Part shown: piece after piece, positions 1 through 64,000 of the stretch
Layout: every line of letters begins with the position of its first letter
Position numbering within the stretch: position 1 is the first letter of the stretch
NCBI RefSeq assembly: GCF_009912395.1
Contig: NZ_WNDO01000001.1
Coordinates: 124,001-188,000, forward strand
DNA from: Luteibacter sp.
GTDB taxonomy: Bacteria; Pseudomonadota; Gammaproteobacteria; Xanthomonadales; Rhodanobacteraceae
Reading direction: 5' to 3'
DNA length: 64,000 nt
Program-made: the position numbers and the translations under genes
Notes under the pieces: generated by a model
The model's input: only the letters and a program-made list of their open reading frames with translations
The model's database searches: none
Told to the model about the DNA's origin: nothing

Positions 1-125
1 GCGAAGTCGATCCACGCCGGAGACGGCGTACCGTTGAGTCGCACCAACCCGCGCGGCTGGCGAGCAGCCTGCATCGATGGATCGATGACCGCGGCGACCG
101 ACGAGAGGTCTTGAACTTCAGTCAC
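1..125 (-). CDS. Phage baseplate/tail gene, 5' end only
   Basis: Only the first 41 codons are inside the window; the gene runs off the left edge. It begins with GTG, which overlaps the TGA of the upstream LysM baseplate gene in a GTGACTGA junction, so translational coupling is likely. The visible residues include VRLNGTPSPAWIDF. A gene after the LysM baseplate protein in this kind of tail operon often encodes a hub or gpD-like protein, but that is inference from order only. The reading frame is well supported; the function is not. Confidence 0.6.
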   Translation of the reverse strand, partial: MTEVQDLSSVAAVIDPSMQAARQPRGLVRLNGTPSPAWIDF

Positions 126-1074
126 CCAGCAACCCTCCCGCGTTGTCGGCGCGTAGCGGCACCGAGATGGTTTGCAGACCGGTCAGCATCGGGTCGCTTA
201 GGCCGTTGGCCTTGGCGATGCCGGTCCATGCCGTGGCGTCTCCGTACTGCGAGGCCGCCATGTCCATGAGGTTGCCGCCGGACACGGGAACCGAGCGGCC
301 AGCACCCGCCACTGAACCCAGGTTCGAGCGCATGCGGCCTACTACGTTCTGTAGCGCGTAGAGGTTGGGCAACTGGTTGAATGCCACGACCTGGGCCGCC
401 AGCGATTGCGACGACAAGCCGATGGGCGTGTTGGGCAGCACGCCGCCAAGCGTTCCGATGTTCTGGATGCTGTTGCCTGCACCGGCGATGAGCTGATTTG
501 TGCGCGTAAGCACCGTCCCGATCGGGCCGAGCACGCTGTTGATGACCGAGGTCGAGGCATTCGCGAAGCTCGACACGCCGGTCACTGCCGAGTTCAGCGT
601 TCCCAGCGCTGACGACAGCGCCCCGTCACCTATGCTCCCTCCGAGGCCGATGGCGGACGACATGTCGTCACCCATGGCGTCATCGATCGATCCGCCGGCC
701 ACCTGGGTAATGGGCGCCGTCAGGTCTTCGACAACCTCCAGGCTGATCCTGTAGGGAATCTCGTAGGCGCGACGGAAGTCCGCCTCGAAGGTCGCGATCA
801 CCACGTTGAAGCGGAAGGCATCCCAGGTCAGTGTCAGCGCGCGCCCCTGCTTGCGAAGGGTGTCGATATACCGGGCGCGCGACACCGCATCCTGGCCGCG
901 GAACCAGCCGCGCCAGTCCTTCGGCGCGTCGTCCGGTCCCATGGCATCGACCACCCGCTGGCCACCAACGAGCTTGTGGACAACCAGCGCCTGCCCACCG
1001 CCGAACAGAATGGACTCGGGGACCTCCATGTCCCGAAACTGGAAATCGCCCAGCGTGACAACCGTCGTAGCCAT
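118..1074 (-). CDS. Phage baseplate protein with C-terminal LysM-like domain
   Basis: 318 residues. The N-terminal part (about 1-125) looks like a tail/baseplate domain. The middle (130-250) is low-complexity, rich in Gly, Ser and Asn. The last 60 residues contain a LysM-like motif (NLMDMAASQYGDATAWTGIA followed by NGLSDP). Proteins of this form follow the tape measure gene in contractile-tail operons and help assemble the baseplate or inner tube end. The gene starts 10 bases after the tape measure stop and overlaps the next baseplate gene. A role in peptidoglycan contact during infection is possible but not shown by the sequence. Confidence 0.8.
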   Translation of the reverse strand: MATTVVTLGDFQFRDMEVPESILFGGGQALVVHKLVGGQRVVDAMGPDDAPKDWRGWFRGQDAVSRARYIDTLRKQGRALTLTWDAFRFNVVIATFEADFRRAYEIPYRISLEVVEDLTAPITQVAGGSIDDAMGDDMSSAIGLGGSIGDGALSSALGTLNSAVTGVSSFANASTSVINSVLGPIGTVLTRTNQLIAGAGNSIQNIGTLGGVLPNTPIGLSSQSLAAQVVAFNQLPNLYALQNVVGRMRSNLGSVAGAGRSVPVSGGNLMDMAASQYGDATAWTGIAKANGLSDPMLTGLQTISVPLRADNAGGLLGD

Positions 1075-1084
1075 GTCTCTCCCG

Positions 1085-3472
1085 TCAGCGGGCTTGGTTC
1101 ATGCCGACAGGCGCCGGCGTTGCGGAGAAGTCGAAGGCGTTGCCGCCGCGCTGTGGGGCGCTGAGCATGTCGCCGAAGTGCGGGGCGAGGTATTTGCCGA
1201 CCTTCTTTCCGTCGAGGTAGACGTCGCCCGCGCCGCCGCCCTGTGCCGTGGGCTTCTTCGGCGCGACGAACGGCGAGCGGCTCATGTAGTCGGTCTCGGC
1301 CTTACGACTCAGCGGGTCGTCACTGAATACCCGACCGATCGACGACCACGGCTTGAATTCCCGCTTGCCCGTGGCCTTGTTGAACGGGTTCCACAGGTCG
1401 TAGAGAGTGCCGGATAGCGTGTCGTCCTTCTGGCCCGTCACCTTCGCCGCGAGCGGATTGATGGCGTTGTCGTTGAGCCATCCGCCGGTCTTCCATCCGA
1501 TGTAGGCGGCCATAAAGACGCCGGCCGCCGAGGCGATGGCGCCAAGCCCAGCTCCAACCCCAGTAAGTAGACCGCCCAGCCCCCCAGCGGCCGTTACTGC
1601 CGTTCCGATAAGCGTCAGTGCGCCCCCAACAGCCAGAATCGATCCACCAATTACCGCTAACGCAGCGACCGCCCCGAAGACGATGACCAAGCCCTTCGTG
1701 AGGGTTGAGTGGTCATTGATCCACGTCGCGATCTTTTCGATCAGGGGGGTGACAAACTGGAGCCCCTTAACCAGCATTGGAAGCACAACCGCCCCAAGAC
1801 GTACCGAAGCCGTCTCAAGCTCCTTCTGCGCTCGCAGGTACTGGCCGCGATAGGTTTGGCTCTCCTCATCGACCGACGCATTAATACCAAGCGCCTTCTT
1901 CTGCGCTTCGTCGGAGTGGTGGATTGCCGCAAGCTGGCGATCGATCAGACTGAACATCGCGCCGCCAGTGCGGCCAAAGATCATTGTGTTCTCGCGAGCC
2001 TTTTCCGCCGTGGTTGCGATACCCATACGGGCATACATCGGGAGGATATTCTTCTCGTAGAACTCCACTGGATCGCTGGCGAACGTCGCCATGTCGCGAA
2101 GAGGGTTGCCCTTGAACTGCTTGATGCCGCCCTGCGAGTTCCACTGGATCTTCGACGCGTCCCAGATGCCGTTGTCCGCAAGCAGGTGCGCGACCTGGTT
2201 CGGGATGCGCACGCCGCCGACAAGGCGGTTGTAGGATGTCATCCACGCGTTGCCGGCGGTGCTGCCCTTCAACTCACCGATGACCGGCTCGAGCTTCCCG
2301 AACAGCGCCTCGTTGTTGAGCCCCTGCGCCGCGACGCCGCCTCGGGCGATGAACTGGCGAAGCTGCTCCCAGTCCACGTTGCCGCCAGAGCTGCGTATTG
2401 CCTTCCATCCCTGATCCGCGATCGAGTTGAACGTGGCCGCGTCTTTCAACCCGCCGCGCATCTCGATGAAGCGGAGCATGGCGAGGCTTTGCGTGTGCAT
2501 GCGCGACTGCGAAGCGCCGTCAAGGCCCTGGGTCGCGTAGGCGATCTTCGCCAGGACTGGAGCCGCGAGCTTGGCGCCCTCCAGCGCCTTGCTCCCGTCG
2601 AGGCCCGACTCGCGGAAGACGCCCTGCGCCTCGGTCACGTTGTTCATCGCGTCGATGATCGACGTGCCGATGATGTGCATCCCCTCGGCGAACTTCACGG
2701 CTTCTCGATTGACCGCGTCGCTCATGCCGAAGAGGCGGAACCTCGCCTGAGCCTGCTCGTACTCCGATGCCTTGTCGATTGGTCCGCCGAGCATGCCGAA
2801 CATGGCACGCCCCGTGCCGGCGAGCGCATCGCCACCGATCAGTCCGCCGAAGCCGCCGAAGCCGCCACCAGACCCGGATCCACCGCCGCCCGCACCACCG
2901 CCGCCGCCGCGCCATCCGCGCCAACCCGCCCAGCCAGCGGCGGCCATGCCTGGCATGCCCATGCCCCCGCCAACGCCGCCGCCAGACATGCCGCCACCGG
3001 ACCCACTACCCGTCAGGAGCAACGGACCATTGGCCGCCGGACCACCCAGAGCCAGGGCGCCCCCCGTGCCGGTGAGCAGGCGCTGTCCGGGACCACCTAG
3101 CAGCATGGGGGCCGAGCCGCCGCGGGCACCCGCGAAAGCAGCGATCGCCATCATCCCGCCACCGCCAGCACCGCCGAAACCGCTCCCGCCACCGCCGTAG
3201 ACGGACATGCCTCCCGAGGCACGGGAGGCGCGCTCGGCAGACGAGGCGTAGCCATCGGCGGCGCGATGGGCGCGATCGAAACCGCTGGCGGCCGAATCGG
3301 CCCATGTCGAGCTGAAGCCGCGCCGCGTGGCCTCGTTGATCTTGATGATCGTGTCGAGGAGGCCCTTGGCCGACTTCTGCGCCTTGTCGAACTGCGCAGC
3401 CAGCTTCAAGATGCCGCCGCCGGTGGCATCGACGACGCCGATGCGCACGCCGATCTTGTATGCTTCGAACAT
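1085..3472 (-). CDS. Phage tail tape measure protein
   Basis: 795 residues. This protein sets tail length and is threaded through the tail tube before being released into the cell at infection. The N-terminal segment (1-95) is helical with Lys/Ala/Asp repeats. Residues about 95-215 are strikingly Gly-rich. An alpha-helical body follows, then a hydrophobic block at about 590-668 (VIVFGAVAALAVIGG and following) that could insert in the inner membrane. It lies between the HK97 gp10-like gene and the LysM baseplate gene, the normal place. The length fits a short to medium contractile tail. Its start codon overlaps, on the other strand, the first codon of a small membrane-protein gene. Confidence 0.88.
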   Translation of the reverse strand: MFEAYKIGVRIGVVDATGGGILKLAAQFDKAQKSAKGLLDTIIKINEATRRGFSSTWADSAASGFDRAHRAADGYASSAERASRASGGMSVYGGGGSGFGGAGGGGMMAIAAFAGARGGSAPMLLGGPGQRLLTGTGGALALGGPAANGPLLLTGSGSGGGMSGGGVGGGMGMPGMAAAGWAGWRGWRGGGGGAGGGGSGSGGGFGGFGGLIGGDALAGTGRAMFGMLGGPIDKASEYEQAQARFRLFGMSDAVNREAVKFAEGMHIIGTSIIDAMNNVTEAQGVFRESGLDGSKALEGAKLAAPVLAKIAYATQGLDGASQSRMHTQSLAMLRFIEMRGGLKDAATFNSIADQGWKAIRSSGGNVDWEQLRQFIARGGVAAQGLNNEALFGKLEPVIGELKGSTAGNAWMTSYNRLVGGVRIPNQVAHLLADNGIWDASKIQWNSQGGIKQFKGNPLRDMATFASDPVEFYEKNILPMYARMGIATTAEKARENTMIFGRTGGAMFSLIDRQLAAIHHSDEAQKKALGINASVDEESQTYRGQYLRAQKELETASVRLGAVVLPMLVKGLQFVTPLIEKIATWINDHSTLTKGLVIVFGAVAALAVIGGSILAVGGALTLIGTAVTAAGGLGGLLTGVGAGLGAIASAAGVFMAAYIGWKTGGWLNDNAINPLAAKVTGQKDDTLSGTLYDLWNPFNKATGKREFKPWSSIGRVFSDDPLSRKAETDYMSRSPFVAPKKPTAQGGGAGDVYLDGKKVGKYLAPHFGDMLSAPQRGGNAFDFSATPAPVGMNQAR

Positions 3473-3755
3473 GCCAATACCTTTACGAATCAGGCTTCAA
3501 GACTGGCTGGCTGACCGTTTCTCGTTCATCCAGTACGCGGTGCCAAGGGTCCAGCCTGCAAAGCCGGGGTTGGATTGGCTGAAGGTGCGCCGGCAACTGG
3601 GGGACCTCGCCATCGGCGCCGCTGCCCTACTCGTCGCAATCCACGTGGTGGCAAGAGCACTGGCGCCGCGCGCCGGTGGGCCGCCGGTCGCCCTACTGCT
3701 GTTCGGCGCCGTCCTGGCTGCGATACCTGGCACCGTTATCGTGCTGCTCCTGTGA
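3471..3755 (+). CDS. Small two-helix membrane protein on the strand opposite the tail operon
   Basis: 94 residues from the ATG at 3471; a start at GTG 3540 is also possible. Two hydrophobic stretches are visible: LGDLAIGAAALLVAIHVVAR and VALLLFGAVLAAIPGTVIVLLL at the extreme C-terminus. No good ribosome site precedes the ATG, so the start is uncertain. The stop overlaps the GTG start of the next + strand gene (GTGA), a coupling signature. It fills the gap between the tape measure gene and its upstream neighbour, where the minus strand has no convincing gene. I do not recognise the family. By position it could be a superinfection-exclusion protein. Confidence 0.55.
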   Translation: MPIPLRIRLQDWLADRFSFIQYAVPRVQPAKPGLDWLKVRRQLGDLAIGAAALLVAIHVVARALAPRAGGPPVALLLFGAVLAAIPGTVIVLLL

Positions 3756-3901
3756 CGGAGGAAGCGTCACGCCGACGCAAGCGCACCGCGTGGCAGATCG
3801 CGTTCCTGACGCTGATCGCTGCCATCGCCTACCTCGAGATCGTTAAGGAAGCGCCGGTTAATCCGACGACAGCGGAACAAACATCAGGTCACCACCGATA
3901 A
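3752..3901 (+). CDS. Small single-pass membrane protein, coupled to the preceding gene
   Basis: 49 residues starting at GTG. A basic N-terminus (SRRRKRTA) leads into one membrane helix (WQIAFLTLIAAIAYLEIV) and a short polar tail. This suggests an N-in single-pass inner-membrane protein by the positive-inside rule. It overlaps the upstream small membrane gene by four bases and converges with the last 44 bases of the HK97 gp10-like gene. The pair would be transcribed against the late operon, so it needs its own promoter, which I could not identify. Function unknown. Confidence 0.5.
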   Translation: MTEEASRRRKRTAWQIAFLTLIAAIAYLEIVKEAPVNPTTAEQTSGHHR

Positions 3902-4358
3902 GGCCAGCCATGGCGGCTTCGGCGAGGATGCGGAGCACCTTTGCCTCATTTCGAATGGCGGCCGGCGCGAACACTGCGCGTGGAGGCATGCGTGGCGTGC
4001 CCATTTCGAACCACACTCTGCGCTCGTCGTTGGTCCCGACGACCGCCTTCAGTCCTACCGCGCTTTTCGTAATCGTGTCGCGGAAACCTCCAGAGGCAAG
4101 AAGGGGCGCGTCAAGCGGATAGCCCGCGCGCTCCTTCTGCTTCTCGGTCGACGGCGCGAGCTGCTCCCATGCAGGAATCAGCCCGACGCCACCGCGGTCC
4201 GAGGCAATCGCGTCTTGGTACTTGCCGATCTCGTCGCGCGCATCCGCCAGAACGACGTCCGCCGCGTCCTGCACGCCCCGGTGAAGGGCGACAGGCGCGG
4301 CGGCAGCGATGCGCACAAGGTGATCGGCGAAGTCGCCGAAGCTTTCGAAGGACCTCAT
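3858..4358 (-). CDS. HK97 gp10-like phage tail completion/virion morphogenesis protein
   Basis: 166 residues from ATG 4358, which overlaps the stop of the frameshifted chaperone product (AAATGAGG). A longer start at 4388 would overlap coding sequence of the chaperone extension and is less likely. The segment VWFEMGTPRMPPR is characteristic of HK97 gp10-type proteins, which finish the head-tail joint or tail terminus. Its place between the tail chaperone and the tape measure gene is unusual, because such genes normally sit between the capsid and tail tube genes. Confidence 0.65.
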   Translation of the reverse strand: MRSFESFGDFADHLVRIAAAAPVALHRGVQDAADVVLADARDEIGKYQDAIASDRGGVGLIPAWEQLAPSTEKQKERAGYPLDAPLLASGGFRDTITKSAVGLKAVVGTNDERRVWFEMGTPRMPPRAVFAPAAIRNEAKVLRILAEAAMAGLIGGDLMFVPLSSD

Positions 4359-4917
4359 TTCGGCTCCTTGAAGCTCATGGTGGACCAATCGAACTCGTTG
4401 CCCTCCATCTCGCTGAAGGAGATGGCGAACGCGGCGCGAGTCACATCATTGAGGGCGAAGGCCACGTCGAACGGAATGCCATTTTTTACCAGCCAGAGGC
4501 ATTCGCGTATCGCCGGGGCCGTCGCTAGTTTTTTACCGCTTCCTTATCGGCTTCCGTGTCCTGCTCGCCGAAGTTTGCCTGGACAGCCGCCGCAACGGCC
4601 ATGATGCCACCCTCGTCCAGACGCTGGATCAGCGCCTCCAGCTCGCGCTTGGTGCTGATCGAGACGGCGTCCCCGTCGATGCTGCCGACGAACGTGAGCG
4701 GCAGAACCATGCCCATGTACGTCTGGTTCGAGGCAGAGGCGCCGAGCATCTCGACCAAGCGAAACTGGGCGAGCACGCCAGGCTTACGGAGCACGATGCG
4801 ACGACCCTTCGCGTCGGTGGTGGCGACCTCCGCCGAAGCTTGGCGGATCAACTGCTCGCTCGCCGTCGGCTGAGGCACGTCGCCGGCCTCGGTGATGGTA
4901 ACGGTGGGTTCGGTCAT
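4355..4917 (-). CDS. Tail assembly chaperone, -1 frameshift product (gpG-T type)
   Basis: 187 residues made by slipping from frame 0 into frame -1 at A AAA AAC (4534-4528). The first 130 residues are shared with the short form. The slip adds 57 residues read from 4528 to the TGA at 4357-4355, beginning LATAPAIRECLWLVKNG and ending DWSTMSFKEPK. The extension has no start codon of its own, has protein-like composition (PFDVAFALNDVTRAAFAISF) and ends exactly at the ATG of the next gene. Two-product chaperones of this kind sit just upstream of the tape measure gene in lambda (G/GT) and many tailed phages and guide tube assembly around the tape measure. Confidence 0.85.
4525..4917 (-). CDS. Tail assembly chaperone, short (unshifted) form
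   Basis: 130 residues. It starts three bases after the stop of the tail tube gene and stops at TAG 4527-4525, immediately after the slippery heptamer. Visible features are an N-terminal acidic/Thr segment, a conserved-looking core (VLRKPGVLAQFRLVEMLG) and an acidic C-terminus (EQDTEADKEAVKN). In lambda-type systems the short form is made in large excess over the frameshifted form, and the ratio matters for tail assembly. Assignment rests on order (sheath, tube, chaperone, tape measure) and on the frameshift signal. Confidence 0.85.
   Translation of the reverse strand: MTEPTVTITEAGDVPQPTASEQLIRQASAEVATTDAKGRRIVLRKPGVLAQFRLVEMLGASASNQTYMGMVLPLTFVGSIDGDAVSISTKRELEALIQRLDEGGIMAVAAAVQANFGEQDTEADKEAVKN
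4528..4534 (-). promoter_or_regulatory. -1 ribosomal frameshift slippery heptamer A AAA AAC
   Basis: On the minus strand the zero-frame codons are GTA AAA AAC TAG, so the heptamer is in the X XXY YYZ register required for tandem -1 slippage and is followed directly by the zero-frame stop. A-AAA-AAC is among the slippery sequences known to work in bacteria. A downstream structure may contribute (GC-rich ACGGCCCCGGCGATACGC follows), but I see no clear long stem. Confidence 0.85.
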
Positions 4918-4920
4918 GGG

Positions 4921-5352
4921 TTAGGCAACCTTGAGTTTTTGGGAAGCGAAGAACCCGATCGTCTGGGTGACCTTCTGATCGCCAGTGTACTTTCCAGCCT
5001 CCTCAAACGAGAAGACGACGTCGGTGTATCGGTACTGCGAGATCGAACCGTTCGCTTCCTGAATCGTCTCCGTGATCGAACCCGTGAGCGTGTTGAGGCC
5101 AGCGTAGTAGCCAGCCTCCTGCTGTGCGAAGAAGTCGTCGACGACACTGCTGAAACGGTCGAGCTGAAGGCTTCCATCCCATCCTTGCGGCGTGTTCGCG
5201 CCACGGGTCTTGTCCAGATGGGTGCTACGTATCTTGTTGTAGATCGGCTTCGCTTCAAAGCTCGTGACGGAGACTGGCAGGTTCAGCGTGCCCGTGGGCG
5301 TGACAAAGACGACAGAAATGTCCTTGCCGATGCTGAAATTGTTTGCGGGCAT
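4921..5352 (-). CDS. Phage tail tube protein
   Basis: 143 residues from the ATG at 5352, chosen over an ATG four codons upstream because GGAGAG sits just before it. The product follows the sheath gene, as in contractile-tail operons, and has tube-like beta-rich composition (NFSIGKDISVVFVTPTG near the N-terminus, QTIGFFASQKLKVA at the C-terminus). It would polymerise into the inner tail tube. A stem-loop (5373-5389) lies in the short gap after the sheath gene and just before its ribosome site. Confidence 0.8.
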   Translation of the reverse strand: MPANNFSIGKDISVVFVTPTGTLNLPVSVTSFEAKPIYNKIRSTHLDKTRGANTPQGWDGSLQLDRFSSVVDDFFAQQEAGYYAGLNTLTGSITETIQEANGSISQYRYTDVVFSFEEAGKYTGDQKVTQTIGFFASQKLKVA

Positions 5353-5372
5353 GGTTCTCTCCAAACGAGAAA

Positions 5373-5389
5373 GGGCGCCCTAGGCGCCC
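5373..5389 (-). terminator. Intercistronic stem-loop between sheath and tube genes
   Basis: Perfect 7-bp stem GGGCGCC/GGCGCCC with a 3-base loop. On the transcribed minus strand it is followed by TTTCTCGTTT, a weak U-rich run. It could act as a partial terminator or as a processing/stability element that sets the sheath:tube ratio. Confidence 0.5.
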
Positions 5390-5415
5390 GGAGATGGATG
5401 AATTGCGTCGCCCGC

Positions 5416-6933
5416 TTAGGTCGGCGCGTTGGCTCGCGTGACGACCGTCTGGCCGCCCTGCATGTTCACGAGGAACTTCTCCGCGACACTCTGGTAGCGG
5501 ACGGCGGTGTCATCGCGGAGGTTGCCCGCCGCGACCTGTGCCGGCGGGTTGTTGTTCTGATCGCACTGGTTGCTGAAGGTGTCGATCTGCTTGGCGTCCT
5601 GCATCGCCTGGAAGGTGGCGTCGAGGGTGGCCTTGACCTCGGCACGAAGCGGATCGTTCGCAGCCGTGGTCTGGAGGCGGCCGACGAACTTACCCATGGC
5701 GGCGCCGATCGTGCTGGCAATGTAGTTCGTCATCCGCGTGTAGTTGTCGCCCTGCGTGGCGGGGTTCGAACTGCCGTTGTGGCCGACGCGCATGCCGAAG
5801 TAGTTGCCGCCCGGCACCGGGTTGGTGATGACGTCCCAGCCTGCCGAGATGAGCGTTTGCAGCTCCGCCACCGAATAGGTGAGGTTCTGGCTGGTCTTCT
5901 GGGTGCCGACGATGCCGTACAGCGCCTTGTTGAGCGAGCTGTGCTGCGGCGCCAGGTTCGCGAGACGACCGGCGCAGAACGCCTGGGGCGATACCAGGCG
6001 CGTGACGCCATTCACCGGATCGGCCCAGTAGCAGTAGTCACCGAAGATCGGCTTGAACGCGTAGCTGTCGACGCCGACGGCCGCGCGCGTGGTCACGGCA
6101 TTGGCGATGGTGTCGCCGGCCGGTCCGGTGCAGATCATGTAGGTGCCCTCGGACAGCCCGTAGGCGACCTGCGTCGTCCACGTGGTCAGATCGTCCACGT
6201 CGGCCAGCATGGCGACCGAGGCGCCCGCGCCGCGCAGGGCGTACATGCCCTTCCGGGGCGACGTGTCCACACCCACCAGCACGGCGGCGTTGATGGTCGT
6301 GGCGCCATCGGTGCCACCGGTCAGCGCGTTCGTGGACGCCGAGGGCGCCGTCGTGCCAGCGCCGGCCGTGGCCACGATCATGTTCGACGGGCCGCGCAAG
6401 CCGTACTGGCCGTTGTTGATCGCCGCGGCGAGGTTCGACCAGAAGGCGGCACCCGTGCCGGTGATGTTGTCGAACACCTCGGCCACCTGGCCGGGCATCG
6501 AGACGATCGCTTTCCAGCTGTTCGCCGCGCTACCGGTGGCGATCTGCACGCTCGCGCTGTTGCCCAAGGTGCCGGTGTACTTGCTGGTGAAGGTGATGTT
6601 GGTCGAAAGCGCGACGCTGGCGGCAGTGTCGGTGCCGTCGGTGACGCGCACGCCGACGATGTTGTTCGCGCCCTGCTGGACGGCGATCGCAACCGCGGTG
6701 CCGAGGTCGTACTTGCGGTTCTGCAACGCGCCGAACTGGCGCGCGAAGTCCGCCATGTTGCCGAACACGGTGGGGGCATTGACCGGTCCCCACGTCGCGG
6801 TGCCGACGATGCCGAGCACGTTGGTCGGCACGCCATTGAGCTGCGAGGTCTGGGGCGGCACGATCTGGACGTACAGGTCGGGCACGATGAGCGCGGTCGT
6901 GTTGATCGCACCCTGCTGGACGATCTGGGTCAT
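5416..6933 (-). CDS. Phage contractile tail sheath protein
   Basis: 505 residues. The N-terminus (PDLYVQIVPPQTSQLNGVPTN with GIVGTATWGPVN following) and the C-terminal region are typical of myovirus tail sheath subunits, which form the contracting outer cylinder. It is directly followed by the tail tube gene. An intrinsic terminator lies 16 bases upstream of its start codon, so expression in the late transcript must pass or bypass that site. The protein establishes that this prophage has a contractile tail. Confidence 0.92.
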   Translation of the reverse strand: MTQIVQQGAINTTALIVPDLYVQIVPPQTSQLNGVPTNVLGIVGTATWGPVNAPTVFGNMADFARQFGALQNRKYDLGTAVAIAVQQGANNIVGVRVTDGTDTAASVALSTNITFTSKYTGTLGNSASVQIATGSAANSWKAIVSMPGQVAEVFDNITGTGAAFWSNLAAAINNGQYGLRGPSNMIVATAGAGTTAPSASTNALTGGTDGATTINAAVLVGVDTSPRKGMYALRGAGASVAMLADVDDLTTWTTQVAYGLSEGTYMICTGPAGDTIANAVTTRAAVGVDSYAFKPIFGDYCYWADPVNGVTRLVSPQAFCAGRLANLAPQHSSLNKALYGIVGTQKTSQNLTYSVAELQTLISAGWDVITNPVPGGNYFGMRVGHNGSSNPATQGDNYTRMTNYIASTIGAAMGKFVGRLQTTAANDPLRAEVKATLDATFQAMQDAKQIDTFSNQCDQNNNPPAQVAAGNLRDDTAVRYQSVAEKFLVNMQGGQTVVTRANAPT

Positions 6934-6948
6934 GGGTATCTCCGGGCG

Positions 6949-6971
6949 AAAAAAAACCCGCTTTCGCGGGT
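6949..6971 (-). terminator. Intrinsic terminator upstream of the sheath gene
   Basis: On the minus strand ACCCGC-GAAA-GCGGGT is followed by eight T residues, a textbook rho-independent terminator with a stable GAAA tetraloop. It lies between the 58-residue gene and the sheath gene, inside an otherwise continuous late operon. Late transcription may be antiterminated, or a separate promoter may serve the tail genes. Confidence 0.85.
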
Positions 6972-6995
6972 CTGTCGGGGCTCAGTGCGAGGGGA

Positions 6996-7172
6996 TCAGC
7001 CCTGATCGCCGGAGCTGTTACTGCCGCGGCTCTGGGCCGTGGCGTCAGGGGCGTTGATCGGGAGGACGTTGGCCGAGTTGGGCGAGGCGAGAATCTCCTC
7101 GACCTTCTCGGTGATGCGGTCGCCCTTGGCGTAATCGCCGAAGGCCTCACGAACGATCAGGTGCTTCGCCAT
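6996..7172 (-). CDS. Small phage protein preceding the sheath gene
   Basis: 58 residues (MAKHLIVREAFGDYAKGDRI at the N-terminus). Small proteins with an AFGDY-KGDRIT pattern are common directly before the tail sheath gene in contractile-tailed prophages. Their role is not established. The gene starts 7 bases after the stop codon of the 284-residue neighbour. The C-terminus is polar (SRGSNSSGDQG). Composition and context support a real gene that is easy to miss by length. Confidence 0.7.
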   Translation of the reverse strand: MAKHLIVREAFGDYAKGDRITEKVEEILASPNSANVLPINAPDATAQSRGSNSSGDQG

Positions 7173-7179
7173 GGTGTCC

Positions 7180-8034
7180 TCACTGGAAGATGGTCTTGAT
7201 GCCTGCCGGCGACGTCGCTCCGGCGACGGCGACAGCGATGTTTTCCTGCGCCACGACCACCTGGGTCGCGTTGCTGGTCTGGGTCACCGCGTATTCGGCG
7301 GTATAGATGATGTCGCGGCGGTAGAGGTTCGACTTCTGGGTGGCGTCGATCTCGTGGCTTGTCTGGTACACCAGCCGCGCCGAGGTGAGATCGGGCAGGT
7401 CCACGCGTTCGGCCGCCGCGAGGATCGGGTCGATCAACCGCGCGATGGCGCTACGCCGGTCGGGTGTGTCGGCCCAAATCGTCACCTGCACCGGCCGCTT
7501 TCGGCGCTGCACCTCTCGCTGCATGGTGCCGATGCCGCCGGCACGCGCCGCGACGATTTTCGCGCCGGCAGGGAGCGTCAGCACGGGTCCGCTGCTCGTC
7601 GCACCGGGAATGATCGCTGCCAGCGCCGTTGCGATGCTGGTCAGCGTGTCGCTGGCCTGCACGGCGTAGGTGAAGGCCTGCGTCGAAAGGACGATGGCCA
7701 CCACCTGGTTGATGGCGGCCACGCCTCCCAGCGTCACGTTCTGCCCCGCGACCGACAGTGTCACTGTCGCCGCTTGCTGGCTCAGCGGGGTCCAGGCGTT
7801 TGAGTACGCTGGCACCAGGGTCTCCCCTGTCAGGGGGAAGACCGTGATATGGACACGGCCGCCCTGCCCGTTCGAGAACCCGGCAAGGTCCTTGTCGAGC
7901 TGGGATGCCTGGGGCCAACCCGGGTAGATGACCACGGGGTCGCCAGTGGCCGATGGCTGCGCCGTGCCGTTCGGATAGATCGCCTGCGCGAGCAGGCCGA
8001 CGACGGCGTTCAGCGCGTCGGTGAGGTCTGCCAT
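7180..8034 (-). CDS. Phage neck/tail structural protein, function unassigned
   Basis: 284 residues from ATG 8034; upstream in-frame starts overlap the preceding gene and read as shadow. The protein has a Thr/Ala/Val-rich beta-type middle (TVTLSVAGQNVTLGGVAAIN) and a C-terminal part with charged repeats. The position between head-completion genes and the sheath gene suggests a neck or tail-terminator role. I do not recognise a specific family. Confidence 0.7.
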   Translation of the reverse strand: MADLTDALNAVVGLLAQAIYPNGTAQPSATGDPVVIYPGWPQASQLDKDLAGFSNGQGGRVHITVFPLTGETLVPAYSNAWTPLSQQAATVTLSVAGQNVTLGGVAAINQVVAIVLSTQAFTYAVQASDTLTSIATALAAIIPGATSSGPVLTLPAGAKIVAARAGGIGTMQREVQRRKRPVQVTIWADTPDRRSAIARLIDPILAAAERVDLPDLTSARLVYQTSHEIDATQKSNLYRRDIIYTAEYAVTQTSNATQVVVAQENIAVAVAGATSPAGIKTIFQ

Positions 8035-8047
8035 GGTCGTTCCTGCG

Positions 8048-8695
8048 TCAGGTGCCCGCCTCGGCCGCGGTAAGCCGCCAGCCCAGGTCCGTTTGTTCGG
8101 CGCTGGCCAGCACGTAGCGTCGGCCGTTCTCGTCGATGGCGACGTCGTCGGCCCGAAGCTGCGCGTTGCCTGGAAGCGCCGGCAGGAGGATGGCCCACCA
8201 CGGCGTCTTGACGTCGCCCGGCAGGCCCACCTCGTTGCGCTCACCCTTCGTGCCCTGGAGCACCGAGGCGGGGAATCCGGTGGCGATCAACTGCTGGTTT
8301 TCCGCCGTGTTGCCGCCGTAGGCACCGATTCCGACCGTGGGCTGCTGCTGCGGCCGGTAGAACGACAGCATGCGGTTGCAGTCCACCGCCAGTATCGGGA
8401 GCAGCGGCTGCATGCCTGCGATGAAGTACGTGGAGGCCGCGTTGACCAGATAGTCGCCCGGGGACAGCACCCGGCCGTCGGCCAGGCAATACCAGAGCGG
8501 CTTGCCGTAGGCGTTCGGCTTCCCGTATTTCATGTCCTGGGCGTTGAAGCTCGCCACCACCGTACCGATCAGCGCCGCCGGCACGATCGCGCCTGACGTA
8601 CTGGTCGTCCGGTACTGCTGGAACGGCAGGCCGATGCGCTTCGCCGCCTGCGCGTAGCCCGCGTAGACCTTGCCTTGGAGCTTTACGCCGTCCAT
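8048..8695 (-). CDS. Phage structural protein, function unassigned
   Basis: 215 residues from ATG 8695, which overlaps the stop of the upstream gene in an ATGA junction. Recognisable stretches are KRIGLPFQQYRTTS near the N-terminus and PALPGNAQLRADDVAIDENG near the C-terminus. The latter resembles small beta domains of virion proteins. It is part of the coupled set of head-tail connector genes between capsid and sheath. Function is inferred from order only. Confidence 0.7.
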   Translation of the reverse strand: MDGVKLQGKVYAGYAQAAKRIGLPFQQYRTTSTSGAIVPAALIGTVVASFNAQDMKYGKPNAYGKPLWYCLADGRVLSPGDYLVNAASTYFIAGMQPLLPILAVDCNRMLSFYRPQQQPTVGIGAYGGNTAENQQLIATGFPASVLQGTKGERNEVGLPGDVKTPWWAILLPALPGNAQLRADDVAIDENGRRYVLASAEQTDLGWRLTAAEAGT

Positions 8696-9096
8696 CAGAC
8701 CACCAGATCGATCGTGCCGTCGCCCGATGAGCCCGACATACTCGGTCCAGCGGGCACGCCGAGAAAGCCGCATAGCTGGCGTCGCCACATGTTGTAGAGC
8801 CGCATGCGGTCGCGCACTTCGGTGCGGTTGTGGGTCCAGACGGCCGCCTGGTCGGTGTCGAGGTTGTCGCTTGCCGAGGTGACGGCCTGCTCCAGTTGGT
8901 AAAGGTTGTTCGTGCCGGTGAGGTACGTCGTGCGCAGCGTGGTCTCTTCCGCCGCCGACAGGTTCGACATGCGGTATTCGAGCGTGCCGTAGGCCTGGAA
9001 GAAGCGGTACGACTGGAAGCTGGAAGGCGTGCCGCCGAACATCGGGTAGCCGCAGAAGCGGCGGATGTCGACCCTCTCCTGATCGGTCAAGGCCAT
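8695..9096 (-). CDS. Putative head-tail connector protein
   Basis: 133 residues, helical, with an N-terminal MALTDQERVDIRRFCGYPMF and an Arg-rich helix near the C-terminus (RDRMRLYNMWRRQLCGFLG). Small alpha-helical proteins at this place in the order are usually head-tail connectors or adaptors that bind the portal. It overlaps the next gene by ATGA. The family call is tentative. Confidence 0.6.
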   Translation of the reverse strand: MALTDQERVDIRRFCGYPMFGGTPSSFQSYRFFQAYGTLEYRMSNLSAAEETTLRTTYLTGTNNLYQLEQAVTSASDNLDTDQAAVWTHNRTEVRDRMRLYNMWRRQLCGFLGVPAGPSMSGSSGDGTIDLVV

Positions 9097-9105
9097 GGCT
9101 ACACC

Positions 9106-9423
9106 TCAGTCGTAGGAAACGGCAAGCACCTGACCCGAGCCCGGGATGACCGTCAGGCCGGCGAAGCAAGGCATGTCGATCAGGTACGAGCCGACGGTGT
9201 TGGGGATGACGGCAAGCTGGTTGGCGGCGGCAGAACCGGCCACCGTGGGGCTGTCGTAGGCGCCCCCGGCGGTCGTGCCAGCCGTCAGCACGATGACTCG
9301 CTGGATCCGCGCCTTCGGCCCGGTGCTGTAGAGCCCGGGGCTATTGCCGCCATTGAGCACGGTCGCCGCACTGATATTCAGCGCGGAATTTTTGCCCTGC
9401 GAGACGTAAACGCCGTCACTCAT
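9106..9423 (-). CDS. Small phage virion protein, possibly capsid-associated
   Basis: 105 residues from ATG 9423. It is Ala/Gly/Thr/Val-rich and beta-like (QRVIVLTAGTTAGGAYDSPT), and ends LAVSYD. It lies in the group of four short genes after the major capsid gene, where decoration or head-completion proteins are common. No family recognised. Confidence 0.6.
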   Translation of the reverse strand: MSDGVYVSQGKNSALNISAATVLNGGNSPGLYSTGPKARIQRVIVLTAGTTAGGAYDSPTVAGSAAANQLAVIPNTVGSYLIDMPCFAGLTVIPGSGQVLAVSYD

Positions 9424-9829
9424 TGGGGTAACCCTCGATGCTGGCACCGCGGTCGAAAAGCATCGCGATGTCCTCGGCATTGGTGATGGCCCGGCCAGCG
9501 GGGAAGTGCCGCAGCACCCCGTTCACGGCGAAGCCGAAGGATTCGGTCAGGCAGATGGTCGACGGCAGCGCGTGGGCAGTCTTTTCGCCACCCTGGGCCG
9601 TGACCGGTGCCGCCTTGGCAGGCGCGACCAGTTCGTGTACCACGCCGGCCAAATCCTTGACCGCAGTCGCCAACTCGCGCTTGGCCGTTTCCAGCTCCGC
9701 GCGCTCGCCGGCCAAGGCCTTCTTCGCTTCATCGACGGCCGCGCGATCGCGCTGAACCGCGGCGCGGTCGCGATCGAGATTGGCCGCTGCGGCGAGCTGC
9801 CGGTTAGACGACGGGGGCATTGGCGGCAA
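9416..9829 (-). CDS. Phage protein with N-terminal coiled coil
   Basis: 137 residues. Residues about 15-65 form a strong coiled coil of Ala, Lys, Arg and Glu (AAVQRDRAAVDEAKKALAGE). The C-terminal 60 residues are globular (TICLTESFGFAVNGVLRHFP). It overlaps the following gene by 8 bases and its start lies inside the end of the 80-residue upstream gene. A structural or assembly role in the head-completion group is likely, but the family is not known to me. Confidence 0.6.
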   Translation of the reverse strand: MPPMPPSSNRQLAAAANLDRDRAAVQRDRAAVDEAKKALAGERAELETAKRELATAVKDLAGVVHELVAPAKAAPVTAQGGEKTAHALPSTICLTESFGFAVNGVLRHFPAGRAITNAEDIAMLFDRGASIEGYPNE

Positions 9830-10046
9830 CCAGAGCAGAGGCGAGTTCGGGCGTCACGACGAACGGCACATTGGCCGTGAACTGCATCAGCGCGCCACGA
9901 AATCGCAGGGTGAAATGTCGGGTCGGCGTGCGGACGTTGCCGGCGCCGTACTTGGTCGATACCTGGCTTGCGGTCAGGTTCTGGATCTGCCCGTTGCCCA
10001 CCGCGTGCGGCGAGGTGTCGGGGATATACGGGGTGCCAAGGGGCAT
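9804..10046 (-). CDS. Small phage protein downstream of the capsid gene
   Basis: 80 residues from ATG 10046, preceded by GAGGACC. It includes YGAGNVRTPTRHFTLRFRGA and FTANVPFVVTPELASALVAA. Its place straight after the major capsid gene fits a small virion or connector component. It overlaps the next gene by 26 bases. Confidence 0.6.
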   Translation of the reverse strand: MPLGTPYIPDTSPHAVGNGQIQNLTASQVSTKYGAGNVRTPTRHFTLRFRGALMQFTANVPFVVTPELASALVAANAPVV

Positions 10047-10094
10047 ACGGTCCTCCCAGAAGACGTGCGAGGCCCGCGCAGGGCCCCGCACGCA

Positions 10095-10117
10095 AGCACC
10101 GGCTTAGCCGGCGTGCT
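10095..10117 (-). terminator. Stem-loop at the end of the major capsid gene
   Basis: A bulged stem (AGCA-CCGGC / GCCGG-TGCT) whose loop holds the capsid stop codon (tta at 10104-10106 on the + strand). There is no U-run, so it is more likely a transcript-stability or processing element than a full terminator. Confidence 0.4.
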
Positions 10118-11432
10118 CGATCACCACGGCGCGCTTGTAGTAGCTCGCGCTCGCCGTCGGAACGATCGTGCTGTTAACGGTCTGGTCCGTGGGCGCGGTG
10201 AAACCACCGATCCAGTACCAGGACTGGGCGATGATCTGCTGGAGGCGATCCAGCGGCTCACGGGTGACGTGCACGATGTCATCCACGACGTCGATCTGGG
10301 CGTTGTTGCCGGCGATGTCCTGCGCGGCCATGCCCTCGAAGTCGCCTTCGATGAGCGAGCCCTCGCCGCAGATGATCGCCCGGCGGACGCGCACGCCGTT
10401 GAGGTTCTGAACGTAGGCCTCGGTCGTCGGGATCAGGCGGACATCCACCAGCTCGACGATGCGGCCCATGCGGAACTCCTTGCTCATGCCCGTCGCGCCC
10501 TGGTACAGCAGCTTGAAGTCGGGATCCGCGAAGAGCTGACGCGCGCTGACCGGATCCACGTACATGTTGTACATGCCGCCGATCGTCGGAACGCCGTTGG
10601 AACGCAGGTAGGCCACGGCGTCGAGCATCGCGCCCATGGTGAGCAGGTCCGTGCCCACGATCTTGGACGTGTTGCCGCGGCCGTTCGGACGCAGGATGAA
10701 CGGGGCGACGCCGCTGCCGAGGTTGTAGGCGGTCACGTCGTTGCCAGCGGTGCCGTCCGCCACCGAGACGGCGGCCGAGAAGGTCAGCGTGCCGCTGACG
10801 CCGTTGGGCGCGGTGGAGACGTTGCTGCCGTCCGCCGCGGCGCCGACCAGGGTGTAGACGTTGCCACCCACGGTCACGGCCATGGTGTTCGTGCCGTTGA
10901 CCGGGATCATCATGCCGTTCACGAACACGAACTGGAAGCCGCGGATGTCGTCGACCTGCACGGCGGTGCCCGCCGAGCCGAGGGTCACGCGCACACGGCT
11001 GTTACCACCCATGTAGGCGTTGTAGATCGTGTTGCGCGCCAGGCGGTCCAGCGACTGGGCCGACTGCACGCCGTTGACCTTGGCGTTCTGGAGGAACTGC
11101 TCGACGATGCCGACGCGGTTGGTGACCGTGTTCAGGTCGATGGTGTCGCCGTACTGGTTGATCGAGAGCGTGTACTGCTCGATGGTCCAGGTGCCCGGCG
11201 TCAGGCCGTTGTCGAGGTTGGTGTTGGTCGACGGGTTCAGCGGCGTGGTGACCGGCGCCTTGAGGCCCGGGCGGGTCTTGGTGATCGTCTCGCCGATCTT
11301 GTTGGGGAACGTCTCGCGGCGGGCGATCTCGCGGAAGCCGAGGACGGACTGAATGCCGTCCTGGAATTCACGCTCGAGATAGCCCTGCTGGATCATCGGC
11401 TGGAGAGCAGCCGGGAAGTTCTGGATACCCAT
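10104..11432 (-). CDS. Phage major capsid protein
   Basis: 442 residues. It has the N-terminal extended arm (MGIQNFPAALQPMIQQGYLE), a scaffold-adjacent position, and a long beta-rich middle that may include an inserted Ig-like domain (about 170-240, Thr/Val/Gly-rich). It follows the portal and scaffold genes, the usual head-gene order. It would form the icosahedral shell. Family membership beyond major capsid protein cannot be fixed by eye. Confidence 0.85.
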   Translation of the reverse strand: MGIQNFPAALQPMIQQGYLEREFQDGIQSVLGFREIARRETFPNKIGETITKTRPGLKAPVTTPLNPSTNTNLDNGLTPGTWTIEQYTLSINQYGDTIDLNTVTNRVGIVEQFLQNAKVNGVQSAQSLDRLARNTIYNAYMGGNSRVRVTLGSAGTAVQVDDIRGFQFVFVNGMMIPVNGTNTMAVTVGGNVYTLVGAAADGSNVSTAPNGVSGTLTFSAAVSVADGTAGNDVTAYNLGSGVAPFILRPNGRGNTSKIVGTDLLTMGAMLDAVAYLRSNGVPTIGGMYNMYVDPVSARQLFADPDFKLLYQGATGMSKEFRMGRIVELVDVRLIPTTEAYVQNLNGVRVRRAIICGEGSLIEGDFEGMAAQDIAGNNAQIDVVDDIVHVTREPLDRLQQIIAQSWYWIGGFTAPTDQTVNSTIVPTASASYYKRAVVIEHAG

Positions 11433-11504
11433 GCGGGGTAGCTCCTATCGGGGTTGGGAATGGCTTCTCCCCTGGGCGCCTGGCCCCGATGGGTATCTGA
11501 ACGG
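11433..11504 (-). promoter_or_regulatory. Scaffold-capsid intergenic leader with long-range inverted repeat
   Basis: 72 bases between scaffold and capsid genes. On the minus strand ATCGGGG and CCCCGAT can pair across about 30 bases, and a GGGGCCAGGCGCCC segment lies in the loop region. The capsid ribosome site (TAGGAGCT) follows directly. The structure may adjust the capsid:scaffold ratio. No other content seen. Confidence 0.35.
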
Positions 11505-12077
11505 TCAGCGTCGGCGAACGGCTTCGCGCCGCGCTGCCGCGTACTCTTCCGGCGTCATTTCGGACGCCTTCTTGCCCGACGGCGGCGTGTTGGCCGGCGG
11601 GGTGGACGTGCTGCTGCTGCCGGCCGCGCCGAAGAGGTACGGCTTGGCGGTCTTCAGTTCTTCGATGAGCGCATCGGCGCCCTCGACCTCGCCCTGGTCG
11701 TTGAGCTTCACCTTGCTGAGATCGACCAGCTTCAGGCCGTCGAGGTCAACGATGCCGGCCTTGATGGCAATGGCCTTGAGTTCGGCTCGGATGATCCGCT
11801 GGTCTGCCGCGCTGGATGCCTCGGCGATGCGGGCATTGGCAGCTTCCTCGGCTTCCTGGGCGCGCTTCTCGGCGGCTTCGCGGGCGTCCTGCTGTTCCTT
11901 CGCCTTCAGCCGGTAACCGCTGCTCTCGGCGCGAAGCTCCTGCACGTACTCGCGGGAGAAGCTTTCCTTGTCGCGTGCCGGCGGCTGCTGGACGGGCGGA
12001 CCGCCCGCGCCACCACCACCTTCGCCACCGCCCTCACCTTCCATCAGGCGACGGCGCTTGCGTCCGAAGCGAATCAT
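11505..12077 (-). CDS. Phage capsid scaffolding protein
   Basis: 190 residues. A basic start is followed by a Gly-rich linker (13-35), a long charged coiled coil (about 38-105, with AKEQQDAREAAEKRAQEAEE), and a C-terminal helical segment ending ARREAVRRR. This layout, together with its place directly before the capsid gene, is typical of scaffolds that guide procapsid assembly and are then removed. The basic C-terminus is the part that usually binds coat protein. Confidence 0.8.
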   Translation of the reverse strand: MIRFGRKRRRLMEGEGGGEGGGGAGGPPVQQPPARDKESFSREYVQELRAESSGYRLKAKEQQDAREAAEKRAQEAEEAANARIAEASSAADQRIIRAELKAIAIKAGIVDLDGLKLVDLSKVKLNDQGEVEGADALIEELKTAKPYLFGAAGSSSTSTPPANTPPSGKKASEMTPEEYAAARREAVRRR

Positions 12078-12352
12078 GCGGCACCGCCTTCGGCGTCGAT
12101 CGACGCCTGAACGCTCTGGGCATACTCACCTGCCGCGCCATCACGGACCATCTGGTCGTGCTGGCTCAGGTTGATGTGAATGCCGACGCTCAGCAGCTCG
12201 TTGGCCTTGATGGGCGAGACACCATGGGCGCTGAAGCCGATGGACCCGTCCACGTTGGCAATCAGGACGATGCAGCCCGGTACGCCGATCTGATCGCAGA
12301 TCGCCTTGGGGGCCGTGTTGAGGGTGAGGGGTAGTGCGCTTTCGTCAGGCAT
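12074..12352 (-). CDS. Small phage protein between portal and scaffold genes
   Basis: 92 residues from ATG 12352. It contains CIVLIANVDGSIGFSAHGVS and LLSVGIHINLSQHDQMVRDG. It overlaps the scaffold start by 4 bases. The function is unknown; position suggests a head-assembly accessory. Upstream in-frame starts fall in the stem-loop region and are unlikely. Confidence 0.65.
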   Translation of the reverse strand: MPDESALPLTLNTAPKAICDQIGVPGCIVLIANVDGSIGFSAHGVSPIKANELLSVGIHINLSQHDQMVRDGAAGEYAQSVQASIDAEGGAA

Positions 12353-12370
12353 CGGGCCTTCTCCGTGTGG

Positions 12371-12413
12371 GCACCGGCTCGCGCCGGCGCAGTGGCGAGG
12401 GATCAACCCTCGC
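12371..12413 (-). terminator. Two stem-loops after the portal gene
   Basis: A perfect 7-bp stem GCGAGGG/CCCTCGC with a 5-base loop (12395-12413) starts 3 bases before the portal stop, followed by a GC-rich stem (12371-12390, one G-T wobble). No U-run is present, so a role in transcript processing or stability is more likely than strong termination. Confidence 0.45.
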
Positions 12414-12415
12414 GG

Positions 12416-13870
12416 TTAAGCGTTGCTGGTGATCTTGGTCTGCTCGGTCGGCAGCTCAGCAATCAGCTGTTTGCGTTCGGCGTCGATCAGGGCCATCTCG
12501 GCCTGGACGTCGGTGATGTCGTAGTCGCTGGCGATGATGCGCACCGCGGTCTCCCGGCTCAGCGAACCCACCTTGATAAGCGTGGCGAGGGCCGTGGCCA
12601 GCGTCTGCCGGTCGTCTGCCGTGGGCGGGAACCATGCGGGCCACGAAAGCGTGACCGGCTCGTTGTCCGCCAGCTTGCCGAACTCCTGCCCGTTGATCGT
12701 CAGCGGGAACTTGGCGCTGCCGCGCACGATCATCCGGTAGATGTCGAGCAGTGCGCCCTCGCCGTAACTGGCCCGCAGCTTGTCCGCCAGCCAGATCAGC
12801 GCCTGGTGCATCAGCTCAAGGGCTCGACCCGACTGGGCCGCGCTCAGCTTGTCCGCGTTGCTGCGGTTGCCGTGCATCCGCTCGAGCGCGAACTCGCGAA
12901 GCCTGCCCACGTATTCCAGAACCGCTTCCGACGCTGTGCCGTTGATCTCCAGCATCTTCGCGTCGCCCTTCTCGCCTACCACGATGGCGTTGGCGGCCGA
13001 GCGGACCATCGGCTGACCATCGTCGGTGGCCGCCGTCTCCTTGATGAGCAGCGTGGGGTCGGCGCTGTACTTCAGACCTCGGCCAGCCTGCGAAAGCAGG
13101 TAATCGGCCTCGACGGTCGTGTTGATGGGCTCGACGCCGAAGGTGGGCTCACCGTCGATGTCATCGCCGCCGGGCAAGTTCTTCACCCAGACGATGGGAA
13201 CGAAGCCCAGGCCGTGATTATTCGAGCGGGCCTCGTCCACTGTACGCGCCGCAGCCTTGTCGGCGACCTTGCGCGGCACGAACCAGGTTTCCGCGATGGC
13301 AGTCCACTCGCGCTCGAACCAGTATTGCGTGGCGTCGTCCTTGACGTCGTACCCGGCCGCCACAAGCGTCTTGCCGTCCACCTTTCGGCGTTCACCAACC
13401 CGATCCAGCGTATCCGGCGCTTCCGCGCTCCAGACCGGCGTGAGGTAGGTCGTCGCCATCACCTGAAGGAACACGCGCTTCGAGAGGAAGCGCACGGCGA
13501 TGGCCACGCTACCGACCGAGCCGCGTGTGGCGGCGTCGATCATCGCGAGGTTCAGCTTGGCGTCCTTGGTGACAGCGTCGAGCGCCGCCTTCGTGTCCTC
13601 GTTCTTGCACTCCACGGACGGGAAATGCCCCTCGCTGAAGAGCAGCGAGATGCTGTCATCCACCACGGTGCGGATCAGGCCCGTGCGAACGCTCGGCCTG
13701 CGCTCCCGCACCGGGATGTATTCACCCGCACCGTTCTTCTCCTCGTGGAACTGGTACGTCAGTACGTCGTAGATCGAGCCGTCCAGCACGCGCGACCACA
13801 CCTCAAGGCGCCACGCACGCAGCGGCAGGTCGTTATCCCGGGGAACCAGGTTGGCGAGCGTGTCGAACAT
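12416..13870 (-). CDS. Phage portal protein
   Basis: 484 residues from ATG 13870. Upstream extension would run into the terminase gene. The protein has the mixed alpha/beta body and long C-terminal helical region of SPP1 gp6-like portals (ALIWLADKLRASYGEGALLD, SRETAVRIIASDYDITDVQA). It follows the large terminase by 4 bases and precedes the scaffold and capsid genes, as expected. The portal forms the dodecameric ring at one capsid vertex through which DNA is packaged and the tail joins. Confidence 0.85.
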   Translation of the reverse strand: MFDTLANLVPRDNDLPLRAWRLEVWSRVLDGSIYDVLTYQFHEEKNGAGEYIPVRERRPSVRTGLIRTVVDDSISLLFSEGHFPSVECKNEDTKAALDAVTKDAKLNLAMIDAATRGSVGSVAIAVRFLSKRVFLQVMATTYLTPVWSAEAPDTLDRVGERRKVDGKTLVAAGYDVKDDATQYWFEREWTAIAETWFVPRKVADKAAARTVDEARSNNHGLGFVPIVWVKNLPGGDDIDGEPTFGVEPINTTVEADYLLSQAGRGLKYSADPTLLIKETAATDDGQPMVRSAANAIVVGEKGDAKMLEINGTASEAVLEYVGRLREFALERMHGNRSNADKLSAAQSGRALELMHQALIWLADKLRASYGEGALLDIYRMIVRGSAKFPLTINGQEFGKLADNEPVTLSWPAWFPPTADDRQTLATALATLIKVGSLSRETAVRIIASDYDITDVQAEMALIDAERKQLIAELPTEQTKITSNA

Positions 13871-13874
13871 GCGG

Positions 13875-15218
13875 TTATCGGCCCATGTGTGGCAGGTGGA
13901 TCGACCGGGCGGTAACCGGCTTGATGATCGGGAACATGCGGTGGATGAAGTAGCCGCCCGCATCGTTCGTGTGGTCGTTCCCCGACTTCTTGTCGGGCTC
14001 GCCTTTCTCGTCCCATATCTGCTGCTCGAGGTGGTCCGCGTAGGTCGGGCACCGGAGGGTGTTGACCTTGTAGCGGCGCTCGCCGGCAGCGTTGCAGAAC
14101 ATGGCGTTCATCGCGTTGATGCGGTCCTTCACCGGAGGGTTGGCCTCGGGCGCGGACACGCGGAAGCCCGCGTCACGCAGCAGTTTGATGTCGGTCTCCG
14201 ACGCGTTTACCGAGCGGCGGGAGCCGCCCGACGCATCGGGGTAAATGGTGATCTCGCGCGTCTTCAGGTACTGGCCGGCGCTCTCGTCGTATCGCCAGAA
14301 CCTCTCCTTGATCCGGCGGATCATGTCCGGCGTGTCGTAGCCGCCCGTGATCTCGTCGACGGCCAAGGGGAGGCCCGCGCGGGTCACATGGACGATGCCG
14401 GCCATCTTGCTGACGTTGAAGTCCATGCCGATATGCGCCGCCTCGCCCTCCTCGATGGAGTCGAGCGTGTGGTTCAGCACGCGGTCGAACTGGTGGTAGA
14501 TCGTGCCCGCCAGCAGGTTGACGAACTCGCCGCGCAGGTAGGCCTTGATCAGCTGCTCGGGGTAGCTCGCCATGAGCGAACTGATGTAGTCGTCCGGGAG
14601 GTTCGCCTCGTTGTCGTAGGTGCTGGCCTGGACCATGCCGTAGAGCGGCGCCAGCTTAGGGTCGTCTCGGACGGCCTTCACCCACTGCTGGTGAACGAAC
14701 TTGAATCCCTCCGGCGTAGTGGTGACATCGATGCCGTTGAGCAGGCCATCGGCCACCTGGCGCAAGCGAGCGATGATCTTGCGCCACGACGTTTGCGCCT
14801 TAACCAGCGTCAACACGTCCAGCTCATCGACCAGTGCGCGGCCGATCTTGAAACCCACGATGGTCTCCGGCTTCTCCATCGACCGGCAAATCACCGTGCC
14901 GCGGTACTGCCGGCCGGCGTATACGTGGACTTCCTTGTTCGCCTCGCGCGCGATGGTGCGCAGGCCCCAGTCGAAGGCCACCTCGTCCATGGTCGGGAAG
15001 AAAATATCCCGGATCATCGGGTACGTGGGCGCGAAGTACCCGGCGTTGATCCCAGGGAACTCCCAGAAGTGCGCACAGAGACCAGCGCATCCAACCCATG
15101 TCTTGCCGGAACCGAATCCGGCCACGAAGGCTCGGAATTTATGCGGGAGCGAGAGGAATCGAGCCTGCGGCACGTTCAGGCTAGGGTTGACCTCAATCGC
15201 CTCCGCGCCTGGCATCAC
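13875..15218 (-). CDS. Phage terminase large subunit
   Basis: 447 residues. Walker A GFGSGKT is at 34-40. The Walker B Asp-Glu pair is at 131-132 (RALVDELDVL). The nuclease domain includes an Asp in HIGMDFN (about 264) and a C-terminal NDAGGYFIH element. It is the packaging motor ATPase and headful or cos nuclease. It overlaps the small terminase gene by 26 bases and precedes the portal gene. Confidence 0.93.
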   Translation of the reverse strand: MMPGAEAIEVNPSLNVPQARFLSLPHKFRAFVAGFGSGKTWVGCAGLCAHFWEFPGINAGYFAPTYPMIRDIFFPTMDEVAFDWGLRTIAREANKEVHVYAGRQYRGTVICRSMEKPETIVGFKIGRALVDELDVLTLVKAQTSWRKIIARLRQVADGLLNGIDVTTTPEGFKFVHQQWVKAVRDDPKLAPLYGMVQASTYDNEANLPDDYISSLMASYPEQLIKAYLRGEFVNLLAGTIYHQFDRVLNHTLDSIEEGEAAHIGMDFNVSKMAGIVHVTRAGLPLAVDEITGGYDTPDMIRRIKERFWRYDESAGQYLKTREITIYPDASGGSRRSVNASETDIKLLRDAGFRVSAPEANPPVKDRINAMNAMFCNAAGERRYKVNTLRCPTYADHLEQQIWDEKGEPDKKSGNDHTNDAGGYFIHRMFPIIKPVTARSIHLPHMGR

Positions 15219-15702
15219 GCACCTCGATCGATACCTTCACCGGCGTAGGCGGCGCCTCGTCACCAGCCACGTCAGGCCTGTCGCGCCACTTCTCCGGCTG
15301 CCGATTCTTGAGCCAGAAGATCATTGCGGTGACGTCCGGCGGGTAATGCTCCTGCGTTGGCGCCCGGATCACCCCTTCCTTGAACTGGAAAACCTTCTCG
15401 CTGTCGTGGGTGTAGCCCATCGCCCTGCGGAACAGCGACTGCTCGACCTGGGCGTCGATCTCTTCCTTCCCACGCTTTAGGGCATCCGAAAAGGCTTGGT
15501 GCTGGACCTTCCACAGGTACAGTGTCGAGAGGGTCACTTTGAAGAAGTCGGCGAGCTGGGCATCGGTCGCACCCATGCGGGTGAGCTTCGCGCCCTGCTC
15601 TACGAACTCCTCCTTGTACTTCGTGGGGCGACCGGTCTTCTTCACCGGGTTACGCGGCTTGGCGGTCTTCTTCGCCTTTGTGGTCTTGCGGGGAGCGCCC
15701 AT
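15193..15702 (-). CDS. Phage terminase small subunit
   Basis: 169 residues. A basic N-terminal tail (KTTKAKKTAKPRNPVKKTG) precedes a helix-turn-helix (GATDAQLADFFKVTLSTLYL, about 46-65), then helices for oligomerisation. It ends with a segment likely to contact the large subunit. It recognises the packaging site on phage DNA, which often lies in or near its own gene. It overlaps the large subunit gene. Confidence 0.85.
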   Translation of the reverse strand: MGAPRKTTKAKKTAKPRNPVKKTGRPTKYKEEFVEQGAKLTRMGATDAQLADFFKVTLSTLYLWKVQHQAFSDALKRGKEEIDAQVEQSLFRRAMGYTHDSEKVFQFKEGVIRAPTQEHYPPDVTAMIFWLKNRQPEKWRDRPDVAGDEAPPTPVKVSIEVRDARRGGD

Positions 15703-15761
15703 GTGGTCAGTAGGTCGGCATCAGGCCGCCTCTCCATGTAGAGACGCCATCAGGGCGCCGC

Positions 15762-15920
15762 CTATTTCACCGTGACCCGAATGCCCCGGCCGATGTGTCG
15801 GCTGATCGCATGCACATCGGGCACACGGCCCGTGAGGTTTGCCCACCCCCGACGGAACCGGAGGTAGGGATCGACCCACCATGCAACCGAAACGCTGAGG
15901 CGTGCGGTCAACCGGGCCAT
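15762..15920 (-). CDS. Small phage protein between lysis and packaging genes
   Basis: 52 residues (MARLTARLSVSVAWWVDPYL at the start), basic, ending RGIRVTVK. Its ATG overlaps the stop of the 110-residue upstream gene (ATGA). Short proteins with a SVAWWV-type segment are common next to the terminase genes of related prophages. The role is unknown, with one weakly hydrophobic segment only. Confidence 0.65.
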   Translation of the reverse strand: MARLTARLSVSVAWWVDPYLRFRRGWANLTGRVPDVHAISRHIGRGIRVTVK

Positions 15921-16252
15921 CAGAGCTTCGCCTTGGCTTCCGCCACCTTGCTCTTCACCCAGTTGACCAGGGCGATGGGGCTGTGGAGCAGGCTTTCGAC
16001 CTCGTCCTCGATGGTGGTGAGGATCGCGCGGGCCTCGTCCGTGAGGCTTTCGGGCTCGGGCTCGACGGTCGGCTCGGTGGCATCCGTCTGGGCATGGTCG
16101 ACCGCTTCCTGCACCAGGGCATCGGCGGCCGCCTTGTCTTCGGGGGTCTGCGCCGAGGCGGCGAGATCCAGCGCGGCGGCATGCTCATCGCTGAGCGGCG
16201 CGGCCGCCGCGGTTTCGTTGTCGGCCGGGGCCTGGGTGGTTTCGTCGTTCAT
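15920..16252 (-). CDS. Acidic Ala-rich phage protein
   Basis: 110 residues, strongly acidic and Ala-rich over 1-75 (ATEPTVEPEPESLTDEARAI), ending in an amphipathic helix (ALVNWVKSKVAEAKAKL). The family is not recognised. It sits between the holin-like genes and the terminase block. The basic terminal helix after an acidic body could bind membrane or a partner, which is inference. Confidence 0.6.
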   Translation of the reverse strand: MNDETTQAPADNETAAAAPLSDEHAAALDLAASAQTPEDKAAADALVQEAVDHAQTDATEPTVEPEPESLTDEARAILTTIEDEVESLLHSPIALVNWVKSKVAEAKAKL

Positions 16253-16285
16253 AGGGGTATCCCGTGATTGCTGGCGCAGGCGCCG

Positions 16286-16798
16286 TTAGGCGGTGGGCTG
16301 GGCCGGGGGCGCGGCGATCGGCGCGGCGGCAACCGGTGCCGGCGCGGACGGCTTGCTGGACTGGAACGTGCCCGCAGCCTTGAACGTGGCGACCAGGCTG
16401 CTCGCGATACCGGAGAGGGCCGGCCACACCTCGCTGAACGCGACGCTGGCGTTCTGCTCCTTGGCGTAGGCGCTGGCGAGGGCGTCCTCGACGGCCTTCA
16501 GCTTCGCGGCACCCGGGGTGCCTGCGGGGAGTGCGGCCTCGATGCCCTGCACCAGCGCGGTCAGGAGCGGAATGAGATTGGCGACCACCTGGAACTTCGC
16601 CAGGGCGCCGGAGACACCGGACAGCAGGGACATGGGTACTTCCTCGGGAGTGGCGGCCTCGGCCGCGGTGGATAAAGCGGGTTCGGGCTTCGCCCGCGGA
16701 CGGGTGATGACCTCCGGCTGCGGGTCACCGCGCGAGATCCACCACCACAGCGCGCCCGCGGCGATGGCCAGGATGGCGATGACGATCCAGACGATCAT
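16286..16798 (-). CDS. Membrane-anchored phage protein of the lysis block
   Basis: 170 residues. One N-terminal membrane helix (IVWIVIAILAIAAGALWWWI, 2-21) is followed by a polar linker, an Ala/Leu-rich helical domain (about 57-145) and a Pro/Ala tail. It lies one gene below the holin candidate with a 4-base overlap. The layout could suit a spanin-like or lysis-regulating protein, or a structural protein. An internal Met at 56 (MSLLSGVSGALAKF) is a possible alternative start giving a soluble form. Confidence 0.55.
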   Translation of the reverse strand: MIVWIVIAILAIAAGALWWWISRGDPQPEVITRPRAKPEPALSTAAEAATPEEVPMSLLSGVSGALAKFQVVANLIPLLTALVQGIEAALPAGTPGAAKLKAVEDALASAYAKEQNASVAFSEVWPALSGIASSLVATFKAAGTFQSSKPSAPAPVAAAPIAAPPAQPTA

Positions 16799-17022
16799 GT
16801 GTCGGTCCTCCGCGCCGCGCGCGCCGGGTTGTTCGGGAACAGGTTGGCGACGATGGTCGTCAGGTTCGTGATCAGGGCGCCCACGATCAGGCTGACCATC
16901 TCGCGGTTCTCCGCCGGCACGGCGGCGTTAACCAGCAGCGCGAGGGCGACCGCGACCATGGTCACGATCAGGATGGCGACGCCACCCTTCAGGGCGCGCA
17001 CGCTACGGCCGGCGAGATTCAT
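16795..17022 (-). CDS. Putative holin
   Basis: 75 residues with two predicted membrane helices (GGVAILIVTMVAVALALLVN and VSLIVGALITNLTTIVANLF) separated by a short charged turn, and a basic C-terminus (PARAARRTDT). Size, topology and a place two genes from the endolysin fit a class II-type holin that permeabilises the inner membrane to time lysis. Overlaps both neighbours by 4 bases. Confidence 0.65.
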   Translation of the reverse strand: MNLAGRSVRALKGGVAILIVTMVAVALALLVNAAVPAENREMVSLIVGALITNLTTIVANLFPNNPARAARRTDT

Positions 17023-17528
17023 GCGGATACCAGTTGGGCGGGCTCGTCACCGGTGCGCATCATGCGCGCCAGCTCGAGCATGCGGCGGCGGTCGTCGTCG
17101 TTACGGGCCTTCTCCGGCCACTTCGTGAGCATCAGCTCGTCGGCGGCGTCGTCCCACCGGCTGTTGTGAATCGCCGTCCACAACGGCTTGCACTCCAGAA
17201 GCGCGGTGATGCGGATGGCGAGGGCCACGTGGGCCAGCACAGAGAGGCGGACCGCGTCGAGCTGCGGGTAGATCGCCGCCCGTGACCGCAGTGCGGACAC
17301 GAAGCGAGAAAGGTTCCTCTCGGCCATCTTCAGTAGCTCCTCGCGGCTGACCAGGCGAGCAGCACCGATTCGGGCGAAGTCAGCGAGGTCGCGGTCGCCC
17401 ACGTCGAGCGGGGCGTTGGAGAAAGGTTCGTGGATCGCGATATGCCGACACGCGATCTCGATCGCGCGCGCGGAGGTCTCGTCAACCCGGGCGGAGGCTT
17501 CGGCGGCATCGTCATCGGCTTCGATCAC
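17019..17528 (-). CDS. Lysozyme-like (T4/GH24 fold) protein lacking catalytic motifs
   Basis: 169 residues. Residues about 75-161 resemble the C-terminal lobe of phage T4-type lysozymes (LDAVRLSVLAHVALAIRITA, then W-AA-E--L-KWPEK and MMRTGDE). In active enzymes the N-terminal lobe carries E, then D and T in a G--T-GYG context. Here only a possible Glu34 (AIHEPF) remains and the G--T-GYG motif is absent. It overlaps the GH19 endolysin gene by four bases. It is probably a non-catalytic relic or a repurposed protein, with lysis carried out by the GH19 enzyme. Confidence 0.5.
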   Translation of the reverse strand: MIEADDDAAEASARVDETSARAIEIACRHIAIHEPFSNAPLDVGDRDLADFARIGAARLVSREELLKMAERNLSRFVSALRSRAAIYPQLDAVRLSVLAHVALAIRITALLECKPLWTAIHNSRWDDAADELMLTKWPEKARNDDDRRRMLELARMMRTGDEPAQLVSA

Positions 17529-18079
17529 TGGAGCCCCAGCGCGGCGCGCGCCACGGTGCGGCGGCGCTGCCGGTCATCCCAGCCGTTCGGCAGGCCGTTG
17601 GCGTTCTTGCCGTTGATGCGGATCGACTCGGTCAGGAAGTCGCCCTTGTCGGCGTAGGTATTCAGGCCCTTCAGGCTCCAGAACCAGCCGGCGGCGATCG
17701 CGGCGTAGTCGTCGCGCTCCAGCAGCTGGGAGTTCTTCACGAAGTCGACGCCCACGGCCTTAGAAAGCGCGGCGTAGTTGGCGCGGCCGGTGACCATGAT
17801 CAGGCCGCGACCCATGAAGCGCATGCCGTCCCCGGGCTGCGTGTTGCCTAGGTCGGCACGACCCTCGTAGCGAGCCTGCGCCGGCACCTGAGTCGGGTTC
17901 CAGATCTCACGCGTGCGGGCAAAGCCCATCGACTCGTGGCCCACCTGGGCGATGAAGTCGGCCTGCCGCGCCGGGGTGTTGATGGCGAACTCGTCCATCG
18001 CAGCCGTCAGCGGAAGCGCCCACTGCTGTGCGCGCGGCAGCGAGATGCCCGCTGCGCGGCTTAGGGTGTTGGCGTCCAT
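17525..18079 (-). CDS. Phage endolysin, GH19 chitinase-like lysozyme
   Basis: 184 residues from ATG 18079. The GH19 motif VGHESMGFAR gives catalytic Glu49. The second acid is probably Glu72 in YEGRADLGNT. GRGLIMVTGRANY follows and is a typical GH19 signature. It cleaves peptidoglycan glycan strands at the end of the lytic cycle. There is no signal peptide, so it depends on a holin. It is the first gene of the lysis block, downstream of a bidirectional terminator. Confidence 0.88.
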   Translation of the reverse strand: MDANTLSRAAGISLPRAQQWALPLTAAMDEFAINTPARQADFIAQVGHESMGFARTREIWNPTQVPAQARYEGRADLGNTQPGDGMRFMGRGLIMVTGRANYAALSKAVGVDFVKNSQLLERDDYAAIAAGWFWSLKGLNTYADKGDFLTESIRINGKNANGLPNGWDDRQRRRTVARAALGLQ

Positions 18080-18240
18080 GAGGCTCCGAGAATAGGGTTG
18101 GCCGATCCCGCCAGGGGAAACGGGATCGGCCGGTTTGCGCCCTAGGGGTGAGCGCAAAGGGGGAAAGGGCTGCATGCTGGTGCACCGGCATGCAGCGGCC
18201 CGATGCTTTCGCAGAGCGGGAGACGCTGGCGGTCAAAACG

Positions 18241-18271
18241 AAAAAGCCCGACGCATGGCCGGGCTTTTTTT
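18241..18271. terminator. Bidirectional intrinsic terminator
   Basis: Stem AGCCCG/CGGGCT flanked by five A residues on one side and seven T on the other, giving a terminator in both directions. It separates the leftward early block (ending at 18319) from the lysis/late block that starts at 18079. The late promoter should therefore lie between about 18240 and 18080. Confidence 0.8.
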
Positions 18272-18283
18272 GCAGGGAACCCC

Positions 18284-18300
18284 GCATAGTGAAACTATGC
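18284..18300. promoter_or_regulatory. Perfect 17-bp palindrome between early and late blocks
   Basis: GCATAGT-GAA-ACTATGC, 7-bp arms with 3-bp spacer, next to the terminator at 18241-18271 and 18 bases after the end of the GIY-YIG gene. It may be a protein-binding site (late regulator) or an RNA hairpin that protects the early transcript end. Confidence 0.4.
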
Positions 18301-18318
18301 GTCGACGTGTCCGGAAAG

Positions 18319-18840
18319 TCAACACCTCGCGAAGAGCCGTTTACGCTTCGCGGTGATCGTGACCCCCTGCGCGGGAGCTGGCGTCGTGTAGCAAGAACCG
18401 ATGGGGTCCCCATCGGCATCCAATATCGACACCTTCTCTGCTCCGTCAAGCAACTGCTCGCGAAAGCTGATTCGCCCATCGCCATAGGGCTGCGGCGTAT
18501 GCCTCGCATGCCTTGGAGGATGCGACATCTGGTGTGCGGCAATATCGTACACGTCCGCCTCTAAGCCATGAATCTCCGCTTCCGTTGCGACGCGCCCCCA
18601 GGGATCGAACCACTCCCCGCGAAGCCGTGCGTGCGCGTAGGCTTCGTGCATCATCGCCTCGCGTTGCGACGCGGTCAGCTTGTCGCCCACATCGCAGGAA
18701 TAAACCTGGGTCACCGGGTAGGGGCAACCCGTCTGGATCTCGCTGAGGCGCTGCCGGACGCTCCCTGCTCGTCCGAGCTTCACGAGCGTGCGGTCCGGCG
18801 CCGCCACGAAGATCGCGTAGATGAAATACTCAAGGCTCAT
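18319..18840 (-). CDS. GIY-YIG nuclease family protein (MUG113/T5orf172 type)
   Basis: 173 residues. The N-terminal 90 residues match the MUG113/T5orf172 branch of the GIY-YIG fold: FIYAIFVAAP, then VKLGRAGSVRQRLSEIQTGC, later H-AYAHARLRGEWFDP. The C-terminal half is unassigned. These proteins are found in phages and mobile elements, and the catalytic competence of this branch is not well defined. It is the last gene of the leftward early operon and starts 4 bases inside its upstream neighbour. Confidence 0.75.
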   Translation of the reverse strand: MSLEYFIYAIFVAAPDRTLVKLGRAGSVRQRLSEIQTGCPYPVTQVYSCDVGDKLTASQREAMMHEAYAHARLRGEWFDPWGRVATEAEIHGLEADVYDIAAHQMSHPPRHARHTPQPYGDGRISFREQLLDGAEKVSILDADGDPIGSCYTTPAPAQGVTITAKRKRLFARC

Positions 18841-19340
18841 GCGGCTCGCTTCGAATACATGGCGCGCTCAGCGCGTTCTACCGCTGCTTCCATCGACATC
18901 CAGAGCCAGCCCTGAGCGATGCTGTAAAGCGACCGGAAGTCATCGTGCATATTCTCGGCGATGTCGCTGAGGTCGAGAACCGCCGCGGGATCGACGATCC
19001 ATTCATATGCCTGCATCGCCACCGGCATCAGACGACCGGCGTGCTTCCTGCCCATGGGCCCGGTGCCCGCCGCCAGCTTCTCGGCCAACCATTCGACCAC
19101 TGCGGCGCCATTGTATTGCTGCTGCGTCGCGAGGCTGTAGGCGATGTCAGGCCCCTTGTCCCGAGGATTACGTCGCGCCATGGCCAGTGCCAACACGAGG
19201 GCGTTCTCGGTCGCCATCCCGCGTGCCGCGTACGGCGTGCCCCCGCCAACCCTGCCCGGCTCGCGCCACGCGGTGGTTCCGGCGAGCTGCCCAAGCCGTT
19301 CGAGGAATCCGGCCCGGTCTTTCTGTGCTGCGTTATTCAT
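18837..19340 (-). CDS. Phage early protein, possible late regulator
   Basis: 167 residues, helical, with GRVGGGTPYAARGMATENAL and IAYSLATQQQ motifs. I do not recognise the family. Its place near the end of the early operon, after ninB and nuclease genes and just before the lysis/late block, is where lambda-like phages keep antiterminator Q, so a late-gene regulator is a reasonable guess. No zinc motif or clear HTH is visible. Confidence 0.55.
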   Translation of the reverse strand: MNNAAQKDRAGFLERLGQLAGTTAWREPGRVGGGTPYAARGMATENALVLALAMARRNPRDKGPDIAYSLATQQQYNGAAVVEWLAEKLAAGTGPMGRKHAGRLMPVAMQAYEWIVDPAAVLDLSDIAENMHDDFRSLYSIAQGWLWMSMEAAVERAERAMYSKRAA

Positions 19341-19540
19341 GATTCCCCCTTCTGGGTCAGCGAGCGGTTCTTGTTCTTTCGATTTCGGTGGCTGATCTCG
19401 CGCACGATCATGTCTTTCCGGCTCTGGGCTTCCTTGAGCCTGGCGCGCGCGATTTCGAGGAGGGCGGGAAGGCCGTCGGTTGGGATGCCCTCGAATCCCG
19501 TTCTCGCCTTTGCGCGAGCTTTGCCTGCATGCGCAGCCAC
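19337..19540 (-). CDS. Small basic phage protein (GTG start)
   Basis: 67 residues if started at GTG 19540. The C-terminal 45 residues look like a real helix-rich protein (LPALLEIARARLKEAQSRKD, then a very basic RNRKNKNRS). The stop overlaps the ATG of the 167-residue gene (ATGA). It overlaps the 83-residue gene upstream by 133 bases in another frame, so one of the two starts or stops may be misread. Confidence 0.45.
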   Translation of the reverse strand: MAAHAGKARAKARTGFEGIPTDGLPALLEIARARLKEAQSRKDMIVREISHRNRKNKNRSLTQKGES

Positions 19541-19659
19541 GGGCGGCATTCCTCTTGCTGATCCGGGGTCAGGGCGTCGATCATCGGTCCCCACTTTCTC
19601 CAGTCGCTCTCCTGCTGGATGATCCGTAGGGCGTAGCCCAGATGCTGGTAAACGGTCAT
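19408..19659 (-). CDS. Small phage protein overlapping the next gene
   Basis: 83 residues. The first 50 (MTVYQHLGYALRIIQQESDW, PDQQEECRPWLRMQAK) look genuine; the tail past about 55 is Ser/Arg/Pro-rich and reads like the shadow of the overlapping downstream gene. The start overlaps the stop of the 65-residue gene (ATGA). A frameshift could join the two frames, giving one protein of about 107 residues; the sequence alone cannot decide. Confidence 0.5.
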   Translation of the reverse strand: MTVYQHLGYALRIIQQESDWRKWGPMIDALTPDQQEECRPWLRMQAKLAQRRERDSRASQPTAFPPSSKSRAPGSRKPRAGKT

Positions 19660-19853
19660 GCACGTGGCGCCTCCCGCATGCTCCATAGCGCCTGCGCATG
19701 GTGGTATGGAGCCTTGACGACGTGGCCTCTCTGGCGCATCACCGTCAGGTGGGCGCGAACGAGATGCCCGGTAATACCGGTTAGCGCGGTGATCTCCGCA
19801 CTCGTCGAGGGAGCCTCGCGCAGGACCGTACGGATCGTCTCGGCCTTGGTCAT
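19656..19853 (-). CDS. Small winged-helix DNA-binding protein
   Basis: 65 residues. The pattern MTKAETIRTVLREAPSTSAE followed by ITALTGITGHLVRAHLTVMR is a compact winged helix-turn-helix that resembles two other wHTH genes in this early block (22737-22952, 24449-24784). It is probably a phage DNA-binding regulator. It overlaps the upstream nuclease gene by four bases. Confidence 0.65.
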   Translation of the reverse strand: MTKAETIRTVLREAPSTSAEITALTGITGHLVRAHLTVMRQRGHVVKAPYHHAQALWSMREAPRA

Positions 19854-20161
19854 GCTGCCCTCCGCACACCGACGCTCGACAGCAACTGAATGGCCTGGTC
19901 GACGTTCTCGACGACGTGGACCTTGCAGCCCTTGGCCAGCGCCTCGCCGTGGAAGATGGTCTGCGCGGGCGTCAACTTGCGGCGCGAGGGAGGCTTGTCG
20001 CCGTCCTTGATCTCGATCAGCGTCCAGACGCCGCGGAACGCCACAAGCAGGTCTGGGAAGCCTGAGCCGACGTGGGAACAGTCCACGACGTACACGCCGA
20101 TGCGCTGGAGCGCGCGCACGATCTCGGCGTGGTTGTCGTCGACGCGGGCGGCGTATCTCAT
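19850..20161 (-). CDS. VRR-NUC-like PD-(D/E)XK nuclease
   Basis: 103 residues from ATG 20161. Motifs are GFPDLLV (Asp37) and WTLIEIKDG (Glu50, Lys52), the D...E-x-K signature of VRR-NUC nucleases, which can act as structure-specific or Holliday-type nucleases. The start is fixed by the ATGA overlap with the preceding nuclease gene. It probably serves phage recombination or resolution of branched DNA before packaging. Confidence 0.78.
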   Translation of the reverse strand: MRYAARVDDNHAEIVRALQRIGVYVVDCSHVGSGFPDLLVAFRGVWTLIEIKDGDKPPSRRKLTPAQTIFHGEALAKGCKVHVVENVDQAIQLLSSVGVRRAA

Positions 20162-20694
20162 GCGCCCTCCTGGCGCCCGGCCAGAAGCTCGGCCTGACGA
20201 TCCTGGAACCGCATGTGCAGCACGCGCCGGAACTCGCCGTCGCCCATGCTGATACGAATACGGTTCAGGCCCGACAGCAGCATGGCCGTCTCGCAATCCG
20301 TGGCTCGCTGCTCGTGCCAGAACTCGCTTTGTCGTATGTACGCCCGTCGTGGATCAGGGCCAGCTAGCATGACCACGCGGCGTCCGCGCACTTCAAGGAG
20401 ACCCCAGCGTTCGGGAAGCTCATCGACCTTGATCAAACCTTCGGGCGCCATGAAGTAGCGAAGCGCGCCCATGCCCTGCGACGGATCGCGCCGGAAAGCC
20501 TTATTGCGATCCGCCAGGAAGTCGCCCCGGGTTGCCTTCGCCTCGACAAGCACCGTTCCGGCTTCGCGCCAGCCGATGGCATCCGGTATCTCGCCGGACC
20601 GGCACAATGCCGATATTTCGGTCATGACGACCTTGCATCCGGCGACGCGGCGTAGCCAGATGCCCGCGCGCTCTACCAACTCGTCGTGCGTCAT
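20158..20694 (-). CDS. MmcB-like restriction-endonuclease-fold protein
   Basis: 178 residues from ATG 20694. The core has IPDAIGWREAGTVLVEAKAT with Asp38, Glu51 and Lys53, then RGDFLADRNKAFR (Asp58), a pattern seen in MmcB-type DNA repair nucleases. APEGLIKVDELPERWGLLEV is also typical of that family. The C-terminal region is helical. It adjoins the VRR-NUC gene, so the phage carries two PD-(D/E)XK proteins in tandem. Confidence 0.7.
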   Translation of the reverse strand: MTHDELVERAGIWLRRVAGCKVVMTEISALCRSGEIPDAIGWREAGTVLVEAKATRGDFLADRNKAFRRDPSQGMGALRYFMAPEGLIKVDELPERWGLLEVRGRRVVMLAGPDPRRAYIRQSEFWHEQRATDCETAMLLSGLNRIRISMGDGEFRRVLHMRFQDRQAELLAGRQEGA

Positions 20695-21170
20695 GCCGCG
20701 ATCCCCTTTACCGTGATGATGCCCTTGGCGACCATGCGCTGCTGCGTGCGCACGAGAGCCCGGAGGGCGTAGAAGTTGCGCAAATCCTCGTAGGCCTTGC
20801 GGTCTACGGTTTCCGCCTTCGAGGGGGAGTCGGTCCAGCGGTTGCACTCCGAACACCCATAGGCAGCTTGGAGATCGGTCGGCTTCAGCGAGCCGCCGCA
20901 ATCGCCCAGCCACCGCATGTGCACGAGCACGACCGTCTTCGGGTCGTAGTTGCAGACCCCGGCGACGTTGAAGGTGCAGCCCTCCCCGTTCGCCGACTTC
21001 CGAAGTGGGGTCATCTTCGGCCGCGACCGCTTCACCGCCTTGCGCTTCGGGAACGCCATCGCATCCACCGCCTTCTCGGCGCCGTCAGAGCGGGCCATCT
21101 TCGGCACGCGGCCGAGGGCCTTTCGCTGCCGGATCGGCGCCCTGCGCTGGATGCACTTAGACGTCTTCAT
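20691..21170 (-). CDS. DUF1364 (YbcO-like) phage nuclease
   Basis: 159 residues from ATG 21170. A very basic N-terminal tail (1-55) is followed by the DUF1364 core: LRKSANGEGCTFNVAGVCNY, then VLVHMRWLG, LQAAYGCSECNRWTDS, and the ending GIITVKGIAA. Members such as YbcO are HNH-like, metal-binding phage nucleases from the nin-type region. It overlaps both neighbours by four bases. The long basic tail may help DNA binding. Confidence 0.78.
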   Translation of the reverse strand: MKTSKCIQRRAPIRQRKALGRVPKMARSDGAEKAVDAMAFPKRKAVKRSRPKMTPLRKSANGEGCTFNVAGVCNYDPKTVVLVHMRWLGDCGGSLKPTDLQAAYGCSECNRWTDSPSKAETVDRKAYEDLRNFYALRALVRTQQRMVAKGIITVKGIAA

Positions 21171-21385
21171 GCGCTCTGAGCCCATTCGTCGTCTAAAATG
21201 CACGGATGGCCATCTCCAGCACGGCGGTTCCATGCTGCGGCAGCGCGGAGCTTGTCCTTGCTGTACGTCGTCCTGCTGTCGCAATGCGCGCACTCGACCC
21301 AATAGTAGGAACTCGCATTTTCCACACGTATGTGGACTCGGTCCGAAGTCCCGCAAAATGGGCAGGGCTTGAATTCGAAGGTCAT
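21167..21385 (-). CDS. Lar-family restriction alleviation protein
   Basis: 72 residues from ATG 21385. It has the zinc-ribbon pattern FKPCPFCG followed by YYWVECAHC and the C-terminal AAAAWNRR motif, the hallmarks of the Lar family. Lar proteins in Rac and related prophages modulate type I restriction-modification to protect incoming or recombining DNA. It is placed between NinB and the DUF1364 gene in the early operon. Confidence 0.82.
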   Translation of the reverse strand: MTFEFKPCPFCGTSDRVHIRVENASSYYWVECAHCDSRTTYSKDKLRAAAAWNRRAGDGHPCILDDEWAQSA

Positions 21386-21753
21386 GCCGCCCACCTCCGC
21401 GCGATATCTTCGTCGGCGTCGGAAATCCCGCGCGCACGCTGGATGACCTCGCACCAGCGCACAGGGGCACTTTTGAGGCCCTGGCTTTCGGGGTCGTCAC
21501 CGATGTGGAACGCCATCGTGATCGCCTCCGTGCATTCCTCCTTGCGGAGGTTGAGGCTCGAACCGCCGAGCATGACGAAGCCCGGCGCGCCGGTGCCCAT
21601 GTCGATGCCCGGAAGCATGCGCCAGCCAAGCACGGTGCCGGCCAGAAGATGCCTCCAATCGTCCTTCGATAAGCGATTTCCATGCCAAACGATCTGATCA
21701 GCCAGATCTCCGCACGCGCTGTTCAACAACTTTCTCTGCTGATCGGAAAGCAT
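21382..21753 (-). CDS. ninB: NinB-family recombination protein
   Basis: 123 residues. The NinB signature is clear: LADQIVWHGNRLSKDDWRHL, then LGWRMLPGIDMGT and GFVMLGGSS. NinB (lambda Orf) binds single-stranded DNA and SSB and can stand in for RecFOR in phage recombination. It starts 18 bases after the homing endonuclease gene, which may have inserted beside it. Confidence 0.85.
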   Translation of the reverse strand: MLSDQQRKLLNSACGDLADQIVWHGNRLSKDDWRHLLAGTVLGWRMLPGIDMGTGAPGFVMLGGSSLNLRKEECTEAITMAFHIGDDPESQGLKSAPVRWCEVIQRARGISDADEDIARRWAA

Positions 21754-21770
21754 GTCGACCTACGGCTCTT

Positions 21771-22316
21771 TCACCATTTCGCGAACTCCCGATGAACGGT
21801 TCGCGCCGCATCACGATAGGCGATTGCAGCTTCTTCTTCGGTATCAAAATGACCGACAACCTTGGTCGTTCCATCCTTGGTGATCTGTGCCTTCCATCGT
21901 CGGCTTCGGTGCTCCCGCACGACGCCCTTGAACCGTGACATACGACGCCGCGGCTGACCTGCGCTATTGCACCTGTTCTCACTGGCGTTAGCTGCACGAA
22001 GATTCGACCAGCGATTGTCGGTGCGAATCCCGTTGACATGGTCAGCTTCCGATTCGGGGAACCTGCCGGTCATGAATAGGAAGGCAAGGCGATGCGCAAG
22101 GTAGGTTTTCCCATCCACCTTCACCCGGACATATCCTCGTGAGTGCGCTGACCCGGCCACGTCACCAGCGCGACGCGATCTCCCCCGACCGTTCGATTTC
22201 CACCGAAACTCACCTGTCTCCGGGTTGTAGTCGAGCGCGTTGAGCAAGCGGCGCTGCTCATCCGACATCATGTACATCCACGGTTCGCTGGGCTTGGTAG
22301 TTGCGCGCTGGTTCAT
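21771..22316 (-). CDS. HNH homing endonuclease with AP2 DNA-binding domain
   Basis: 181 residues from ATG 22316. The HNH part includes HRLAFLFMTGRFPESEADHV followed by NG-RTDNRWSNLR. The C-terminal AP2-like domain is FKGVVREHRSRRWKAQITKD with a later FDTEEEAAIAYRDAA. Free-standing HNH-AP2 proteins are selfish endonucleases common in phage early regions. The gene overlaps the upstream small gene by 4 bases, so it has been incorporated into the coupled operon. Confidence 0.85.
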   Translation of the reverse strand: MNQRATTKPSEPWMYMMSDEQRRLLNALDYNPETGEFRWKSNGRGRSRRAGDVAGSAHSRGYVRVKVDGKTYLAHRLAFLFMTGRFPESEADHVNGIRTDNRWSNLRAANASENRCNSAGQPRRRMSRFKGVVREHRSRRWKAQITKDGTTKVVGHFDTEEEAAIAYRDAARTVHREFAKW

Positions 22317-22480
22317 GCCTTTGGCTCCTTGGGAAGCCGGGCCCATTCCTCCAACGTCAGCGCGAAAGGCCTGCATTTGGGCCTCCTGACCATGACATAG
22401 CCGCCGGAAGTCACCATGTGCCGGATCTCGCCGTAGTCATCAAAGGCAGGGCGCTTATCGACTTGCTCGAAAGCCTTCAT
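22313..22480 (-). CDS. Small phage hypothetical protein
   Basis: 55 residues from ATG 22480 (MKAFEQVDKRPAFDDYGEIR at the start; VRRPKCRPFALTLEEWARLP later). It is coupled by ATGA overlaps on both sides. Not recognised. Confidence 0.55.
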   Translation of the reverse strand: MKAFEQVDKRPAFDDYGEIRHMVTSGGYVMVRRPKCRPFALTLEEWARLPKEPKA

Positions 22481-22740
22481 GCCGTCACCTCGCCCTGCGT
22501 CGGCCGCCACAGGCACTCGCTCCACTCGACCTTGTCGTAGCTGTCGGTGATGGGTTCGAGCTGGTCGCCGTAGGCGCGCCATTTGCCCCCGTTCGGGCAG
22601 CAGATACTTTCAACGTCTACCCAGAACCGACCATCCTCAAAAAGGCCTAGGATTGACGCTTGTCTTCCCACGCACTTCTCACCTTCAGCGGTATAGGCGT
22701 ATTTGATCCGCACCCGCTGCCCCACGTAGAACCTGCTCAT
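22477..22740 (-). CDS. Small phage protein with SH3-like pattern
   Basis: 87 residues from ATG 22740, which overlaps the upstream stop. FYVGQRVRIKYAYTAEGEKC and GRFWVDVESICCPNGGKWRA suggest a small beta-barrel (KOW/SH3-like) fold with two or three Cys. The function is unknown; such domains often bind nucleic acid or protein. Confidence 0.6.
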   Translation of the reverse strand: MSRFYVGQRVRIKYAYTAEGEKCVGRQASILGLFEDGRFWVDVESICCPNGGKWRAYGDQLEPITDSYDKVEWSECLWRPTQGEVTA

Positions 22741-22952
22741 GCTGCCCTCCAGAGGTAAGGCGTTGCGCCGGACTTTGCCGTGCGCTCGCCGAAGCCGATA
22801 CGGCGGATGCGGCCAAGCTGCTCCAGCCGACCCATGACGAGACGCGTGCTGTCGTAGCCAGCGGAAAGACGTGTGGACACCTCGCGCGCGGTCATCGGCT
22901 CCAGCTTGAGCGCTTCGACGATTCGCGATTGCAGTGGTTGCTTGGTCATCAC
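22737..22952 (-). CDS. Small winged-helix DNA-binding protein
   Basis: 71 residues. SRIVEALKLEPMTAREVSTR then RLVMGRLEQLGRIRRIGFGE is a standard wHTH with a basic wing and C-terminal PYLWRAA strand. It is similar in layout to the gene at 24449-24784. Probably an early regulator. Confidence 0.7.
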   Translation of the reverse strand: MMTKQPLQSRIVEALKLEPMTAREVSTRLSAGYDSTRLVMGRLEQLGRIRRIGFGERTAKSGATPYLWRAA

Positions 22953-23632
22953 GCGGCCCTCGGCGGCTCGGGTTCGTTGTCGCTTCGCGTCGAAACTTGA
23001 AGCCTCGCTGCAACCTTCTCGGCAGCGACCTTGCCATCCGTGATGCGCACGGCGCCTTGCCCCTTGCCACGTTCAAGCACCAGTTGTGCACGCTCGGGAT
23101 TTCCGATCAGCACGGGCTTCGTCCGGTTCGGGAAGCCGTTGAGCCGGTTTTCGGACTCGTGGCTGCCGACAAGCATCGGCTGGAACTCCGGGATCTCTCG
23201 CCGCGCGCGGTACGCCTGGTAGCGCTTCTCGAAGTCGCGGGCCTTGAACGGCAGCTCCGCTTCCATGCAACTGGCCAGCGCGTACCACCCACCCATCTCG
23301 GCGATGCAAACGTGGATCAGCGGATCGTCGAAGACCACCGACTGCATCTTGCCCACCGACGTAATCGCCGAGCGCACCTTCGACCACGCCCGCATGCCCT
23401 GCGATTCGGTCGAGCCTTCGAGCATGCGGACAATGTCCGCCAGCTTCGGCCAGAACTGCCCGTTATCCGGGTTCTGCGCATGGGCGCTTAGCGCACGCGA
23501 CACATCCTCAAACTCGAAGCGCTTCAGTCCGTCCCAGTAGATCGATACGAGGAAAGGCGTGACGTCCTTCCCGTAGTAATCCATGACGCTCTTGAGCAGC
23601 GCGGCAAATTCGGTTTTCTCGGTATCGATCAT
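22949..23632 (-). CDS. DUF6475-like phage replication-associated protein
   Basis: 227 residues from ATG 23632. The N-terminal half (FAALLKSVMDYYGKDVTPFL, ALSAHAQNPDNGQFWPKLAD) matches the type of protein that follows the O-like replication initiator in many temperate phages, the place of lambda P. A role in recruiting host helicase is inferred from position. The C-terminal third is polar and variable. Confidence 0.65.
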   Translation of the reverse strand: MIDTEKTEFAALLKSVMDYYGKDVTPFLVSIYWDGLKRFEFEDVSRALSAHAQNPDNGQFWPKLADIVRMLEGSTESQGMRAWSKVRSAITSVGKMQSVVFDDPLIHVCIAEMGGWYALASCMEAELPFKARDFEKRYQAYRARREIPEFQPMLVGSHESENRLNGFPNRTKPVLIGNPERAQLVLERGKGQGAVRITDGKVAAEKVAARLQVSTRSDNEPEPPRAA

Positions 23633-23648
23633 CGTGATGGTCCCTGGG

Positions 23649-24452
23649 TCAGCCGTTCGCCAGCCACTGGTCAACGGCGCGCTGGTTTCGGTCTTCGAGC
23701 TGCTGCTGTCGACTCGGCGCGCTCCTGGCGGGGTGCCCGCGGTTTCCCGGCAGCTCCAGCACCTCCGCCTTCCGCTGGTGGTTGGTCCGCGCCGCCTTCA
23801 CGGCATAGGCGAACAGCCCGGAGTTCTGGACCTTCGCCTTGTGGGCGATGACGGCATCCTCGAATTCCTTGAGCGTAACGCCTTCGGCCAGCGCCTCGAT
23901 GAAGTCGGGCAAGCTCTGGTTGATCGAGATGCAGCCAGCCCGGCGCATCGCGAGCGCAGCTTCCCCGGCGTCCGTTGCGCAGGTGTGCGCGCTCGTATCT
24001 CTCTCCTCTGGGTTGAGGGAATCAGAGGAGAGGGAATCAAGGTTGAGGGAATCAGGAATCAGGAGAGAGGAATCAGCCGGAGGGCTTCCGTCAGGCGACG
24101 CAACTTGTACCGTGCTTGTACGGTGCAACTCCGGTGCAGGTATCGAACTCGGAGCTTCGTTCTTGTGAGGGTTCTGGTGCTTGCCGAATGCAAGTATCTG
24201 AATGAACCGGAGGCCGCCAACCTCGTACCGGAGGATGAAGCCGTTCGCCGAGAGCTGTCCGAGGAGCGCCTCGATGTCGCATTCGTCGTACGGCAGGCAC
24301 TCCGCCTTGATTTTCTTCGGCCGATCCTCCAGCCGCCCTGCCCGGTCGGCTTCGCACCAGAGGGCGGCGAACAGGATGCGTGCGAGAGGATCGCACTCGG
24401 CGAGCACGTCGTTCTTGAAGAAGCCCGGCTTGATATTGCGCGCGCGGCTCAT
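23649..24452 (-). CDS. Phage replication initiator (O-like)
   Basis: 267 residues. The N-terminal 100 residues (RNIKPGFFKNDVLAECDPLA and ALWCEADRAGRLEDRPKKIK) are a winged-helix domain common to phage replication proteins of DnaT/O-like type. A Ser/Asp linker at about 126-151 (PDSLNLDSLSSDSLNPEE) is encoded by short tandem repeats. The C-terminal helical part (IEALAEGVTLKEFEDAVIAH, then SGLFAYAVKAAR) resembles helicase-loader partners. The repeats lie inside the gene as lambda ori iterons lie inside O, so this gene may contain the origin. Confidence 0.75.
   Translation of the reverse strand: MSRARNIKPGFFKNDVLAECDPLARILFAALWCEADRAGRLEDRPKKIKAECLPYDECDIEALLGQLSANGFILRYEVGGLRFIQILAFGKHQNPHKNEAPSSIPAPELHRTSTVQVASPDGSPPADSSLLIPDSLNLDSLSSDSLNPEERDTSAHTCATDAGEAALAMRRAGCISINQSLPDFIEALAEGVTLKEFEDAVIAHKAKVQNSGLFAYAVKAARTNHQRKAEVLELPGNRGHPARSAPSRQQQLEDRNQRAVDQWLANG
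24011..24075. other. Iteron-like tandem repeats inside the replication gene (candidate origin)
   Basis: GAGGGAATCA occurs at 24015-24024, 24030-24039 and 24045-24054 with 15-bp spacing, followed by GGAATCA at 24055-24061 and GAGGAATCA ending at 24075. They lie in the linker region of the O-like gene, the same place as iterons in lambdoid phages. A simple coding repeat (five-residue period) is the alternative explanation. Confidence 0.45.
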
Positions 24453-24784
24453 GCGGGAATCCAGACCACGGCGAGCGTGCCGTTGCAGTTGCAGCGGCGC
24501 TTCGGCCCCTTCTGCACGGCGCCCGCCGTCTCCGCCTCGGGCAAGCGGCGCGCGACCTCGTGACGGGTCAGGGTCGAGTAGCGCGCAAGCTCCGCGCTCG
24601 TGCAGCCGGGATGCAGGCGAACCAGGTCGATGACAGCCGCCACGTTCGTGCCGCGCTTGCCGCTGGCCGTATGCTCGGCCGCCGCGATGTGAGACGTCTC
24701 GGGATCGGTCGATCGCGCGGCCGGCGTGTCGATGACACGTAGCGGGCGGTCGAACATGGTCGATTGTCGAATGGTGTCAATCAT
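24449..24784 (-). CDS. Winged-helix phage protein
   Basis: 111 residues from ATG 24784 (a GTG one codon earlier is possible). Residues 45-90 form a wHTH (VAAVIDLVRLHPGCTSAELA, TRHEVARRLPEAETAGAVQK) ending in a CNCNG turn. It overlaps the O-like gene by four bases and the upstream 66-residue gene by 8. Possibly an early transcription regulator of the CII or Cro-accessory class; not certain. Confidence 0.65.
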   Translation of the reverse strand: MIDTIRQSTMFDRPLRVIDTPAARSTDPETSHIAAAEHTASGKRGTNVAAVIDLVRLHPGCTSAELARYSTLTRHEVARRLPEAETAGAVQKGPKRRCNCNGTLAVVWIPA

Positions 24785-24977
24785 CACGGCGCGCCCTATT
24801 GAGGGCCCTCATGGGGGCCACGCTGGCCCGGTTCTTCGGTAGGACGTAGCGCGCCTCGATGGCGCGCCGTGCGAGCTGGGTCGCAGCCTCTTCGGCGCTG
24901 ATCCCCTTCTTGCGGGCGTAGCTTTCGACGCTGGCGAATTGCTTCGGCGTCAGGTCGATCGATTCGTTTTCACGCAC
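24777..24977 (-). CDS. Small phage protein with helical DNA-binding pattern
   Basis: 66 residues: MRENESIDLTPKQFASVESY, then ARKKGISAEEAATQLARRAI and a basic tail. The size and helix spacing recall ribbon-helix-helix or small HTH proteins, but there is no firm match. Confidence 0.55.
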   Translation of the reverse strand: MRENESIDLTPKQFASVESYARKKGISAEEAATQLARRAIEARYVLPKNRASVAPMRALNRARRDD

Positions 24978-25007
24978 AGGGCCTCCACAGGGCCTCGAAT
25001 GGGCACT

Positions 25008-25193
25008 TCAGGCGCAGCGGTTCTGCTCGGTACTCTGTTCGAACAGGGCGATGCCCTGGAGCACAAGGTCACGCAGCAGAACGGCGGGCTGGGTTTTGTT
25101 CAAACGCGCCAAGGCGTCGACCAAATCTCGCTCGTCGTCGTTCAAGCGAACCTTGATGACCTTGTTCCGCAGGTGCGTCGGGTCGGCGTACAT
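25008..25193 (-). CDS. Ribbon-helix-helix DNA-binding protein
   Basis: 61 residues from ATG 25193, preceded by AAAGGATT. KVIKVRLNDDERDLVDALAR matches the strand and first helix of RHH (Arc/MetJ) proteins, followed by QPAVLLRDLVLQGIALFEQS. It lies in the early operon downstream of the Cro-like gene and probably represses or tunes early promoters. Confidence 0.75.
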   Translation of the reverse strand: MYADPTHLRNKVIKVRLNDDERDLVDALARLNKTQPAVLLRDLVLQGIALFEQSTEQNRCA

Positions 25194-25307
25194 CGGTGAA
25201 TCCTTTGAGGGACAATCGTGTGGGGAAATGGCAGGAAGGCTTAGGCGAAGGCCTCCGCGCGGTAAGCTGGGTGTGCGACCACACCAACCACCAACGCGGA
25301 GGACTTC

Positions 25308-25574
25308 ATGAGCTTCACGGACAAAGAGTTGATCGATCTGGTAAACGGGTTCACGAAGCTTGCAGAACGGGTAAGCGAAATGCGGGGGCAGATGGATGCA
25401 CAGCAGATCGTCATATCGCACCTCGCCGCGGGCGTAACCGACGAAGCAAGGACCGAAGCGCACGTCGCGCTCTCACTTGCATCGAAGGCCGCTGCCGAAA
25501 AAGACCCGACGTATCGTCGGGGCTTCGAGGAAGGAATGGCGCTATATCGACGCGCGAATCCAGGCCAGAGATAG
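25308..25574 (+). CDS. Phage protein on the strand opposite the early operon
   Basis: 88 residues. An ideal ribosome site (GCGGAGGACTTC) precedes ATG 25308. The protein is helical and charged (MSFTDKELIDLVNGFTKLAE, and later ASKAAAEKDPTYRRGFEEGM). It lies between the Cro-like and RHH genes but points the other way, so it is an independent transcription unit inserted into the early operon. A short hairpin GGTGTG-CGAC-CACACC precedes it. Family unknown. Confidence 0.7.
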   Translation: MSFTDKELIDLVNGFTKLAERVSEMRGQMDAQQIVISHLAAGVTDEARTEAHVALSLASKAAAEKDPTYRRGFEEGMALYRRANPGQR

Positions 25575-25612
25575 CCCTACCCATCGCCTCGATCTGCTCC
25601 CGGCGGCCCATG

Positions 25613-25852
25613 TCAGGCCGCCTTCTTGCGGGGCTTAGTCCCGCGCGGCGCCCGACCGTACACATCCGGGCGCATCTGGTAGCGCGTGCGGCGCCCTTCG
25701 TTCGCCGCCTCAATCGCGAGACAATGCTCAGACGGGATGCGGCGCCACTTATAGACAGCCTGCGCAGTGACGCCAGTGACACGCACTACTTCACGGATGG
25801 TCGGAAGGCCTGTGGCCTCGAGGATCTGCTCGGGGGTCATGGATGGGTTCAT
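25613..25852 (-). CDS. Cro-like repressor (YdaS/Cro HTH family)
   Basis: 79 residues. The HTH (IREVVRVTGVTAQAVYKWRR, about 18-38) followed by IPSEHCLAIE is typical of YdaS/Cro-type prophage regulators, with a basic C-terminus (APRGTKPRKKAA). It is divergent from cI and downstream of promoter TTGACT-N17-TTGAAT. The predicted transcript start falls at the A of the ATG, so the mRNA may be leaderless. It should favour lytic growth by repressing cI. Confidence 0.8.
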   Translation of the reverse strand: MNPSMTPEQILEATGLPTIREVVRVTGVTAQAVYKWRRIPSEHCLAIEAANEGRRTRYQMRPDVYGRAPRGTKPRKKAA

Positions 25853-25859
25853 GGCACGA

Positions 25860-25920
25860 ATTCAACCATGGTGTATTCATGAAGTCAACCATGGTTTCGC
25901 CTGTGTATTCAACAATGGTT
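25860..25920. promoter_or_regulatory. Immunity operator region (OR-like): three operators and the cro promoter
   Basis: Three near-identical 10-bp palindromes are spaced 23 and 24 bp apart: AACCATGGTG at 25864-25873, AACCATGGTT at 25887-25896 and AACAATGGTT at 25911-25920. The leftward promoter has -35 TTGACT (25888-25883) and -10 TTGAAT (25865-25860) with a 17-bp spacer, so operators 1 and 2 cover both hexamers. A possible cI promoter -10 (TATTCA, 25906-25911) adjoins operator 3. The layout parallels lambda OR. Confidence 0.8.
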
Positions 25921-25923
25921 GGC

Positions 25924-26622
25924 ATGGAGACCATTGCCGATCGACTCCGCGATGCGCGGACGAGCCGAAAGCTAAGACAGGGCGATTTGGCGGACGCCGC
26001 AGGTGTAACGGCGGCGGCTATTTCCGCGCTCGAAAAGGGGCTGACCAAGAGCCCTACGCCCGAGACCCTGTTCCCGCTGGCCCGTAGACTGGGGGTTTCG
26101 CCAGAATGGCTCATCACCGGGAAGGGTGAACGCGAGGCTGGAACGTCTCAACCCGTAGCGAGATTTGAGACCACCAAGGGATACCTTCGCTTCCAGGTCA
26201 TGGGAGAGGGAGGCGCGGGACCGGGCATGATCAATGCGGACAGGCCAGAGGTGTTGCAGGAAATCGATGTAGCAGAATGGAGCGTTCGCAGTGCCCTTGG
26301 CCGCACTGTCTCGCCTGACCGGGTGAAGCTGCTGACCGTACGCGGAAACTCGATGGCGCCTCGGATCAAAGATGGCGACGTTGTATTCGTAGACATCCAG
26401 GACACTGCGATCATGGATGGCGGTATCTTCGTTTTTGTCATGCACGGGCAGGCTATCGTGAAGCGGCTCGACATTCGCTCAGACGGATTCCATATCGTCA
26501 GCCTCGCCGAACCCGGCAACCCGGATGTCATTGACCCCGACCACTTCGACTCGGTGCACATCGCAGGCAGAGTGCTTGGCACCATTCAGCTGCGCAACGC
26601 GAACGAAGTGGCTTACTCATGA
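25924..26622 (+). CDS. CI-type prophage repressor with S24 peptidase domain
   Basis: 232 residues from ATG 25924; an ATG three codons upstream (25915) is also possible, and one of the operators covers it. The N-terminal HTH_3 domain spans 1-62 (LRQGDLADAAGVTAAAISAL). The C-terminal S24/LexA-like domain has Ser143 in RGNSMAP and Lys180 in QAIVKRLD, the catalytic dyad for RecA-stimulated self-cleavage. It maintains lysogeny by binding the operators at 25864-25920 and probably 28252-28284. DNA damage should induce the phage. Confidence 0.9.
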   Translation: METIADRLRDARTSRKLRQGDLADAAGVTAAAISALEKGLTKSPTPETLFPLARRLGVSPEWLITGKGEREAGTSQPVARFETTKGYLRFQVMGEGGAGPGMINADRPEVLQEIDVAEWSVRSALGRTVSPDRVKLLTVRGNSMAPRIKDGDVVFVDIQDTAIMDGGIFVFVMHGQAIVKRLDIRSDGFHIVSLAEPGNPDVIDPDHFDSVHIAGRVLGTIQLRNANEVAYS

Positions 26623-27158
26623 CTTCGCACAAAACTAAGAAAGAGGTTTCCGCTCCGGTAGCATTCGCCGGCATCGTGCTGGGGATATTTGGCGTATGGC
26701 TACTAATGCGTGACGGCCCCGAGCCGCAGGCCACACCCGAGACGCCAGCGACCGCAACGAAACCCTCTGTTCAGGACGCATATGCACCCGGGTTCTACGA
26801 ATCCGATGACGATTTGCATCGCGCATTCGAGGGATTCAAAACTTTTGATGGACGACCGCTGGATGTCGTTCTTGGATCGATTGGCCTGCACATCAAGTCA
26901 GTTTTTGTCGACCGAGTTAAACCCGGTGTTGTTGATGGCGACCGAGCGGGGGACGTTAGCTATGACGTCACGATGGCAGGGCATATGACTCGTAAAGTTC
27001 CATGCGCGAACATTCGGCCAACATCGAAAGATGAATCATTCATCGAAGAATTTGTGCGTAGGCGTGAGGAATTTCCGCTTTCAGACGAAACCAGCGACGC
27101 TCCTACAGGTCCCGTCCTCTATTGGGCGGCAACTGGAAAGTGCTCGAAAGCGTATTAA
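26619..27158 (+). CDS. Membrane-anchored protein coupled to cI (lysogenic conversion candidate)
   Basis: 179 residues. Its ATG overlaps the cI stop by four bases, so it should be expressed in the lysogen. One membrane helix (APVAFAGIVLGIFGVWLLM, about 12-30) is followed by a Pro/Thr linker and a soluble, probably periplasmic domain (GFYESDDDLHRAFEGFKTFD, two Cys at PCAN and GKCSKAY). The family is not recognised. Such cI-linked genes often give superinfection exclusion or change the host envelope; that is inference from position. A strong terminator follows. Confidence 0.75.
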   Translation: MTSHKTKKEVSAPVAFAGIVLGIFGVWLLMRDGPEPQATPETPATATKPSVQDAYAPGFYESDDDLHRAFEGFKTFDGRPLDVVLGSIGLHIKSVFVDRVKPGVVDGDRAGDVSYDVTMAGHMTRKVPCANIRPTSKDESFIEEFVRRREEFPLSDETSDAPTGPVLYWAATGKCSKAY

Positions 27159-27161
27159 GAA

Positions 27162-27185
27162 AAGCCCCGCTCTTTGGCGGGGCTT
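27162..27185. terminator. Bidirectional terminator between the cI operon and the toxin gene
   Basis: Perfect 9-bp stem AAGCCCCGC/GCGGGGCTT with a 6-base loop. A-rich sequence lies on the left side and TACTTG on the right. It sits 4 bases after the cI-coupled gene and overlaps the last codon of the convergent toxin gene at 27184-27185. Confidence 0.8.
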
Positions 27186-27630
27186 ACTTGTGATGATTGA
27201 AGAAATTCACAGCCGTAGCAGCAAATCCTTCCATGATCTGAACATGTTCAGGGCTACGCATTTTTGCTACGCGATGCGCGTCTGGTTCTTCGAGTATGTA
27301 AATTAGGAGGTGGCAACCAAACCCATCACTGGCATAGACTAAAGCCCTGTCGCTCGTTTTCCGCGAACCGAACCTGAGTCTCTCATACCACTTCGCCTCC
27401 GCGTCCTTGTCGACAAGTGGAACCAAGTGAACGTGTCGGAGCAAGCGCTTACCGTCAATGAGTGGAGCGTCGTATGCGCCATCCTTACCGAAGAGCACGC
27501 TCCTAGCTTTGTCTTCCTGAGAACTTTCAACCCACTCAGCAAACGCCTTGCTTAGGGTTGCTAGCTTGTTGCCTTTAGATTCCCAGTAACTCTTCAACTG
27601 ATGGGTGACAAATACGCGCGCTTGGCCCAT
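27184..27630 (-). CDS. YafO-family type II toxin (ribosome-dependent mRNA interferase)
   Basis: 148 residues. The N-terminus RVFVTHQLKSYWESKGNKLA and the central GAYDAPLIDGKRLLRHVHLV and YASDGFGCHLLIYIL match YafO-type toxins, which cleave mRNA at the ribosome. It starts 6 bases after a small upstream gene that should be its antitoxin. In a prophage such a module can stabilise the element or abort infection by rival phages. The similarity is read by eye. Confidence 0.7.
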   Translation of the reverse strand: MGQARVFVTHQLKSYWESKGNKLATLSKAFAEWVESSQEDKARSVLFGKDGAYDAPLIDGKRLLRHVHLVPLVDKDAEAKWYERLRFGSRKTSDRALVYASDGFGCHLLIYILEEPDAHRVAKMRSPEHVQIMEGFAATAVNFFNHHK

Positions 27631-27636
27631 CCAAGC

Positions 27637-27822
27637 TTACTTGTGTAGCTTGATGCCACCGAAAGCACGGTGCGCATCCTTGGCGGTAGGGGCTTTGCTC
27701 GCATGGAAGCGACGGAAATCGGCAAGGATCTCCGGGTCGCTGTTATGACTAAGCGAGGCACCCTTCTTTGACTCAGAGTGCTTCGGCATCACCATGCCAA
27801 CCATTGCAAAGATGTTCTTCAT
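27637..27822 (-). CDS. Putative antitoxin of the YafO-type toxin
   Basis: 61 residues from ATG 27822, preceded by a very strong ribosome site (CAGGAGGGAGAT). It is basic and lacks the Phd/YefM-like fold of the standard partner YafN; SDPEILADFRRFHASKAPTA and AHRAFGGIKLHK are the visible features. Position, size, tight spacing to the toxin and an operator-like promoter support an antitoxin role. It would be a non-standard antitoxin. Confidence 0.6.
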   Translation of the reverse strand: MKNIFAMVGMVMPKHSESKKGASLSHNSDPEILADFRRFHASKAPTAKDAHRAFGGIKLHK

Positions 27823-27842
27823 ATCTCCCTCCTGCGGAAGGT

Positions 27843-27908
27843 GCTTAGCGAGCTGCACATGCGTGCGCTTAGCGAGAAGTATATCGCAATGTAAATGGCT
27901 GTTTTCAA
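27843..27908 (-). promoter_or_regulatory. Promoter and candidate autoregulatory operator of the toxin-antitoxin pair
   Basis: Minus-strand promoter: -35 TTGAAA (27908-27903) and -10 TATACT (27883-27878), 19 bp apart. Just downstream, CTCGCTAAGC occurs twice 24 bp apart (27876-27867 and 27852-27843) flanking the palindrome GCAC-ATGC-GTGC (27855-27866). Direct repeats around a palindrome at the transcript start are typical of antitoxin-binding sites. Confidence 0.55.
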
Positions 27909-27935
27909 TCCCGCGACGCACTTCACAGCGTTTGT

Positions 27936-28166
27936 TCAACTCAATTTCGGCACCGTACCGATTAAATCAATCATGATTGGATCGCTGTATTCTCCAGCAT
28001 CTATATCGGCGGCTTGAGCGAAAGCTATAACCCCATCGCACGTTAGCCCAAGCCGTGCGGCCCTTGATCGCGCCTCCGCCTCTGTCTTGAAGGCAATCGG
28101 CTGCATTGGCGTCAGCTCACCGCGCTTACCAGCCACAAACCCCTGAACTATGTAGATCGTTTCCAT
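27936..28166 (-). CDS. Conserved phage hypothetical protein
   Basis: 76 residues (METIYIVQGFVAGKRGELTP, then AEARSRAARLGLTCDGVIAF and AGEYSDPIMIDLIGTVP). This form is common as a small standalone gene near immunity regions of prophages in Xanthomonadales and Pseudomonas; function unknown. It is divergent from the rightward early operon and ends 28 bases before the toxin-antitoxin promoter. Confidence 0.65.
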   Translation of the reverse strand: METIYIVQGFVAGKRGELTPMQPIAFKTEAEARSRAARLGLTCDGVIAFAQAADIDAGEYSDPIMIDLIGTVPKLS

Positions 28167-28251
28167 GGCTCATCCTTTGGAGAGCATTCTCCTATCCGCT
28201 TGTCTCACCGGGCGCGACCAGCCCCGCTAACCAATTTCAATCTTGCTAAAC

Positions 28252-28288
28252 AACCATGCTTGACTATTGAAATACACCATGGTTGAAT
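28252..28288 (+). promoter_or_regulatory. Second immunity operator (OL-like) and rightward early promoter
   Basis: -35 TTGACT (28260-28265), 17-bp spacer, -10 TTGAAT (28283-28288): the same hexamers and spacing as the cro promoter. Operators AACCATGCTT (28252-28261) and CACCATGGTT (28275-28284) are 23 bp apart, one over the -35 and one over the spacer and -10. CI should repress the rightward recombination/integration block here. Confidence 0.8.
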
Positions 28289-28297
28289 ACTCCCAAC

Positions 28298-28312
28298 GCC
28301 GGGCACCCCGGC
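28298..28312 (+). promoter_or_regulatory. Leader stem-loop next to the first ribosome site of the rightward operon
   Basis: GCCGGG-CAC-CCCGGC followed by AGGGAGAGAGCC and the ATG at 28325. Two further leaders in this operon (29981-29996 and 32430-32445) have the same design. Confidence 0.55.
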
Positions 28313-28324
28313 AGGGAGAGAGCC

Positions 28325-28516
28325 ATGCGCACCTACGCCATCAGCTTCAACGGCAATGCCCCTGAGTCCTGGGCCCACGAAGCCGTGGTGTCCGATCACT
28401 CCAGCGAACATCCGACCTTCGCCCCCTTCGAATTTGAATCGCTGGCCACGCTGTTTCGCGTCGGGCAGAGCATGCGCCTGCACGATGGCACGCGCGCCAC
28501 GCTGGTCGAGGCCTGA
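28325..28516 (+). CDS. Small early phage protein
   Basis: 63 residues from ATG 28325, with AGGGAGAGAGCC before it. Starts MRTYAISFNGNAPESWAHEA and ends RLHDGTRATLVEA. First gene of the rightward early operon, directly under the OL-like promoter, a place often used for host-takeover or anti-defence proteins. No family recognised. Confidence 0.65.
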   Translation: MRTYAISFNGNAPESWAHEAVVSDHSSEHPTFAPFEFESLATLFRVGQSMRLHDGTRATLVEA

Positions 28517-28519
28517 GCC

Positions 28520-28690
28520 ATGGATGTCCGTGTCCTCGTCTATGGATCGATTAACGCTTTCGTCTACGACGAAGCCCCGATCCGCGAATACGACATGAAC
28601 CATAACGACCCGGCCCAGCGCCGCGTTCTCGGCGAGCAGTGCCGAAATGCGTTCGAGGGCGGTCAGGTCGTCGTCACCTATCCGGCCTGA
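28520..28690 (+). CDS. Small early phage protein
   Basis: 56 residues (MDVRVLVYGSINAFVYDEAP at the start, FEGGQVVVTYPA at the end). It starts three bases after the previous stop. Beta-like composition, function unknown. Confidence 0.6.
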   Translation: MDVRVLVYGSINAFVYDEAPIREYDMNHNDPAQRRVLGEQCRNAFEGGQVVVTYPA

Positions 28691-28700
28691 GGAGTTCCCA

Positions 28701-28880
28701 ATGCGCACCCCGATCATCACCGGCCACGACCACTTCCGCCCCGTCGACCTTCCGGAACCTCTGGAGTTCGACCTGACGCCCGGCGACGCCGAGCTGGTCG
28801 CCATCTGCGCCGAAGGCATCGACGCGCTTCGCCGGAAAAACGCTGCGCAGTCGGCTAAGGCCGAAGGCGGCGTGGCATGA
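28701..28880 (+). CDS. Small early phage protein
   Basis: 59 residues from ATG 28701, preceded by GAGGAGTTCCC. Contains MRTPIITGHDHFRPVDLPEP and a charged C-terminus. The stop overlaps the next start. Function unknown. Confidence 0.6.
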   Translation: MRTPIITGHDHFRPVDLPEPLEFDLTPGDAELVAICAEGIDALRRKNAAQSAKAEGGVA

Positions 28881-29158
28881 GCGCCGAGATGCAGAAGGTG
28901 GATGTGTTGGCGGTGATGGATCGACTTATCGAGCTGTCTTCGTCCGAATTCAATCGAAGGCGAGATGCGGGCGCGAGCAGCGGCGATCTGCATCTACTTG
29001 CTGGCCGAACGAATGCCGCGATCGAAGCCCGTGCCGCCGTGTCCGAGCTGATCGAGGCGGCGGTGCAGGCTCACGCATACCTATGCGAGAAGGCGCCAGG
29101 CTCGGCTACCGAGTACCGACTTCGCGCCGCCCTCGCCCGCGTAGGGGGTGCCGAATGA
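28877..29158 (+). CDS. Early phage protein, helical
   Basis: 93 residues, mostly helical (VDVLAVMDRLIELSSSEFNR, then AAIEARAAVSELIEAAVQAH). Four-base overlap with the previous gene. Not recognised. Confidence 0.6.
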   Translation: MSAEMQKVDVLAVMDRLIELSSSEFNRRRDAGASSGDLHLLAGRTNAAIEARAAVSELIEAAVQAHAYLCEKAPGSATEYRLRAALARVGGAE

Positions 29159-29223
29159 CCCGCCTAATCTGCGCCGCCTTCCTGATTCTCGCCGCCGCTG
29201 GGCGGGTGGTGGGGCTGGTATGA
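29155..29223 (+). CDS. 22-residue hydrophobic peptide (possible gene)
   Basis: MTRLICAAFLILAAAGRVVG followed by LV. It is bracketed by four-base overlaps on both sides and keeps the coupled chain of small genes unbroken. One membrane helix or a leader-like peptide. Too short to be sure that it is expressed. Confidence 0.35.
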   Translation: MTRLICAAFLILAAAGRVVGLV

Positions 29224-29462
29224 GCGCCCTTCTCCGCTCCATGGTGGACAACCACTCTCGCGTCGAAACGCGCATCGGCTCGCTCACCGCCGACGCTGCA
29301 TGGATCGACGATCAGTGGTCCAGCATCCCGGCCGAGACCTACGCCGCCGTGGCGACCGCCATTGCCGAAGGCGACAGCGCCGAGGCAGGCCACATCCTCG
29401 AACAAGCCTTTTCCAAGATCGCCCGTCGCGAAGCCATGGGCACGAAGGAGACCGACCAGTGA
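29220..29462 (+). CDS. Small early phage protein
   Basis: 80 residues from ATG 29220. Helical and acidic (AETYAAVATAIAEGDSAEAG, LEQAFSKIARREAMG). The stop overlaps the GTG start of the next gene. Function unknown. Confidence 0.6.
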   Translation: MSALLRSMVDNHSRVETRIGSLTADAAWIDDQWSSIPAETYAAVATAIAEGDSAEAGHILEQAFSKIARREAMGTKETDQ

Positions 29463-29818
29463 AACGCAATCCCACGATGTTCCGCTGCGTTCTCGTGAAC
29501 GCCCACGGCGAGCGCATGACCTACATCGGCCCGTTCGATTGCTGGTCGCGCGATTGGCACATGCTGATGCGCGCCTCGGTCGGGCCGCGCGGGGGGTGTA
29601 GCGGCATGAGCAAGAACGATGATTGTCCGGCGTTTCCTTACGAAGATGGACCGTATTTCAAGAAGGGCATGACGCTCCGCGACTACTTCGCGGCTAAGGC
29701 AGTGCAGGGTGAATGCGCTCGCGAGGATTGGAGCATCACCAATCTTCCTAACCTAGCCAGATGGGCTTATGAATTAGCCGACGCCATGCTCGCAGCCCGC
29801 GAAGGAGACAAGGCATGA
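29459..29818 (+). CDS. Early phage protein, two-part
   Basis: 119 residues from GTG 29459. The last 70 residues (from MSKNDDCPAFPYEDGPYFKK, then GMTLRDYFAAKAVQGE and LARWAYELADAMLAAREGDK) match a very common small phage protein that normally stands alone; its natural start would be ATG 29606. The first 49 residues (VLVNAHGERMTYIGPFDCWS) may be a separate small domain fused in frame. Both starts are possible. Confidence 0.6.
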   Translation: MKRNPTMFRCVLVNAHGERMTYIGPFDCWSRDWHMLMRASVGPRGGCSGMSKNDDCPAFPYEDGPYFKKGMTLRDYFAAKAVQGECAREDWSITNLPNLARWAYELADAMLAAREGDKA

Positions 29819-29964
29819 ACGCCTTCGACCGCTACCTAGCCGAGGTGTCCGCCTCTGCCAACCGTCGCCGCCCGATGACCGCCGCCGAATGGCGCGCGCT
29901 GGGCGCAGGCATCGGCATCCCTCTTGCCTTCCTTCTCCTGCTCGTCGCGTTCTGCCCGCGCTGA
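29815..29964 (+). CDS. Small membrane protein
   Basis: 49 residues. A polar basic N-terminus (MNAFDRYLAEVSASANRRRP) is followed by one membrane helix (ALGAGIGIPLAFLLLLVAFC). Four-base overlap with the previous gene. Function unknown. Confidence 0.6.
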   Translation: MNAFDRYLAEVSASANRRRPMTAAEWRALGAGIGIPLAFLLLLVAFCPR

Positions 29965-29980
29965 GCCCCGATCACAACAC

Positions 29981-29996
29981 GCCGGGCGTGCCCGGC
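29981..29996 (+). promoter_or_regulatory. Leader stem-loop before the coiled-coil protein gene
   Basis: GCCGGG-CGTG-CCCGGC followed by AAAGGAATTC and, 16 bases after the stem, the ATG at 30013. Same design as at 28298 and 32430. Confidence 0.55.
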
Positions 29997-30012
29997 AAAG
30001 GAATTCATCACC

Positions 30013-30957
30013 ATGTCCGACTCGTCCCTCATCCCTGTCGAATCTGTCAACGGCATCGAACTGTTCACCGGCGCCGGCAACCTCGACGACCTCCTTGCGC
30101 GCATCCGTCAGGAGACGATCACAATCATCCCCGATGTCACCACCGATAAGGGTCGCAAGGAGATCGCGTCGCTGGCTTACAAGGTCGCGCGCTCGAAGAC
30201 GGTCATCGACGACGCCGGCAAGGCGCTCGTCGCCGACTGGAAGGCGAAGTCCGCCGAGGTCGATGCCGCGCGCAAGAAAGCCAGAGACACCTTGGACGCG
30301 CTGAAGGGTGAGATTCGACAGCCCCTCACCGACTGGGAGGAGGAGCAAGAGCGCATTGCCCGCGAGGCCGCTGAAGCTGAAGCGCGTGCCCGTGCCGAGG
30401 CGGAAGCCGCACGCTTGGCTGAGATCGAGCGCCGCGAGGCTGAAATCCGTGAACGCGAAGCCGCCATTGCTCGCGCCGAAGCCGAGAGGATCGCCGCCGA
30501 GAAGGCGGAGCGGGAAGCCCGCGAGCGCGTCGAGCGGGAGGAGCGTATCCGTCAGGAAGCGGCCGAGCGTGCGAAGAAGGAGGCCGAGGAAGCTATCGCC
30601 CGCGCTGAGCGTGAGGCGAAGGAGGCCCGCGAGCGTGCTGACCGGGAACGTGCCGATGCCGTTGAACGCGAGCGGGTCGCCGCCGAGCGTGCGGAGCATG
30701 CGCGGGTCGAGGCCATCCGTGCAGCTGAGCAGCGCGCCGCTGACGAAGCTGCGCGAGCCGAACGCGAGCGCAAAGCTGAAGCCGACCGGATCGAGGCCGA
30801 AAACGCACGCCGCGCCGCCGACCGCGAACACCGCAAGGCGATCAACAACGCCGCGCTCGCTGCCCTGGTTGAGGGCGGGATCGATGAGAACGTCGCCAAG
30901 GCCGTCATCACTCTGATCGCGTCGGGCTCGATCCCGGCCGTGTCGATCAACTACTGA
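30013..30957 (+). CDS. Long charged-helix phage protein upstream of erf
   Basis: 314 residues. The N-terminal 115 residues form a folded helical domain (LDDLLARIRQETITIIPDVT, RKEIASLAYKVARSKTVIDD). Residues about 118-270 are an almost unbroken run of Glu, Arg and Ala consistent with a coiled coil or single alpha helix (EREARERVEREERIRQEAAE). The C-terminal 40 residues (NNAALAALVEGGIDENVAKA) are globular. Proteins of this form commonly precede Erf or RecT in phages, and a recombination accessory role is likely but unproven. Confidence 0.7.
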   Translation: MSDSSLIPVESVNGIELFTGAGNLDDLLARIRQETITIIPDVTTDKGRKEIASLAYKVARSKTVIDDAGKALVADWKAKSAEVDAARKKARDTLDALKGEIRQPLTDWEEEQERIAREAAEAEARARAEAEAARLAEIERREAEIREREAAIARAEAERIAAEKAEREARERVEREERIRQEAAERAKKEAEEAIARAEREAKEARERADRERADAVERERVAAERAEHARVEAIRAAEQRAADEAARAERERKAEADRIEAENARRAADREHRKAINNAALAALVEGGIDENVAKAVITLIASGSIPAVSINY

Positions 30958-30964
30958 GGCCGTC

Positions 30965-31774
30965 ATGAGTACGATGACCGCAACCACGATCCACGAAGGC
31001 ACCCTCGGGCTGGAGCCACGCGAGGTACGCGCTGAGCAGACCACGAAAGCCCTTTCCGCCACGCCCACGCCCGCCGACCTCCTTGGCATGGCGATGGCTC
31101 AGGGTGCCGACCTCGACCGACTGGAACGCCTCATGGCATTGCAGGAGCGCTGGGAGGCGAACCAGGCCGAGAAGGCTTACGTCACCGCGATGACGGCCTT
31201 CAAGGCGAAGCCCATCGACATCTACAAGCGGAAGCGTGTCCGCTTCCAGACTTCGAAGGGCGTCACCGAGTACAACCACGCGGAATTGGCCGATGTCGTC
31301 GATGCTGCAATCACGGGTATGGCCGAGCACGGCCTGAGCCATGCTTGGGAAACCGAGCAGCGCCAGGGCGGCTGGATCGCCGTGACCTGCGTCGTCACCC
31401 ACGCCCAAGGGCACAGCAAGCGCACGATGCTGACGGCGCAGGCCGACGACAGCGGTGGCAAGAATTCCATTCAGGCGGTTGGATCGACCATTACTTACCT
31501 CCAGCGCTACACCCTGCTCGCTGCACTGGGCCTTGCCACGAAGGGCATGGACGACGACGGGCGCGGTTCCAGCGCCAGCGGACGTCCCGCTGCCGCCGAT
31601 GATGGCCAGCCGGATGAGGTGCGCGACCGCATCGTCGATGACCTCTACGCCTGCGCCGACAACGGCATGGAGGAACTGATGAAGGCATGGCGCGCCCTGC
31701 CCGAGGCCAGCCGTGCCCGCGTGGGCCGCGAGTTTGCCGCCATCAAGGCCCGTGCCGAGAAGGCCAGCGCATGA
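30965..31774 (+). CDS. erf: Erf-family single-strand annealing protein
   Basis: 269 residues. The Erf core (about 70-190) includes KAYVTAMTAFKAKPIDIYKR, GVTEYNHAELADVVDAAITG and NSIQAVGSTITYLQRYTLLA. Erf-type proteins anneal complementary single strands and drive phage recombination and genome circularisation. The next gene is a YqaJ exonuclease, giving the classic annealase-exonuclease pair. It overlaps that gene by 4 bases. The C-terminal helical region is variable. Confidence 0.88.
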   Translation: MSTMTATTIHEGTLGLEPREVRAEQTTKALSATPTPADLLGMAMAQGADLDRLERLMALQERWEANQAEKAYVTAMTAFKAKPIDIYKRKRVRFQTSKGVTEYNHAELADVVDAAITGMAEHGLSHAWETEQRQGGWIAVTCVVTHAQGHSKRTMLTAQADDSGGKNSIQAVGSTITYLQRYTLLAALGLATKGMDDDGRGSSASGRPAAADDGQPDEVRDRIVDDLYACADNGMEELMKAWRALPEASRARVGREFAAIKARAEKASA

Positions 31775-32415
31775 AGATTTTCACCTGCGCCCAGGGCTCG
31801 CCCGAATGGCACGCCGCCCGTGCCGGGGTCATTACCGCCAGCATGTTCGAGACGGCACGCGCCAAGCTCAAGACCGGTCCCAACAAGGGACTGCCTACGA
31901 GCGCAGCCGCGGATTACGCGTTCCGGCTGGCGGTGGAGCGGATCTCCGGCGAGCCGCTGGATAACGGCTATGAGACGTGGCAGATGCAGCGCGGGCACGA
32001 GCTTGAGCCCGAGGCTCGCATGGAGCACGAAATTCAAACGGGGCTCGTGGTTCAGCGCGCGGGCTTCGTGGCCACCGACGACGGCATGTTTGGATGCAGC
32101 GCCGATGGCCTGATCGGCTCGGATAGCGGCGCCGAGTACAAGTGCTTCATCGCACCGGAGAAGCTTCGTAGCATCCACATCGACGGCGACGCGAGCGACA
32201 TCTTCGCCCAAGTGCAGGGCTGCATGTGGATCACCGGGCGCCGGTCCTGGCACATCGGCCTCTACTGCCCCGCGCTGCGACCCGCCGGCAAGCAGCTTTG
32301 GTGGCGCGAGTTCCAGCGCGACGACAACTACATCGAGAGCCTTGAGGCCGACATGTGGGCATTCAAGCTTCTCGTCGATGAATACGAAGACGCGCTTCGG
32401 AACAAAGCTGCCTGA
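31771..32415 (+). CDS. YqaJ-family (lambda exonuclease-like) 5'-3' exonuclease
   Basis: 214 residues from ATG 31771. N-terminal QGSPEWHAARAGVITASMFE is the YqaJ signature. Active-site residues are Asp112 (CSADGLIG), Glu122 and Lys124 (GAEYKC), with a later AQVQGCMWITG element. It resects double-stranded ends to supply single strands to the Erf protein. It is coupled to erf by ATGA overlap. Confidence 0.88.
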   Translation: MKIFTCAQGSPEWHAARAGVITASMFETARAKLKTGPNKGLPTSAAADYAFRLAVERISGEPLDNGYETWQMQRGHELEPEARMEHEIQTGLVVQRAGFVATDDGMFGCSADGLIGSDSGAEYKCFIAPEKLRSIHIDGDASDIFAQVQGCMWITGRRSWHIGLYCPALRPAGKQLWWREFQRDDNYIESLEADMWAFKLLVDEYEDALRNKAA

Positions 32416-32429
32416 CCACCTTCAACAGC

Positions 32430-32445
32430 GCCGGCGCTCGCCGGC
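32430..32445 (+). promoter_or_regulatory. Leader stem-loop before the SSB operon segment
   Basis: GCCGGC-GCTC-GCCGGC followed by AAAGGAATCCCC and the GTG at 32458. Third copy of the leader design in this operon. Confidence 0.5.
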
Positions 32446-32457
32446 AAAGGAATCCCC

Positions 32458-32670
32458 GTGAGCAAGACCCCGACCCGAATCTACGCCGTGAAGCGCCAGT
32501 CCAGCGGCACCACGCGGCTCGTCCGCGCCACCTCGCAGGCACAGGCCCTGCGCCACGTCGCGCTCGATGAGTACGACGTCGACGTGGCGAGTCAGGACCA
32601 GCTCGTCAACGCGCTCGGCGTCGGCATCGCCGTCGAAACCGCCACCACCGTCGAAGCCGCGAGCGTCTGA
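32458..32670 (+). CDS. Small early phage protein (GTG start)
   Basis: 70 residues: [20 protein letters not shown], then [20 protein letters not shown]. The ribosome site AAAGGAAT supports the GTG start. The size and pattern are common in phage recombination regions, but the function is unknown. The stop overlaps the SSB start (TGATG). Confidence 0.65.
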
Positions 32671-33308
32671 TGGCACGCGGCGTCAACAAGGTGATCCTGG
32701 TGGGCAACCTCGGCCAGGACCCGGATGTGCGTTACACGGGATCCGGCACGGCGGTGGTCACCATGAGCATCGCCACGTCCGAGAAATGGACGGACAAGCA
32801 GACCGGGGAACCGCAGGAGCGCACCGAGTGGCACCGCGTGAAGCTGTTCGGGAAGCTGGCCGAGGTCGCGGGCGAGTACCTGAAGAAAGGTCGCCAGGTC
32901 TACGTCGAGGGCTCCCTGCGCCACGACAAGTACACCGACCGCGAAGGCATCGAGCGTTTCACCACCGACGTCATCGCCAACGAACTGCAGATGCTCGGCG
33001 GCCAGGCGGGATCCCGCGCCGGTGACGGCTATGCCGACTCCCGCTACGGCGGTGGTGTGCGCGCCTCGCGGCGCTGCGGGTCGCGCCGCTCAGGCATTGA
33101 CCATGGCGGTCAACGGCCACCAGCCCATCCTGGACGTGCCGTGAAGCCCAACACCGAGCGCCCGGACGCCTGCGCCATCTCCGGCACGGTCCACATCTTC
33201 GTCGGCGGCTACCACCAGGTCTTGTCAATCGCCGCCGCCGAATCCCTCGTTCTCAAGACCAACGCCGCCATCGAGCAGGCGAAGCAGCAGGAGGCCGTCA
33301 AGGCATGA
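32670..33308 (+). CDS. ssb: Single-stranded DNA-binding protein with abnormal, probably frameshifted C-terminus
   Basis: 212 residues. Residues 1-110 are a normal bacterial/phage SSB OB-fold ([20 protein letters not shown], then [20 protein letters not shown] and [14 protein letters not shown]). From about residue 129 the frame becomes Arg/Cys-rich ([20 protein letters not shown]) and then runs in frame into what looks like a separate small gene starting at GTG 33141. The acidic DDDIPF-type tip is absent. In the +1 frame the linker continues as [12 protein letters not shown] and ends at TGA 33142-33144. A one-base indel is the simplest explanation. Confidence 0.75.
33141..33308 (+). CDS. Small phage protein now in frame with the SSB reading frame
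   Basis: 55 residues from GTG 33141: [20 protein letters not shown], then [20 protein letters not shown]. The GTG overlaps a TGA in the +1 frame (GTGA), the junction type used throughout this operon, so this was probably a separate gene coupled to the original SSB stop. The stop overlaps the next ATG. Confidence 0.5.
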
Positions 33309-33613
33309 CCACCAAGCCCATCAGCCAGCGCGAGGCGCGTGCATTGAGCGCACAAGACATCCTCCGCCGCGCCGCCGGCCACATCGAGGACCGCGCGGCG
33401 CAGCGCGACCAGCCCGGCGGCGAGCGCAGCATGGCCCACACCGTGGCGGCCTTCAACGCCCTGACCGGCCACCAGCTCAGCGAGCGCGACGGCTGGCTGT
33501 TCATGACCACCCTGAAAATGGCCCGCGCGTGCTGCACGCCCACGGGCATTCCTGACGACTACGAAGACGGCGCGGCCTACATCGGGCTGGCTGGGGAGAG
33601 TGCACATGGCTGA
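33305..33613 (+). CDS. DUF6378-like phage protein
   Basis: 102 residues. [20 protein letters not shown], then [18 protein letters not shown] and [20 protein letters not shown] with [12 protein letters not shown] resemble the DUF6378 family of small phage proteins, which have a MazG-like helical pattern. Enzymatic role unknown. It overlaps both neighbours. Confidence 0.7.
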
Positions 33614-35087
33614 CACGAAAACCTTGGAGGGGACGCGCGACCAGATTCGTGCCTTCGCGCAACTCCAGCCTCGCGACTGCGAGAGCAAGAACTACTACGT
33701 CGAAATGAACGTGCTGCTCATGGATGACTGGTGGAAGGCCATCGACGCCCATCTCGCCTCCCAGCCTGCCGAGCAGCCGAGGGACGAGCCGTTGGTGAAT
33801 CGCCAGGATATACGACAGGTTTGCCGGACCATAGATGGCCTAAAAGACCTTTTGTTCGACGCCAACGCGCTCGACGCAGAAGCCCTTTCGCTGCATAAGG
33901 CTGGGTGTGATGCGATCTTGCGTATCGGCGATCTTTCGCGGGAATCCGCCCAGCCGAAGCCCGAGCAGGCGGTGGGCGATGGGGTGGAGTCGGCGAAGAT
34001 GCTCGCCGATGCGCTCGCCGAAATCACTGTCACCCGATACGACGATGACCCGAGCAGCGAAACTTACGATGCTGACGGCCATTCGCGCTGCGTGGACATA
34101 GCTGACGCGGCGCTGCTCCGATACGAGCAAGCCATCACCACCGCGCGCCCGGCTGTCGCCACGCCTGCCGAGGTGACGGACCTGCACCGCTTGCTCGAAG
34201 GCTTTACCGTCACCGTCGAACGAAACCCGCTTGTATCACCGGCGACGTATCTCGACGAAGTACGGCTGTGCTGCGAGTTTCAGCCGGGGCAAGGCCGTGT
34301 TCGTGCGGATGCACTTCGCGCCGCCCTCACCTCTCAATGTCAGGTCCGCAAGGATACCCAAGGGCTGGATGATTCCGGCCGCCTGACGCCATGCAAGCCA
34401 AAAAATTACGCGTCTTTGAACGAACTGCGCAACTGGTTCGATTGGCGTGCCGCGCACGTTACGGAAGCCTTCATGGTCTACGCACCGGAATTTGCTGCGT
34501 GGCGCGATGCTATCGACTACTACTCACGCGTGCCCCACGCCTTGGCTGATGTTGTCAGTGCTGTCCGCCGCTTCGATGAATGTGCGGAGGATGGCGAGGA
34601 CGTGGACATCGGCCGAGACTGGTTCGATGCGTTGACCACCATCGGTTTACTGCGTCGCGTTCAACGCAGCCCTGCTCGATGGGAAATGACCGATGCCGGT
34701 CGCTCCCTGCTTGAACTCGCCTCGTCCAGCGCCCAGGCGGCGGCGCCTCCGGGATGGAAGCTCGTACCGGTTGAGCCCACAGCGGCGATCCTCGACGTAA
34801 TCGCATGGCATCTTGATGAGGCCCAACAGGGACCTCCGTTCTTTCCCCAAAAAGTCTTTGACGCGTTGCTCGCCGCCTCGCCCAGCGCCGGGGCGGCGGT
34901 GCCGGAGGTACTGCTTGCCGATCTTCGCAAGTTCCACGAGGAAGCCGAGGCATGCGACGAGTTCGACCTTACCAGCGAGGCAACGGCGGCGCTGCTGTCT
35001 GCGAACCTGATCGAAGGCACGCACTTCGTGCTGACGGCGAAGGGTAAGGCACTGCTCGCCGACGCGCCGGAGGTGCCCCGTGGCTGA
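33606..35087 (+). CDS. Large modular phage protein, possibly composite
   Basis: 493 residues from ATG 33606 (ATG 33600 also possible). Separate blocks are visible. About 1-145 is acidic and helical. About 180-250 contains VTDLHRLLEGFTVTVERN. About 320-380 has DWFDALTTIGLLRRVQRSPA ending MTDAGRSLLELAS. About 385-430 has PPGWKLVPVEPTAAILDVIA, a segment common in phage accessory proteins. The end repeats a winged-helix-like pattern (LTAKGKALLADA). It looks assembled from modules used in other small phage genes. Function unknown. Confidence 0.6.
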   Translation: MADTKTLEGTRDQIRAFAQLQPRDCESKNYYVEMNVLLMDDWWKAIDAHLASQPAEQPRDEPLVNRQDIRQVCRTIDGLKDLLFDANALDAEALSLHKAGCDAILRIGDLSRESAQPKPEQAVGDGVESAKMLADALAEITVTRYDDDPSSETYDADGHSRCVDIADAALLRYEQAITTARPAVATPAEVTDLHRLLEGFTVTVERNPLVSPATYLDEVRLCCEFQPGQGRVRADALRAALTSQCQVRKDTQGLDDSGRLTPCKPKNYASLNELRNWFDWRAAHVTEAFMVYAPEFAAWRDAIDYYSRVPHALADVVSAVRRFDECAEDGEDVDIGRDWFDALTTIGLLRRVQRSPARWEMTDAGRSLLELASSSAQAAAPPGWKLVPVEPTAAILDVIAWHLDEAQQGPPFFPQKVFDALLAASPSAGAAVPEVLLADLRKFHEEAEACDEFDLTSEATAALLSANLIEGTHFVLTAKGKALLADAPEVPRG

Positions 35088-35346
35088 GAACAAGGACGCC
35101 CACTATCTGGTGGCCCTCGGGCGCGCCATAGAGCATGCGGCTGCGGCGCTCCCGGAAGGCTGGCAAATCACCATCGAGGTTGAGCGCGGCTCCGGCTCGG
35201 TTCTCCTCTACACCCCGGAAGGTGACGAAGTAGACGAAGGCTTCGGTGGTGGGGACCACTTCTACGAAGAGGTGGAAGAAGCGATCGCCTACGCATGCGC
35301 GATGGACACCCGCACGGCGGCGCTTGAGGAGGTGCCCCAGTCATGA
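35080..35346 (+). CDS. Small acidic phage protein (GTG start)
   Basis: 88 residues: VALGRAIEHAAAALPEGWQI, then YTPEGDEVDEGFGGGDHFYE. Overlaps both neighbours by 4-8 bases. Highly acidic C-terminal half; might mimic DNA, but that is speculation. Not recognised. Confidence 0.6.
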   Translation: MAENKDAHYLVALGRAIEHAAAALPEGWQITIEVERGSGSVLLYTPEGDEVDEGFGGGDHFYEEVEEAIAYACAMDTRTAALEEVPQS

Positions 35347-35591
35347 GCATGGAATACGTGAGGCGTTACTACGGCGTCCCTGCTCGGCGCGGCGGTCGCG
35401 TGGAATACACCGGCTGCGGCATAGTGGAGATGGGCACGATCCGCTCCGCAACCGGCAGCAATCTGAACATCCAGCTCGACGGCGTCAAGCATGCGATGCC
35501 GTTCCACCCGACGTGGAAACTGCGCTACATCGACCAACCGACGGACACCCTCACGGCGGGGGATGGGGAGGTGCCGCATGGGCGCCGCTGA
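35343..35591 (+). CDS. Conserved small phage protein
   Basis: 82 residues: MEYVRRYYGVPARRGGRVEY, then TGSNLNIQLDGVKHAMPFHP with TWKLRY. A small beta-barrel (SH3-like) pattern often found just before xis/int in prophages. Function unknown. Overlaps the HTH gene by 14 bases. Confidence 0.65.
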   Translation: MSMEYVRRYYGVPARRGGRVEYTGCGIVEMGTIRSATGSNLNIQLDGVKHAMPFHPTWKLRYIDQPTDTLTAGDGEVPHGRR

Positions 35592-35901
35592 AGACCTACA
35601 CGCGCCGTTCGACGAAGCTGAGGCCGCGCGACGCCTCGGCGTCAGCAAGGCAACCCTGATGCGCGAGCGCGCGGCCGGCAAGATTCATCCCATGCGGATC
35701 GGTAAGCGCGTGATCCGCTACACCGAAAGCATCCTCAACGAGTACCGCGAAGCATGCAGGAATGTCTCGGCCAAATCGGCGACTTCTGGCTCAGCAAAAG
35801 GCCGGGTTCAAACCAGTGGTGCCGAACCTGGTTCGACGCCGATACTCGACAAACGCGACGCGCATCGGTTGGCACAGACGATCTTCAAGCGGCCAAGCTG
35901 A
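35578..35901 (+). CDS. Excisionase-like MerR/HTH_17 DNA-binding protein
   Basis: 107 residues from ATG 35578. Residues 11-60 form a MerR-like HTH (EAEAARRLGVSKATLMRERA, then AGKIHPMRIGKRVIRYTESI), typical of phage excisionases and recombination directionality factors. The last 45 residues are Ser/Lys/Thr-rich and read like the shadow of the integrase gene, which overlaps in another frame for 148 bases. Probably directs excision with the adjacent integrase. Confidence 0.75.
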   Translation: MGAAEDLHAPFDEAEAARRLGVSKATLMRERAAGKIHPMRIGKRVIRYTESILNEYREACRNVSAKSATSGSAKGRVQTSGAEPGSTPILDKRDAHRLAQTIFKRPS

Positions 35902-36854
35902 TCCTTTGGGAGTGGTTCGCCAAGCACGGCCGCGTGGGCAAGCAGGAGGCCCACGAAACGAGCCTGGAAATGGTCTTCGTGCGCTACTACCAGCAGCACG
36001 CCGAGTTGACCGAGTCGGCTGAAATGGCACGTGTGGCGCTTGGCTACTGGTCGGACTTCTTCGCCGGCGCGATGGTGGCCGAGGCGACGCCGCAGCGCCA
36101 GCGCGAGTTCATCGGATGGCTCAAGGGGAAGGGATTCTCCGACGGCTACGTCAAGCGGATACTGACGGTCGGAAAGGCGGCGCTGAATCGCGCCTGGAAG
36201 GAAGGAGAAGTCGACACGGTGCCCTACGTCATCCCCGGGCAGGACGGCCCCCCGCGAGACGCAGTGCTGACCGTGGCCCAGTCGGCCGCGCTGTGGCGAG
36301 CTGCCGAACTGCCGCACGAGCGCATGTACCTGGCCCTCGCTTTCGGGCTCGCATCGCGGCCGGAGACGATCCTCGACCTGCGCCGGGGCTTCGTGGACTT
36401 CGATCGGCGCATCATCGACACCAACCCGCCAGGGCGGCGCCAGACGCGCAAGTATCGGCCCGTCGTGCCCGTGGGCGCATTCCTACTGCCGTGGCTCGTG
36501 CAGGCGCCAGATGGCCCGCTGGTGGCCTGGCGCGGGAAGCCGATCGAGAGCTTCAAGACGGCGTGGCGGAAGATGCGCGATCGGGCAAGACTGCCGGCGT
36601 ACTACGTTGCGAAGGACATCCGCCACACGATGGCGACGGAGATGCGCTCGAAGAACGTGCCGGAGGCGGAGATCGACGGCTTCCTCGGCCACAAGGCATA
36701 TGGTGGGGTGACCGAGGTCTACGCCAAGTACCGGCCCGATTTCCGCAGCCAGGCCGTCGCCGTGATCGACGGATACATGGAAGGCCTGCGTGCTAGTTGC
36801 GTGTTAGACGCGGGATACGTGCCTGACCGCAAGGCAAGAAAAAAGGAGCCTTGA
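35754..36854 (+). CDS. int: Tyrosine integrase of the prophage
   Basis: 366 residues. The N-terminal arm-binding segment (IGDFWLSKRPGSNQWCRTWF) precedes a core-binding domain (70-155) and a catalytic domain. Catalytic residues: Arg202 (LASRPET), Arg290-His291 (KDIRHTMA; the usual first His of box II is Lys287), His313 (FLGHKAY) and Tyr323 (VTEVYAKY). It integrates the phage into the 3' end of the adjacent tRNA-Val gene. It overlaps the HTH gene by 148 bases and ends in a terminator hairpin. Confidence 0.9.
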   Translation: MQECLGQIGDFWLSKRPGSNQWCRTWFDADTRQTRRASVGTDDLQAAKLILWEWFAKHGRVGKQEAHETSLEMVFVRYYQQHAELTESAEMARVALGYWSDFFAGAMVAEATPQRQREFIGWLKGKGFSDGYVKRILTVGKAALNRAWKEGEVDTVPYVIPGQDGPPRDAVLTVAQSAALWRAAELPHERMYLALAFGLASRPETILDLRRGFVDFDRRIIDTNPPGRRQTRKYRPVVPVGAFLLPWLVQAPDGPLVAWRGKPIESFKTAWRKMRDRARLPAYYVAKDIRHTMATEMRSKNVPEAEIDGFLGHKAYGGVTEVYAKYRPDFRSQAVAVIDGYMEGLRASCVLDAGYVPDRKARKKEP

Positions 36855-36862
36855 GGGCTCCT
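36844..36862 (+). terminator. Terminator at the end of int
   Basis: AGGAGCC-TTGAG-GGCTCCT, with A-rich sequence before and AAATCTTTG after. The int stop codon lies in the loop. Weak U-run, so moderate efficiency. Confidence 0.65.
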
Positions 36863-36900
36863 AAATCTTTGTCTTCAAGCCACTTGCCGACTGAGGAAAG

Positions 36901-36945
36901 TGGTGGGCGGTACAAGGATCGAACTTGTGACCCCTACCATGTCAA
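36901..36945. other. Probable prophage attachment site (right end) in the tRNA-Val 3' half
   Basis: The integrase gene ends 46 bases from the CCA end of tRNA-Val(GAC), the usual arrangement for tyrosine integrases that use a tRNA 3' half as attB. The matching left copy must be outside the window, and no second copy of this stretch is visible here. The exact core length cannot be read from one end; the end coordinate is approximate. Confidence 0.6.
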
Positions 36946-36975
36946 GGTAGTGCTCTACCGCTGAGCTAACCGCCC
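36901..36975 (-). tRNA. tRNA-Val (anticodon GAC)
   Basis: 75 bases including encoded CCA. Acceptor GGGCGGT pairs with ACCGCCC. D arm is AGCTCAGCGGTAGAGC. Anticodon stem-loop is CTACC-TTGACAT-GGTAG with GAC. T arm contains TTCGATC. Fully canonical, so integration has kept it intact. Confidence 0.95.
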
Positions 36976-37032
36976 GGAAGAGCTGCGCAGTTTACTGATA
37001 CCCGCCCCCGCGTGCAAGGGGGCCGTGCGAAA

Positions 37033-39054
37033 TTATCGCAAGGCCCGTTCCCGCAGGCGGTGGATCTCATCGCGGAGCTTGCCCGCCTCCTCGAACTCGA
37101 GGTTCTGGGCGTGCTTATACATGCGGGTCTCGAGCTTCTTGATCGCGGCGCCCACCTGTTCCGGGCTGAGGCCTGCATAGTCGGCGGCTTCCTCGGCGAC
37201 CTTCTTCGTGTCCTTGCCCTTCTTGCCCTTGCCACGGGAACCGAAGTCGGAGCGCGCGCCCTCCATGATGTCCGCGATACGGCGGACCACCGTCTTCGGC
37301 GTGATGCCGTTGGCGGCGTTGTATTCCATCTGCTTCTCGCGGCGACGGGCCGTCTCGCCCATGGCCTCCTTCATCGATCCGGTGATCTCGTCGGCGTAGA
37401 GGATCGCCTTGCCACGGACGTTGCGCGCTGCGCGGCCGATCGTCTGGATCAACGAACGCGTGGAGCGCAGGAAGCCCTCCTTGTCCGCGTCCAGGATCGC
37501 CACGAGGGACACCTCGGGCATGTCCAGGCCCTCGCGCAGCAGGTTGATGCCCACCAGCACGTCGAACTCGCCAAGACGCAGATCACGAATGATCTCGGTG
37601 CGCTCCACCGTCTCGATGTCCGAATGCAGGTAGCGCACTTTGACGTCGTGCTCGGCCAGGTAGTCCGTGAGGTTCTCGGACATGCGTTTGGTGAGCGTTG
37701 TGACCAGCACGCGATCGCCCATGCCCACGCGCAGGCGAATCTCGCCGAGCAGATCGTCGACCTGGGTGCGCACGGGACGCACCTCCACCTCCGGATCGAT
37801 CAGGCCGGTCGGGCGCACCACCAGTTCGACGATGTTGTCGTCGGCCTGTTCCAGCTCGTACTTGGCCGGCGTGGCGGAGACGTAGATCGCGCGCGGCTTG
37901 CGCCGCTCCCACTCCTCGAAACGCAGCGGACGATTGTCCATCGCCGACGGCAGGCGGAACCCGAATTCCACGAGGGTTTCCTTACGCGAGCGGTCACCCT
38001 TGTACATGGCGCCCAGCTGCGGGACGGTGACGTGCGATTCATCCACCACCATCAAGGCGTCGGGCGGCAGGTAGTCGAACAGGGTCGGCGGCGGCTCGCC
38101 GGGTCCACGGCGGGTCATGTGCCGCGAGTAGTTCTCGATGCCCTGGCAGAAACCAACCTCGGCCATCATTTCCAGGTCGAAGCGCGTGCGCTGTTCGAGG
38201 CGCTGCGCCTCCACCAGCTTATTGTCGCGATACAGCTGTTCCAGGCGCTCCGACAGCTCGACCTTGATCGTCTCCATCGCGTTGAGCACGCTCTGTCGCG
38301 TGGTGGCGTAATGGGTCTTCGGATACACGGTGTAGCGCGGCACGCGACGAATGGTCTCGCCGGTCAGCGGATCGAACAGCGACAGGTTCTCCACATCGCC
38401 GTCGAACAGCTCGATGCGCAACGCCTCGTTTTCCGATTCCGCCGGAAACACGTCGATGACCTCGCCGCGCACGCGATAGGTACCGCGACGCAGTTCCATC
38501 TCGTTGCGGATGTACTGAAGCTCGGTCAGCTGGCGGATCAGCGCGCGCTGGTCGATATGTTCGCCACGCGACAGGATCAAGCGGAGGCTCATGTAGTCCT
38601 CCGGATCGCCCAGGCCGTAGATCGCCGAAACCGTCGCCACGATCAGCGAATCGCGCCGCGACAGCAGCGCCTTCGTCGCCGCCAGGCGCATCTGCTCGAT
38701 ATGGTCATTGATGCTCGAATCCTTCTCGATGAAAGTATCCGAGGCGACCACATAGGCTTCCGGCTGGTAGTAGTCGTAGTAGCTGACGAAGTACTCCACC
38801 GCGTTGTGCGGGAAGAACTCCTTGAACTCGCCGTAGAGCTGCGCCGCGAGAGTCTTGTTCGGGGCCAGCACGATGGTCGGCTTCTGCACCTGCTCGATCA
38901 CGTTGGCGATCGTGAAGGTCTTGCCCGAACCGGTGACGCCGAGCAGCGTCTGCGCCGCCAGACCGGCCTCGAAGCCGTCGACGAGCTTGCGGATGGCTCC
39001 CGGCTGGTCGCCGGAAGGCTGGTAGGGGGATACGAGCTGGAAGCGATCGGTCAT
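37033..39054 (-). CDS. uvrB: UvrABC excinuclease subunit B
   Basis: 673 residues, full length. Walker A GVTGSGKT is at 39-46. The beta-hairpin region contains [18 protein letters not shown], and helicase motifs follow ([36 protein letters not shown]). The C-terminal UVR domain ([20 protein letters not shown]) binds UvrC. It loads onto DNA with UvrA, verifies lesions and recruits UvrC for nucleotide excision repair in the cytosol. It starts chromosomal sequence beyond the tRNA. No clear LexA box is seen upstream. Confidence 0.97.
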
Positions 39055-39179
39055 GGCTGACGATATGCAGGTGCGAACCCCGAGTTTAAAGCGCTGGCGC
39101 CTACGTGACGTGAGGTAACGGGCCGGCGGCGAATGACTGCTGACAAATCGACGATCGAGCGCCCGCCCGAGGACATCCG

Positions 39180-39671
39180 ATGCCCCGACAGCGCCCTCAC
39201 GGCTTCACCCTGGTCGAACTGGTCACGGTTCTGGCCATCGTCGGCCTCCTCACGGGTGTCGCCCTGCCCGCCTTCCATGACGCGGTGCTCCACCGGCAGC
39301 TGCGCCTCGCGGCGGAGGCCCTGCGCGCCGACCTGGATCGTGCCCGTCTACTGGCCGTGGCGACCGACGCCCCCGTCACGGTGATCGCCGGAGACGGCCG
39401 TCGAGGCTGGGCAGGCGGATGGACCGCGTGGCAGCACGGCCGCGCCCTCAAGAACCTCGGACATCCCGCGCTGGATACGGGCCTGCGCACGGCGCGCCGG
39501 CAAGCCCCCAGCCTCCATTTCGATTCACTGGGCGCCGCCAACCCGCCGCAGACCATCACGTTCTGCGTCAGGCGCAAGCCTGCGACGGCGATCAAGGTCG
39601 TCGTTTCGATCGCCGGGCGCGTACGAACCAGCACCGACGACGTACAGAACGCACACGACTGCGCTCGATGA
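39180..39671 (+). CDS. GspH/FimT-family type IV pseudopilin
   Basis: 163 residues. Prepilin leader and cleavage site at [20 protein letters not shown] (Gly before Phe, Glu at +5) followed by the hydrophobic N-helix, then a globular domain typical of FimT/GspH minor pilins. Two Cys near the C-terminus (TFCVRRK and HDCAR) probably form a disulfide. It stands alone rather than in a pilus operon. It would be processed by PilD and could act in pilus priming or DNA uptake. Confidence 0.85.
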
Positions 39672-39683
39672 TGCCAACGAAAA

Positions 39684-39705
39684 GGCCACGCATCGCTGCG
39701 TGGCC
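39684..39705. terminator. Terminator between the pseudopilin and dTMP kinase-like genes
   Basis: Perfect 9-bp stem GGCCACGCA/TGCGTGGCC with a 4-base loop. On the minus strand it is followed by TTTTCGTT, so it mainly terminates the kinase transcript, and it may act weakly for the pseudopilin gene. Confidence 0.7.
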
Positions 39706-39741
39706 CTTCAAGCATGGATTCAAGGCAGAAGAAGCTCTCCG

Positions 39742-40392
39742 TTACTCCGCCGTCGCGGGGCTTGCTCCATCCGCCTTGGCGGTTTTTCGCGCAAGCGCCT
39801 CGTGGACGTGCTGAATGGCCTGCGCCGCCACTGTCGCCGCCGGGGACGATGCATCGATGACCACCGTCCGGGGCAGATTCAACGACAAGAAGATCTCCCG
39901 GCACCGCTTCAGGTTCTCGCTGGTCTCGAAGTGGTTCGGTGCATCGCCACGAGCACGAATCCGGCCCAATCCGACGGGGGGCTCGAGATCCAGCAAAAGC
40001 AAAAGGTCGGGGCGAGGAGCAAACTCGTTCGCTTTCAGAACGTCGGGGATATCGATACCCGCTGCCCCTTGGTAAGCGACATTCGAGGGGAAATACCGAT
40101 CGAGAATGACAACCTCGCCCCTGCCCAGAGCCGGCGCGATGAGCTCGTCGACGTGCTGCCGGCGATCCAGGATCAGAAGGCGAAGCTCTTCTTCGGGCGT
40201 CAGGCGACCGGCCGCCGCGGACTCGCGCATCTTCATGCCCCAAGGGCCCGTGGTGGGCTCTTTGCTCAGCGCGACCTTGGCGCCGTTCGCTGACAGCTCA
40301 TCCGCAATGACCTTCGCAAGCGTCGTCTTGCCAGCACCATCGATGCCTTCGATGGCGATGAGTAGACCACCAGGAATGGAAAGAAGGGCCAT
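39742..40392 (-). CDS. Thymidylate kinase-like protein, non-canonical
   Basis: 216 residues from ATG 40392. P-loop GIDGAGKTT (16-24), then [20 protein letters not shown], the LID/ERDRYF-like motif [15 protein letters not shown] and [20 protein letters not shown]. The fold is dTMP kinase, but the usual bacterial motif after the P-loop is REPGGT, whereas EPT-GP-G is found in archaeal and some phage-linked versions. It is not next to holB or mltG as the housekeeping tmk often is. Probably a second kinase in a variable spot between two tRNA genes. Confidence 0.75.
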
Positions 40393-40484
40393 AGGACGGG
40401 ACTCTACCTGATTTGACACAGCGGATTCATCCGCATCGGCGTCCCGGAAAATCGCCCCGGTCGAGCATCGAAACGGACAAATAA

Positions 40485-40511
40485 AAAGGGCCAGCATTTC
40501 TGCTGACCCTC
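40485..40511 (-). terminator. Terminator of tRNA-Asn
   Basis: On the minus strand GGGTCAGC-AGAAAT-GCTGGCCC (one wobble) followed by TTTTTATTTG, 9 bases after the tRNA CCA end. Confidence 0.75.
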
Positions 40512-40519
40512 GATATATC

Positions 40520-40596
40520 TGGCGCCCGAAGTTGGACTCGAACCAACGACCCCCTGATTAACAGTCAAGTGCTCTAACCGGCTGAGCTATTCGGGC
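40520..40596 (-). tRNA. tRNA-Asn (anticodon GTT)
   Basis: 77 bases with encoded CCA. Acceptor GCCCGAA/TTCGGGC with discriminator G. D arm AGCTCAGCCGGTTAGAGC. Anticodon loop CTGTTAA with GTT. T arm GTTCGAGTC. Canonical. Confidence 0.95.
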
Positions 40597-40667
40597 GGGG
40601 AGCTACGTATTGTGTTGATGTCGGTGGGGGCTGTCAAGCACTGTCTTCACACTCCCCGAAACGACGA

Positions 40668-40940
40668 TCAGCTGTCGATCTGCGTGATCGACTGGACGCG
40701 GCCATCGACCACTTCGAACTGCACGGACTTGCCGCCACGGAAGTACTCAAGGCGATAGCCCTTGAGGCCACCTCGGGTGGTTTCGATCGGCGTCTCGCGG
40801 TCCGGCTTGCCCATCACCTGGCGCAGTTGGCCTTCGCTCTGCCCCGTGGAAATCACCTGGGAACCGTTGCGGTACGTATCCGAGGCGGTGGCCGCGACGG
40901 AGAACGCGGCGAGGAGAACAGCGGCGATGATGCGCTTCAT
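40668..40940 (-). CDS. DUF2845 periplasmic protein
   Basis: 90 residues. Signal peptide 1-19 (MKRIIAAVLLAAFSVAATAS), then a domain with GSQVISTGQSEGQLRQVMGK and YRLEYFRGGKSVQFEVVDGR. The pattern of a SmpA/DUF2845-like beta-alpha-beta domain is clear. Probably secreted to the periplasm; function unknown. It stands alone between tRNA-Asn and mpg. Confidence 0.8.
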   Translation of the reverse strand: MKRIIAAVLLAAFSVAATASDTYRNGSQVISTGQSEGQLRQVMGKPDRETPIETTRGGLKGYRLEYFRGGKSVQFEVVDGRVQSITQIDS

Positions 40941-41003
40941 GCGACTTTCCTTAGCGAGGGTTCGCGGAGCCTATACCCAGTCCCCCACCAGGGCCACCCC
41001 CGG

Positions 41004-41609
41004 TCAGGCACGGGACACATGCGGGTTGCCCGCCACATACCAGCGCCAGAGCAGGTCCGTGCCCTCGCGAATGCCGATGCGTGCGGAGCCGGGGACATTC
41101 TCCGGGGCAGGCATGCCATCGTCGACGACGGTATAGCCGTCTTGGGCCCGGACCAGATCGATGCCGTTCTGTGCCCCTGTGATGCCAAGCGCCTGGGTCA
41201 ACCGGGCCGGGCCGCTGCACAGCTCGCGATCCTTGCGGGCACGAGGCCGGGCCTCGCGCATCCGCTCGATACCGGCGAGGGGTTCCAACGCGCGGATGAG
41301 CACACCCGCCCCTTCACCGTCATCGCCACACACGGTGTTGCAACACCAGTGCATGCCATAGGTGAAGTACACATACATGTGGCCCGGCGGACCGAACATC
41401 ACCGCATTACGCGGTGTCTTGCCCCGATAGGTGTGGGCGGCCGGATCGATCGCCCCGCAATACGCCTCGACCTCGACGATGCACCCCGCCCTGCCATCGG
41501 CGCAGGCGAGCACCTTGTTGAGCAGTTGGGGGCCAACGATGCGGGGGTCACGGTGGAAAAAGCGTCGCGGCAGGATCCGACCCGGCCAGCGCGGGGAGGA
41601 ACGGGGCAT
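41004..41609 (-). CDS. mpg: DNA-3-methyladenine glycosylase (AAG/MPG family)
   Basis: 201 residues. The motifs VEVEAYCGAIDPAAHTYRGK, TPRNAVMFGPPGHMYVYFTY and GMHWCCNTVCG are diagnostic of the AAG family, as is LCSGPARLTQALGI. It removes alkylated and deaminated purines to start base excision repair. The catalytic Glu (VEAY) and the intercalating Tyr region are present. It overlaps by one base a small Pro-rich gene. Confidence 0.93.
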   Translation of the reverse strand: MPRSSPRWPGRILPRRFFHRDPRIVGPQLLNKVLACADGRAGCIVEVEAYCGAIDPAAHTYRGKTPRNAVMFGPPGHMYVYFTYGMHWCCNTVCGDDGEGAGVLIRALEPLAGIERMREARPRARKDRELCSGPARLTQALGITGAQNGIDLVRAQDGYTVVDDGMPAPENVPGSARIGIREGTDLLWRWYVAGNPHVSRA

Positions 41610-41743
41610 CAGTACTCCAGGGGCTCGCCATCGGTGTCAGGATCGGGGCCCGGCCGCTCCACCGGCTCATGGTCGAGCGGTGGCGGCGAGGTACCCGGCG
41701 ACGCGGGTTCCGTGTCGGGCACGGGACGGAATGGACGCGGCAT
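41609..41743 (-). CDS. Small proline-rich protein
   Basis: 44 residues, Pro/Asp/Glu-rich (RPFRPVPDTEPASPGTSPPP), probably unstructured. Its stop touches the mpg start (TGATG), and it begins 17 bases after the SRAP-like gene. Low-complexity, but the tight operon spacing suggests translation. Function unknown. Confidence 0.45.
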   Translation of the reverse strand: MPRPFRPVPDTEPASPGTSPPPLDHEPVERPGPDPDTDGEPLEY

Positions 41744-41760
41744 GACGGACCTCCGACGGG

Positions 41761-42408
41761 TCAGGCGTACTCGCCTCCCGTTCGCATGCGCGCCGTCATC
41801 GACGCGCGGTGTGGAGAGGGATAGTAACGGAGCTCGACGGTGGCGCGCCCGGCGAGCGCCTGCCACGCCTCGTCGGCGCCGCCCGTAAGCCACGAGGCCC
41901 AGGCATCGGGCGCGATGAACACCGGGTCGCAGTCGTTGTCGATTCCCCTCGCCAACAGTGAGTACGACAGCACGCCGTCCCCTGAGCGATTCCACAGCCC
42001 GGCCATGCAGAGCAGGCGCCCCCGGACGGGGCGCGCCAGCAGCGAGCCCTCGCTCGCCTCCCCGCCGGGAGCGACAAGAAAGCCCGTCGCGGGAACGAGG
42101 CATCGACGGTGGACGAAGGCCTCACGGTAGGCCGGACGCTCGGGTGCGGCCTCCGCGTCGACGAAGGCCGTGCGCGCGGCAAGCGTCAGGCGATCGGACC
42201 AGCCGGGAAGCATGCCCCAGCGCTTGCCGTGCAACGAAGGATGACCGTCGACGCAGCAGACGACCGGTGCATAGCTGCCCGGCTCGATGCGTGGAAACAC
42301 GCCATACGCCCCTAGCGCCGCCCGGGCGTCGATGCCCAGGGCGCGCAGCGCGCTCCTTGCGCCGCCAGTCACCGCCCAGGGCGGCATGAGTTCGTAGCAG
42401 GCCTCCAT
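41761..42408 (-). CDS. SRAP-family (YedK/HMCES-like) protein lacking catalytic residues
   Basis: 215 residues. The SRAP scaffold is visible: RWGMLPGWSD, the segment PAYREAFVHRRCLVPATGFL and LCMAGLWNRSGDGVLSYSLL. Active SRAP proteins start Met-Cys and use Cys2 to trap abasic sites in single-stranded DNA, with conserved Asn, Glu (GFYEW) and His. Here the N-terminus is MEAC, the Asn region reads FVDAEAAP, GFYEW is GFLVAP and the His-Asp-Arg-Met-Pro motif is missing. It is probably non-catalytic, either a divergent paralogue or a decaying gene. Next to mpg, so a DNA-damage context. Confidence 0.65.
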   Translation of the reverse strand: MEACYELMPPWAVTGGARSALRALGIDARAALGAYGVFPRIEPGSYAPVVCCVDGHPSLHGKRWGMLPGWSDRLTLAARTAFVDAEAAPERPAYREAFVHRRCLVPATGFLVAPGGEASEGSLLARPVRGRLLCMAGLWNRSGDGVLSYSLLARGIDNDCDPVFIAPDAWASWLTGGADEAWQALAGRATVELRYYPSPHRASMTARMRTGGEYA

Positions 42409-42489
42409 GACCTCATGATCGCGCGTTCGCTTGCCCCGGACCGTGCGCCCGTCGCAGTCGCACGAAGATGGCCGCGAACGCGTACACGG

Positions 42490-42645
42490 TCAGAACACGC
42501 CAAGGAGCCAGCAGACCAGGATGATGGCGAGGATGACGCCGATGCCGCCGCTCGGGCCGTAGCCCCAGGTACGCGAGTAACCCCAGGTGGGCAGGCCGCC
42601 GACGAGGGCGAGAAGGAGGATGACGAGGAGGATGGTGACCAGCAT
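42490..42645 (-). CDS. DUF3309 small membrane protein
   Basis: 51 residues from ATG 42645. Two hydrophobic stretches (VTILLVILLLALVGGLPTWG and GGIGVILAIILVCWLLGVF) flank a GYSRTWGYGPSG turn, the typical DUF3309 pattern. Inner-membrane protein of unknown function, often stress-linked. Confidence 0.8.
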   Translation of the reverse strand: MLVTILLVILLLALVGGLPTWGYSRTWGYGPSGGIGVILAIILVCWLLGVF

Positions 42646-42756
42646 GGGCGACTCCGACCGTGACGGTGTGGCGCGCATCCTCGCCCGGAGAGCCGTCTAG
42701 ACATCGTGACGCCGGAGCCTGGCTCCGACGTCACGTTCAGCCAGCGGATAGCCGAC

Positions 42757-44154
42757 TCAGGTACGAACCACGTAGCACGGCTCATAGGCCGTGCCGCCGG
42801 GAAGCTTCATGCGGTGCTGCACCACGAAGGCCTTCAGCAGGTCGTCGAGGGCGTGCATGATCTCCGGCTCGCCGTCGATCACGAACGGGCCGTGCTGGGC
42901 GATGGCGCGCACGCCGTCTTCCTTCACGTTGCCGGCCACGATGCCCGAGAAGGCGCGGCGCAGGTCGGCGGCCAGTTCATGGCGCGGACGATCGCGATGG
43001 AGCGCGAGGCCCGCCATCGCTTCGTGGGTCGGACGGAACGGCTGCTGGAACGGCAGCGGGATGTCGAGCGCCCAGTTGAAGAAGAAGGCGTCCTTGTTGT
43101 CCAGTCGATGGTTACGCACCTTGTCGATGCCCGCCACCATGGCGTGAGCCACGGCCGCCGGATCGTCAATGATGATGCGGTAATGCTCGGCCACGCTCTC
43201 GCCCAGGCACAGGCGCAGGAAGCGGTCGATCTGCTCGAAGTACGCCGCCGACGCCTGCGGACCGGAGAAGATCAGCGGGAACGGAATGCCCTGGTTCTGC
43301 GGCATCAGCAGGATGCCGAGCATGTACAGGATCTCTTCCGCCGTACCGACGCCGCCCGGGAACACGATGATGCCGTGGCCAAGGCGGACGAAGGCTTCGA
43401 GGCGCTTCTCGATGTCCGGCATGATCACGAGGTTGTTCACGATCGGGTTCGGCGACTCGGCGGCGATGATGCCCGGCTCGGTCACGCCGATGTAGCGATT
43501 GCCCTTGCGACGCTGTTTGGCGTGGGCGATGGTCGCGCCCTTCATCGGGCCCTTCATCGCGCCCGGGCCGCAGCCCGTGCAGATGTCCATGCCGCGCAGG
43601 CCGAGCTGGTAGCCCACCCGCTTGGTGTATTCGTACTCGTCGCGCGAGATCGAATGGCCACCCCAGCAGACGACGAGGTTGGGATCGACCTGCGGGCGCA
43701 GGATGCGCGAATTACGCAGGATTTCGAAGACGGCGTGGGTGATGCCCACGGTCTCGTCGAGATCGAAACCACCGCTCTCCAGCTGCGTGGAGATGTAGAC
43801 AATGTCGCGCACGACGGCGACCAGCAGCTCGTTGATACCGCGGATGATGCGGCCATCGACGAAGGCCTGCTCCGGGGCGTTCTTGAGCTCGATCTTGATG
43901 CCGCGGTCTTCCTGCAGCACCTGGATGTCGAAATCGGGGTACTGCTCGAAGATGGTACCCGGCTCGTCGGACAGGTTGCCCGAGGTGAGCACGGCCAGCG
44001 CGCAGCGGCGAAGCAACTGGTGCAGCCCGGACCCGCTGGCGTCGCGCAGGCGGGCGACTTCATTGCGGGAGAGGATATCGAGACCGCCGGCCGGCGAGAC
44101 GCGGGCGCTGACCGTCTTGCCGGAGACCGGCTCTCCGAACTGGTTGGCATTCAT
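42757..44154 (-). CDS. ppnN: Nucleotide 5'-monophosphate nucleosidase
   Basis: 465 residues. The central Rossmann LOG-like domain contains the PGGVGTAEE motif (FPGGVGTAEEILYM), and the full length with N- and C-terminal domains matches PpnN (YgdH). It cleaves nucleoside 5'-monophosphates to base and ribose 5-phosphate and in E. coli is regulated by (p)ppGpp. Cytosolic. Monocistronic here. Confidence 0.92.
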   Translation of the reverse strand: MNANQFGEPVSGKTVSARVSPAGGLDILSRNEVARLRDASGSGLHQLLRRCALAVLTSGNLSDEPGTIFEQYPDFDIQVLQEDRGIKIELKNAPEQAFVDGRIIRGINELLVAVVRDIVYISTQLESGGFDLDETVGITHAVFEILRNSRILRPQVDPNLVVCWGGHSISRDEYEYTKRVGYQLGLRGMDICTGCGPGAMKGPMKGATIAHAKQRRKGNRYIGVTEPGIIAAESPNPIVNNLVIMPDIEKRLEAFVRLGHGIIVFPGGVGTAEEILYMLGILLMPQNQGIPFPLIFSGPQASAAYFEQIDRFLRLCLGESVAEHYRIIIDDPAAVAHAMVAGIDKVRNHRLDNKDAFFFNWALDIPLPFQQPFRPTHEAMAGLALHRDRPRHELAADLRRAFSGIVAGNVKEDGVRAIAQHGPFVIDGEPEIMHALDDLLKAFVVQHRMKLPGGTAYEPCYVVRT

Positions 44155-44265
44155 GGAGTTACATGTCCTTCTGACCGCGAATTAGCGGCGAACCCCGCCC
44201 CGGGTTCTGGAGCGGACCGCCTAGGATCACGCGCCGCGCCCATGAGGGTCAAGCCCGCCCAAAGA

Positions 44266-44294
44266 AAAAGCCAGCCCCTTTCGGGGCTGGCTTT
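44266..44294. terminator. Terminator of the TonB-dependent receptor gene
   Basis: Minus-strand AAAGCCAGCCCC-GAAA-GGGGCTGGCTTT followed by TTCTTTGG; 9-bp perfect GC stem extended by A-T pairs. Strong intrinsic terminator. Confidence 0.88.
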
Positions 44295-44318
44295 CGTCCA
44301 TTGCGACGTGGTGTCCGC

Positions 44319-47300
44319 TTAGAACGTGTAGCGCAGGGTCAGCTGGGCCGACCAACGCGAGACCGGGTTCACCTTGGTCGCGCTGTTGTCCGACGGCGAG
44401 TCGTACACCGCCTTCTGGCCCGGCTGGTAGTTGCCGTTGGAGTCCGTCGGCAGGTTGTAGATGTAGTGACCCTGGGCATCGACGCCACCAAAGGCGACGA
44501 GGTTGCGGGTGTACGGGAAGCCGACGTAAGACTGCTGGCCCCACTTGTTGTTGAGCAGGTTCAGGACGTTGTAGATGTCGAGACGAATCTCGCCCTTGTT
44601 GCCCTTGAAGATGCCCGGGACTTCCTGGCTCAGGCTCAGGTCGAGCTGGTTCACCCACGCCGAACGGGTCGCGTTGCGGCGGGCGACTTCACCCTGGTGC
44701 TTGCGCAGGTAGCTGTCGCTCTGGATGAAGTTGTAGAACTGGTCCTGCAGCTGCTGCGACGCCGGGGCGGTGCCGTTCGCGTTGCGCAGGATCACATCGC
44801 CGCGGTTCGGGATGTAGACCAGGTCGCGCGAGTAGCTGTCGCCGTTCGCATCGTTCGAGAACACCCAGCTGTACGGCACGCCGTCATGACCGTCGTAGAA
44901 CGCGCTGATGGTCGTGTTGTAGTCACCGAAGAACTTGTGCTGCCAGGTCAGCGAGGCGTTGAGGCGCTTGCCGATGTTGGTGTTGGCGGTGGACGCGACG
45001 TTCTCGTTCGGGTTCAACCAGGCGTTGTTCGAGTAGTTCGAGCTAGCCTGGCTGGAGGTACCCGGGTTCACTTCGGTCGAGTGACCGGCGGTGGCGGCGA
45101 CGCTCCAGGCCCAACCGTTCTGCAGAGCCTTGCTGAACGACAGGGTCACCGTGTCCGCACCGCCCTTCTTGGTGTTGGTCAGATAGGTGACGGCCTGGGC
45201 GAAGCGGTTGTCCGAACGCTAGCGATTGTTGTTGTTCGTGTTGGTGCCGACCTGGACGCTGGCCTGACCGTTGGGCAGGGTCGCGCAGTTGTTAGCACCC
45301 GTCGGACCGCCGAGCGACGTCGCGCCACCGATGCAGCCGTAGTAGGTGAAACGACCGTCGGGCAGCTTGCCAGTCGGGTTACCGATGTTGAGGTTCTGGT
45401 AGAAGATGCCGTTGTTGACCTCGAGATGCTGCCATTCGAGGCTGGCGATGATGCCATCCCACGGCAGCTCGCGATCGAACGCGATGGAGGACTTCCACAC
45501 GCTCGGCAGCTTGAAGTTCTTGTCGACGGTGTCGACGGCCATCTGCGGGATGGTGCCGTCGCCGGTGGTCGGCTGCTTGAACGGATTCGGGCTGAACTGC
45601 GGGCACGCGAAGTTGGGACCGCTGTTGCCAAGCCTGCAACTACCGTCCTGCTGGCGGTTGTAGGTGTAGGTGGCGATGTTGATACCGTTGTTCTGGTACG
45701 GGTTCGCCAGCCACACGGTCGGCGGATCCGACTGGAACAGGCCCACGCCGCCGCGCAGCTGGGTCTTGTATTCGCTGTCGAAGGTGTAGTTGAACGACAG
45801 GCGCGGCTCGATCAGCTTGCTGCCATTGATGGTGTTGGCGTTGCTGAAGCCGAACTTCTGCTGGAAGGTCGGGTTGTAGAGCGGCTGGTCATCGGTCAGG
45901 TACTTGTTGACACGCACGCCGAACTGCACCGACAGGTTGTCGCTGGCCTGCCAGGTATCCTGCAGGAACCAGGTCTGGCGACGCAGTTCCAGCTTCGCGG
46001 CGATGTCGGAAAGCGAATAACCCTTCGCCGGCTGGTACAGCACGTACTGCGTGTAGTCGGCATTACCAAGACGGTTCACGCCATCGAAGGTGTAGGCGCC
46101 GAACTCGGTACGACCGAACAGGTTATAGACGCGGTTGCGCTCCCACTCGACACCACCCTTGATGGTGTGGTCGCCCAGGTACAGCGTGCCGGCCCACATG
46201 GCGTTGAGGGTCTTCACCGAGGCCACGTTGTAGTGGCTGAACTGATCTTCACCGAGGTTGATCGTCGGCGAGGTACCGACGTTGGAACCGCCGTTGACGC
46301 GCACGGTGACCATCGGCTGCTGCGTGGACACCGAGCGATTCAGGTTGTAGTCGCTGTAGCCGACCTTGGTTTCCGACGAGAAGATGTCGTTCCAGTCGTC
46401 GAACGACTGCAGCGTGTAGTTCTTGATGTCGGAGTTGACGGTGTACCAGTAGCTGGACAGGCCGATGCTGTTGACGCTGTTACCCTGCGGATTCGGCTTG
46501 GTCTCCTTCGTCCGCGAGTACGCGAAGTTCATGCGGTGACCGTCGGTGATGTTCCAGTCGATCTTGCCGATGTAGCGCTTGTCGGTCAGGGTACCGGCGT
46601 TCGCACCGAGCGAGCCCGGGTTCAGGCCGATGTTCGAGGCGTTGCGGATGGCGCTATTCAGGTCGCCCTGCGAGATCTTGTTCGAGGTCGAGTTGACCAA
46701 CGACGGATCGAGGCCGTTGACAGCACCCGAGCTCAGGCCGGTCACTTCTTCCTTTTCGTAGCCCGCGAAGAAGAACAGCTTGTCCTTGATGATCGGGCCG
46801 CCGACGGTGGCACCGGCCGTCCAGTTACGGTCGAACTCGGTGTAGTCGCGGTTCTGCTTCAGCCAGCCGGCGTCGCCGACCATGCTGCTGGCGTTCTTGA
46901 AGCCGTAGTAGACCGAACCGTGGTAGTCGTTGGTACCCGACTTGGTCACGGCGTTGATTTCAGCACCGATCGTGTCGGAGCTGACGTCGTAGTTGGCGGT
47001 CGAGATGTTGAACGAGTCGATGGTGTCCATCGAGACCGGGGAGCCGACGGTCGGCATGCCGGTGGAGTTCAGGCCGAACGGGTCGCCCACGCCAAGGCCG
47101 TCGACCTTGATGCTGTTCATGCGGGTGTTCTGGCCGTTGGCCGAGATGGCGCCCGTGCCGTGGTCGACGGTGACGCGCGGATCAAGGCGCGCGATGTCGG
47201 CGATGTTGCGGCTCGGGGCCGGGGTGTTCTTCAGCTGTTCCTGCGAGATCGACGTGGACAGGCCCTTGTTCTCCGACGAGAACTGGCCCGACACGGCCGA

Positions 47301-47687
47301 CACGGTCACGGCGGAAAGCGCCGTGGCGTCGGCGGAGCTGGCGGCACCGGCGCCGACCGTCAGGTTGACGGCGGTGTCGTTACCCACGGCGAGGAAGACG
47401 TTGTCCTGGCGGGTCGACGGGGTGCCGTCCTTCTTCACGGTCACGTCGAACGGACCGCCCGTGCGCAGACCCTGCGCGTTGTAGCGACCGGAGGCGTCGG
47501 TGGTGACGGTCTTGGTGGTGCCCGACGGCTCGTGAACGATGACGACGGTGGCGTTGGACACCGGCTGGCCGGAAGCGTCGAGGACGCGACCGCTCATCGT
47601 AGCGGAGGTTTCCTGCGCGAATGCAGGTGCCGCAAACAGCGATGCGATCGCAAGCGGCAAGAGTTTGGCGCGGATTCGGCTATTCAT
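44319..47687 (-). pseudogene. Oar-like TonB-dependent receptor interrupted by one in-frame amber codon
   Basis: 1123 codons in one frame, broken only by TAG at 45221-45219 (codon 823). The upstream part has a signal peptide (LLPLAIASLFAAPAFA, about 10-24), a carboxypeptidase-regulatory-like domain (about 27-110), a plug domain (140-260) and barrel strands. The part after the TAG has 299 further residues (RSDNRFAQAVTYLTNTKKGG onward) and ends in the outer-membrane signature LTLRYTF. Without readthrough the product lacks the last beta strands and should not assemble. The codon context is CGC TAG CGT. A sequencing error or readthrough are alternatives. Confidence 0.85.
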
Positions 47688-47990
47688 TTAATGGTCGACC
47701 CTGTGGCTTGCAACGAAAAATTGGCCAGACGAAGGGACACCCGGCGGCGTGCCGGGTTGGTGCATTCGTCCTGGTTTGTCCCCTGAGTGCTTCTTGGGCT
47801 CGTACGTTCTACGTGAGCTTCGCAGGCTTTTACGCTTGCGTGACCGGCATCACATCCGTAGACCCGGCGGCGACAGTTGTTAAGCCCACTTTAACGGCAT
47901 TGTATGACAGATTTGTAACGCTTTCACGCCATTTTGATAAATACCACTTTTTCCTAGAGAGGGGTCCTTCCCACCCATCTCCATGAAAAA
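47688..47990 (-). promoter_or_regulatory. Upstream region of the TonB-dependent receptor gene
   Basis: 303 bases without a gene. Near the receptor start there is a leader hairpin ACCCGGC-GGCGT-GCCGGGT (47739-47757). An AT-rich tract at about 47878-47960 probably holds the promoter; I cannot assign confident -35 and -10 elements. Nothing else recognised. Confidence 0.4.
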
Positions 47991-49700
47991 TCAGGCGTTC
48001 TTCCCTAGGTACCGTGACCGCTTGGCAGCCTTCAAAGAAGCCAGGTCGAGCATGACAAGGCCATCGACGCAGCCGGAAAAGTCCGGATCCTCGCCGAACG
48101 CAAGGAATTGCACACCCTCGGGCTCCACGAGGTCCACGTACTGGCGGTACAGCACCGGCAAGGTGACACCCAGGGCGTCCAGGCGATGGCGAAGCTTGCC
48201 CAGGCCGGCGGCCGGGTCCAGGCCTTCCAGTTCGGCCCGCACGGAGTCGATGGTGGCTTCCGGGATCACGAACGGCTGGCGAGCGGCAGCGAGGCCCTGC
48301 ACACCGAAGAAATGCTGGTGAGCGGCGGCGATCCATTCGCGCGCCTCGCGCGGCATGCTCACCGACATGCTCACCGGGCCGAACAGGTAGCGCAGTTCAC
48401 GATGGCGCTGGAGGTAGAGGCCAATGCCCTGCCAGAGCTGATCGAGCGCGCGCGAGCGCCAGTAGGCCGGTGCGATGAAGCTGCACCCCAGTTCCAGGCC
48501 CTGGGCCAGACGCGATTCCAGCGCCGGCGAATAGTCGAACAGGCTGGACGTGTAGAGCGAGGACATGCCGTGCGCGGCGATCAGCTTGCCGCCGTGCCCG
48601 AAACGGTAGGCGCCCACGATGCGCAGGGCCTTGGCGTCCCACAACACCAGGTGCTCGTAGTAAGGGTCATAGGCATCGAGGTCGCGACGCTTGCCGGTGC
48701 CCTCGCCCACCCGACGGAAAGTCAGCTCGCGCAGGCGGCCGATCTCGCGCAATGCGGCGCTATCGGTCGCCCCCTGCATCAGCAGGATCTTCTTGCCGTC
48801 GGGCAGTTCGGCCAGTAACTCGGCCTTGTCCAGGTCGGCGACCACGCGCTCTATCGGCTCGGGGTGCGCCAGCGGCGTCTGGCCACCGAAGATCAGGCCG
48901 CGCTGGGCGCCGACACGGTAGACGTGGCGACGCATGAGCTTGGCGGCCTGCTCGGTCGAATCGCCGCTGACCTGCTTCAGTTCCTCGGCGTCGACGAGCT
49001 TGCCGATGCGGAAGCCGATGCGCTGCTTGCCCGAGGTGGCCTCGCGCGGAAGCATGGCCGTGCTCAAGGGCTTGGCCAGCATCGACAGGCCGTAGAAGGC
49101 CACGGAATTGCGTGCGTGGATATGTACCGGCAGCACGGGGACACCCGTGCGCGTGGCGATGCGCGCGAAGCCATCGGACCACTTGCCGTCGCGGACGCCG
49201 CCGGGGCGCACGCGGGACACTTCGCCGGCCGGGAAGAGGATCAGCACCTCGCCCGCCTCGATGGAGCGGAAGATGGCGCGCATGCGCGAGGCAGCGCCCT
49301 TGCCGAAGACATCGACCGGCAGCAGCAGGTTGCCCAGCTGCGGCACCGCGTTCAGCACGTCGTTGCCCAGGATGCGGACGTCGCGGCGGACCGAACCAAT
49401 GAGCTGGATCAGGGCGATCGCGTCGACCATGCCCAGCGGGTGGTTGGCGACCACGATCAGGGGGCCCTCGACGGGGATGTTCTCGCGCTCGCGTTCGGTG
49501 ACGCTGCAGCTGACGCCCAGGTGTTCGAGGGTCTTCTCGCAGAACTCGAAGCCCAGCGCGGTGCCGGCGACCTCGAGGGTGCGGTTGAAGCGATCTTCGT
49601 GGGCCAGCGTCTCCAGCATGCCGACAAGCGGCTTGCGCAGACGCGGGTGCTGGGCCAGCCAAGGCAGGCGCTCAAGCAGGGTCTGATCGATGCTCAGCAT
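47991..49700 (-). CDS. Bifunctional acyltransferase, ornithine-lipid synthase-like (OlsF type)
   Basis: 569 residues. The N-terminal half is a PlsC-like lysophospholipid acyltransferase with the NHPLGMVDAI (NHxxxxD) motif, LFPAGEVSRV and VLPVHIHARN. The C-terminal half (about 300-560) is a GNAT-type acyl-ACP N-acyltransferase like OlsB (LRELTFRRVGEGTGKRRDLD, DPYYEHLVLWD). The two-domain layout is that of OlsF, which makes phosphate-free ornithine lipids. Haemolysin-like and PlsC/GNAT names are used for the same family. The substrate here is inferred. Confidence 0.75.
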   Translation of the reverse strand: MLSIDQTLLERLPWLAQHPRLRKPLVGMLETLAHEDRFNRTLEVAGTALGFEFCEKTLEHLGVSCSVTERERENIPVEGPLIVVANHPLGMVDAIALIQLIGSVRRDVRILGNDVLNAVPQLGNLLLPVDVFGKGAASRMRAIFRSIEAGEVLILFPAGEVSRVRPGGVRDGKWSDGFARIATRTGVPVLPVHIHARNSVAFYGLSMLAKPLSTAMLPREATSGKQRIGFRIGKLVDAEELKQVSGDSTEQAAKLMRRHVYRVGAQRGLIFGGQTPLAHPEPIERVVADLDKAELLAELPDGKKILLMQGATDSAALREIGRLRELTFRRVGEGTGKRRDLDAYDPYYEHLVLWDAKALRIVGAYRFGHGGKLIAAHGMSSLYTSSLFDYSPALESRLAQGLELGCSFIAPAYWRSRALDQLWQGIGLYLQRHRELRYLFGPVSMSVSMPREAREWIAAAHQHFFGVQGLAAARQPFVIPEATIDSVRAELEGLDPAAGLGKLRHRLDALGVTLPVLYRQYVDLVEPEGVQFLAFGEDPDFSGCVDGLVMLDLASLKAAKRSRYLGKNA

Positions 49701-49918
49701 GATTTAGGCTCCCCATGACGTCGAACGGTGGAAACCGAACGTGGCCGGTGCGGAGTCGTGATTTCTCATAGTGCCTTCGAACGTCCTCTATGACTCCCAC
49801 CCTGGGAGCCTCGACCCATGCCCGGAGACGAATACCATCCGCCCCCGCCCATGCTCGCGGGCAATTATGACAGCTACCCTACCGTCACGTATGTTCCTAC
49901 GGCAATGTGCCGTTTGGA

Positions 49919-50527
49919 TCAGACGGCGATATGCAGGTAGGACGACACGCCGCCCAGGAACATCTGTACCGAAAGCGCGATCAGGAGCATGCCCATCAGG
50001 CGTTCCAGGGCCGTCAGGACGCTCTCGCCCAGCCATTTGAACAGGAAGGTGGAGCTGAGCAGGATCACCGAGGTGGCGAACCAGGCCAGGAACAGGGCAA
50101 TGCCCCACTCCGCCGTGCGGCCGGGCTGGGAATTGGTCAGCAGCAACAGGGCCGCCATGGCCGAAGGCCCCGCCACGCCCGGGATGGCCATGGGCACGAT
50201 GAAGGGCTCGCCCTCTCCCGGCTTGCCGAACACGCCACCCTCCACCGGGGGGAAGACCATGCGGATGCCGATCAGGAACAGCACGATGCCGCCGCCGATG
50301 CTCACCGATTCCTGGCGAAGCTGAAGCACCTTGAGAATAACCTGGCCACCCAGCAGGAACGCGACCAGCACGCCCAGGGCGATCAGCAGTTCGCGGATCA
50401 TCACCTTGCGCCGGCGCTGGGGCGGCACGTCCTTCAACAGGGCAAGGAACAACGGAATGTTGCCCAGCGGATCCATGATGAGGAACAGCAGGATGCCCGC
50501 GGACAACGTCGTCATCTGCGTTTCCAT
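49919..50527 (-). CDS. MarC-family integral membrane protein
   Basis: 202 residues with six hydrophobic segments. LFLIMDPLGNIPLFLALLKD and IVPMAIPGVAGPSAMAALLL are the two half-repeat motifs of the MarC/YhgN family. Inner membrane; transport substrate unknown, not linked to multidrug resistance despite the name. Confidence 0.88.
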   Translation of the reverse strand: METQMTTLSAGILLFLIMDPLGNIPLFLALLKDVPPQRRRKVMIRELLIALGVLVAFLLGGQVILKVLQLRQESVSIGGGIVLFLIGIRMVFPPVEGGVFGKPGEGEPFIVPMAIPGVAGPSAMAALLLLTNSQPGRTAEWGIALFLAWFATSVILLSSTFLFKWLGESVLTALERLMGMLLIALSVQMFLGGVSSYLHIAV

Positions 50528-50575
50528 GAAACGACTCCTTGCACGTCGCGCCCCGAGGCAGGGCCGTGCGAAAAC

Positions 50576-51349
50576 TTAGTGGGTGTGGCGAATATCGAGC
50601 ACGGTGCCGCGCGCATCGGCGCCGGCACCCGAAAGCAGATAGACGATGGCCTCGGCCGATGCCGTGGGCAACGGACGGTCGAGGGTGTTTTCTCCGTAGT
50701 ACGCCGCGCGACGTAGCGCCGTACGCATCGGCGCGGGCAGGAGCGCATGCACGCGCATCGCACCCTTGTGGTTCTCGGCGTGCAGCACCGCGGTCATGCG
50801 TTCCACGGCCGCCTTGGATACGCCGTAGCCACCCCAGTGCGCGCGCGAAAGCAGTTCCGGGTCGTCGAGCACGAACACCACCGCGCTGTCTTCCGCACGC
50901 GAAAGCAGCGGCATGCAGGCCTGGGTGAGCGCGAACGGCGCCGATACGTTGACCTGCATCGCACGAAGCCAGTCGTCCGGTTTGTGCATGGCGATGGGCG
51001 TCAGCTCGTTGAAATGCGCCGCCGCGTGCACGATGCCGTCCAGACGGCCGAATTCGTTTTCGAGGCCTTCGGCCAGTGCCGCGAAGTCGGCAGGCGTGGC
51101 GGTCTCGAGATCGAGCGGATGGATCACCGGCTGCGGACCGCCATCGGCGACGAGCTGGTCGTAGAGTTTTTCAAGCGAACGCACCTTGCGCCCGGTGATG
51201 ACCACCGTGGCACCCGCCCGCATCGCTGCCCGGGCCGTCTCACCGCCGAGGCCACCGGTGGCTCCGGTGACCACGATCACGCGTCCGTCGAGCTGGCCCG
51301 GCGAGGGGTTCCAGCCTTCGGGCAAACGGGTGGACGGCAGCGCGCTCAT
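50576..51349 (-). CDS. SDR-family oxidoreductase (YciK-like), catalytic Ser replaced
   Basis: 257 residues. The NAD(P) motif TGATGGLG is at 28-35, NVSAPFALTQAC follows, and the YGVSK (Tyr-x-x-x-Lys) is near 174. The Ser normally about 13 residues before the Tyr is replaced: the segment reads VVFVLDDPELLSRAHWGGYG. It is closest to YciK in layout. Substrate unknown. It overlaps grxD by four bases, so the two are co-transcribed. Confidence 0.78.
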   Translation of the reverse strand: MSALPSTRLPEGWNPSPGQLDGRVIVVTGATGGLGGETARAAMRAGATVVITGRKVRSLEKLYDQLVADGGPQPVIHPLDLETATPADFAALAEGLENEFGRLDGIVHAAAHFNELTPIAMHKPDDWLRAMQVNVSAPFALTQACMPLLSRAEDSAVVFVLDDPELLSRAHWGGYGVSKAAVERMTAVLHAENHKGAMRVHALLPAPMRTALRRAAYYGENTLDRPLPTASAEAIVYLLSGAGADARGTVLDIRHTH

Positions 51350-51669
51350 GTCCCGGCCCCAGCCACGTCACCTACCATGCGCTTGAGTTCACCCGCCGCA
51401 TGCAAGTCCTCCACGACGTCGCAACCGCCGATGAATTCTCCTTGGAGGAACAGCTGCGGAAACGTGGGCCAGTTGGAGTAGTGAGGCAGGCCCGCACGCA
51501 TGCCGGGATCGGCCAGAACGTTGACCGAATGGAACGTGGCCTCGGCGGCGGCAAGCGCCTTGGCCGCACGATCGGAGAACCCACAGGTGGGGAATTCCGG
51601 CGTGCCTTTCATGAAAAGCACGATCGGATGCGTCGCCACGGTGGCCTTGATCTCGTCTACGACGTCCAT
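51346..51669 (-). CDS. grxD: Monothiol glutaredoxin, Grx4 type
   Basis: 107 residues from ATG 51669. PIVLFMKGTPEFPTCGFSDR carries the CGFS active site (Cys29), followed by WPTFPQLFLQGEFIGGCDVV. CGFS glutaredoxins bind and transfer Fe-S clusters with glutathione and BolA partners. It is divergent from sodB and overlaps the SDR gene. Confidence 0.95.
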   Translation of the reverse strand: MDVVDEIKATVATHPIVLFMKGTPEFPTCGFSDRAAKALAAAEATFHSVNVLADPGMRAGLPHYSNWPTFPQLFLQGEFIGGCDVVEDLHAAGELKRMVGDVAGAGT

Positions 51670-51779
51670 AGGTCGGGTTTCATCATTAGAATGCTGACAG
51701 TTGCGTAGTGTAGCAGCGTGGCGCCCGCGCCCCCTGCTTCCTCTTTTCCTTCCCCCAGCCACCGCTAAGGAGTCCGCCC

Positions 51780-52361
51780 ATGGCGTTCGAACTTCCCCCG
51801 CTTCCCTATGAGAAGAATGCACTGGAGCCGCACATCTCGGCTGAGACCCTCGAGTTCCACTACGGCAAGCACCACCAGACGTACGTGACGAACCTCAACA
51901 ACCTGGTCAAGGGTACCGAGTTCGAGGGCAAGAGCCTGGAAGACATCGTCAAGACCTCGTCCGGCGGCGTCTTCAACAACGCGGCCCAGATCTGGAACCA
52001 CACCTTTTACTGGCATTCGATGCGCCCGGCCTCCCAGCAGGCCGAACCGCCGGCCAAGCTGGCCGATGCCCTGACCAAGGCCTTCGGCTCGGTCGACAAG
52101 TTCAAGGAAGAGTTCAGCAAGCAGGCCGCCGGCAACTTCGGTTCGGGCTGGACCTGGCTGGTGCAGCGCCCGGACGGCTCCCTGGCCATCGTGAACACCT
52201 CCAACGCCGCCACCCCGATCACCGGAAGCGACAAGCCACTGTTCACGGCCGACGTGTGGGAACACGCCTACTACATCGACTACCGCAACGCCCGCCCGAA
52301 GTACCTCGAGAACTTCTGGGCCATCGTGAACTGGGAATTCGCGGCCAAGAACCTGGCCTGA
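51780..52361 (+). CDS. sodB: Iron superoxide dismutase
   Basis: 193 residues. Metal ligands: His27 (LEFHYGKHH), His74 (WNHTFYW), Asp158 and His162 (DVWEHAYY). The GSGWTWLV context and the [11 protein letters not shown] segment are of the Fe type. No signal peptide, so cytosolic. Ribosome site TAAGGAG precedes the ATG. Its divergent neighbour is grxD, both concerned with iron and redox stress. A strong terminator follows. Confidence 0.95.
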
Positions 52362-52383
52362 TTCTTCGGTATCGGAATACGCG

Positions 52384-52419
52384 AAAGGCCGGGTCTAGCG
52401 ACCCGGCCTTTCGTTTTTT
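52384..52419 (+). terminator. Terminator of sodB
   Basis: 12-bp stem AAAGGCCGGGTC/GACCCGGCCTTT with TAGC loop, followed by CGTTTTTTG. Confidence 0.9.
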
Positions 52420-52464
52420 GTAGGAGCGCGCTTGCGCGCGATCGCGCGCAAGCGCGCTCCTACA
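52419..52464. repeat. REP-family palindrome, full perfect copy
   Basis: A perfect inverted repeat of about 46 bp whose arm begins GTAGGAGCGCGCTTGCGCGC. It follows the sodB terminator and ends 2 bases before the convergent purK gene. Related copies are at 56821, 58215 and 63692. REP elements of this kind are typical intergenic chromosomal repeats, and may stabilise transcripts or bind gyrase or IHF. Confidence 0.85.
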
Positions 52465-52465
52465 G

Positions 52466-53620
52466 TCAGCCTAAGGTTTCGATGGCCGGTGTGACCTGGG
52501 ATTCGCGACCCAGCCCCTGCCCCACTTCGGCAAGGCGCTTGCGCAAGGTGCCCGCATCCGGCGCGCACACGGTGGCATGACCCACCTTGCGACCGACACG
52601 CGCCTCCTTGCCGTAGTCATGCCAGTGACCGTCGGCCACCGACAGCACCGTCGCCGGGTCGGGCATCTCGCCGATCCAGTTGAGCATGGCGCTGCAACCA
52701 CGCACGCCGGTGTCGCCCAGGGCCATGCCGAGCACGGCGCGCACGTGGTTCTCGAACTGGCTGGTATGCGCGCCTTCGATGGTCCAGTGCCCCGAATTGT
52801 GCACACGGGGCGCCATTTCGTTGCCCAACAGCTCGCCGTCACGGACGAACAGTTCGAGGGCGAAGACGCCGACATAGTCCATCTTCTCCGCGATGGTCCG
52901 GGCGTGGGCATTGGCCGCGCGCTCCAGCTCATCCGTGGAGCCCGGCGCGGGCGCCAGGCTGAGGGAAAGCACGCCGTCGACGTGCCAGTTACGGGTCAGC
53001 GGCCAGCTACGGAACGAACCGTCGCGTCCGCGCACCGCCACCACCGACACCTCGCGCTCGAACGGCACGAAGGCTTCCAGGATCAGGCCGACGCGACCAG
53101 CGGCTTCGCCGAGGGCGGCCCAGGCGGCGTCGATATCAGCCGGCACCTTGAGGCGGAACTGGCCCTTGCCGTCATAGCCCAGCCTGCGGGTTTTCAGCAC
53201 AGCCGGCAGGCCGATGCGCTCCACCGCGCGGACGAGGTCGTCACGGGTGTCGACCGGATCGAATTCGGGGGTGTTCAGACCCGACTCACGGAACAGGGTC
53301 TTCTCCGCGAGACGATCCTGGGCGATGGCCAGCGCGCGCGGATTGGGGAAGACATCGACCAGACCCGCCAGCTTCTCGGCCGTGGCCGCCGGCACGTTCT
53401 CGAAATCGAAGGTGACCACATCGACCCGGCGGGCGAACTCGGCCAGGGCGGCCTCGTCGTTCCAGTCCGCGACGACCAGCTCGGCCACCTGGCCGGCACA
53501 GGCATCGGCGGAACCGTCGACCACCAGGGTGCGCACGCCCAGCGGCGCGGCCGCGAGGGCGAGCATGCGGGCCAACTGGCCGCCGCCCAGCACGCCGAGG
53601 CAGGGAAGCTTGCGGTTCAC
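52466..53620 (-). CDS. purK: 5-(carboxyamino)imidazole ribonucleotide synthase
   Basis: 384 residues from GTG 53620. N-terminal [20 protein letters not shown] is the PurK signature, with ATP-grasp elements [28 protein letters not shown] and [14 protein letters not shown]. It converts AIR, ATP and bicarbonate to N5-CAIR in purine synthesis. The start overlaps the purE stop (GTGA), so purE-purK are coupled. Confidence 0.95.
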
Positions 53621-54126
53621 GCGCGGGGATCCGGGTTGTCGAGGACCGTCTGGGTCTGCTCGGCGCGGAAGGCATCGAGCGCCGCAGCCACGGCAGGATC
53701 GTGCAGGGCCAGCACCGAAGCGGCCATCAGCGCGGCATTGGTAGCGCCGGCCTTGCCGATCGCCAGGGTGCCCACCGGGATACCGGCCGGCATCTGCGCA
53801 ATGGACAGCAGGGAATCCATGCCGTTGAGGGCCTTGGACTGCACCGGGACACCGAAGACGGGAAGCGGGGTCTTGGCCGCGATCATGCCCGGAAGGTGGG
53901 CCGCGCCACCGGCACCGGCGATGACCACCTGGATGCCGCGATCGCGCGCCGTGGCGGCGTAATCGAACAGCAGGTCGGGGGTCCGGTGGGCCGAGACGAC
54001 GCGGACCTCGTGGACCACACCCAGCCGGCTCAGCATCGCCGAGGCGTGCTCCATCGTTTCCCAGTCCGAACGCGAACCCATCACCACGCCGACGCGGGGA
54101 GCGCTCGCTTCGTTGCCTACAGTCAT
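53617..54126 (-). CDS. purE: N5-carboxyaminoimidazole ribonucleotide mutase
   Basis: 169 residues from ATG 54126. [37 protein letters not shown] and [20 protein letters not shown] are diagnostic. It converts N5-CAIR to CAIR. Coupled to purK downstream. Confidence 0.96.
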
Positions 54127-54197
54127 GGCCGGAGCTTCCAAAAGCGGCTATTGTACGAGCATTCCCGATTCCCAGGTTGGCCGTCCGGCCACATCCC

Positions 54198-54488
54198 ATG
54201 GACAAGCGCCTCATCGATATCCTCTGCTGCCCTGTCAGCAAGCGCCCCGTGCGCCCGCTCACCGCCTCCGAACGCGACAGCCTCAATGGCGCCATCCGCG
54301 CCGGCTCGGTCGACACCGTGGCCGGCGAAAAGGTCTCCGCCCCGCTCACCGAGGGCCTGATCACCACCGACGGCAAGCTGGTCTACCGGGTAGACGACGG
54401 CATCCCCGTCATGCTCCCCGAGGCCGGCATCGGCACCACGCAGCTGGGCGGCTTTACGCCGGATCAGGGACTCGCGCAAAATCCGTGA
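54198..54488 (+). CDS. Trm112-family (YcaR-like) protein
   Basis: 96 residues from ATG 54198. MDKRLIDILCCPVSKRPVRP and LVYRVDDGIPVMLPEAGI match Trm112/YcaR, though only a CC pair remains of the four zinc Cys. Bacterial members have unclear roles, with methyltransferase activation known in other domains of life. It stands alone, while in many relatives it sits with kdsB and lpxK. Confidence 0.82.
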   Translation: MDKRLIDILCCPVSKRPVRPLTASERDSLNGAIRAGSVDTVAGEKVSAPLTEGLITTDGKLVYRVDDGIPVMLPEAGIGTTQLGGFTPDQGLAQNP

Positions 54489-54565
54489 CCAGAGTCACGC
54501 TATAAGAACCTGCTTCCCTCACAATGCCTCCTCAGGCGGGGGCCAGCAGTAATCCAGGAAGCGCG

Positions 54566-56806
54566 ATGAGCAACGCGAGCGAGCCGTCCAACGTGATCGA
54601 CCTGAGCCAGAGGCTCGACCCGCGCAGCGATCGGGTCGGCGCCCTGCTGGTCAGCGTCCGTGGACTGGCCACCAAGCGCCTGCACGCGCTCGCCAGCAAC
54701 ATGTTCGAGAACATCGACGACGCCCTGTTCGACCTGGCTGAAAAGGCCGAGAACAACGCGGCGCAGACGCAGTTCTTCGACGGCATGCGCGAGGTTCGCA
54801 AGAAGCGCGCGATCGTCGAGCGCACCTTCCTGGGCCAGGTGGCCCGCGACCTCGCCGATTTCGCTTCCGGTCGCGCACGTGCCCCGGAAAGCGACACCAA
54901 CGCCCGCCCCCTCGCCAACATCGAGCTGAGCCTCGTCGGCGAGAACGAGCTGGAAGAATCCCTCGCCATCACCGGCATGGTGAGCAAGAACGAGCAGCGC
55001 CTCGCGCGCGCCCTGTTCGCCGTGAACCAGCGGCTGTCCGTGATCTGTGGGGGCACCCGCATGGACGACGCCAGCAACCCGGTCGGCCCATCCTCCCTCG
55101 CAGCCGCGTTCCGCCAGGCGATGCGCGAGCTGCTGGTCGAGGTCAAGGTCAAGCTCATCATCTACAAGCTGTTCGATCGCTACGTGCTGGCGGCCATCGA
55201 CGACCTGTACGACGACATCAACAACGAATTGGCGACGGCCGGCGTCCTGCCGCAGCTGCGCCACGAGATATCCACCCGTCACAGCGATGCGCCGGCTTCG
55301 ACCGGCGCGACGAGCGAGACTCCGGCGGCCACGGCCCCGGCGGCTGGCATGTCCAACCTCACGGACGCGGCCGCCAGCGAATTCATGCAGTCGCTGCATG
55401 CGCTCTTCAGCGCGCGGCGCGGCCCCGACATGGCGACCGGTGTCGCCGCGGGCCCGCTGCCCAGCGCGACCGAACTGCTGGGCGCCCTCACCCTCCTGCA
55501 AAGCCAGATCTCCCACCTGCCCAACGCCGCTTCCCCGCTGGCGACGCAGGCGGACGTCAGTCGCGACGTGGCCCAGCTCAAGGCCCAGCTGCTGACGCAG
55601 ATCGGCCAGCTTCGCGGCCAGCAGACCACCCATGTGTCGAGCATGGACGAGGACACCATCGACCTCGTCGGCATGCTCTTCGAGTTCATCCTCGAAGATC
55701 ACAACCTGCCGGCCGAGATGCAGGTCCTGCTCGCCCGCCTGCAGATTCCCTATTTGAAGGCCGGTCTCATCGACCGCCGGATGTTCGCGCACAAGACCCA
55801 TCCGGCGCGCCAGCTGCTGGACGCCCTGGCCGATGCCGCCAAGGGCTGGTCGGTGGAAGGCGATCGCGACGGCCGCCTGTACGACAAGGTCAAATCCATC
55901 GTCGAGCGACTGCTGCACGACTTCGACGACGACGTGGCCATCTTCCAGCGCCTCGCCGCCGAGTTGCAGGAATTCCTCGACATCAGCCGCAAGCGAGCCG
56001 AACTCGCCGAGCAGCGCGTCGCCGAATCCACCCGCGGGCGCGAGAAGCTGGAGCAGGCGCGTCGCCGCGCCGCCCAGGAAATCGTCGGCCGCATCGGGGG
56101 CGAATCGCTGCCTCCGATCATCTACGGCGTGCTGACCCGCGCATGGGCCAACTACGTCGTCCTGACGCTGCTCCGACAGGGCGAGGACTCGCAGGAGTTC
56201 CACGAGTCGCTCCGCTTCATCGACGAGTTCGTGACCAGCGCGCAGCCGACCCACGATACCGACAGCCGTCGCAGGTTGCGTTCGTTGCTGCCTGGCATCG
56301 AGCGCTCGCTACGTCGCGGCCTCGCGTCGGTGGCCTTCCAGGAAGCCGATACCGAACAGCTGCTCGCGCAGCTGCACACGTATTACCGCCAGCAACTCGG
56401 CGAAGCCTCCGCGATCGCCGAGCCGCCGGTCAGTGAGATGCCGCTGCCGCAGGCGATCCAGGCCATCGAAGAGCCCGTGCCGCCCGAGCCGGACGACGAA
56501 TCGGAAACCCTGTCCGACGACGCTTTCGACGAGCGCTACCTGTCGCAGGCCCGCGAACTCAAGGTCGGCCAGTGGCTCGAATTCGTCGCGGAAGATGGCA
56601 CCTCGGATCGCGCCAAGCTCTCGTGGATCAGCCCGATCAGCGGCCGCTACCTCTTCGTGAATCGTCGTGGCCTCAAGGTCGCCGATCACAGCCTGGGCGC
56701 GCTCGCACAGGCCTTCGCCAACGAAACAGCCCGTGTGCTGGACTCCACGCTACTGTTTGACCGCGCCCTGGATTCGATCGTCGAGAAGCTCCGCGCACCG
56801 CAGTGA
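54566..56806 (+). CDS. DUF1631 family protein
   Basis: 746 residues from ATG 54566 (an upstream ATG at 54524 is less likely). Large, mostly helical. FENIDDALFDLAEKAENNAA near the N-terminus and a C-terminal beta domain (LKVGQWLEFVAEDGTSDRAK, then PISGRYLFVNRRGLKVAD) resembling PilZ-like barrels are typical of DUF1631. The family is annotated in some genomes as thymidine phosphorylase, without support. A c-di-GMP-linked role is possible but the RxxxR motif is not evident. Confidence 0.85.
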   Translation: MSNASEPSNVIDLSQRLDPRSDRVGALLVSVRGLATKRLHALASNMFENIDDALFDLAEKAENNAAQTQFFDGMREVRKKRAIVERTFLGQVARDLADFASGRARAPESDTNARPLANIELSLVGENELEESLAITGMVSKNEQRLARALFAVNQRLSVICGGTRMDDASNPVGPSSLAAAFRQAMRELLVEVKVKLIIYKLFDRYVLAAIDDLYDDINNELATAGVLPQLRHEISTRHSDAPASTGATSETPAATAPAAGMSNLTDAAASEFMQSLHALFSARRGPDMATGVAAGPLPSATELLGALTLLQSQISHLPNAASPLATQADVSRDVAQLKAQLLTQIGQLRGQQTTHVSSMDEDTIDLVGMLFEFILEDHNLPAEMQVLLARLQIPYLKAGLIDRRMFAHKTHPARQLLDALADAAKGWSVEGDRDGRLYDKVKSIVERLLHDFDDDVAIFQRLAAELQEFLDISRKRAELAEQRVAESTRGREKLEQARRRAAQEIVGRIGGESLPPIIYGVLTRAWANYVVLTLLRQGEDSQEFHESLRFIDEFVTSAQPTHDTDSRRRLRSLLPGIERSLRRGLASVAFQEADTEQLLAQLHTYYRQQLGEASAIAEPPVSEMPLPQAIQAIEEPVPPEPDDESETLSDDAFDERYLSQARELKVGQWLEFVAEDGTSDRAKLSWISPISGRYLFVNRRGLKVADHSLGALAQAFANETARVLDSTLLFDRALDSIVEKLRAPQ

Positions 56807-56820
56807 TCCCGTCTGGCGAT

Positions 56821-56844
56821 ATCGCGCGCAAGCGCGCTCCTACA
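56821..56844. repeat. REP-family element, half copy
   Basis: ATCGCGCGCAAGCGCGCTCC plus TACA: one arm of the palindrome at 52419-52464. It lies between the DUF1631 and nadC genes. Confidence 0.75.
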
Positions 56845-56882
56845 CGTAAGATGGCGCCCTCTTCCTACCGACCGCCGTATCG

Positions 56883-57749
56883 ATGACCCCATCCGATCCG
56901 CGACACCTGGCCGAGGCGCTGCCGCCGGCCGACGAGATCCTCGCCGCCGTCGAGCGCTCCTTCGCCGAAGACGTCGGCCCCGGCGATGCCACCGCCGACC
57001 TGATCGACCCTGCCAAGCGGATCACCGCCACGCTGACCTGCCGCGAGGATGCCGTGCTCGCCGGCGCACCGTGGTTCGACGCCTGCTTCCGCAGGCTGGA
57101 TCCCTCGGTTCGGATCGACTGGTCGTTTCACGATGGCGATCGCGTGCCGCCCGGTTCGGTCGTGTGCCGGATGGAAGGCAACGCGCGCGCCCTGGTCACC
57201 GCCGAACGCTCAGCGCTCAACTTCCTCCAGTTGCTGTCCTCCACTGCCACGATGACGGCGCGCTACATGGACACCCTCGCCGGCACGCGCACCCGCGTGC
57301 TGGACACGCGCAAGACCCTGCCCGGCCTGCGTCGCGCGCAGAAGTACGCCGTGCGCTGCGGCGGCGGCACCAACCATCGCATGGGGCTGTTCGATGCGAT
57401 GATGCTCAAGGAAAACCACATCATCGCAGCCGGCGGCATTCCGCAGGCGATCGTCGCCGCGCGACGCATCCATCCGGAGTTGCCGCTTATCGTCGAGGTC
57501 GAAAACCTCGACGAACTGAAGCAGGCCATCGAGGGCGGCGCCGATCGCGCGCTGATCGACAACTTCACCCTGCCGATGATGCGCGAGGCCGTGGAACTGA
57601 CCGCCAGCCGGATTCCCCTGGAGGTTTCCGGCAACGTCGAGATTGACACCCTGCGCGCCATCGCCGAGACCGGCGTGGACTTCGTCTCCAGTGGCGCCCT
57701 CACCAAGAACGTCCGCGCCATCGACCTGTCCCTGCGGCTGGATCTCTAA
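56883..57749 (+). CDS. nadC: Nicotinate-nucleotide pyrophosphorylase (carboxylating)
   Basis: 288 residues. RALVTAERSALNFLQLLSST, RVLDTRKTLPGLRRAQKYAV and GGGTNHRMGLFDAMMLKENH are the QPRTase signatures, with VEVENLDELKQAIEGGADRA in the barrel. It makes NaMN from quinolinate and PRPP in NAD synthesis. Cytosolic, homodimeric in the family. Confidence 0.96.
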   Translation: MTPSDPRHLAEALPPADEILAAVERSFAEDVGPGDATADLIDPAKRITATLTCREDAVLAGAPWFDACFRRLDPSVRIDWSFHDGDRVPPGSVVCRMEGNARALVTAERSALNFLQLLSSTATMTARYMDTLAGTRTRVLDTRKTLPGLRRAQKYAVRCGGGTNHRMGLFDAMMLKENHIIAAGGIPQAIVAARRIHPELPLIVEVENLDELKQAIEGGADRALIDNFTLPMMREAVELTASRIPLEVSGNVEIDTLRAIAETGVDFVSSGALTKNVRAIDLSLRLDL

Positions 57750-57811
57750 GGGCGATCGAAAGAACCTCCGGGGACTTGTCCTCGGAGGCTTGCGGCCACA
57801 CACTCGGGACC

Positions 57812-58207
57812 ATGACCTCGTTCACCGACCTGTTCTGGCTCATGGCCCTGGCAGCCGTCATCGGCGCCTGGTATCGGCTGACCCGTGCCCGCGAGATCGC
57901 GGTACAGGCCGCGTCGGCGCTGTGTCGCCGCCATGGCCTGCAATTGCTCGACCAGTCGGTCGGCCTTCGGGCCATCCGCCTGCAGGGCGTGAACGGTGCC
58001 CGGCGCCTGGAACGCTGCTATGCGTTCGAGGTAAGCGACGACGGCATGTCGCGCCAGGCGGCCCGGCTGTGGATGGTCGGCAACGAGGTGGCGAGCTTCT
58101 CGCTGCCGATGTCGGGCAATCCGGATCTGGAAACCGTTGTCGCCACCGACCCCGGTGTTTATGCCGGCAATGTGATTTCGCTTGCCGAGCGGCGTCGCCT
58201 GCACTGA
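57812..58207 (+). CDS. DUF3301 protein
   Basis: 131 residues from ATG 57812. One N-terminal membrane helix (FTDLFWLMALAAVIGAWYRL) followed by VQAASALCRRHGLQLLDQSV and RRLERCYAFEVSDDGMSRQA, the DUF3301 pattern. Probably an N-anchored inner-membrane protein with a cytosolic domain. Function unknown. Confidence 0.85.
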   Translation: MTSFTDLFWLMALAAVIGAWYRLTRAREIAVQAASALCRRHGLQLLDQSVGLRAIRLQGVNGARRLERCYAFEVSDDGMSRQAARLWMVGNEVASFSLPMSGNPDLETVVATDPGVYAGNVISLAERRRLH

Positions 58208-58214
58208 TTGCCGC

Positions 58215-58263
58215 CTTGTAGGAGCGCGCTTGGGGCGATCGCGCGCAAGCGCGCTCCTACAAG
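58215..58263. repeat. REP-family palindrome, imperfect full copy
   Basis: Same arms as the element at 52419-52464 but with CTTGGGGCGATCGC in place of one GC-repeat segment. It lies between the convergent DUF3301 and sspB genes and may help terminate both. Confidence 0.8.
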
Positions 58264-58271
58264 AGCGTGTA

Positions 58272-58733
58272 TTACTTCACGACGCGCAGGTGCGGGGCAC
58301 CGCGCTTGGGGCGATCGTCGTCGCCGCCAGCGGGAGGCGTGGGCGCCTCGTCGGATTCGTTCTCGACCACTTCAAGCCCCTGCTGCGGAGCGGCTTCGTT
58401 CTCGTCGGCCGGGAACATCATGCCCTGGCCGTTCTCCTGGGCGTAAAGCGCCAGAACGGCAGCCACCGGGATCACGATGGACTGGCTGACACCCGAGAAA
58501 CGCGCCTGGAAGGAGATCTTGTCGTTACCCAGGTCGAGGTTGGCGACGGCACGCATCGCCAGGTTGAGCACCACCTGGCCGTTCTTCACGACATGCGGCG
58601 GCACGCGAACGCCGGGCTGGGCGGCGTCGACCAGCACGTAGGGCGTGAGGCCGTTGTCGCTGATCCAGTCGTAGATGGCGCGCAGCAGGTAGGGCCGATT
58701 GGAAGTCATGCCCGAGCTTTCGTTCGTATCCAT
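58272..58733 (-). CDS. sspB: ClpXP adaptor protein SspB
   Basis: 153 residues. RPYLLRAIYDWISDNGLTPY and VVKNGQVVLNLAMRAVANLD with ISFQARFSGVSQSIVIPVAA define the SspB fold. The C-terminal acidic/Pro linker ends RGAPHLRVVK, the ClpX-docking tail. It delivers ssrA-tagged proteins to ClpXP. It follows sspA by 122 bases, the conserved order. Confidence 0.94.
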   Translation of the reverse strand: MDTNESSGMTSNRPYLLRAIYDWISDNGLTPYVLVDAAQPGVRVPPHVVKNGQVVLNLAMRAVANLDLGNDKISFQARFSGVSQSIVIPVAAVLALYAQENGQGMMFPADENEAAPQQGLEVVENESDEAPTPPAGGDDDRPKRGAPHLRVVK

Positions 58734-58855
58734 GGGAAACCGTCCTCGTCTTTCCCGCCGGTCGGTCGGGGATCACCAAAGCCCCGGCAGGGCAAGGCCA
58801 GTGGACAGTTTAAGGGATACGGGCGACCGGGGACACCCGGGCCACCCCAGGCGTC

Positions 58856-59500
58856 TCACACCCGGCCGAAATCGAAGTCCGGCCGCATCGCCTTTTCCTC
58901 GGCGGTGAGGCTGCGCTCGAAGCCCTGGCTGTGAAACAGCCGCTCGCCGTAGTCGACGATGGGCTTGCCGGCGGCGCCCAGCTCCACCCCCAGCGAAGGC
59001 AGACGCCAGACGATCGGCGCCACGAGGCAGTCGATCAGGCTCATTTCCGGGTTGAGGAAGAAGCGGGAGGCCTTGAACAGCTCCACCGAGACCAGCAGGT
59101 GCTCACGCAGCCGCTTGCGGGCGGCCGTGGCTTCCTTACCGCCCTCGCGGATCAGGTCGATCTCCGGCAACCAGTCGTTCTCGATGCGCCAAGTGGCCAG
59201 GCGCAGCCGGGCCCGGGACAGCGGATCGATCGGCATCAGCGGCGGGTGCGGGTAGCGCTCGTCGAGGTATTCGACGACCACGAGCGGGTCGTAGACGGTG
59301 AGGTCGCGATCCACCAGCGTCGGCAGGGTACCGTAGGGGTTCAGCTCGAGCAGGTCCGGCGTGGGTTGTTCGGGCTTGAGGAGGATCCGGTCATAAGCCA
59401 CGCCTTTGGCCGCCAGCACCAACCGGGTGCGGTGGCAATGGATGTCGTCGGCGGTGGTATAGAGCGTCAGCGCCGTGCGCGAGCGTGCATGCTGGACCAT
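58856..59500 (-). CDS. sspA: Stringent starvation protein A
   Basis: 214 residues with a GST fold: LTLYTTADDIHCHRTRLVLA, then LNPYGTLPTLVDRDLTVYDP and VVEYLDERYPHPPLMPIDPL. SspA lacks glutathione transferase activity and binds RNA polymerase to modulate stationary-phase transcription. It lies between the bc1 operon and sspB, the classic order. Confidence 0.94.
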   Translation of the reverse strand: MVQHARSRTALTLYTTADDIHCHRTRLVLAAKGVAYDRILLKPEQPTPDLLELNPYGTLPTLVDRDLTVYDPLVVVEYLDERYPHPPLMPIDPLSRARLRLATWRIENDWLPEIDLIREGGKEATAARKRLREHLLVSVELFKASRFFLNPEMSLIDCLVAPIVWRLPSLGVELGAAGKPIVDYGERLFHSQGFERSLTAEEKAMRPDFDFGRV

Positions 59501-59571
59501 CTTCGCTATCTCCCTCCCTGTGTGGCCGGTATACGAACGGGGCGACCAGCCGGCCGCCCCGCGCAGGGACG

Positions 59572-60327
59572 TCAGTGACTTTCGTGGACGTCCTTCCAGT
59601 ACTCATGTTTCAGAAGGTACAGCAGGAAGGTCAGGGCTACCAAGAACAGGATCACCCAGACGCCAATCGATTGACGCTGGAGCGCGGCCGGCTCCGCGGT
59701 GTACTCCAGGAAGGTGGCGAGATCGCGGGCGGCACCCTTGAACTCTTCCGGCGACATGCGACCCGGCTGGGCGATCTCCAGCTTCTCCACCGCGGCTTCC
59801 TCGCCCGGCTTGGCGGCGCCATGCACGGCCACCTGCAAGCCCTGCAGCTCCCACAGGGGATTGGGCATGGAGGCGTTCGGGAACACTGTGTTGTTCCAGC
59901 CGACCGGGCGACTCGGGTCGAGGTAGAACGACAGGAGGTAGTTGTAGATGAAATCGGTGCCCTTGGCTCGCGCTTCGAGCGAGAGGTCCGGCGGGTCCTT
60001 GCCGAACCACGCCTTTGCCGAATCCGCAGGCATGTGCGAAATGACCGGCTCGCCGAACTTGGCACCCGTGAAGTTGAGGTTGTTCATCACCTCGTCTTCG
60101 GAGAGGTCCAGGTCCGTGGCCAGGCGCGAATAGCGCACGTACTTCAGCGAGTGGCAACCGACGCAGTAGTTGAAGAAGAGCTTCGCGCCACGCTGCAACG
60201 AGGCCTTGTCGGCGACATTGGCGCCTGCCGAGGGCAGGTCTTCTCCACCTTCGGCGGCGAATGCGGGAACGGTGGCGGCGGCAAGCCCCAGCGCCAGGGC
60301 GAGGGAGGAAAGATAGCGCTTAATCAT
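59572..60327 (-). CDS. petC: Cytochrome c1 of the bc1 complex
   Basis: 251 residues. Signal peptide 1-24 (LALALGLAAATVPAFAAEGG), haem motif CVGCHS (Cys55, Cys58, His59) and a C-terminal membrane anchor (QSIGVWVILFLVALTFLLYL). It passes electrons from the Rieske protein to soluble cytochrome c in the periplasm. It overlaps petB by 8 bases. Confidence 0.95.
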   Translation of the reverse strand: MIKRYLSSLALALGLAAATVPAFAAEGGEDLPSAGANVADKASLQRGAKLFFNYCVGCHSLKYVRYSRLATDLDLSEDEVMNNLNFTGAKFGEPVISHMPADSAKAWFGKDPPDLSLEARAKGTDFIYNYLLSFYLDPSRPVGWNNTVFPNASMPNPLWELQGLQVAVHGAAKPGEEAAVEKLEIAQPGRMSPEEFKGAARDLATFLEYTAEPAALQRQSIGVWVILFLVALTFLLYLLKHEYWKDVHESH

Positions 60328-61621
60328 GCATCGTCACCCGTTCCGGAACCGGCTTGGTCTTCTCGAAACCAAAGCGCGTGTAGATCCATACGAACACGAA
60401 GAAGCCGAAGTAGCCGAGCACCATCAGTCGCCCGAAGGCGTTTTCCCAGGTCGTGACGTCGACGCCGGGGAACCAGGCGGGAATCACTTCGGCGGTGACG
60501 CCGGCGCCGACCAGGCCCAGGGCCAGGAAGGACACCACCAGCACACCGAGCGCAATGCGGAAACCGAGGCCGCGGAAGCGCACCGAGCGGACCTCGCCCT
60601 TGTCGATCCAGGGCAGCAGGGCCAGCAGCAGGATCGCGCCGAACATGCCGAGCACGCCCCAGATCGCCGTGCCGAAGTAGGACGGGATCATGCGCAGGAT
60701 CGCGTAGAACGGCGTGAAGTACCACGAGGGCTTGATGTGGCTCGGCGTGACGAGGTTGTTCGCCGGGGTGAAGTTGTCGTGTTCGAGGAACCAGCCGCCG
60801 AAGGTGGGCGCGAAGAAGATGATGAATGCCGCGACAGTGATGAAGAAGCCGGTGCCGAAGAGGTTCTTCACCGTGTAGTACGGATGGAAGGGAATGGCGT
60901 CCTTCGGCTTGTTGGCGTCCCAGCGATTGCCCTTGGGGCCGTGCTTCACGTCGACGCCGTCGGGGTTGTTGGAGCCCACTTCATGCAACGCGGCCAGATG
61001 CAGCACCACCAGCAGCAGGAGCACCAGCGGCAACGCGATAACGTGCAGCGCGAAGAAGCGGTTGAGCGTGGCGTCGGCGGGCAAGAAGTCGCCCATGATC
61101 CACTGCACGAGCGAGTCGCCGATGAAGGGAATCGTGCCGAACAGCGAGATGATCACCTTCGCGCCCCAGAACGACATGTTGCCCCAGGGCAGCACGTAGC
61201 CCATGAAGGCCTCGGCCATCAGCACGAGGAAGATCAGCATGCCGAGAATCCAGACCAGCTCACGCGGCTTCTTGAACGAGCCGTACATGATGCCGCGGAA
61301 CATGTGCAGGAAGACCACGACGAAGAACAGCGAGGCACCCGTGGAGTGCATGTAGCGAATCAGCCAGCCCCACTCCACGTCGCGCATGATGTACTCGACC
61401 GAGTTGAAGGCTTCCGCCGCACTCGTCTTGTAGTTCATGGTGAGGAAGATGCCGGTCACGATCTGGTTGACCAGGACCAGTAGGGCCAGCGAACCGAAGT
61501 AGTACCAGAGATTGAAGTTCTTCGGCGCGTAGTACTCGGTCATGTGCTTCCGGTACGTCGGCGCCAGGTTCGGTGCGCGTTCGTTGACCCAGTCGCCGAT
61601 GCGGGAGAATACGTTTGCCAT
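60320..61621 (-). CDS. petB: Cytochrome b of the bc1 complex
   Basis: 433 residues from ATG 61621. Eight or more membrane helices. MHSTGASLFFVVVFLHMFRG and FALHVIALPLVLLLLVVLHL carry the haem-ligating His pairs, and FMGYVLPWGNMSFWGAKVII is the quinol-site region. It catalyses quinol oxidation and quinone reduction in the inner membrane. ATGA overlap with petA. Confidence 0.95.
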   Translation of the reverse strand: MANVFSRIGDWVNERAPNLAPTYRKHMTEYYAPKNFNLWYYFGSLALLVLVNQIVTGIFLTMNYKTSAAEAFNSVEYIMRDVEWGWLIRYMHSTGASLFFVVVFLHMFRGIMYGSFKKPRELVWILGMLIFLVLMAEAFMGYVLPWGNMSFWGAKVIISLFGTIPFIGDSLVQWIMGDFLPADATLNRFFALHVIALPLVLLLLVVLHLAALHEVGSNNPDGVDVKHGPKGNRWDANKPKDAIPFHPYYTVKNLFGTGFFITVAAFIIFFAPTFGGWFLEHDNFTPANNLVTPSHIKPSWYFTPFYAILRMIPSYFGTAIWGVLGMFGAILLLALLPWIDKGEVRSVRFRGLGFRIALGVLVVSFLALGLVGAGVTAEVIPAWFPGVDVTTWENAFGRLMVLGYFGFFVFVWIYTRFGFEKTKPVPERVTMHD

Positions 61622-62223
61622 CAGCCGGCCTCCTGCGGATCGACACCGATCTGGATGTGGGTGTCGTCGATGAAGTGATACGGCGGGACCGGGAGGTTCT
61701 TCGGCGCAGGAACGCCGCTGAACACGCGCCCGGAGAGGTCGTAGCGCGACTTGTGGCAGGGGCAGTAGAAGCCGCCCTTCCAGTTGGCGTCGAAGGGCTC
61801 GGGCTTGATGTCGGGAACGAAGTCCGGAACGCAGCCCAGATGGGTGCACAGGCCAATGACGACCAGCCACTCGGGCTTGATGGAACGGGTTTCGTTGGTC
61901 GCGTATTTCGGCTGTTGCGCCGCATCGGACGATAGCGGATCGAGCAGGCGGGGCTCGAGGCCCTTCAGTTGCGCCAGCTGGTCCTTGGTGCGGTTGACGA
62001 CGAAGACTGGAAGGCTTCGCCAGGCGAAGGTGACCTTTTGGCCAGCTTCGATGGCACTTATGTCGACCGTGACTGGCGCCCCCGCCGCCTTGGCCCTCGC
62101 ACTGGGTTCCCACGACTTGATGAAGGGGACGACTGCCGCTATCACCCCTGCACCGCCCACGACAGCTGTCGTCACGGTCAGGAAGCGACGGCGGCCGTGA
62201 TCGACGACTTCTTCGTTCGCCAT
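61621..62223 (-). CDS. petA: Rieske iron-sulfur subunit of the bc1 complex
   Basis: 200 residues from ATG 62223. Tat-type N-terminus ([15 protein letters not shown]) and membrane anchor, then cluster ligands Cys126 and His128 (CTHLGC) and Cys154 and His157 (CPCHKS), with the Cys131-Cys156 disulfide. First gene of the petABC operon. The 269-base region upstream, shared with the divergent protease gene, should hold both promoters. Confidence 0.96.
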
Positions 62224-62492
62224 CAGGCTCTCCGGAACTTTGCCATTGAGAATGCGGGCCCCGTTCGCCGGTTTACTCTGGAAATCGGCTTCCGCAAATT
62301 CTGGCAGTGTAACGGCAGCATCCGCGACGTACAATAAACTGAACCGTACCTCGCCCATTTGCATGGACGGGGCTGCCAAGTACCCGCCAGGATGCGGAAA
62401 ATCGGCGGAGGCCGTGCGTCCCGACGTGCGCTCCCGCCACCGGCCACCTCGCCATCGGGCAAGGCGACGACGACAGGATCCCCCGTTCTTAG

Positions 62493-63668
62493 ATGAAACA
62501 CGCCGCCCGCACGCTCGCCTTCGTCGCCCGCTTCGTCGTGCTCGGCCTTGCCGTCGCATTCGTGGTCGGCCTGCTCTGGCCGCGTGCCGGTTCGCTGTTG
62601 CGCCAGCGCCTGTCCGGCGCCGAAACCACCCAGACCACGGAGCAGGCGCCCGCCGCCCCGGCCTCGTATGCCGACGCCGTCACCAAGGCCGCGCCCTCGG
62701 TGGTCAACATCTACGCGAACAAGCTGGTGACCGAGCAGCCGCGCGAGCTGTACTCAGACCCCGTCCTCCAGCGCATCTTCAGCGTACCCACCGGTCCGGT
62801 GCGTACGCGACGCCAGCAGAACCTGGGCTCGGGCGTGATCGTCAGCGACGATGGCTACGTATTGACCAACAACCATGTCATCGCCAACGCCGACGACATC
62901 CAGCTGCTGCTCTACGACGGCCGCGTGGCCAAGGCCCGCGTGGTCGGCTCCGACGACGAGACCGACCTGGCCGTGCTCAAGGTCGATGCCGGCAACCTGC
63001 CCGCCATCCATATGACCGACGCCAGCAGCCGCCCCCGCGTCGGCGACGTGGTGCTGGCCATCGGCAACCCCTTCGGTATCGGCCAGACGGTGACCATGGG
63101 CATCGTCAGCGCCATCGGCCGTCAGATCAACCTGTCGAGCCTGGAGAACTTCATCCAGACCGACGCGGCGATCAACTTCGGCAACTCGGGTGGCGCTCTG
63201 GTCAATGCGCACGGCGAACTGGTGGGCATCAACACCTCACTGATCGGCCAGGCGGTTGGGGCCGAGGGCATTGGCTTCGCCATTCCCGTACAGAGCGCAC
63301 GCGATGTGCTGGAGCAGATCGTGAAGACCGGCCATGTCGTCCGTGGCTGGATCGGCGCCGACTACGGCGCGGTGCCCGTCTCGGCCGACAGCGGCCTGCC
63401 CTCCGCCGCGCGCGGCGTGGTGGTCAACGAGGTGTCGCCCGGTGGCCCCGCCGCCATCGGTGGCATCCAGCAGCGCGACGTGCTGCTGAAGATCGGCGAC
63501 GAGGACATCCTCGATCCCTCCGACCTGCGCCGCCATGAGGCCTCGCTCAAGCCGGGCAAGCCGGTGGAAGTTTCGGGATTGCGCTATGGCACGCCGTTCT
63601 CGGTGACGATCACGCCATCGCAGCGGCCGCCCAGCTCGACGCTGCAGGCCTTGCGGCCCAATCCGTAA
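62493..63668 (+). CDS. DegS-like membrane-anchored serine protease with one PDZ domain
   Basis: 391 residues. An N-terminal membrane helix ([20 protein letters not shown]) anchors a periplasmic trypsin-like domain with triad His128 (LTNNHVI), Asp158 (DETDLAVL) and Ser232 (NFGNSGGAL). A single PDZ domain follows (about 275-385, [20 protein letters not shown]). One PDZ domain and an anchor fit DegS, the sensor protease of the sigma-E response, rather than DegP/DegQ with two. Divergent from petABC. Confidence 0.88.
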
Positions 63669-63691
63669 TCCGGGGCTGATCCGCGAGATCC

Positions 63692-63714
63692 ATCGCGCGC
63701 AAGCGCGCTCCTAC
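63692..63714. repeat. REP-family element, half copy
   Basis: ATCGCGCGCAAGCGCGCTCC plus TAC, between the protease gene and the convergent transglycosylase gene; it overlaps the last bases of the latter. Confidence 0.75.
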
Positions 63715-64000
63715 GGGGAGCGCGTTGGCACCAGGTGCCTCAGGCTTTCGCCATAGCGGCGGCGCAGGATGCCCACTCGCTCCACGTAGACCTGGGTTTC
63801 GTCGTAGGGCGGCACGCCGTTGTAGCGCTCCACGGCTTTCGGGCCGGCGTTGTACGCGGCGGCGGCCAGGCGCTCGTTGCCGTTGAAGTTGCGCAGCAGT
63901 AGCGCGAGGTAGCGCGCGCCACCGCGGATGTTCTGGTTCGCGTCGAAGGCATCGAGTACGCCCATGTCGCGGGCCGTACCCGGGATCAGCTGCATCAGGC
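63711..64000 (-). CDS. Lytic transglycosylase (SLT family), 3' end only
   Basis: About the last 95 residues; the gene continues past the right edge. [40 protein letters not shown] and [20 protein letters not shown] are the later SLT-domain motifs of family 1 lytic transglycosylases. The catalytic Glu would be upstream, outside the window. It cleaves peptidoglycan in the periplasm. Confidence 0.9.

Follow-up and report, generated by a model that had tools for sequence, protein, structure and literature searches.

The window analysed here, a 64,000-nucleotide stretch of a Luteibacter sp. contig, contains a prophage whose tail operon is interrupted by two small genes on the opposite strand, here called smA and smB (Table 1). 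A sequence-only reading had described them as a coupled pair of small membrane proteins. Both frames, their sizes, the overlap between them and the two plus one membrane segments were confirmed, the segments by a hydropathy scan (residues 46-64 and 75-93 in smA, 13-31 in smB). The stop codon of smA (TGA, 3753-3755) and the start codon of smB (GTG, 3752-3754) overlap as GTGA. At the other end, the overlap reported between opposite start codons is also real, as the ATG of smA (3471-3473) and that of the tape-measure gene (CAT on the strand shown, 3470-3472) have bases 3471-3472 in common. The 3' ends of smB and the completion gene overlap by 44 nt. The pair had been said to fill the only gap in the tail operon; the gap, of about 385 nt, is there, but a second stretch without a frame in the gene list, of 136 nt, lies at 4389-4524. 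GC content by codon position in smA (0.75/0.47/0.72) is close to that of the neighbouring completion gene (0.73/0.47/0.73). A role of smA in lysis was thought unlikely: the endolysin gene is about 14 kb off (17525-18175), and the late genes lie on the strand opposite to smA.

Table 1. The smA locus, its neighbours and other features of the same prophage (positions in the window)
Feature	Position	Strand	Remarks
smA	3471..3755	+	94 aa; conserved N-terminal motif RLQDWLADRFSFIQYAVPR, then two C-terminal membrane segments; uncatalogued family
smB	3752..3901	+	49 aa; one predicted membrane segment; GTG start over smA stop
Tail tape-measure protein	1085..3472	-	795 aa; presumed target; start codon over smA start; hydrophobic block ~571-690
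Tail completion / neck protein	3858..4388	-	phrog_5, E 9.5e-5; flanks smA/smB on the other side
Conserved tail-region gene downstream of tape measure	118..1074	-	phrog_21362 (annotated unknown function)
Presumed smA promoter/leader region	3440..3470	+	within tape-measure 5' end; TATGCT 3459-3464; weak candidate
CI-like repressor	25843..26622	+	same strand as smA/smB
Integrase	35754..36854	+	adjoins tRNA-Val 36901-36975

smA represents a conserved and real gene family, uncatalogued in the four libraries searched, and its frame is under purifying selection. Homologues are 67-101 residues long, one run-on frame excepted, and their N-terminal consensus is about RxxEWLADRxSxVQYPxxR. Between the window and its nearest relative (L009), dN/dS was 0.23, and the listed pairs of at least 70% identity all gave 0.08-0.28, apart from four comparisons that involve a single group (0.47). 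The earlier idea had been staked on selection acting on the plus-strand frames, which these ratios bear out for smA. Together with the homologues found at the same site, they rule out a chance open frame. Conservation due solely to the ribosome-binding site of the tape-measure gene was likewise ruled out, since the motif spans about 22 codons, with substitutions preferentially at third positions. By hydropathy and charge, smA is a small predicted inner-membrane protein, and 59 of 61 single-helix members carry more basic charge on the N-terminal side. A scan of 64 members against Pfam, PHROGs, NCBIfam and PADLOC gave no convincing family match; the weak matches involved three families in NCBIfam, two in PADLOC, one in Pfam and none in PHROGs, each in one or two members and with best E values of 0.0022-0.0065. 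The window protein's own weak match was to the PADLOC '2TM' effector model (0.0035). The smA profile found nothing significant among solved structures.

Relatives were collected with the gene downstream of the tape measure (phrog_21362) as a bait independent of smA. A homologue of smA stands at the same site beside the tape-measure gene in 67 of 78 tape-measure clusters, in loci gathered mostly via flanking tail genes. In loci with a completion gene, all 101 smA matches run opposite to it. The cluster count was built on 108 loci (104 of 139 bait loci plus the window, L065, L066 and L068) and includes L119 and L126 despite their matching the C-terminal part of the model only; alignment A3 excludes these two and L105. 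Thirty-five bait loci were left out: five lacking the downstream gene (L013, L021, L023, L039, L050), all with smA; L124, with smA and the site only partly in view; seven long loci without a completion match (L071, L152, L153, L154, L157, L159, L160), none with smA; and the remaining 22, also without a completion match and mostly ending too near. In 7 of the 11 clusters without smA, the end of the match to the completion gene and the start of the tape measure are at most about 90 bases apart, as would be expected if smA were a removable insert. Five loci outside the 78-cluster count, with the site in view and a more distant tail (L152, L153, L154, L157, L160), have no smA, and genome-wide searches of two of their genomes (G876, G877) found none.

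Exclusion morons are usually accessory genes, and the presence of smA in most clusters is unusual for such a gene. This frequency would suit a membrane protein on which the phage itself depends, for instance in handling its hydrophobic tape measure or in its own DNA entry, and so would the co-variation with the tape measure described below. Nevertheless, late co-expression is unlikely, as smA is antisense to the late operon, and the 11 clusters and five more distant loci that do without the gene, as well as the existence of a stand-alone copy, speak against such a need. We regard this helper function as unlikely. In one genome, two smA loci lie about 50.7 kb apart and are 99.97% identical over 3,240 bases. 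This could mean that one phage lysogenised the same cell twice, which would speak against exclusion, although a single event can also produce a tandem prophage.

Among the other searches, an early one for relatives gave seven matches besides the window, of which L002 was real and L003-L008 had no smA match. The genome searches scored a limited number of candidates in each genome, and their counts are lower bounds. Weak matches in G595, G395, G228, G768 and G805 were dropped as chance, as was that in G145 (2e-5), which falls in a 403-codon frame judged by eye to be a different enzyme, with no tail match within 12 kb. Nothing useful came from searching smA alone against viral contigs, two of its relatives in annotated phages and one in plasmids, or P0001 in plasmids.

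The second gene has a much narrower range. smB was found only in the nearest relatives of the window (L009 and L021, 46-47% identity), and its conservation in effect rests on one relative, because the smA proteins of these two are identical. The GTGA overlap is not kept, the junction being TGACGATG in L009 and TGATGATG in L021. In most clusters smA has no partner. The two-protein form emphasised by the sequence-only reading is thus a lineage-specific variant. In other loci the partner, where there is any, is a lipoprotein-like or periplasmic-looking gene: lipoprotein-like in L156 and L066 and secreted-looking in L076, as judged by eye. In L010 and L039 the partner gave matches to phrog_8545 (2.1e-5 and 2.7e-5), whose label, 'superinfection exclusion Sie-like', is a family name reached via a weak match. 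Searches with the L039 partner gave nothing useful in phages and only its own contig among viral contigs. One stand-alone smA copy, a minimum given the nature of these searches, was found on the G005 chromosome, in which the flanking tail gene has no match; there smA is paired, outside a tail operon, with a relative of the L010/L039-type partner, and this relative itself matched nothing in PHROGs. One smA copy stands beside genes that look by eye like toxin-antitoxin genes. A small membrane protein with varied envelope-type partners, in one case next to such genes, might also serve lysogenic conversion of the envelope (stress, signalling) unrelated to phage entry. This would leave the fixed tape-measure site and the co-variation unexplained, and we consider it improbable.

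Regarding expression, promoter-like scores upstream of smA were higher on the antisense than on the sense strand (6.09 vs 4.33, 66 loci). This strand comparison was preferred to an earlier one that used the tape-measure interior as control, since that control is confounded by conserved 5' codons. A consensus scan of the window found no promoter, and no terminator-like site was found in 3200-4400. The two start codons overlap by two bases (offset -1) in 27 of 66 loci, so that an antisense leader would cross the tape-measure start. Such an arrangement could allow the transcript, rather than the protein, to silence the tape measure in the lysogen. We judge this very improbable in view of a dN/dS well below 1, the conserved protein motif and the stand-alone copy, in whose genome the flanking tail gene has no match.

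The relation to the tape measure was examined by a mirror-tree comparison in 50 of the 67 clusters; L119 (a weak match), L029, L105, L126 and L134 were removed by hand, and the other missing clusters had a flanking protein that was not long enough. The C-terminal part of smA correlated with the hydrophobic block of the tape measure (partial r 0.42, p 0.002, 50 loci), a value to which ten loci with tape measures lacking this block contribute heavily. In the 40 loci having it, the correlation was 0.30 (p 0.002) with the block and 0.09 (p 0.145) with the tape-measure middle. The chaperone-like and downstream proteins correlate with the same block at 0.22 and 0.19 (both p ~0.02), and the conserved N-terminal motif of smA showed no co-variation with it. 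The membrane part of smA thus appears to co-vary modestly with the hydrophobic block and not with the middle of the tape measure. Since this block lies in the C-terminal third, smA might instead bind the newly made tape measures of an invader and stop tail assembly, not DNA entry, like Tab of Pseudomonas aeruginosa, a small protein reported to be expressed in the lysogen and to have a target associated with the tape-measure C-terminal part. However, smA is predicted to be membrane-inserted whereas assembly is cytoplasmic, and its lipoprotein-like and secreted-looking partners suggest action at the envelope. A block of assembly therefore seems unlikely to us.

On balance, we think it somewhat probable that smA serves superinfection exclusion, as a reversed moron carried by a family of temperate contractile-tailed phages. 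In the lysogen, with the late operon silent, a promoter within or just upstream of the tape-measure start would drive antisense transcription of smA and of its partner where present, namely smB here and OB-fold-like, lipoprotein-like or secreted-looking proteins elsewhere. smA would be an inner-membrane protein whose variable helix sits in the bilayer and whose basic, conserved N-terminal segment lies in the cytoplasm. During injection by a phage with a cognate tape measure, this helix might meet the hydrophobic block of the tape measure in the membrane and stop it from forming a conduit for DNA. Upon induction, late transcription would oppose smA and lower its level, sparing the phage's own cycle. 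The position, orientation, conservation, selection, predicted topology and partner types of smA and its one stand-alone copy are observations; lysogen expression, the tape-measure target and the entry block are inferred. Of the exclusion module first proposed, what stands is the selection on smA, its fixed site, the modest co-variation and some Sie-like or lipoprotein-like partners; the likeness to HK97 as first drawn and the smB pair as a general form do not.

A broader and more tentative view, possible though short of probable, makes smA a near-core exclusion gene of one tail family of temperate phages, antisense and linked to the target it acts on. Each tape-measure type would then be accompanied by its own membrane inhibitor, expressed only when the tail operon is silent, and bacteria could take up this inhibitor together with an OB-fold-like periplasmic partner and keep the two genes as an independent defence system. 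A large family with inhibitor and presumed target side by side and seemingly co-varying would supply ready-made pairs for chimera experiments and for mapping at the level of residues, and a tail operon could carry on its opposite strand a lysogeny gene mutually exclusive with it. smA also adds a gene family that is absent from the four libraries searched.

Several known systems resemble smA in part. P22 SieA, TP-J34 Ltp and Tuc2009 Sie2009, membrane proteins or lipoproteins, are reported to exclude phages by blocking the entry of DNA, and escape from TP-J34 exclusion reportedly maps to the tape measure; these are different proteins of different phages, likened to smA here by description. The 'Sie-like' family phrog_8545 corresponds to the smA partner in L010 and L039, not to smA, and the window has smB in its place. 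SNIPE is reported to be, like the proposed smA, a membrane-bound defence engaging tape measures during injection, but it is a nuclease with a DUF4041 domain, and smA is far too small for this. Tab, from Pseudomonas phage JBD26, is small, expressed from a prophage and directed against the tape measure, as is presumed for smA; it is reported to have 83 residues, to be encoded between terminase genes, to have an anti-Tab and to act on assembly, whereas smA is found at the tape measure in the window and its relatives. Olg1 (gene 10) of Pseudomonas phage Fc02 is reported to be a small, lysogen-transcribed exclusion gene overlapping a gene on the opposite strand, located in the lysis-lysogeny control region and not, as smA, at the tape measure. 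The parallel originally drawn was with gp15 of HK97, and it does not hold in the form proposed. Both proteins are small with a hydrophobic segment, and both genes adjoin the tape-measure gene. However, gp15 is an annotated moron on the sense strand directly upstream of that gene in the tail operon, with an annotated putative terminator, while smA is antisense and without such a site nearby; gp15 has 62 residues and an N-terminal hydrophobic segment, that of smA being C-terminal behind a conserved N-terminal motif. Their similarity is confined to a 20-residue hydrophobic stretch (5.4 bits). In our best reading, smA would thus resemble HK97 gp15 in its logic, with an unrelated sequence and a reversed orientation.

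The gap between the tape-measure and tail-completion genes of the window holds smA and smB, which encode predicted membrane proteins. The sequence-only reading had described two coupled plus-strand frames filling this gap, and both were found in the window sequence as claimed. The locus belongs to a temperate prophage. Its minus strand encodes the sheath, major head protein, terminase, endolysin and replication functions; the CI-like repressor and the integrase, the latter adjoined by a tRNA-Val, are encoded on the plus strand. Thus, smA and smB are on the same strand as these last two genes and opposite to the tail and late genes. The same genome contains another prophage with this type of tail (L065, G000:C21:66000-74824). 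It has its own divergent smA, which matches the window smA pairwise over the first 15 residues only (E 0.03); its tape measure is 36% identical to that of the window over residues 231-795.

Features of the smA/smB locus in the window
Feature	Position	Strand	Description
smA	3471-3755	+	ATG start, 94 aa
smB	3752-3901	+	GTG start, 49 aa
Tape-measure gene	1085-3472	-	
Tail-completion gene	3858-4388	-	

Relatives were collected with two baits independent of smA, namely the tape measure (47 viral loci) and an alignment of its downstream gene (80 viral loci, 3 already in the set, and 15 genome loci whose titles name Ralstonia, Cupriavidus, Dyella, Herbaspirillum, Aquabacterium, Serratia and others); a few loci were added from smA searches. 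An smA model from 20 members was then applied to every frame on either strand. Among 108 loci with a completion match, a tape measure and the downstream gene, grouped into 78 tape-measure clusters, smA was present at E <0.01 in 67 clusters, the counting step accepting the antisense strand only, and the script-chosen start was ATG in 67/67. Two of these (L119, L126) match the C-terminal part of the model only. Removal of the window and of two clusters obtained through smA alone (L065, L068) left 64/75. Across every locus with a completion match, 101 matches at E <0.1 lay opposite the completion gene and 0 on its strand; in some loci (e.g. L093, L116) smA extends into this gene at its 3' end. 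In L041 and L044, about 2.7-2.8 kb of other sequence separates the completion match from smA, which remains on the tape-measure side. In L105 the frame is extended by a long tail without membrane character, to 132 aa in total, perhaps through a frameshift or sequencing error.

These counts, together with the loci lacking the gene, indicate that smA is common, not universal, and that its absence mostly leaves a neatly closed operon. In 7 of the 11 smA-less clusters (L015, L024, L026, L045, L053, L054, L107), the tape-measure start lies at most ~90 bases from the end of the completion match. In two others (L028, L033) the smA site is taken up by an unrelated antisense frame that has two membrane segments, L158 has a membrane frame on the sense strand, and the ~690-base gap of L051 gave no smA with the model in any frame. 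Outside the 78 clusters, five long loci whose tail is more distant have the site in view and no smA (L152, L153, L154 and L157, all Ralstonia, and L160); counted as separate cases, they bring the occurrence to 67/83. In the Ralstonia prophages L152, L153 and L157, whose more distant tail is of the same kind, the tape-measure frame touches or overlaps the profile-found completion gene. L071 and L159 are also without smA, and the upstream part of both gives no completion or chaperone match. The unrelated two-segment antisense frame sits in the place of smA in L028 and L033-L037, and in L033-type loci its ATG lies at the tape-measure start codon.

Whole-genome searches extended this picture. At least 10 of the 299 genomes in the family of G870, the genome of Ralstonia locus L146, match smA at E 1e-5, at no fewer than 11 places (2 already in the set), and the fetched DNA showed tail-completion and tape-measure matches beside smA at 11/11. 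At least 6 of 233 genomes of the window's family match at E 0.01: the window's own genome (in two tail operons), G045 and G080 (also in tail operons), and G005 with a stand-alone smA; the matches in G145 and G228 were taken as chance. Among eight genomes with bait loci, the genome-wide search gave a single match in each of six and no match in G876 or G877. Two loci of one genome (G1019:C1:1285676 and 1336416; L183, L189), 99.97% identical over 3,240 bases and ~50.7 kb apart, look like a tandem double lysogen. In L188 (G885), smA is shortened to 48 codons and the adjacent tape measure is found in two frames; it is probably a decayed prophage.

smA is real and conserved, and uncatalogued in the family libraries searched. 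Its dN/dS (Nei-Gojobori) was 0.08-0.28 in the listed pairs at ≥70% identity, except in the L016/L017 group, where four comparisons based on few changes gave 0.47. The ratio was 0.23 between the window and L009 (dS 1.17, dN 0.27) and reached ~0.58 in more distant pairs. One membrane segment is predicted in 61/66 members, with the N-terminal side more basic in 59 of these 61; two segments are predicted in 4/66 (window, L009, L010, L109) and none at the cut-off in L014. The N-terminal segment is the conserved part, with Q21 invariant in 64 members and R8, A14, Y22 and an adjacent proline column at ≥90%; the membrane part is variable.

A consensus scan of window positions 3200-4400 gave no promoter and no terminator. 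The 100 bases upstream of smA were scored for sigma-70-like sites in 66 loci; the best score was 6.09 on the antisense strand versus 4.33 on the sense strand (p 4e-7), with 6.95 versus 4.61 in the 30 loci with a spacer and 5.46 versus 4.13 in the 35 overlapping loci. The best hexamer is TATACT, 33-38 bases upstream of smA, in six loci (L093, L098, L110, L116, L145, L148), some closely related. The smA and tape-measure start codons overlap as in the window in 27/66 loci.

Distances of smA, compared across the 50 loci that have every flanking protein, correlated with those of the tape-measure N-terminal block (r 0.60) and of a hydrophobic block at residues ~571-690 (r up to 0.63), with r of -0.08 to 0.18 for windows between residues ~238 and 570 and 0.02 for the last 50 residues. 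With the completion, downstream, chaperone-like and tube proteins, GC difference and the tape-measure N-terminus controlled, the smA membrane part retained a partial r of 0.42 with the hydrophobic block (p 0.002), versus -0.07 (p 0.794) for its N-terminal part. The block is missing from 10/50 tape measures, and by eye the smA of those loci is of other types. In the remaining 40 loci the partial value was 0.30 (p 0.002), or 0.29 with composition controlled, and ranged over 0.25-0.38 when clusters of ≤3 loci were dropped singly, a cluster of 29 being kept throughout; for the tape-measure middle it was 0.09 (p 0.145). The same test gave 0.22 for the chaperone-like protein (p 0.020) and 0.19 for the downstream protein (p 0.023), which counts against specificity to smA, and 0.08 and 0.00 for the tube and completion proteins. 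These sequence comparisons suggest joint evolution of smA and the tape-measure membrane block, by a modest margin and under a permutation that leaves some relatedness. The window tape measure itself evolves as separate blocks; distances for the middle are mutually consistent and agree hardly at all with the neighbouring genes tested.

The stand-alone smA homologue of G005 (83 aa) has an ATGA overlap with the end of an upstream gene for a 225-aa protein that has a hydrophobic segment close to the N-terminus. By eye, BrnA-like and HicAB-like genes flank this pair, with ordinary chromosomal genes beyond, and a search of this 95% complete genome gave no match to the flanking tail gene. The small cluster (L173 16649-19466) has a GC content of 57.7% at 17001-18600 versus 61.7% for the stretch. 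In a four-sequence phmmer set, the 225-aa protein is related to the L039 and L010 partners (1e-9, 2e-8), encoded upstream of smA in tail operons; these match phrog_8545 'superinfection exclusion Sie-like' at 2.7e-5 and 2.1e-5, and the 225-aa protein itself has no PHROG match. The L010 partner also matches PF12869 tRNA_anti-like below threshold (E 0.0011, 18.9 bits, cut-off 23.5), and we therefore take it to be OB-fold-like. The lipoprotein-like L156 partner is much more weakly related to those of L010 and L039 (0.02-0.05). Lipoprotein-like (L066) and secreted-looking (L076) partners were seen by eye downstream of smA; as a partner, smB occurs solely in the window, L009 and L021.

Most economically, smA is explained as a superinfection-exclusion gene that lies opposite the tape measure cognate to it. 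It would be expressed in the lysogen, and late transcription would turn it down. This function is a plausible, testable candidate; the exclusion idea of the sequence-only reading is thus strengthened for smA and narrowed for the smA-smB pair, the role being putative. Among the titles and abstract openings listed from an open-licence library, none concerned an exclusion gene lying antisense beside the tape measure. According to PMC10883804, changed tape-measure genes allow phages to escape exclusion by Ltp and by HK97 gp15. The gp15 gene occupies the corresponding place at the tape measure on the sense strand, in contrast to the antisense smA. Tab (PMC10884400), SNIPE (PMC13190303) and Fc02 Olg1 (PMC9936078) follow a logic related to the role proposed for smA.
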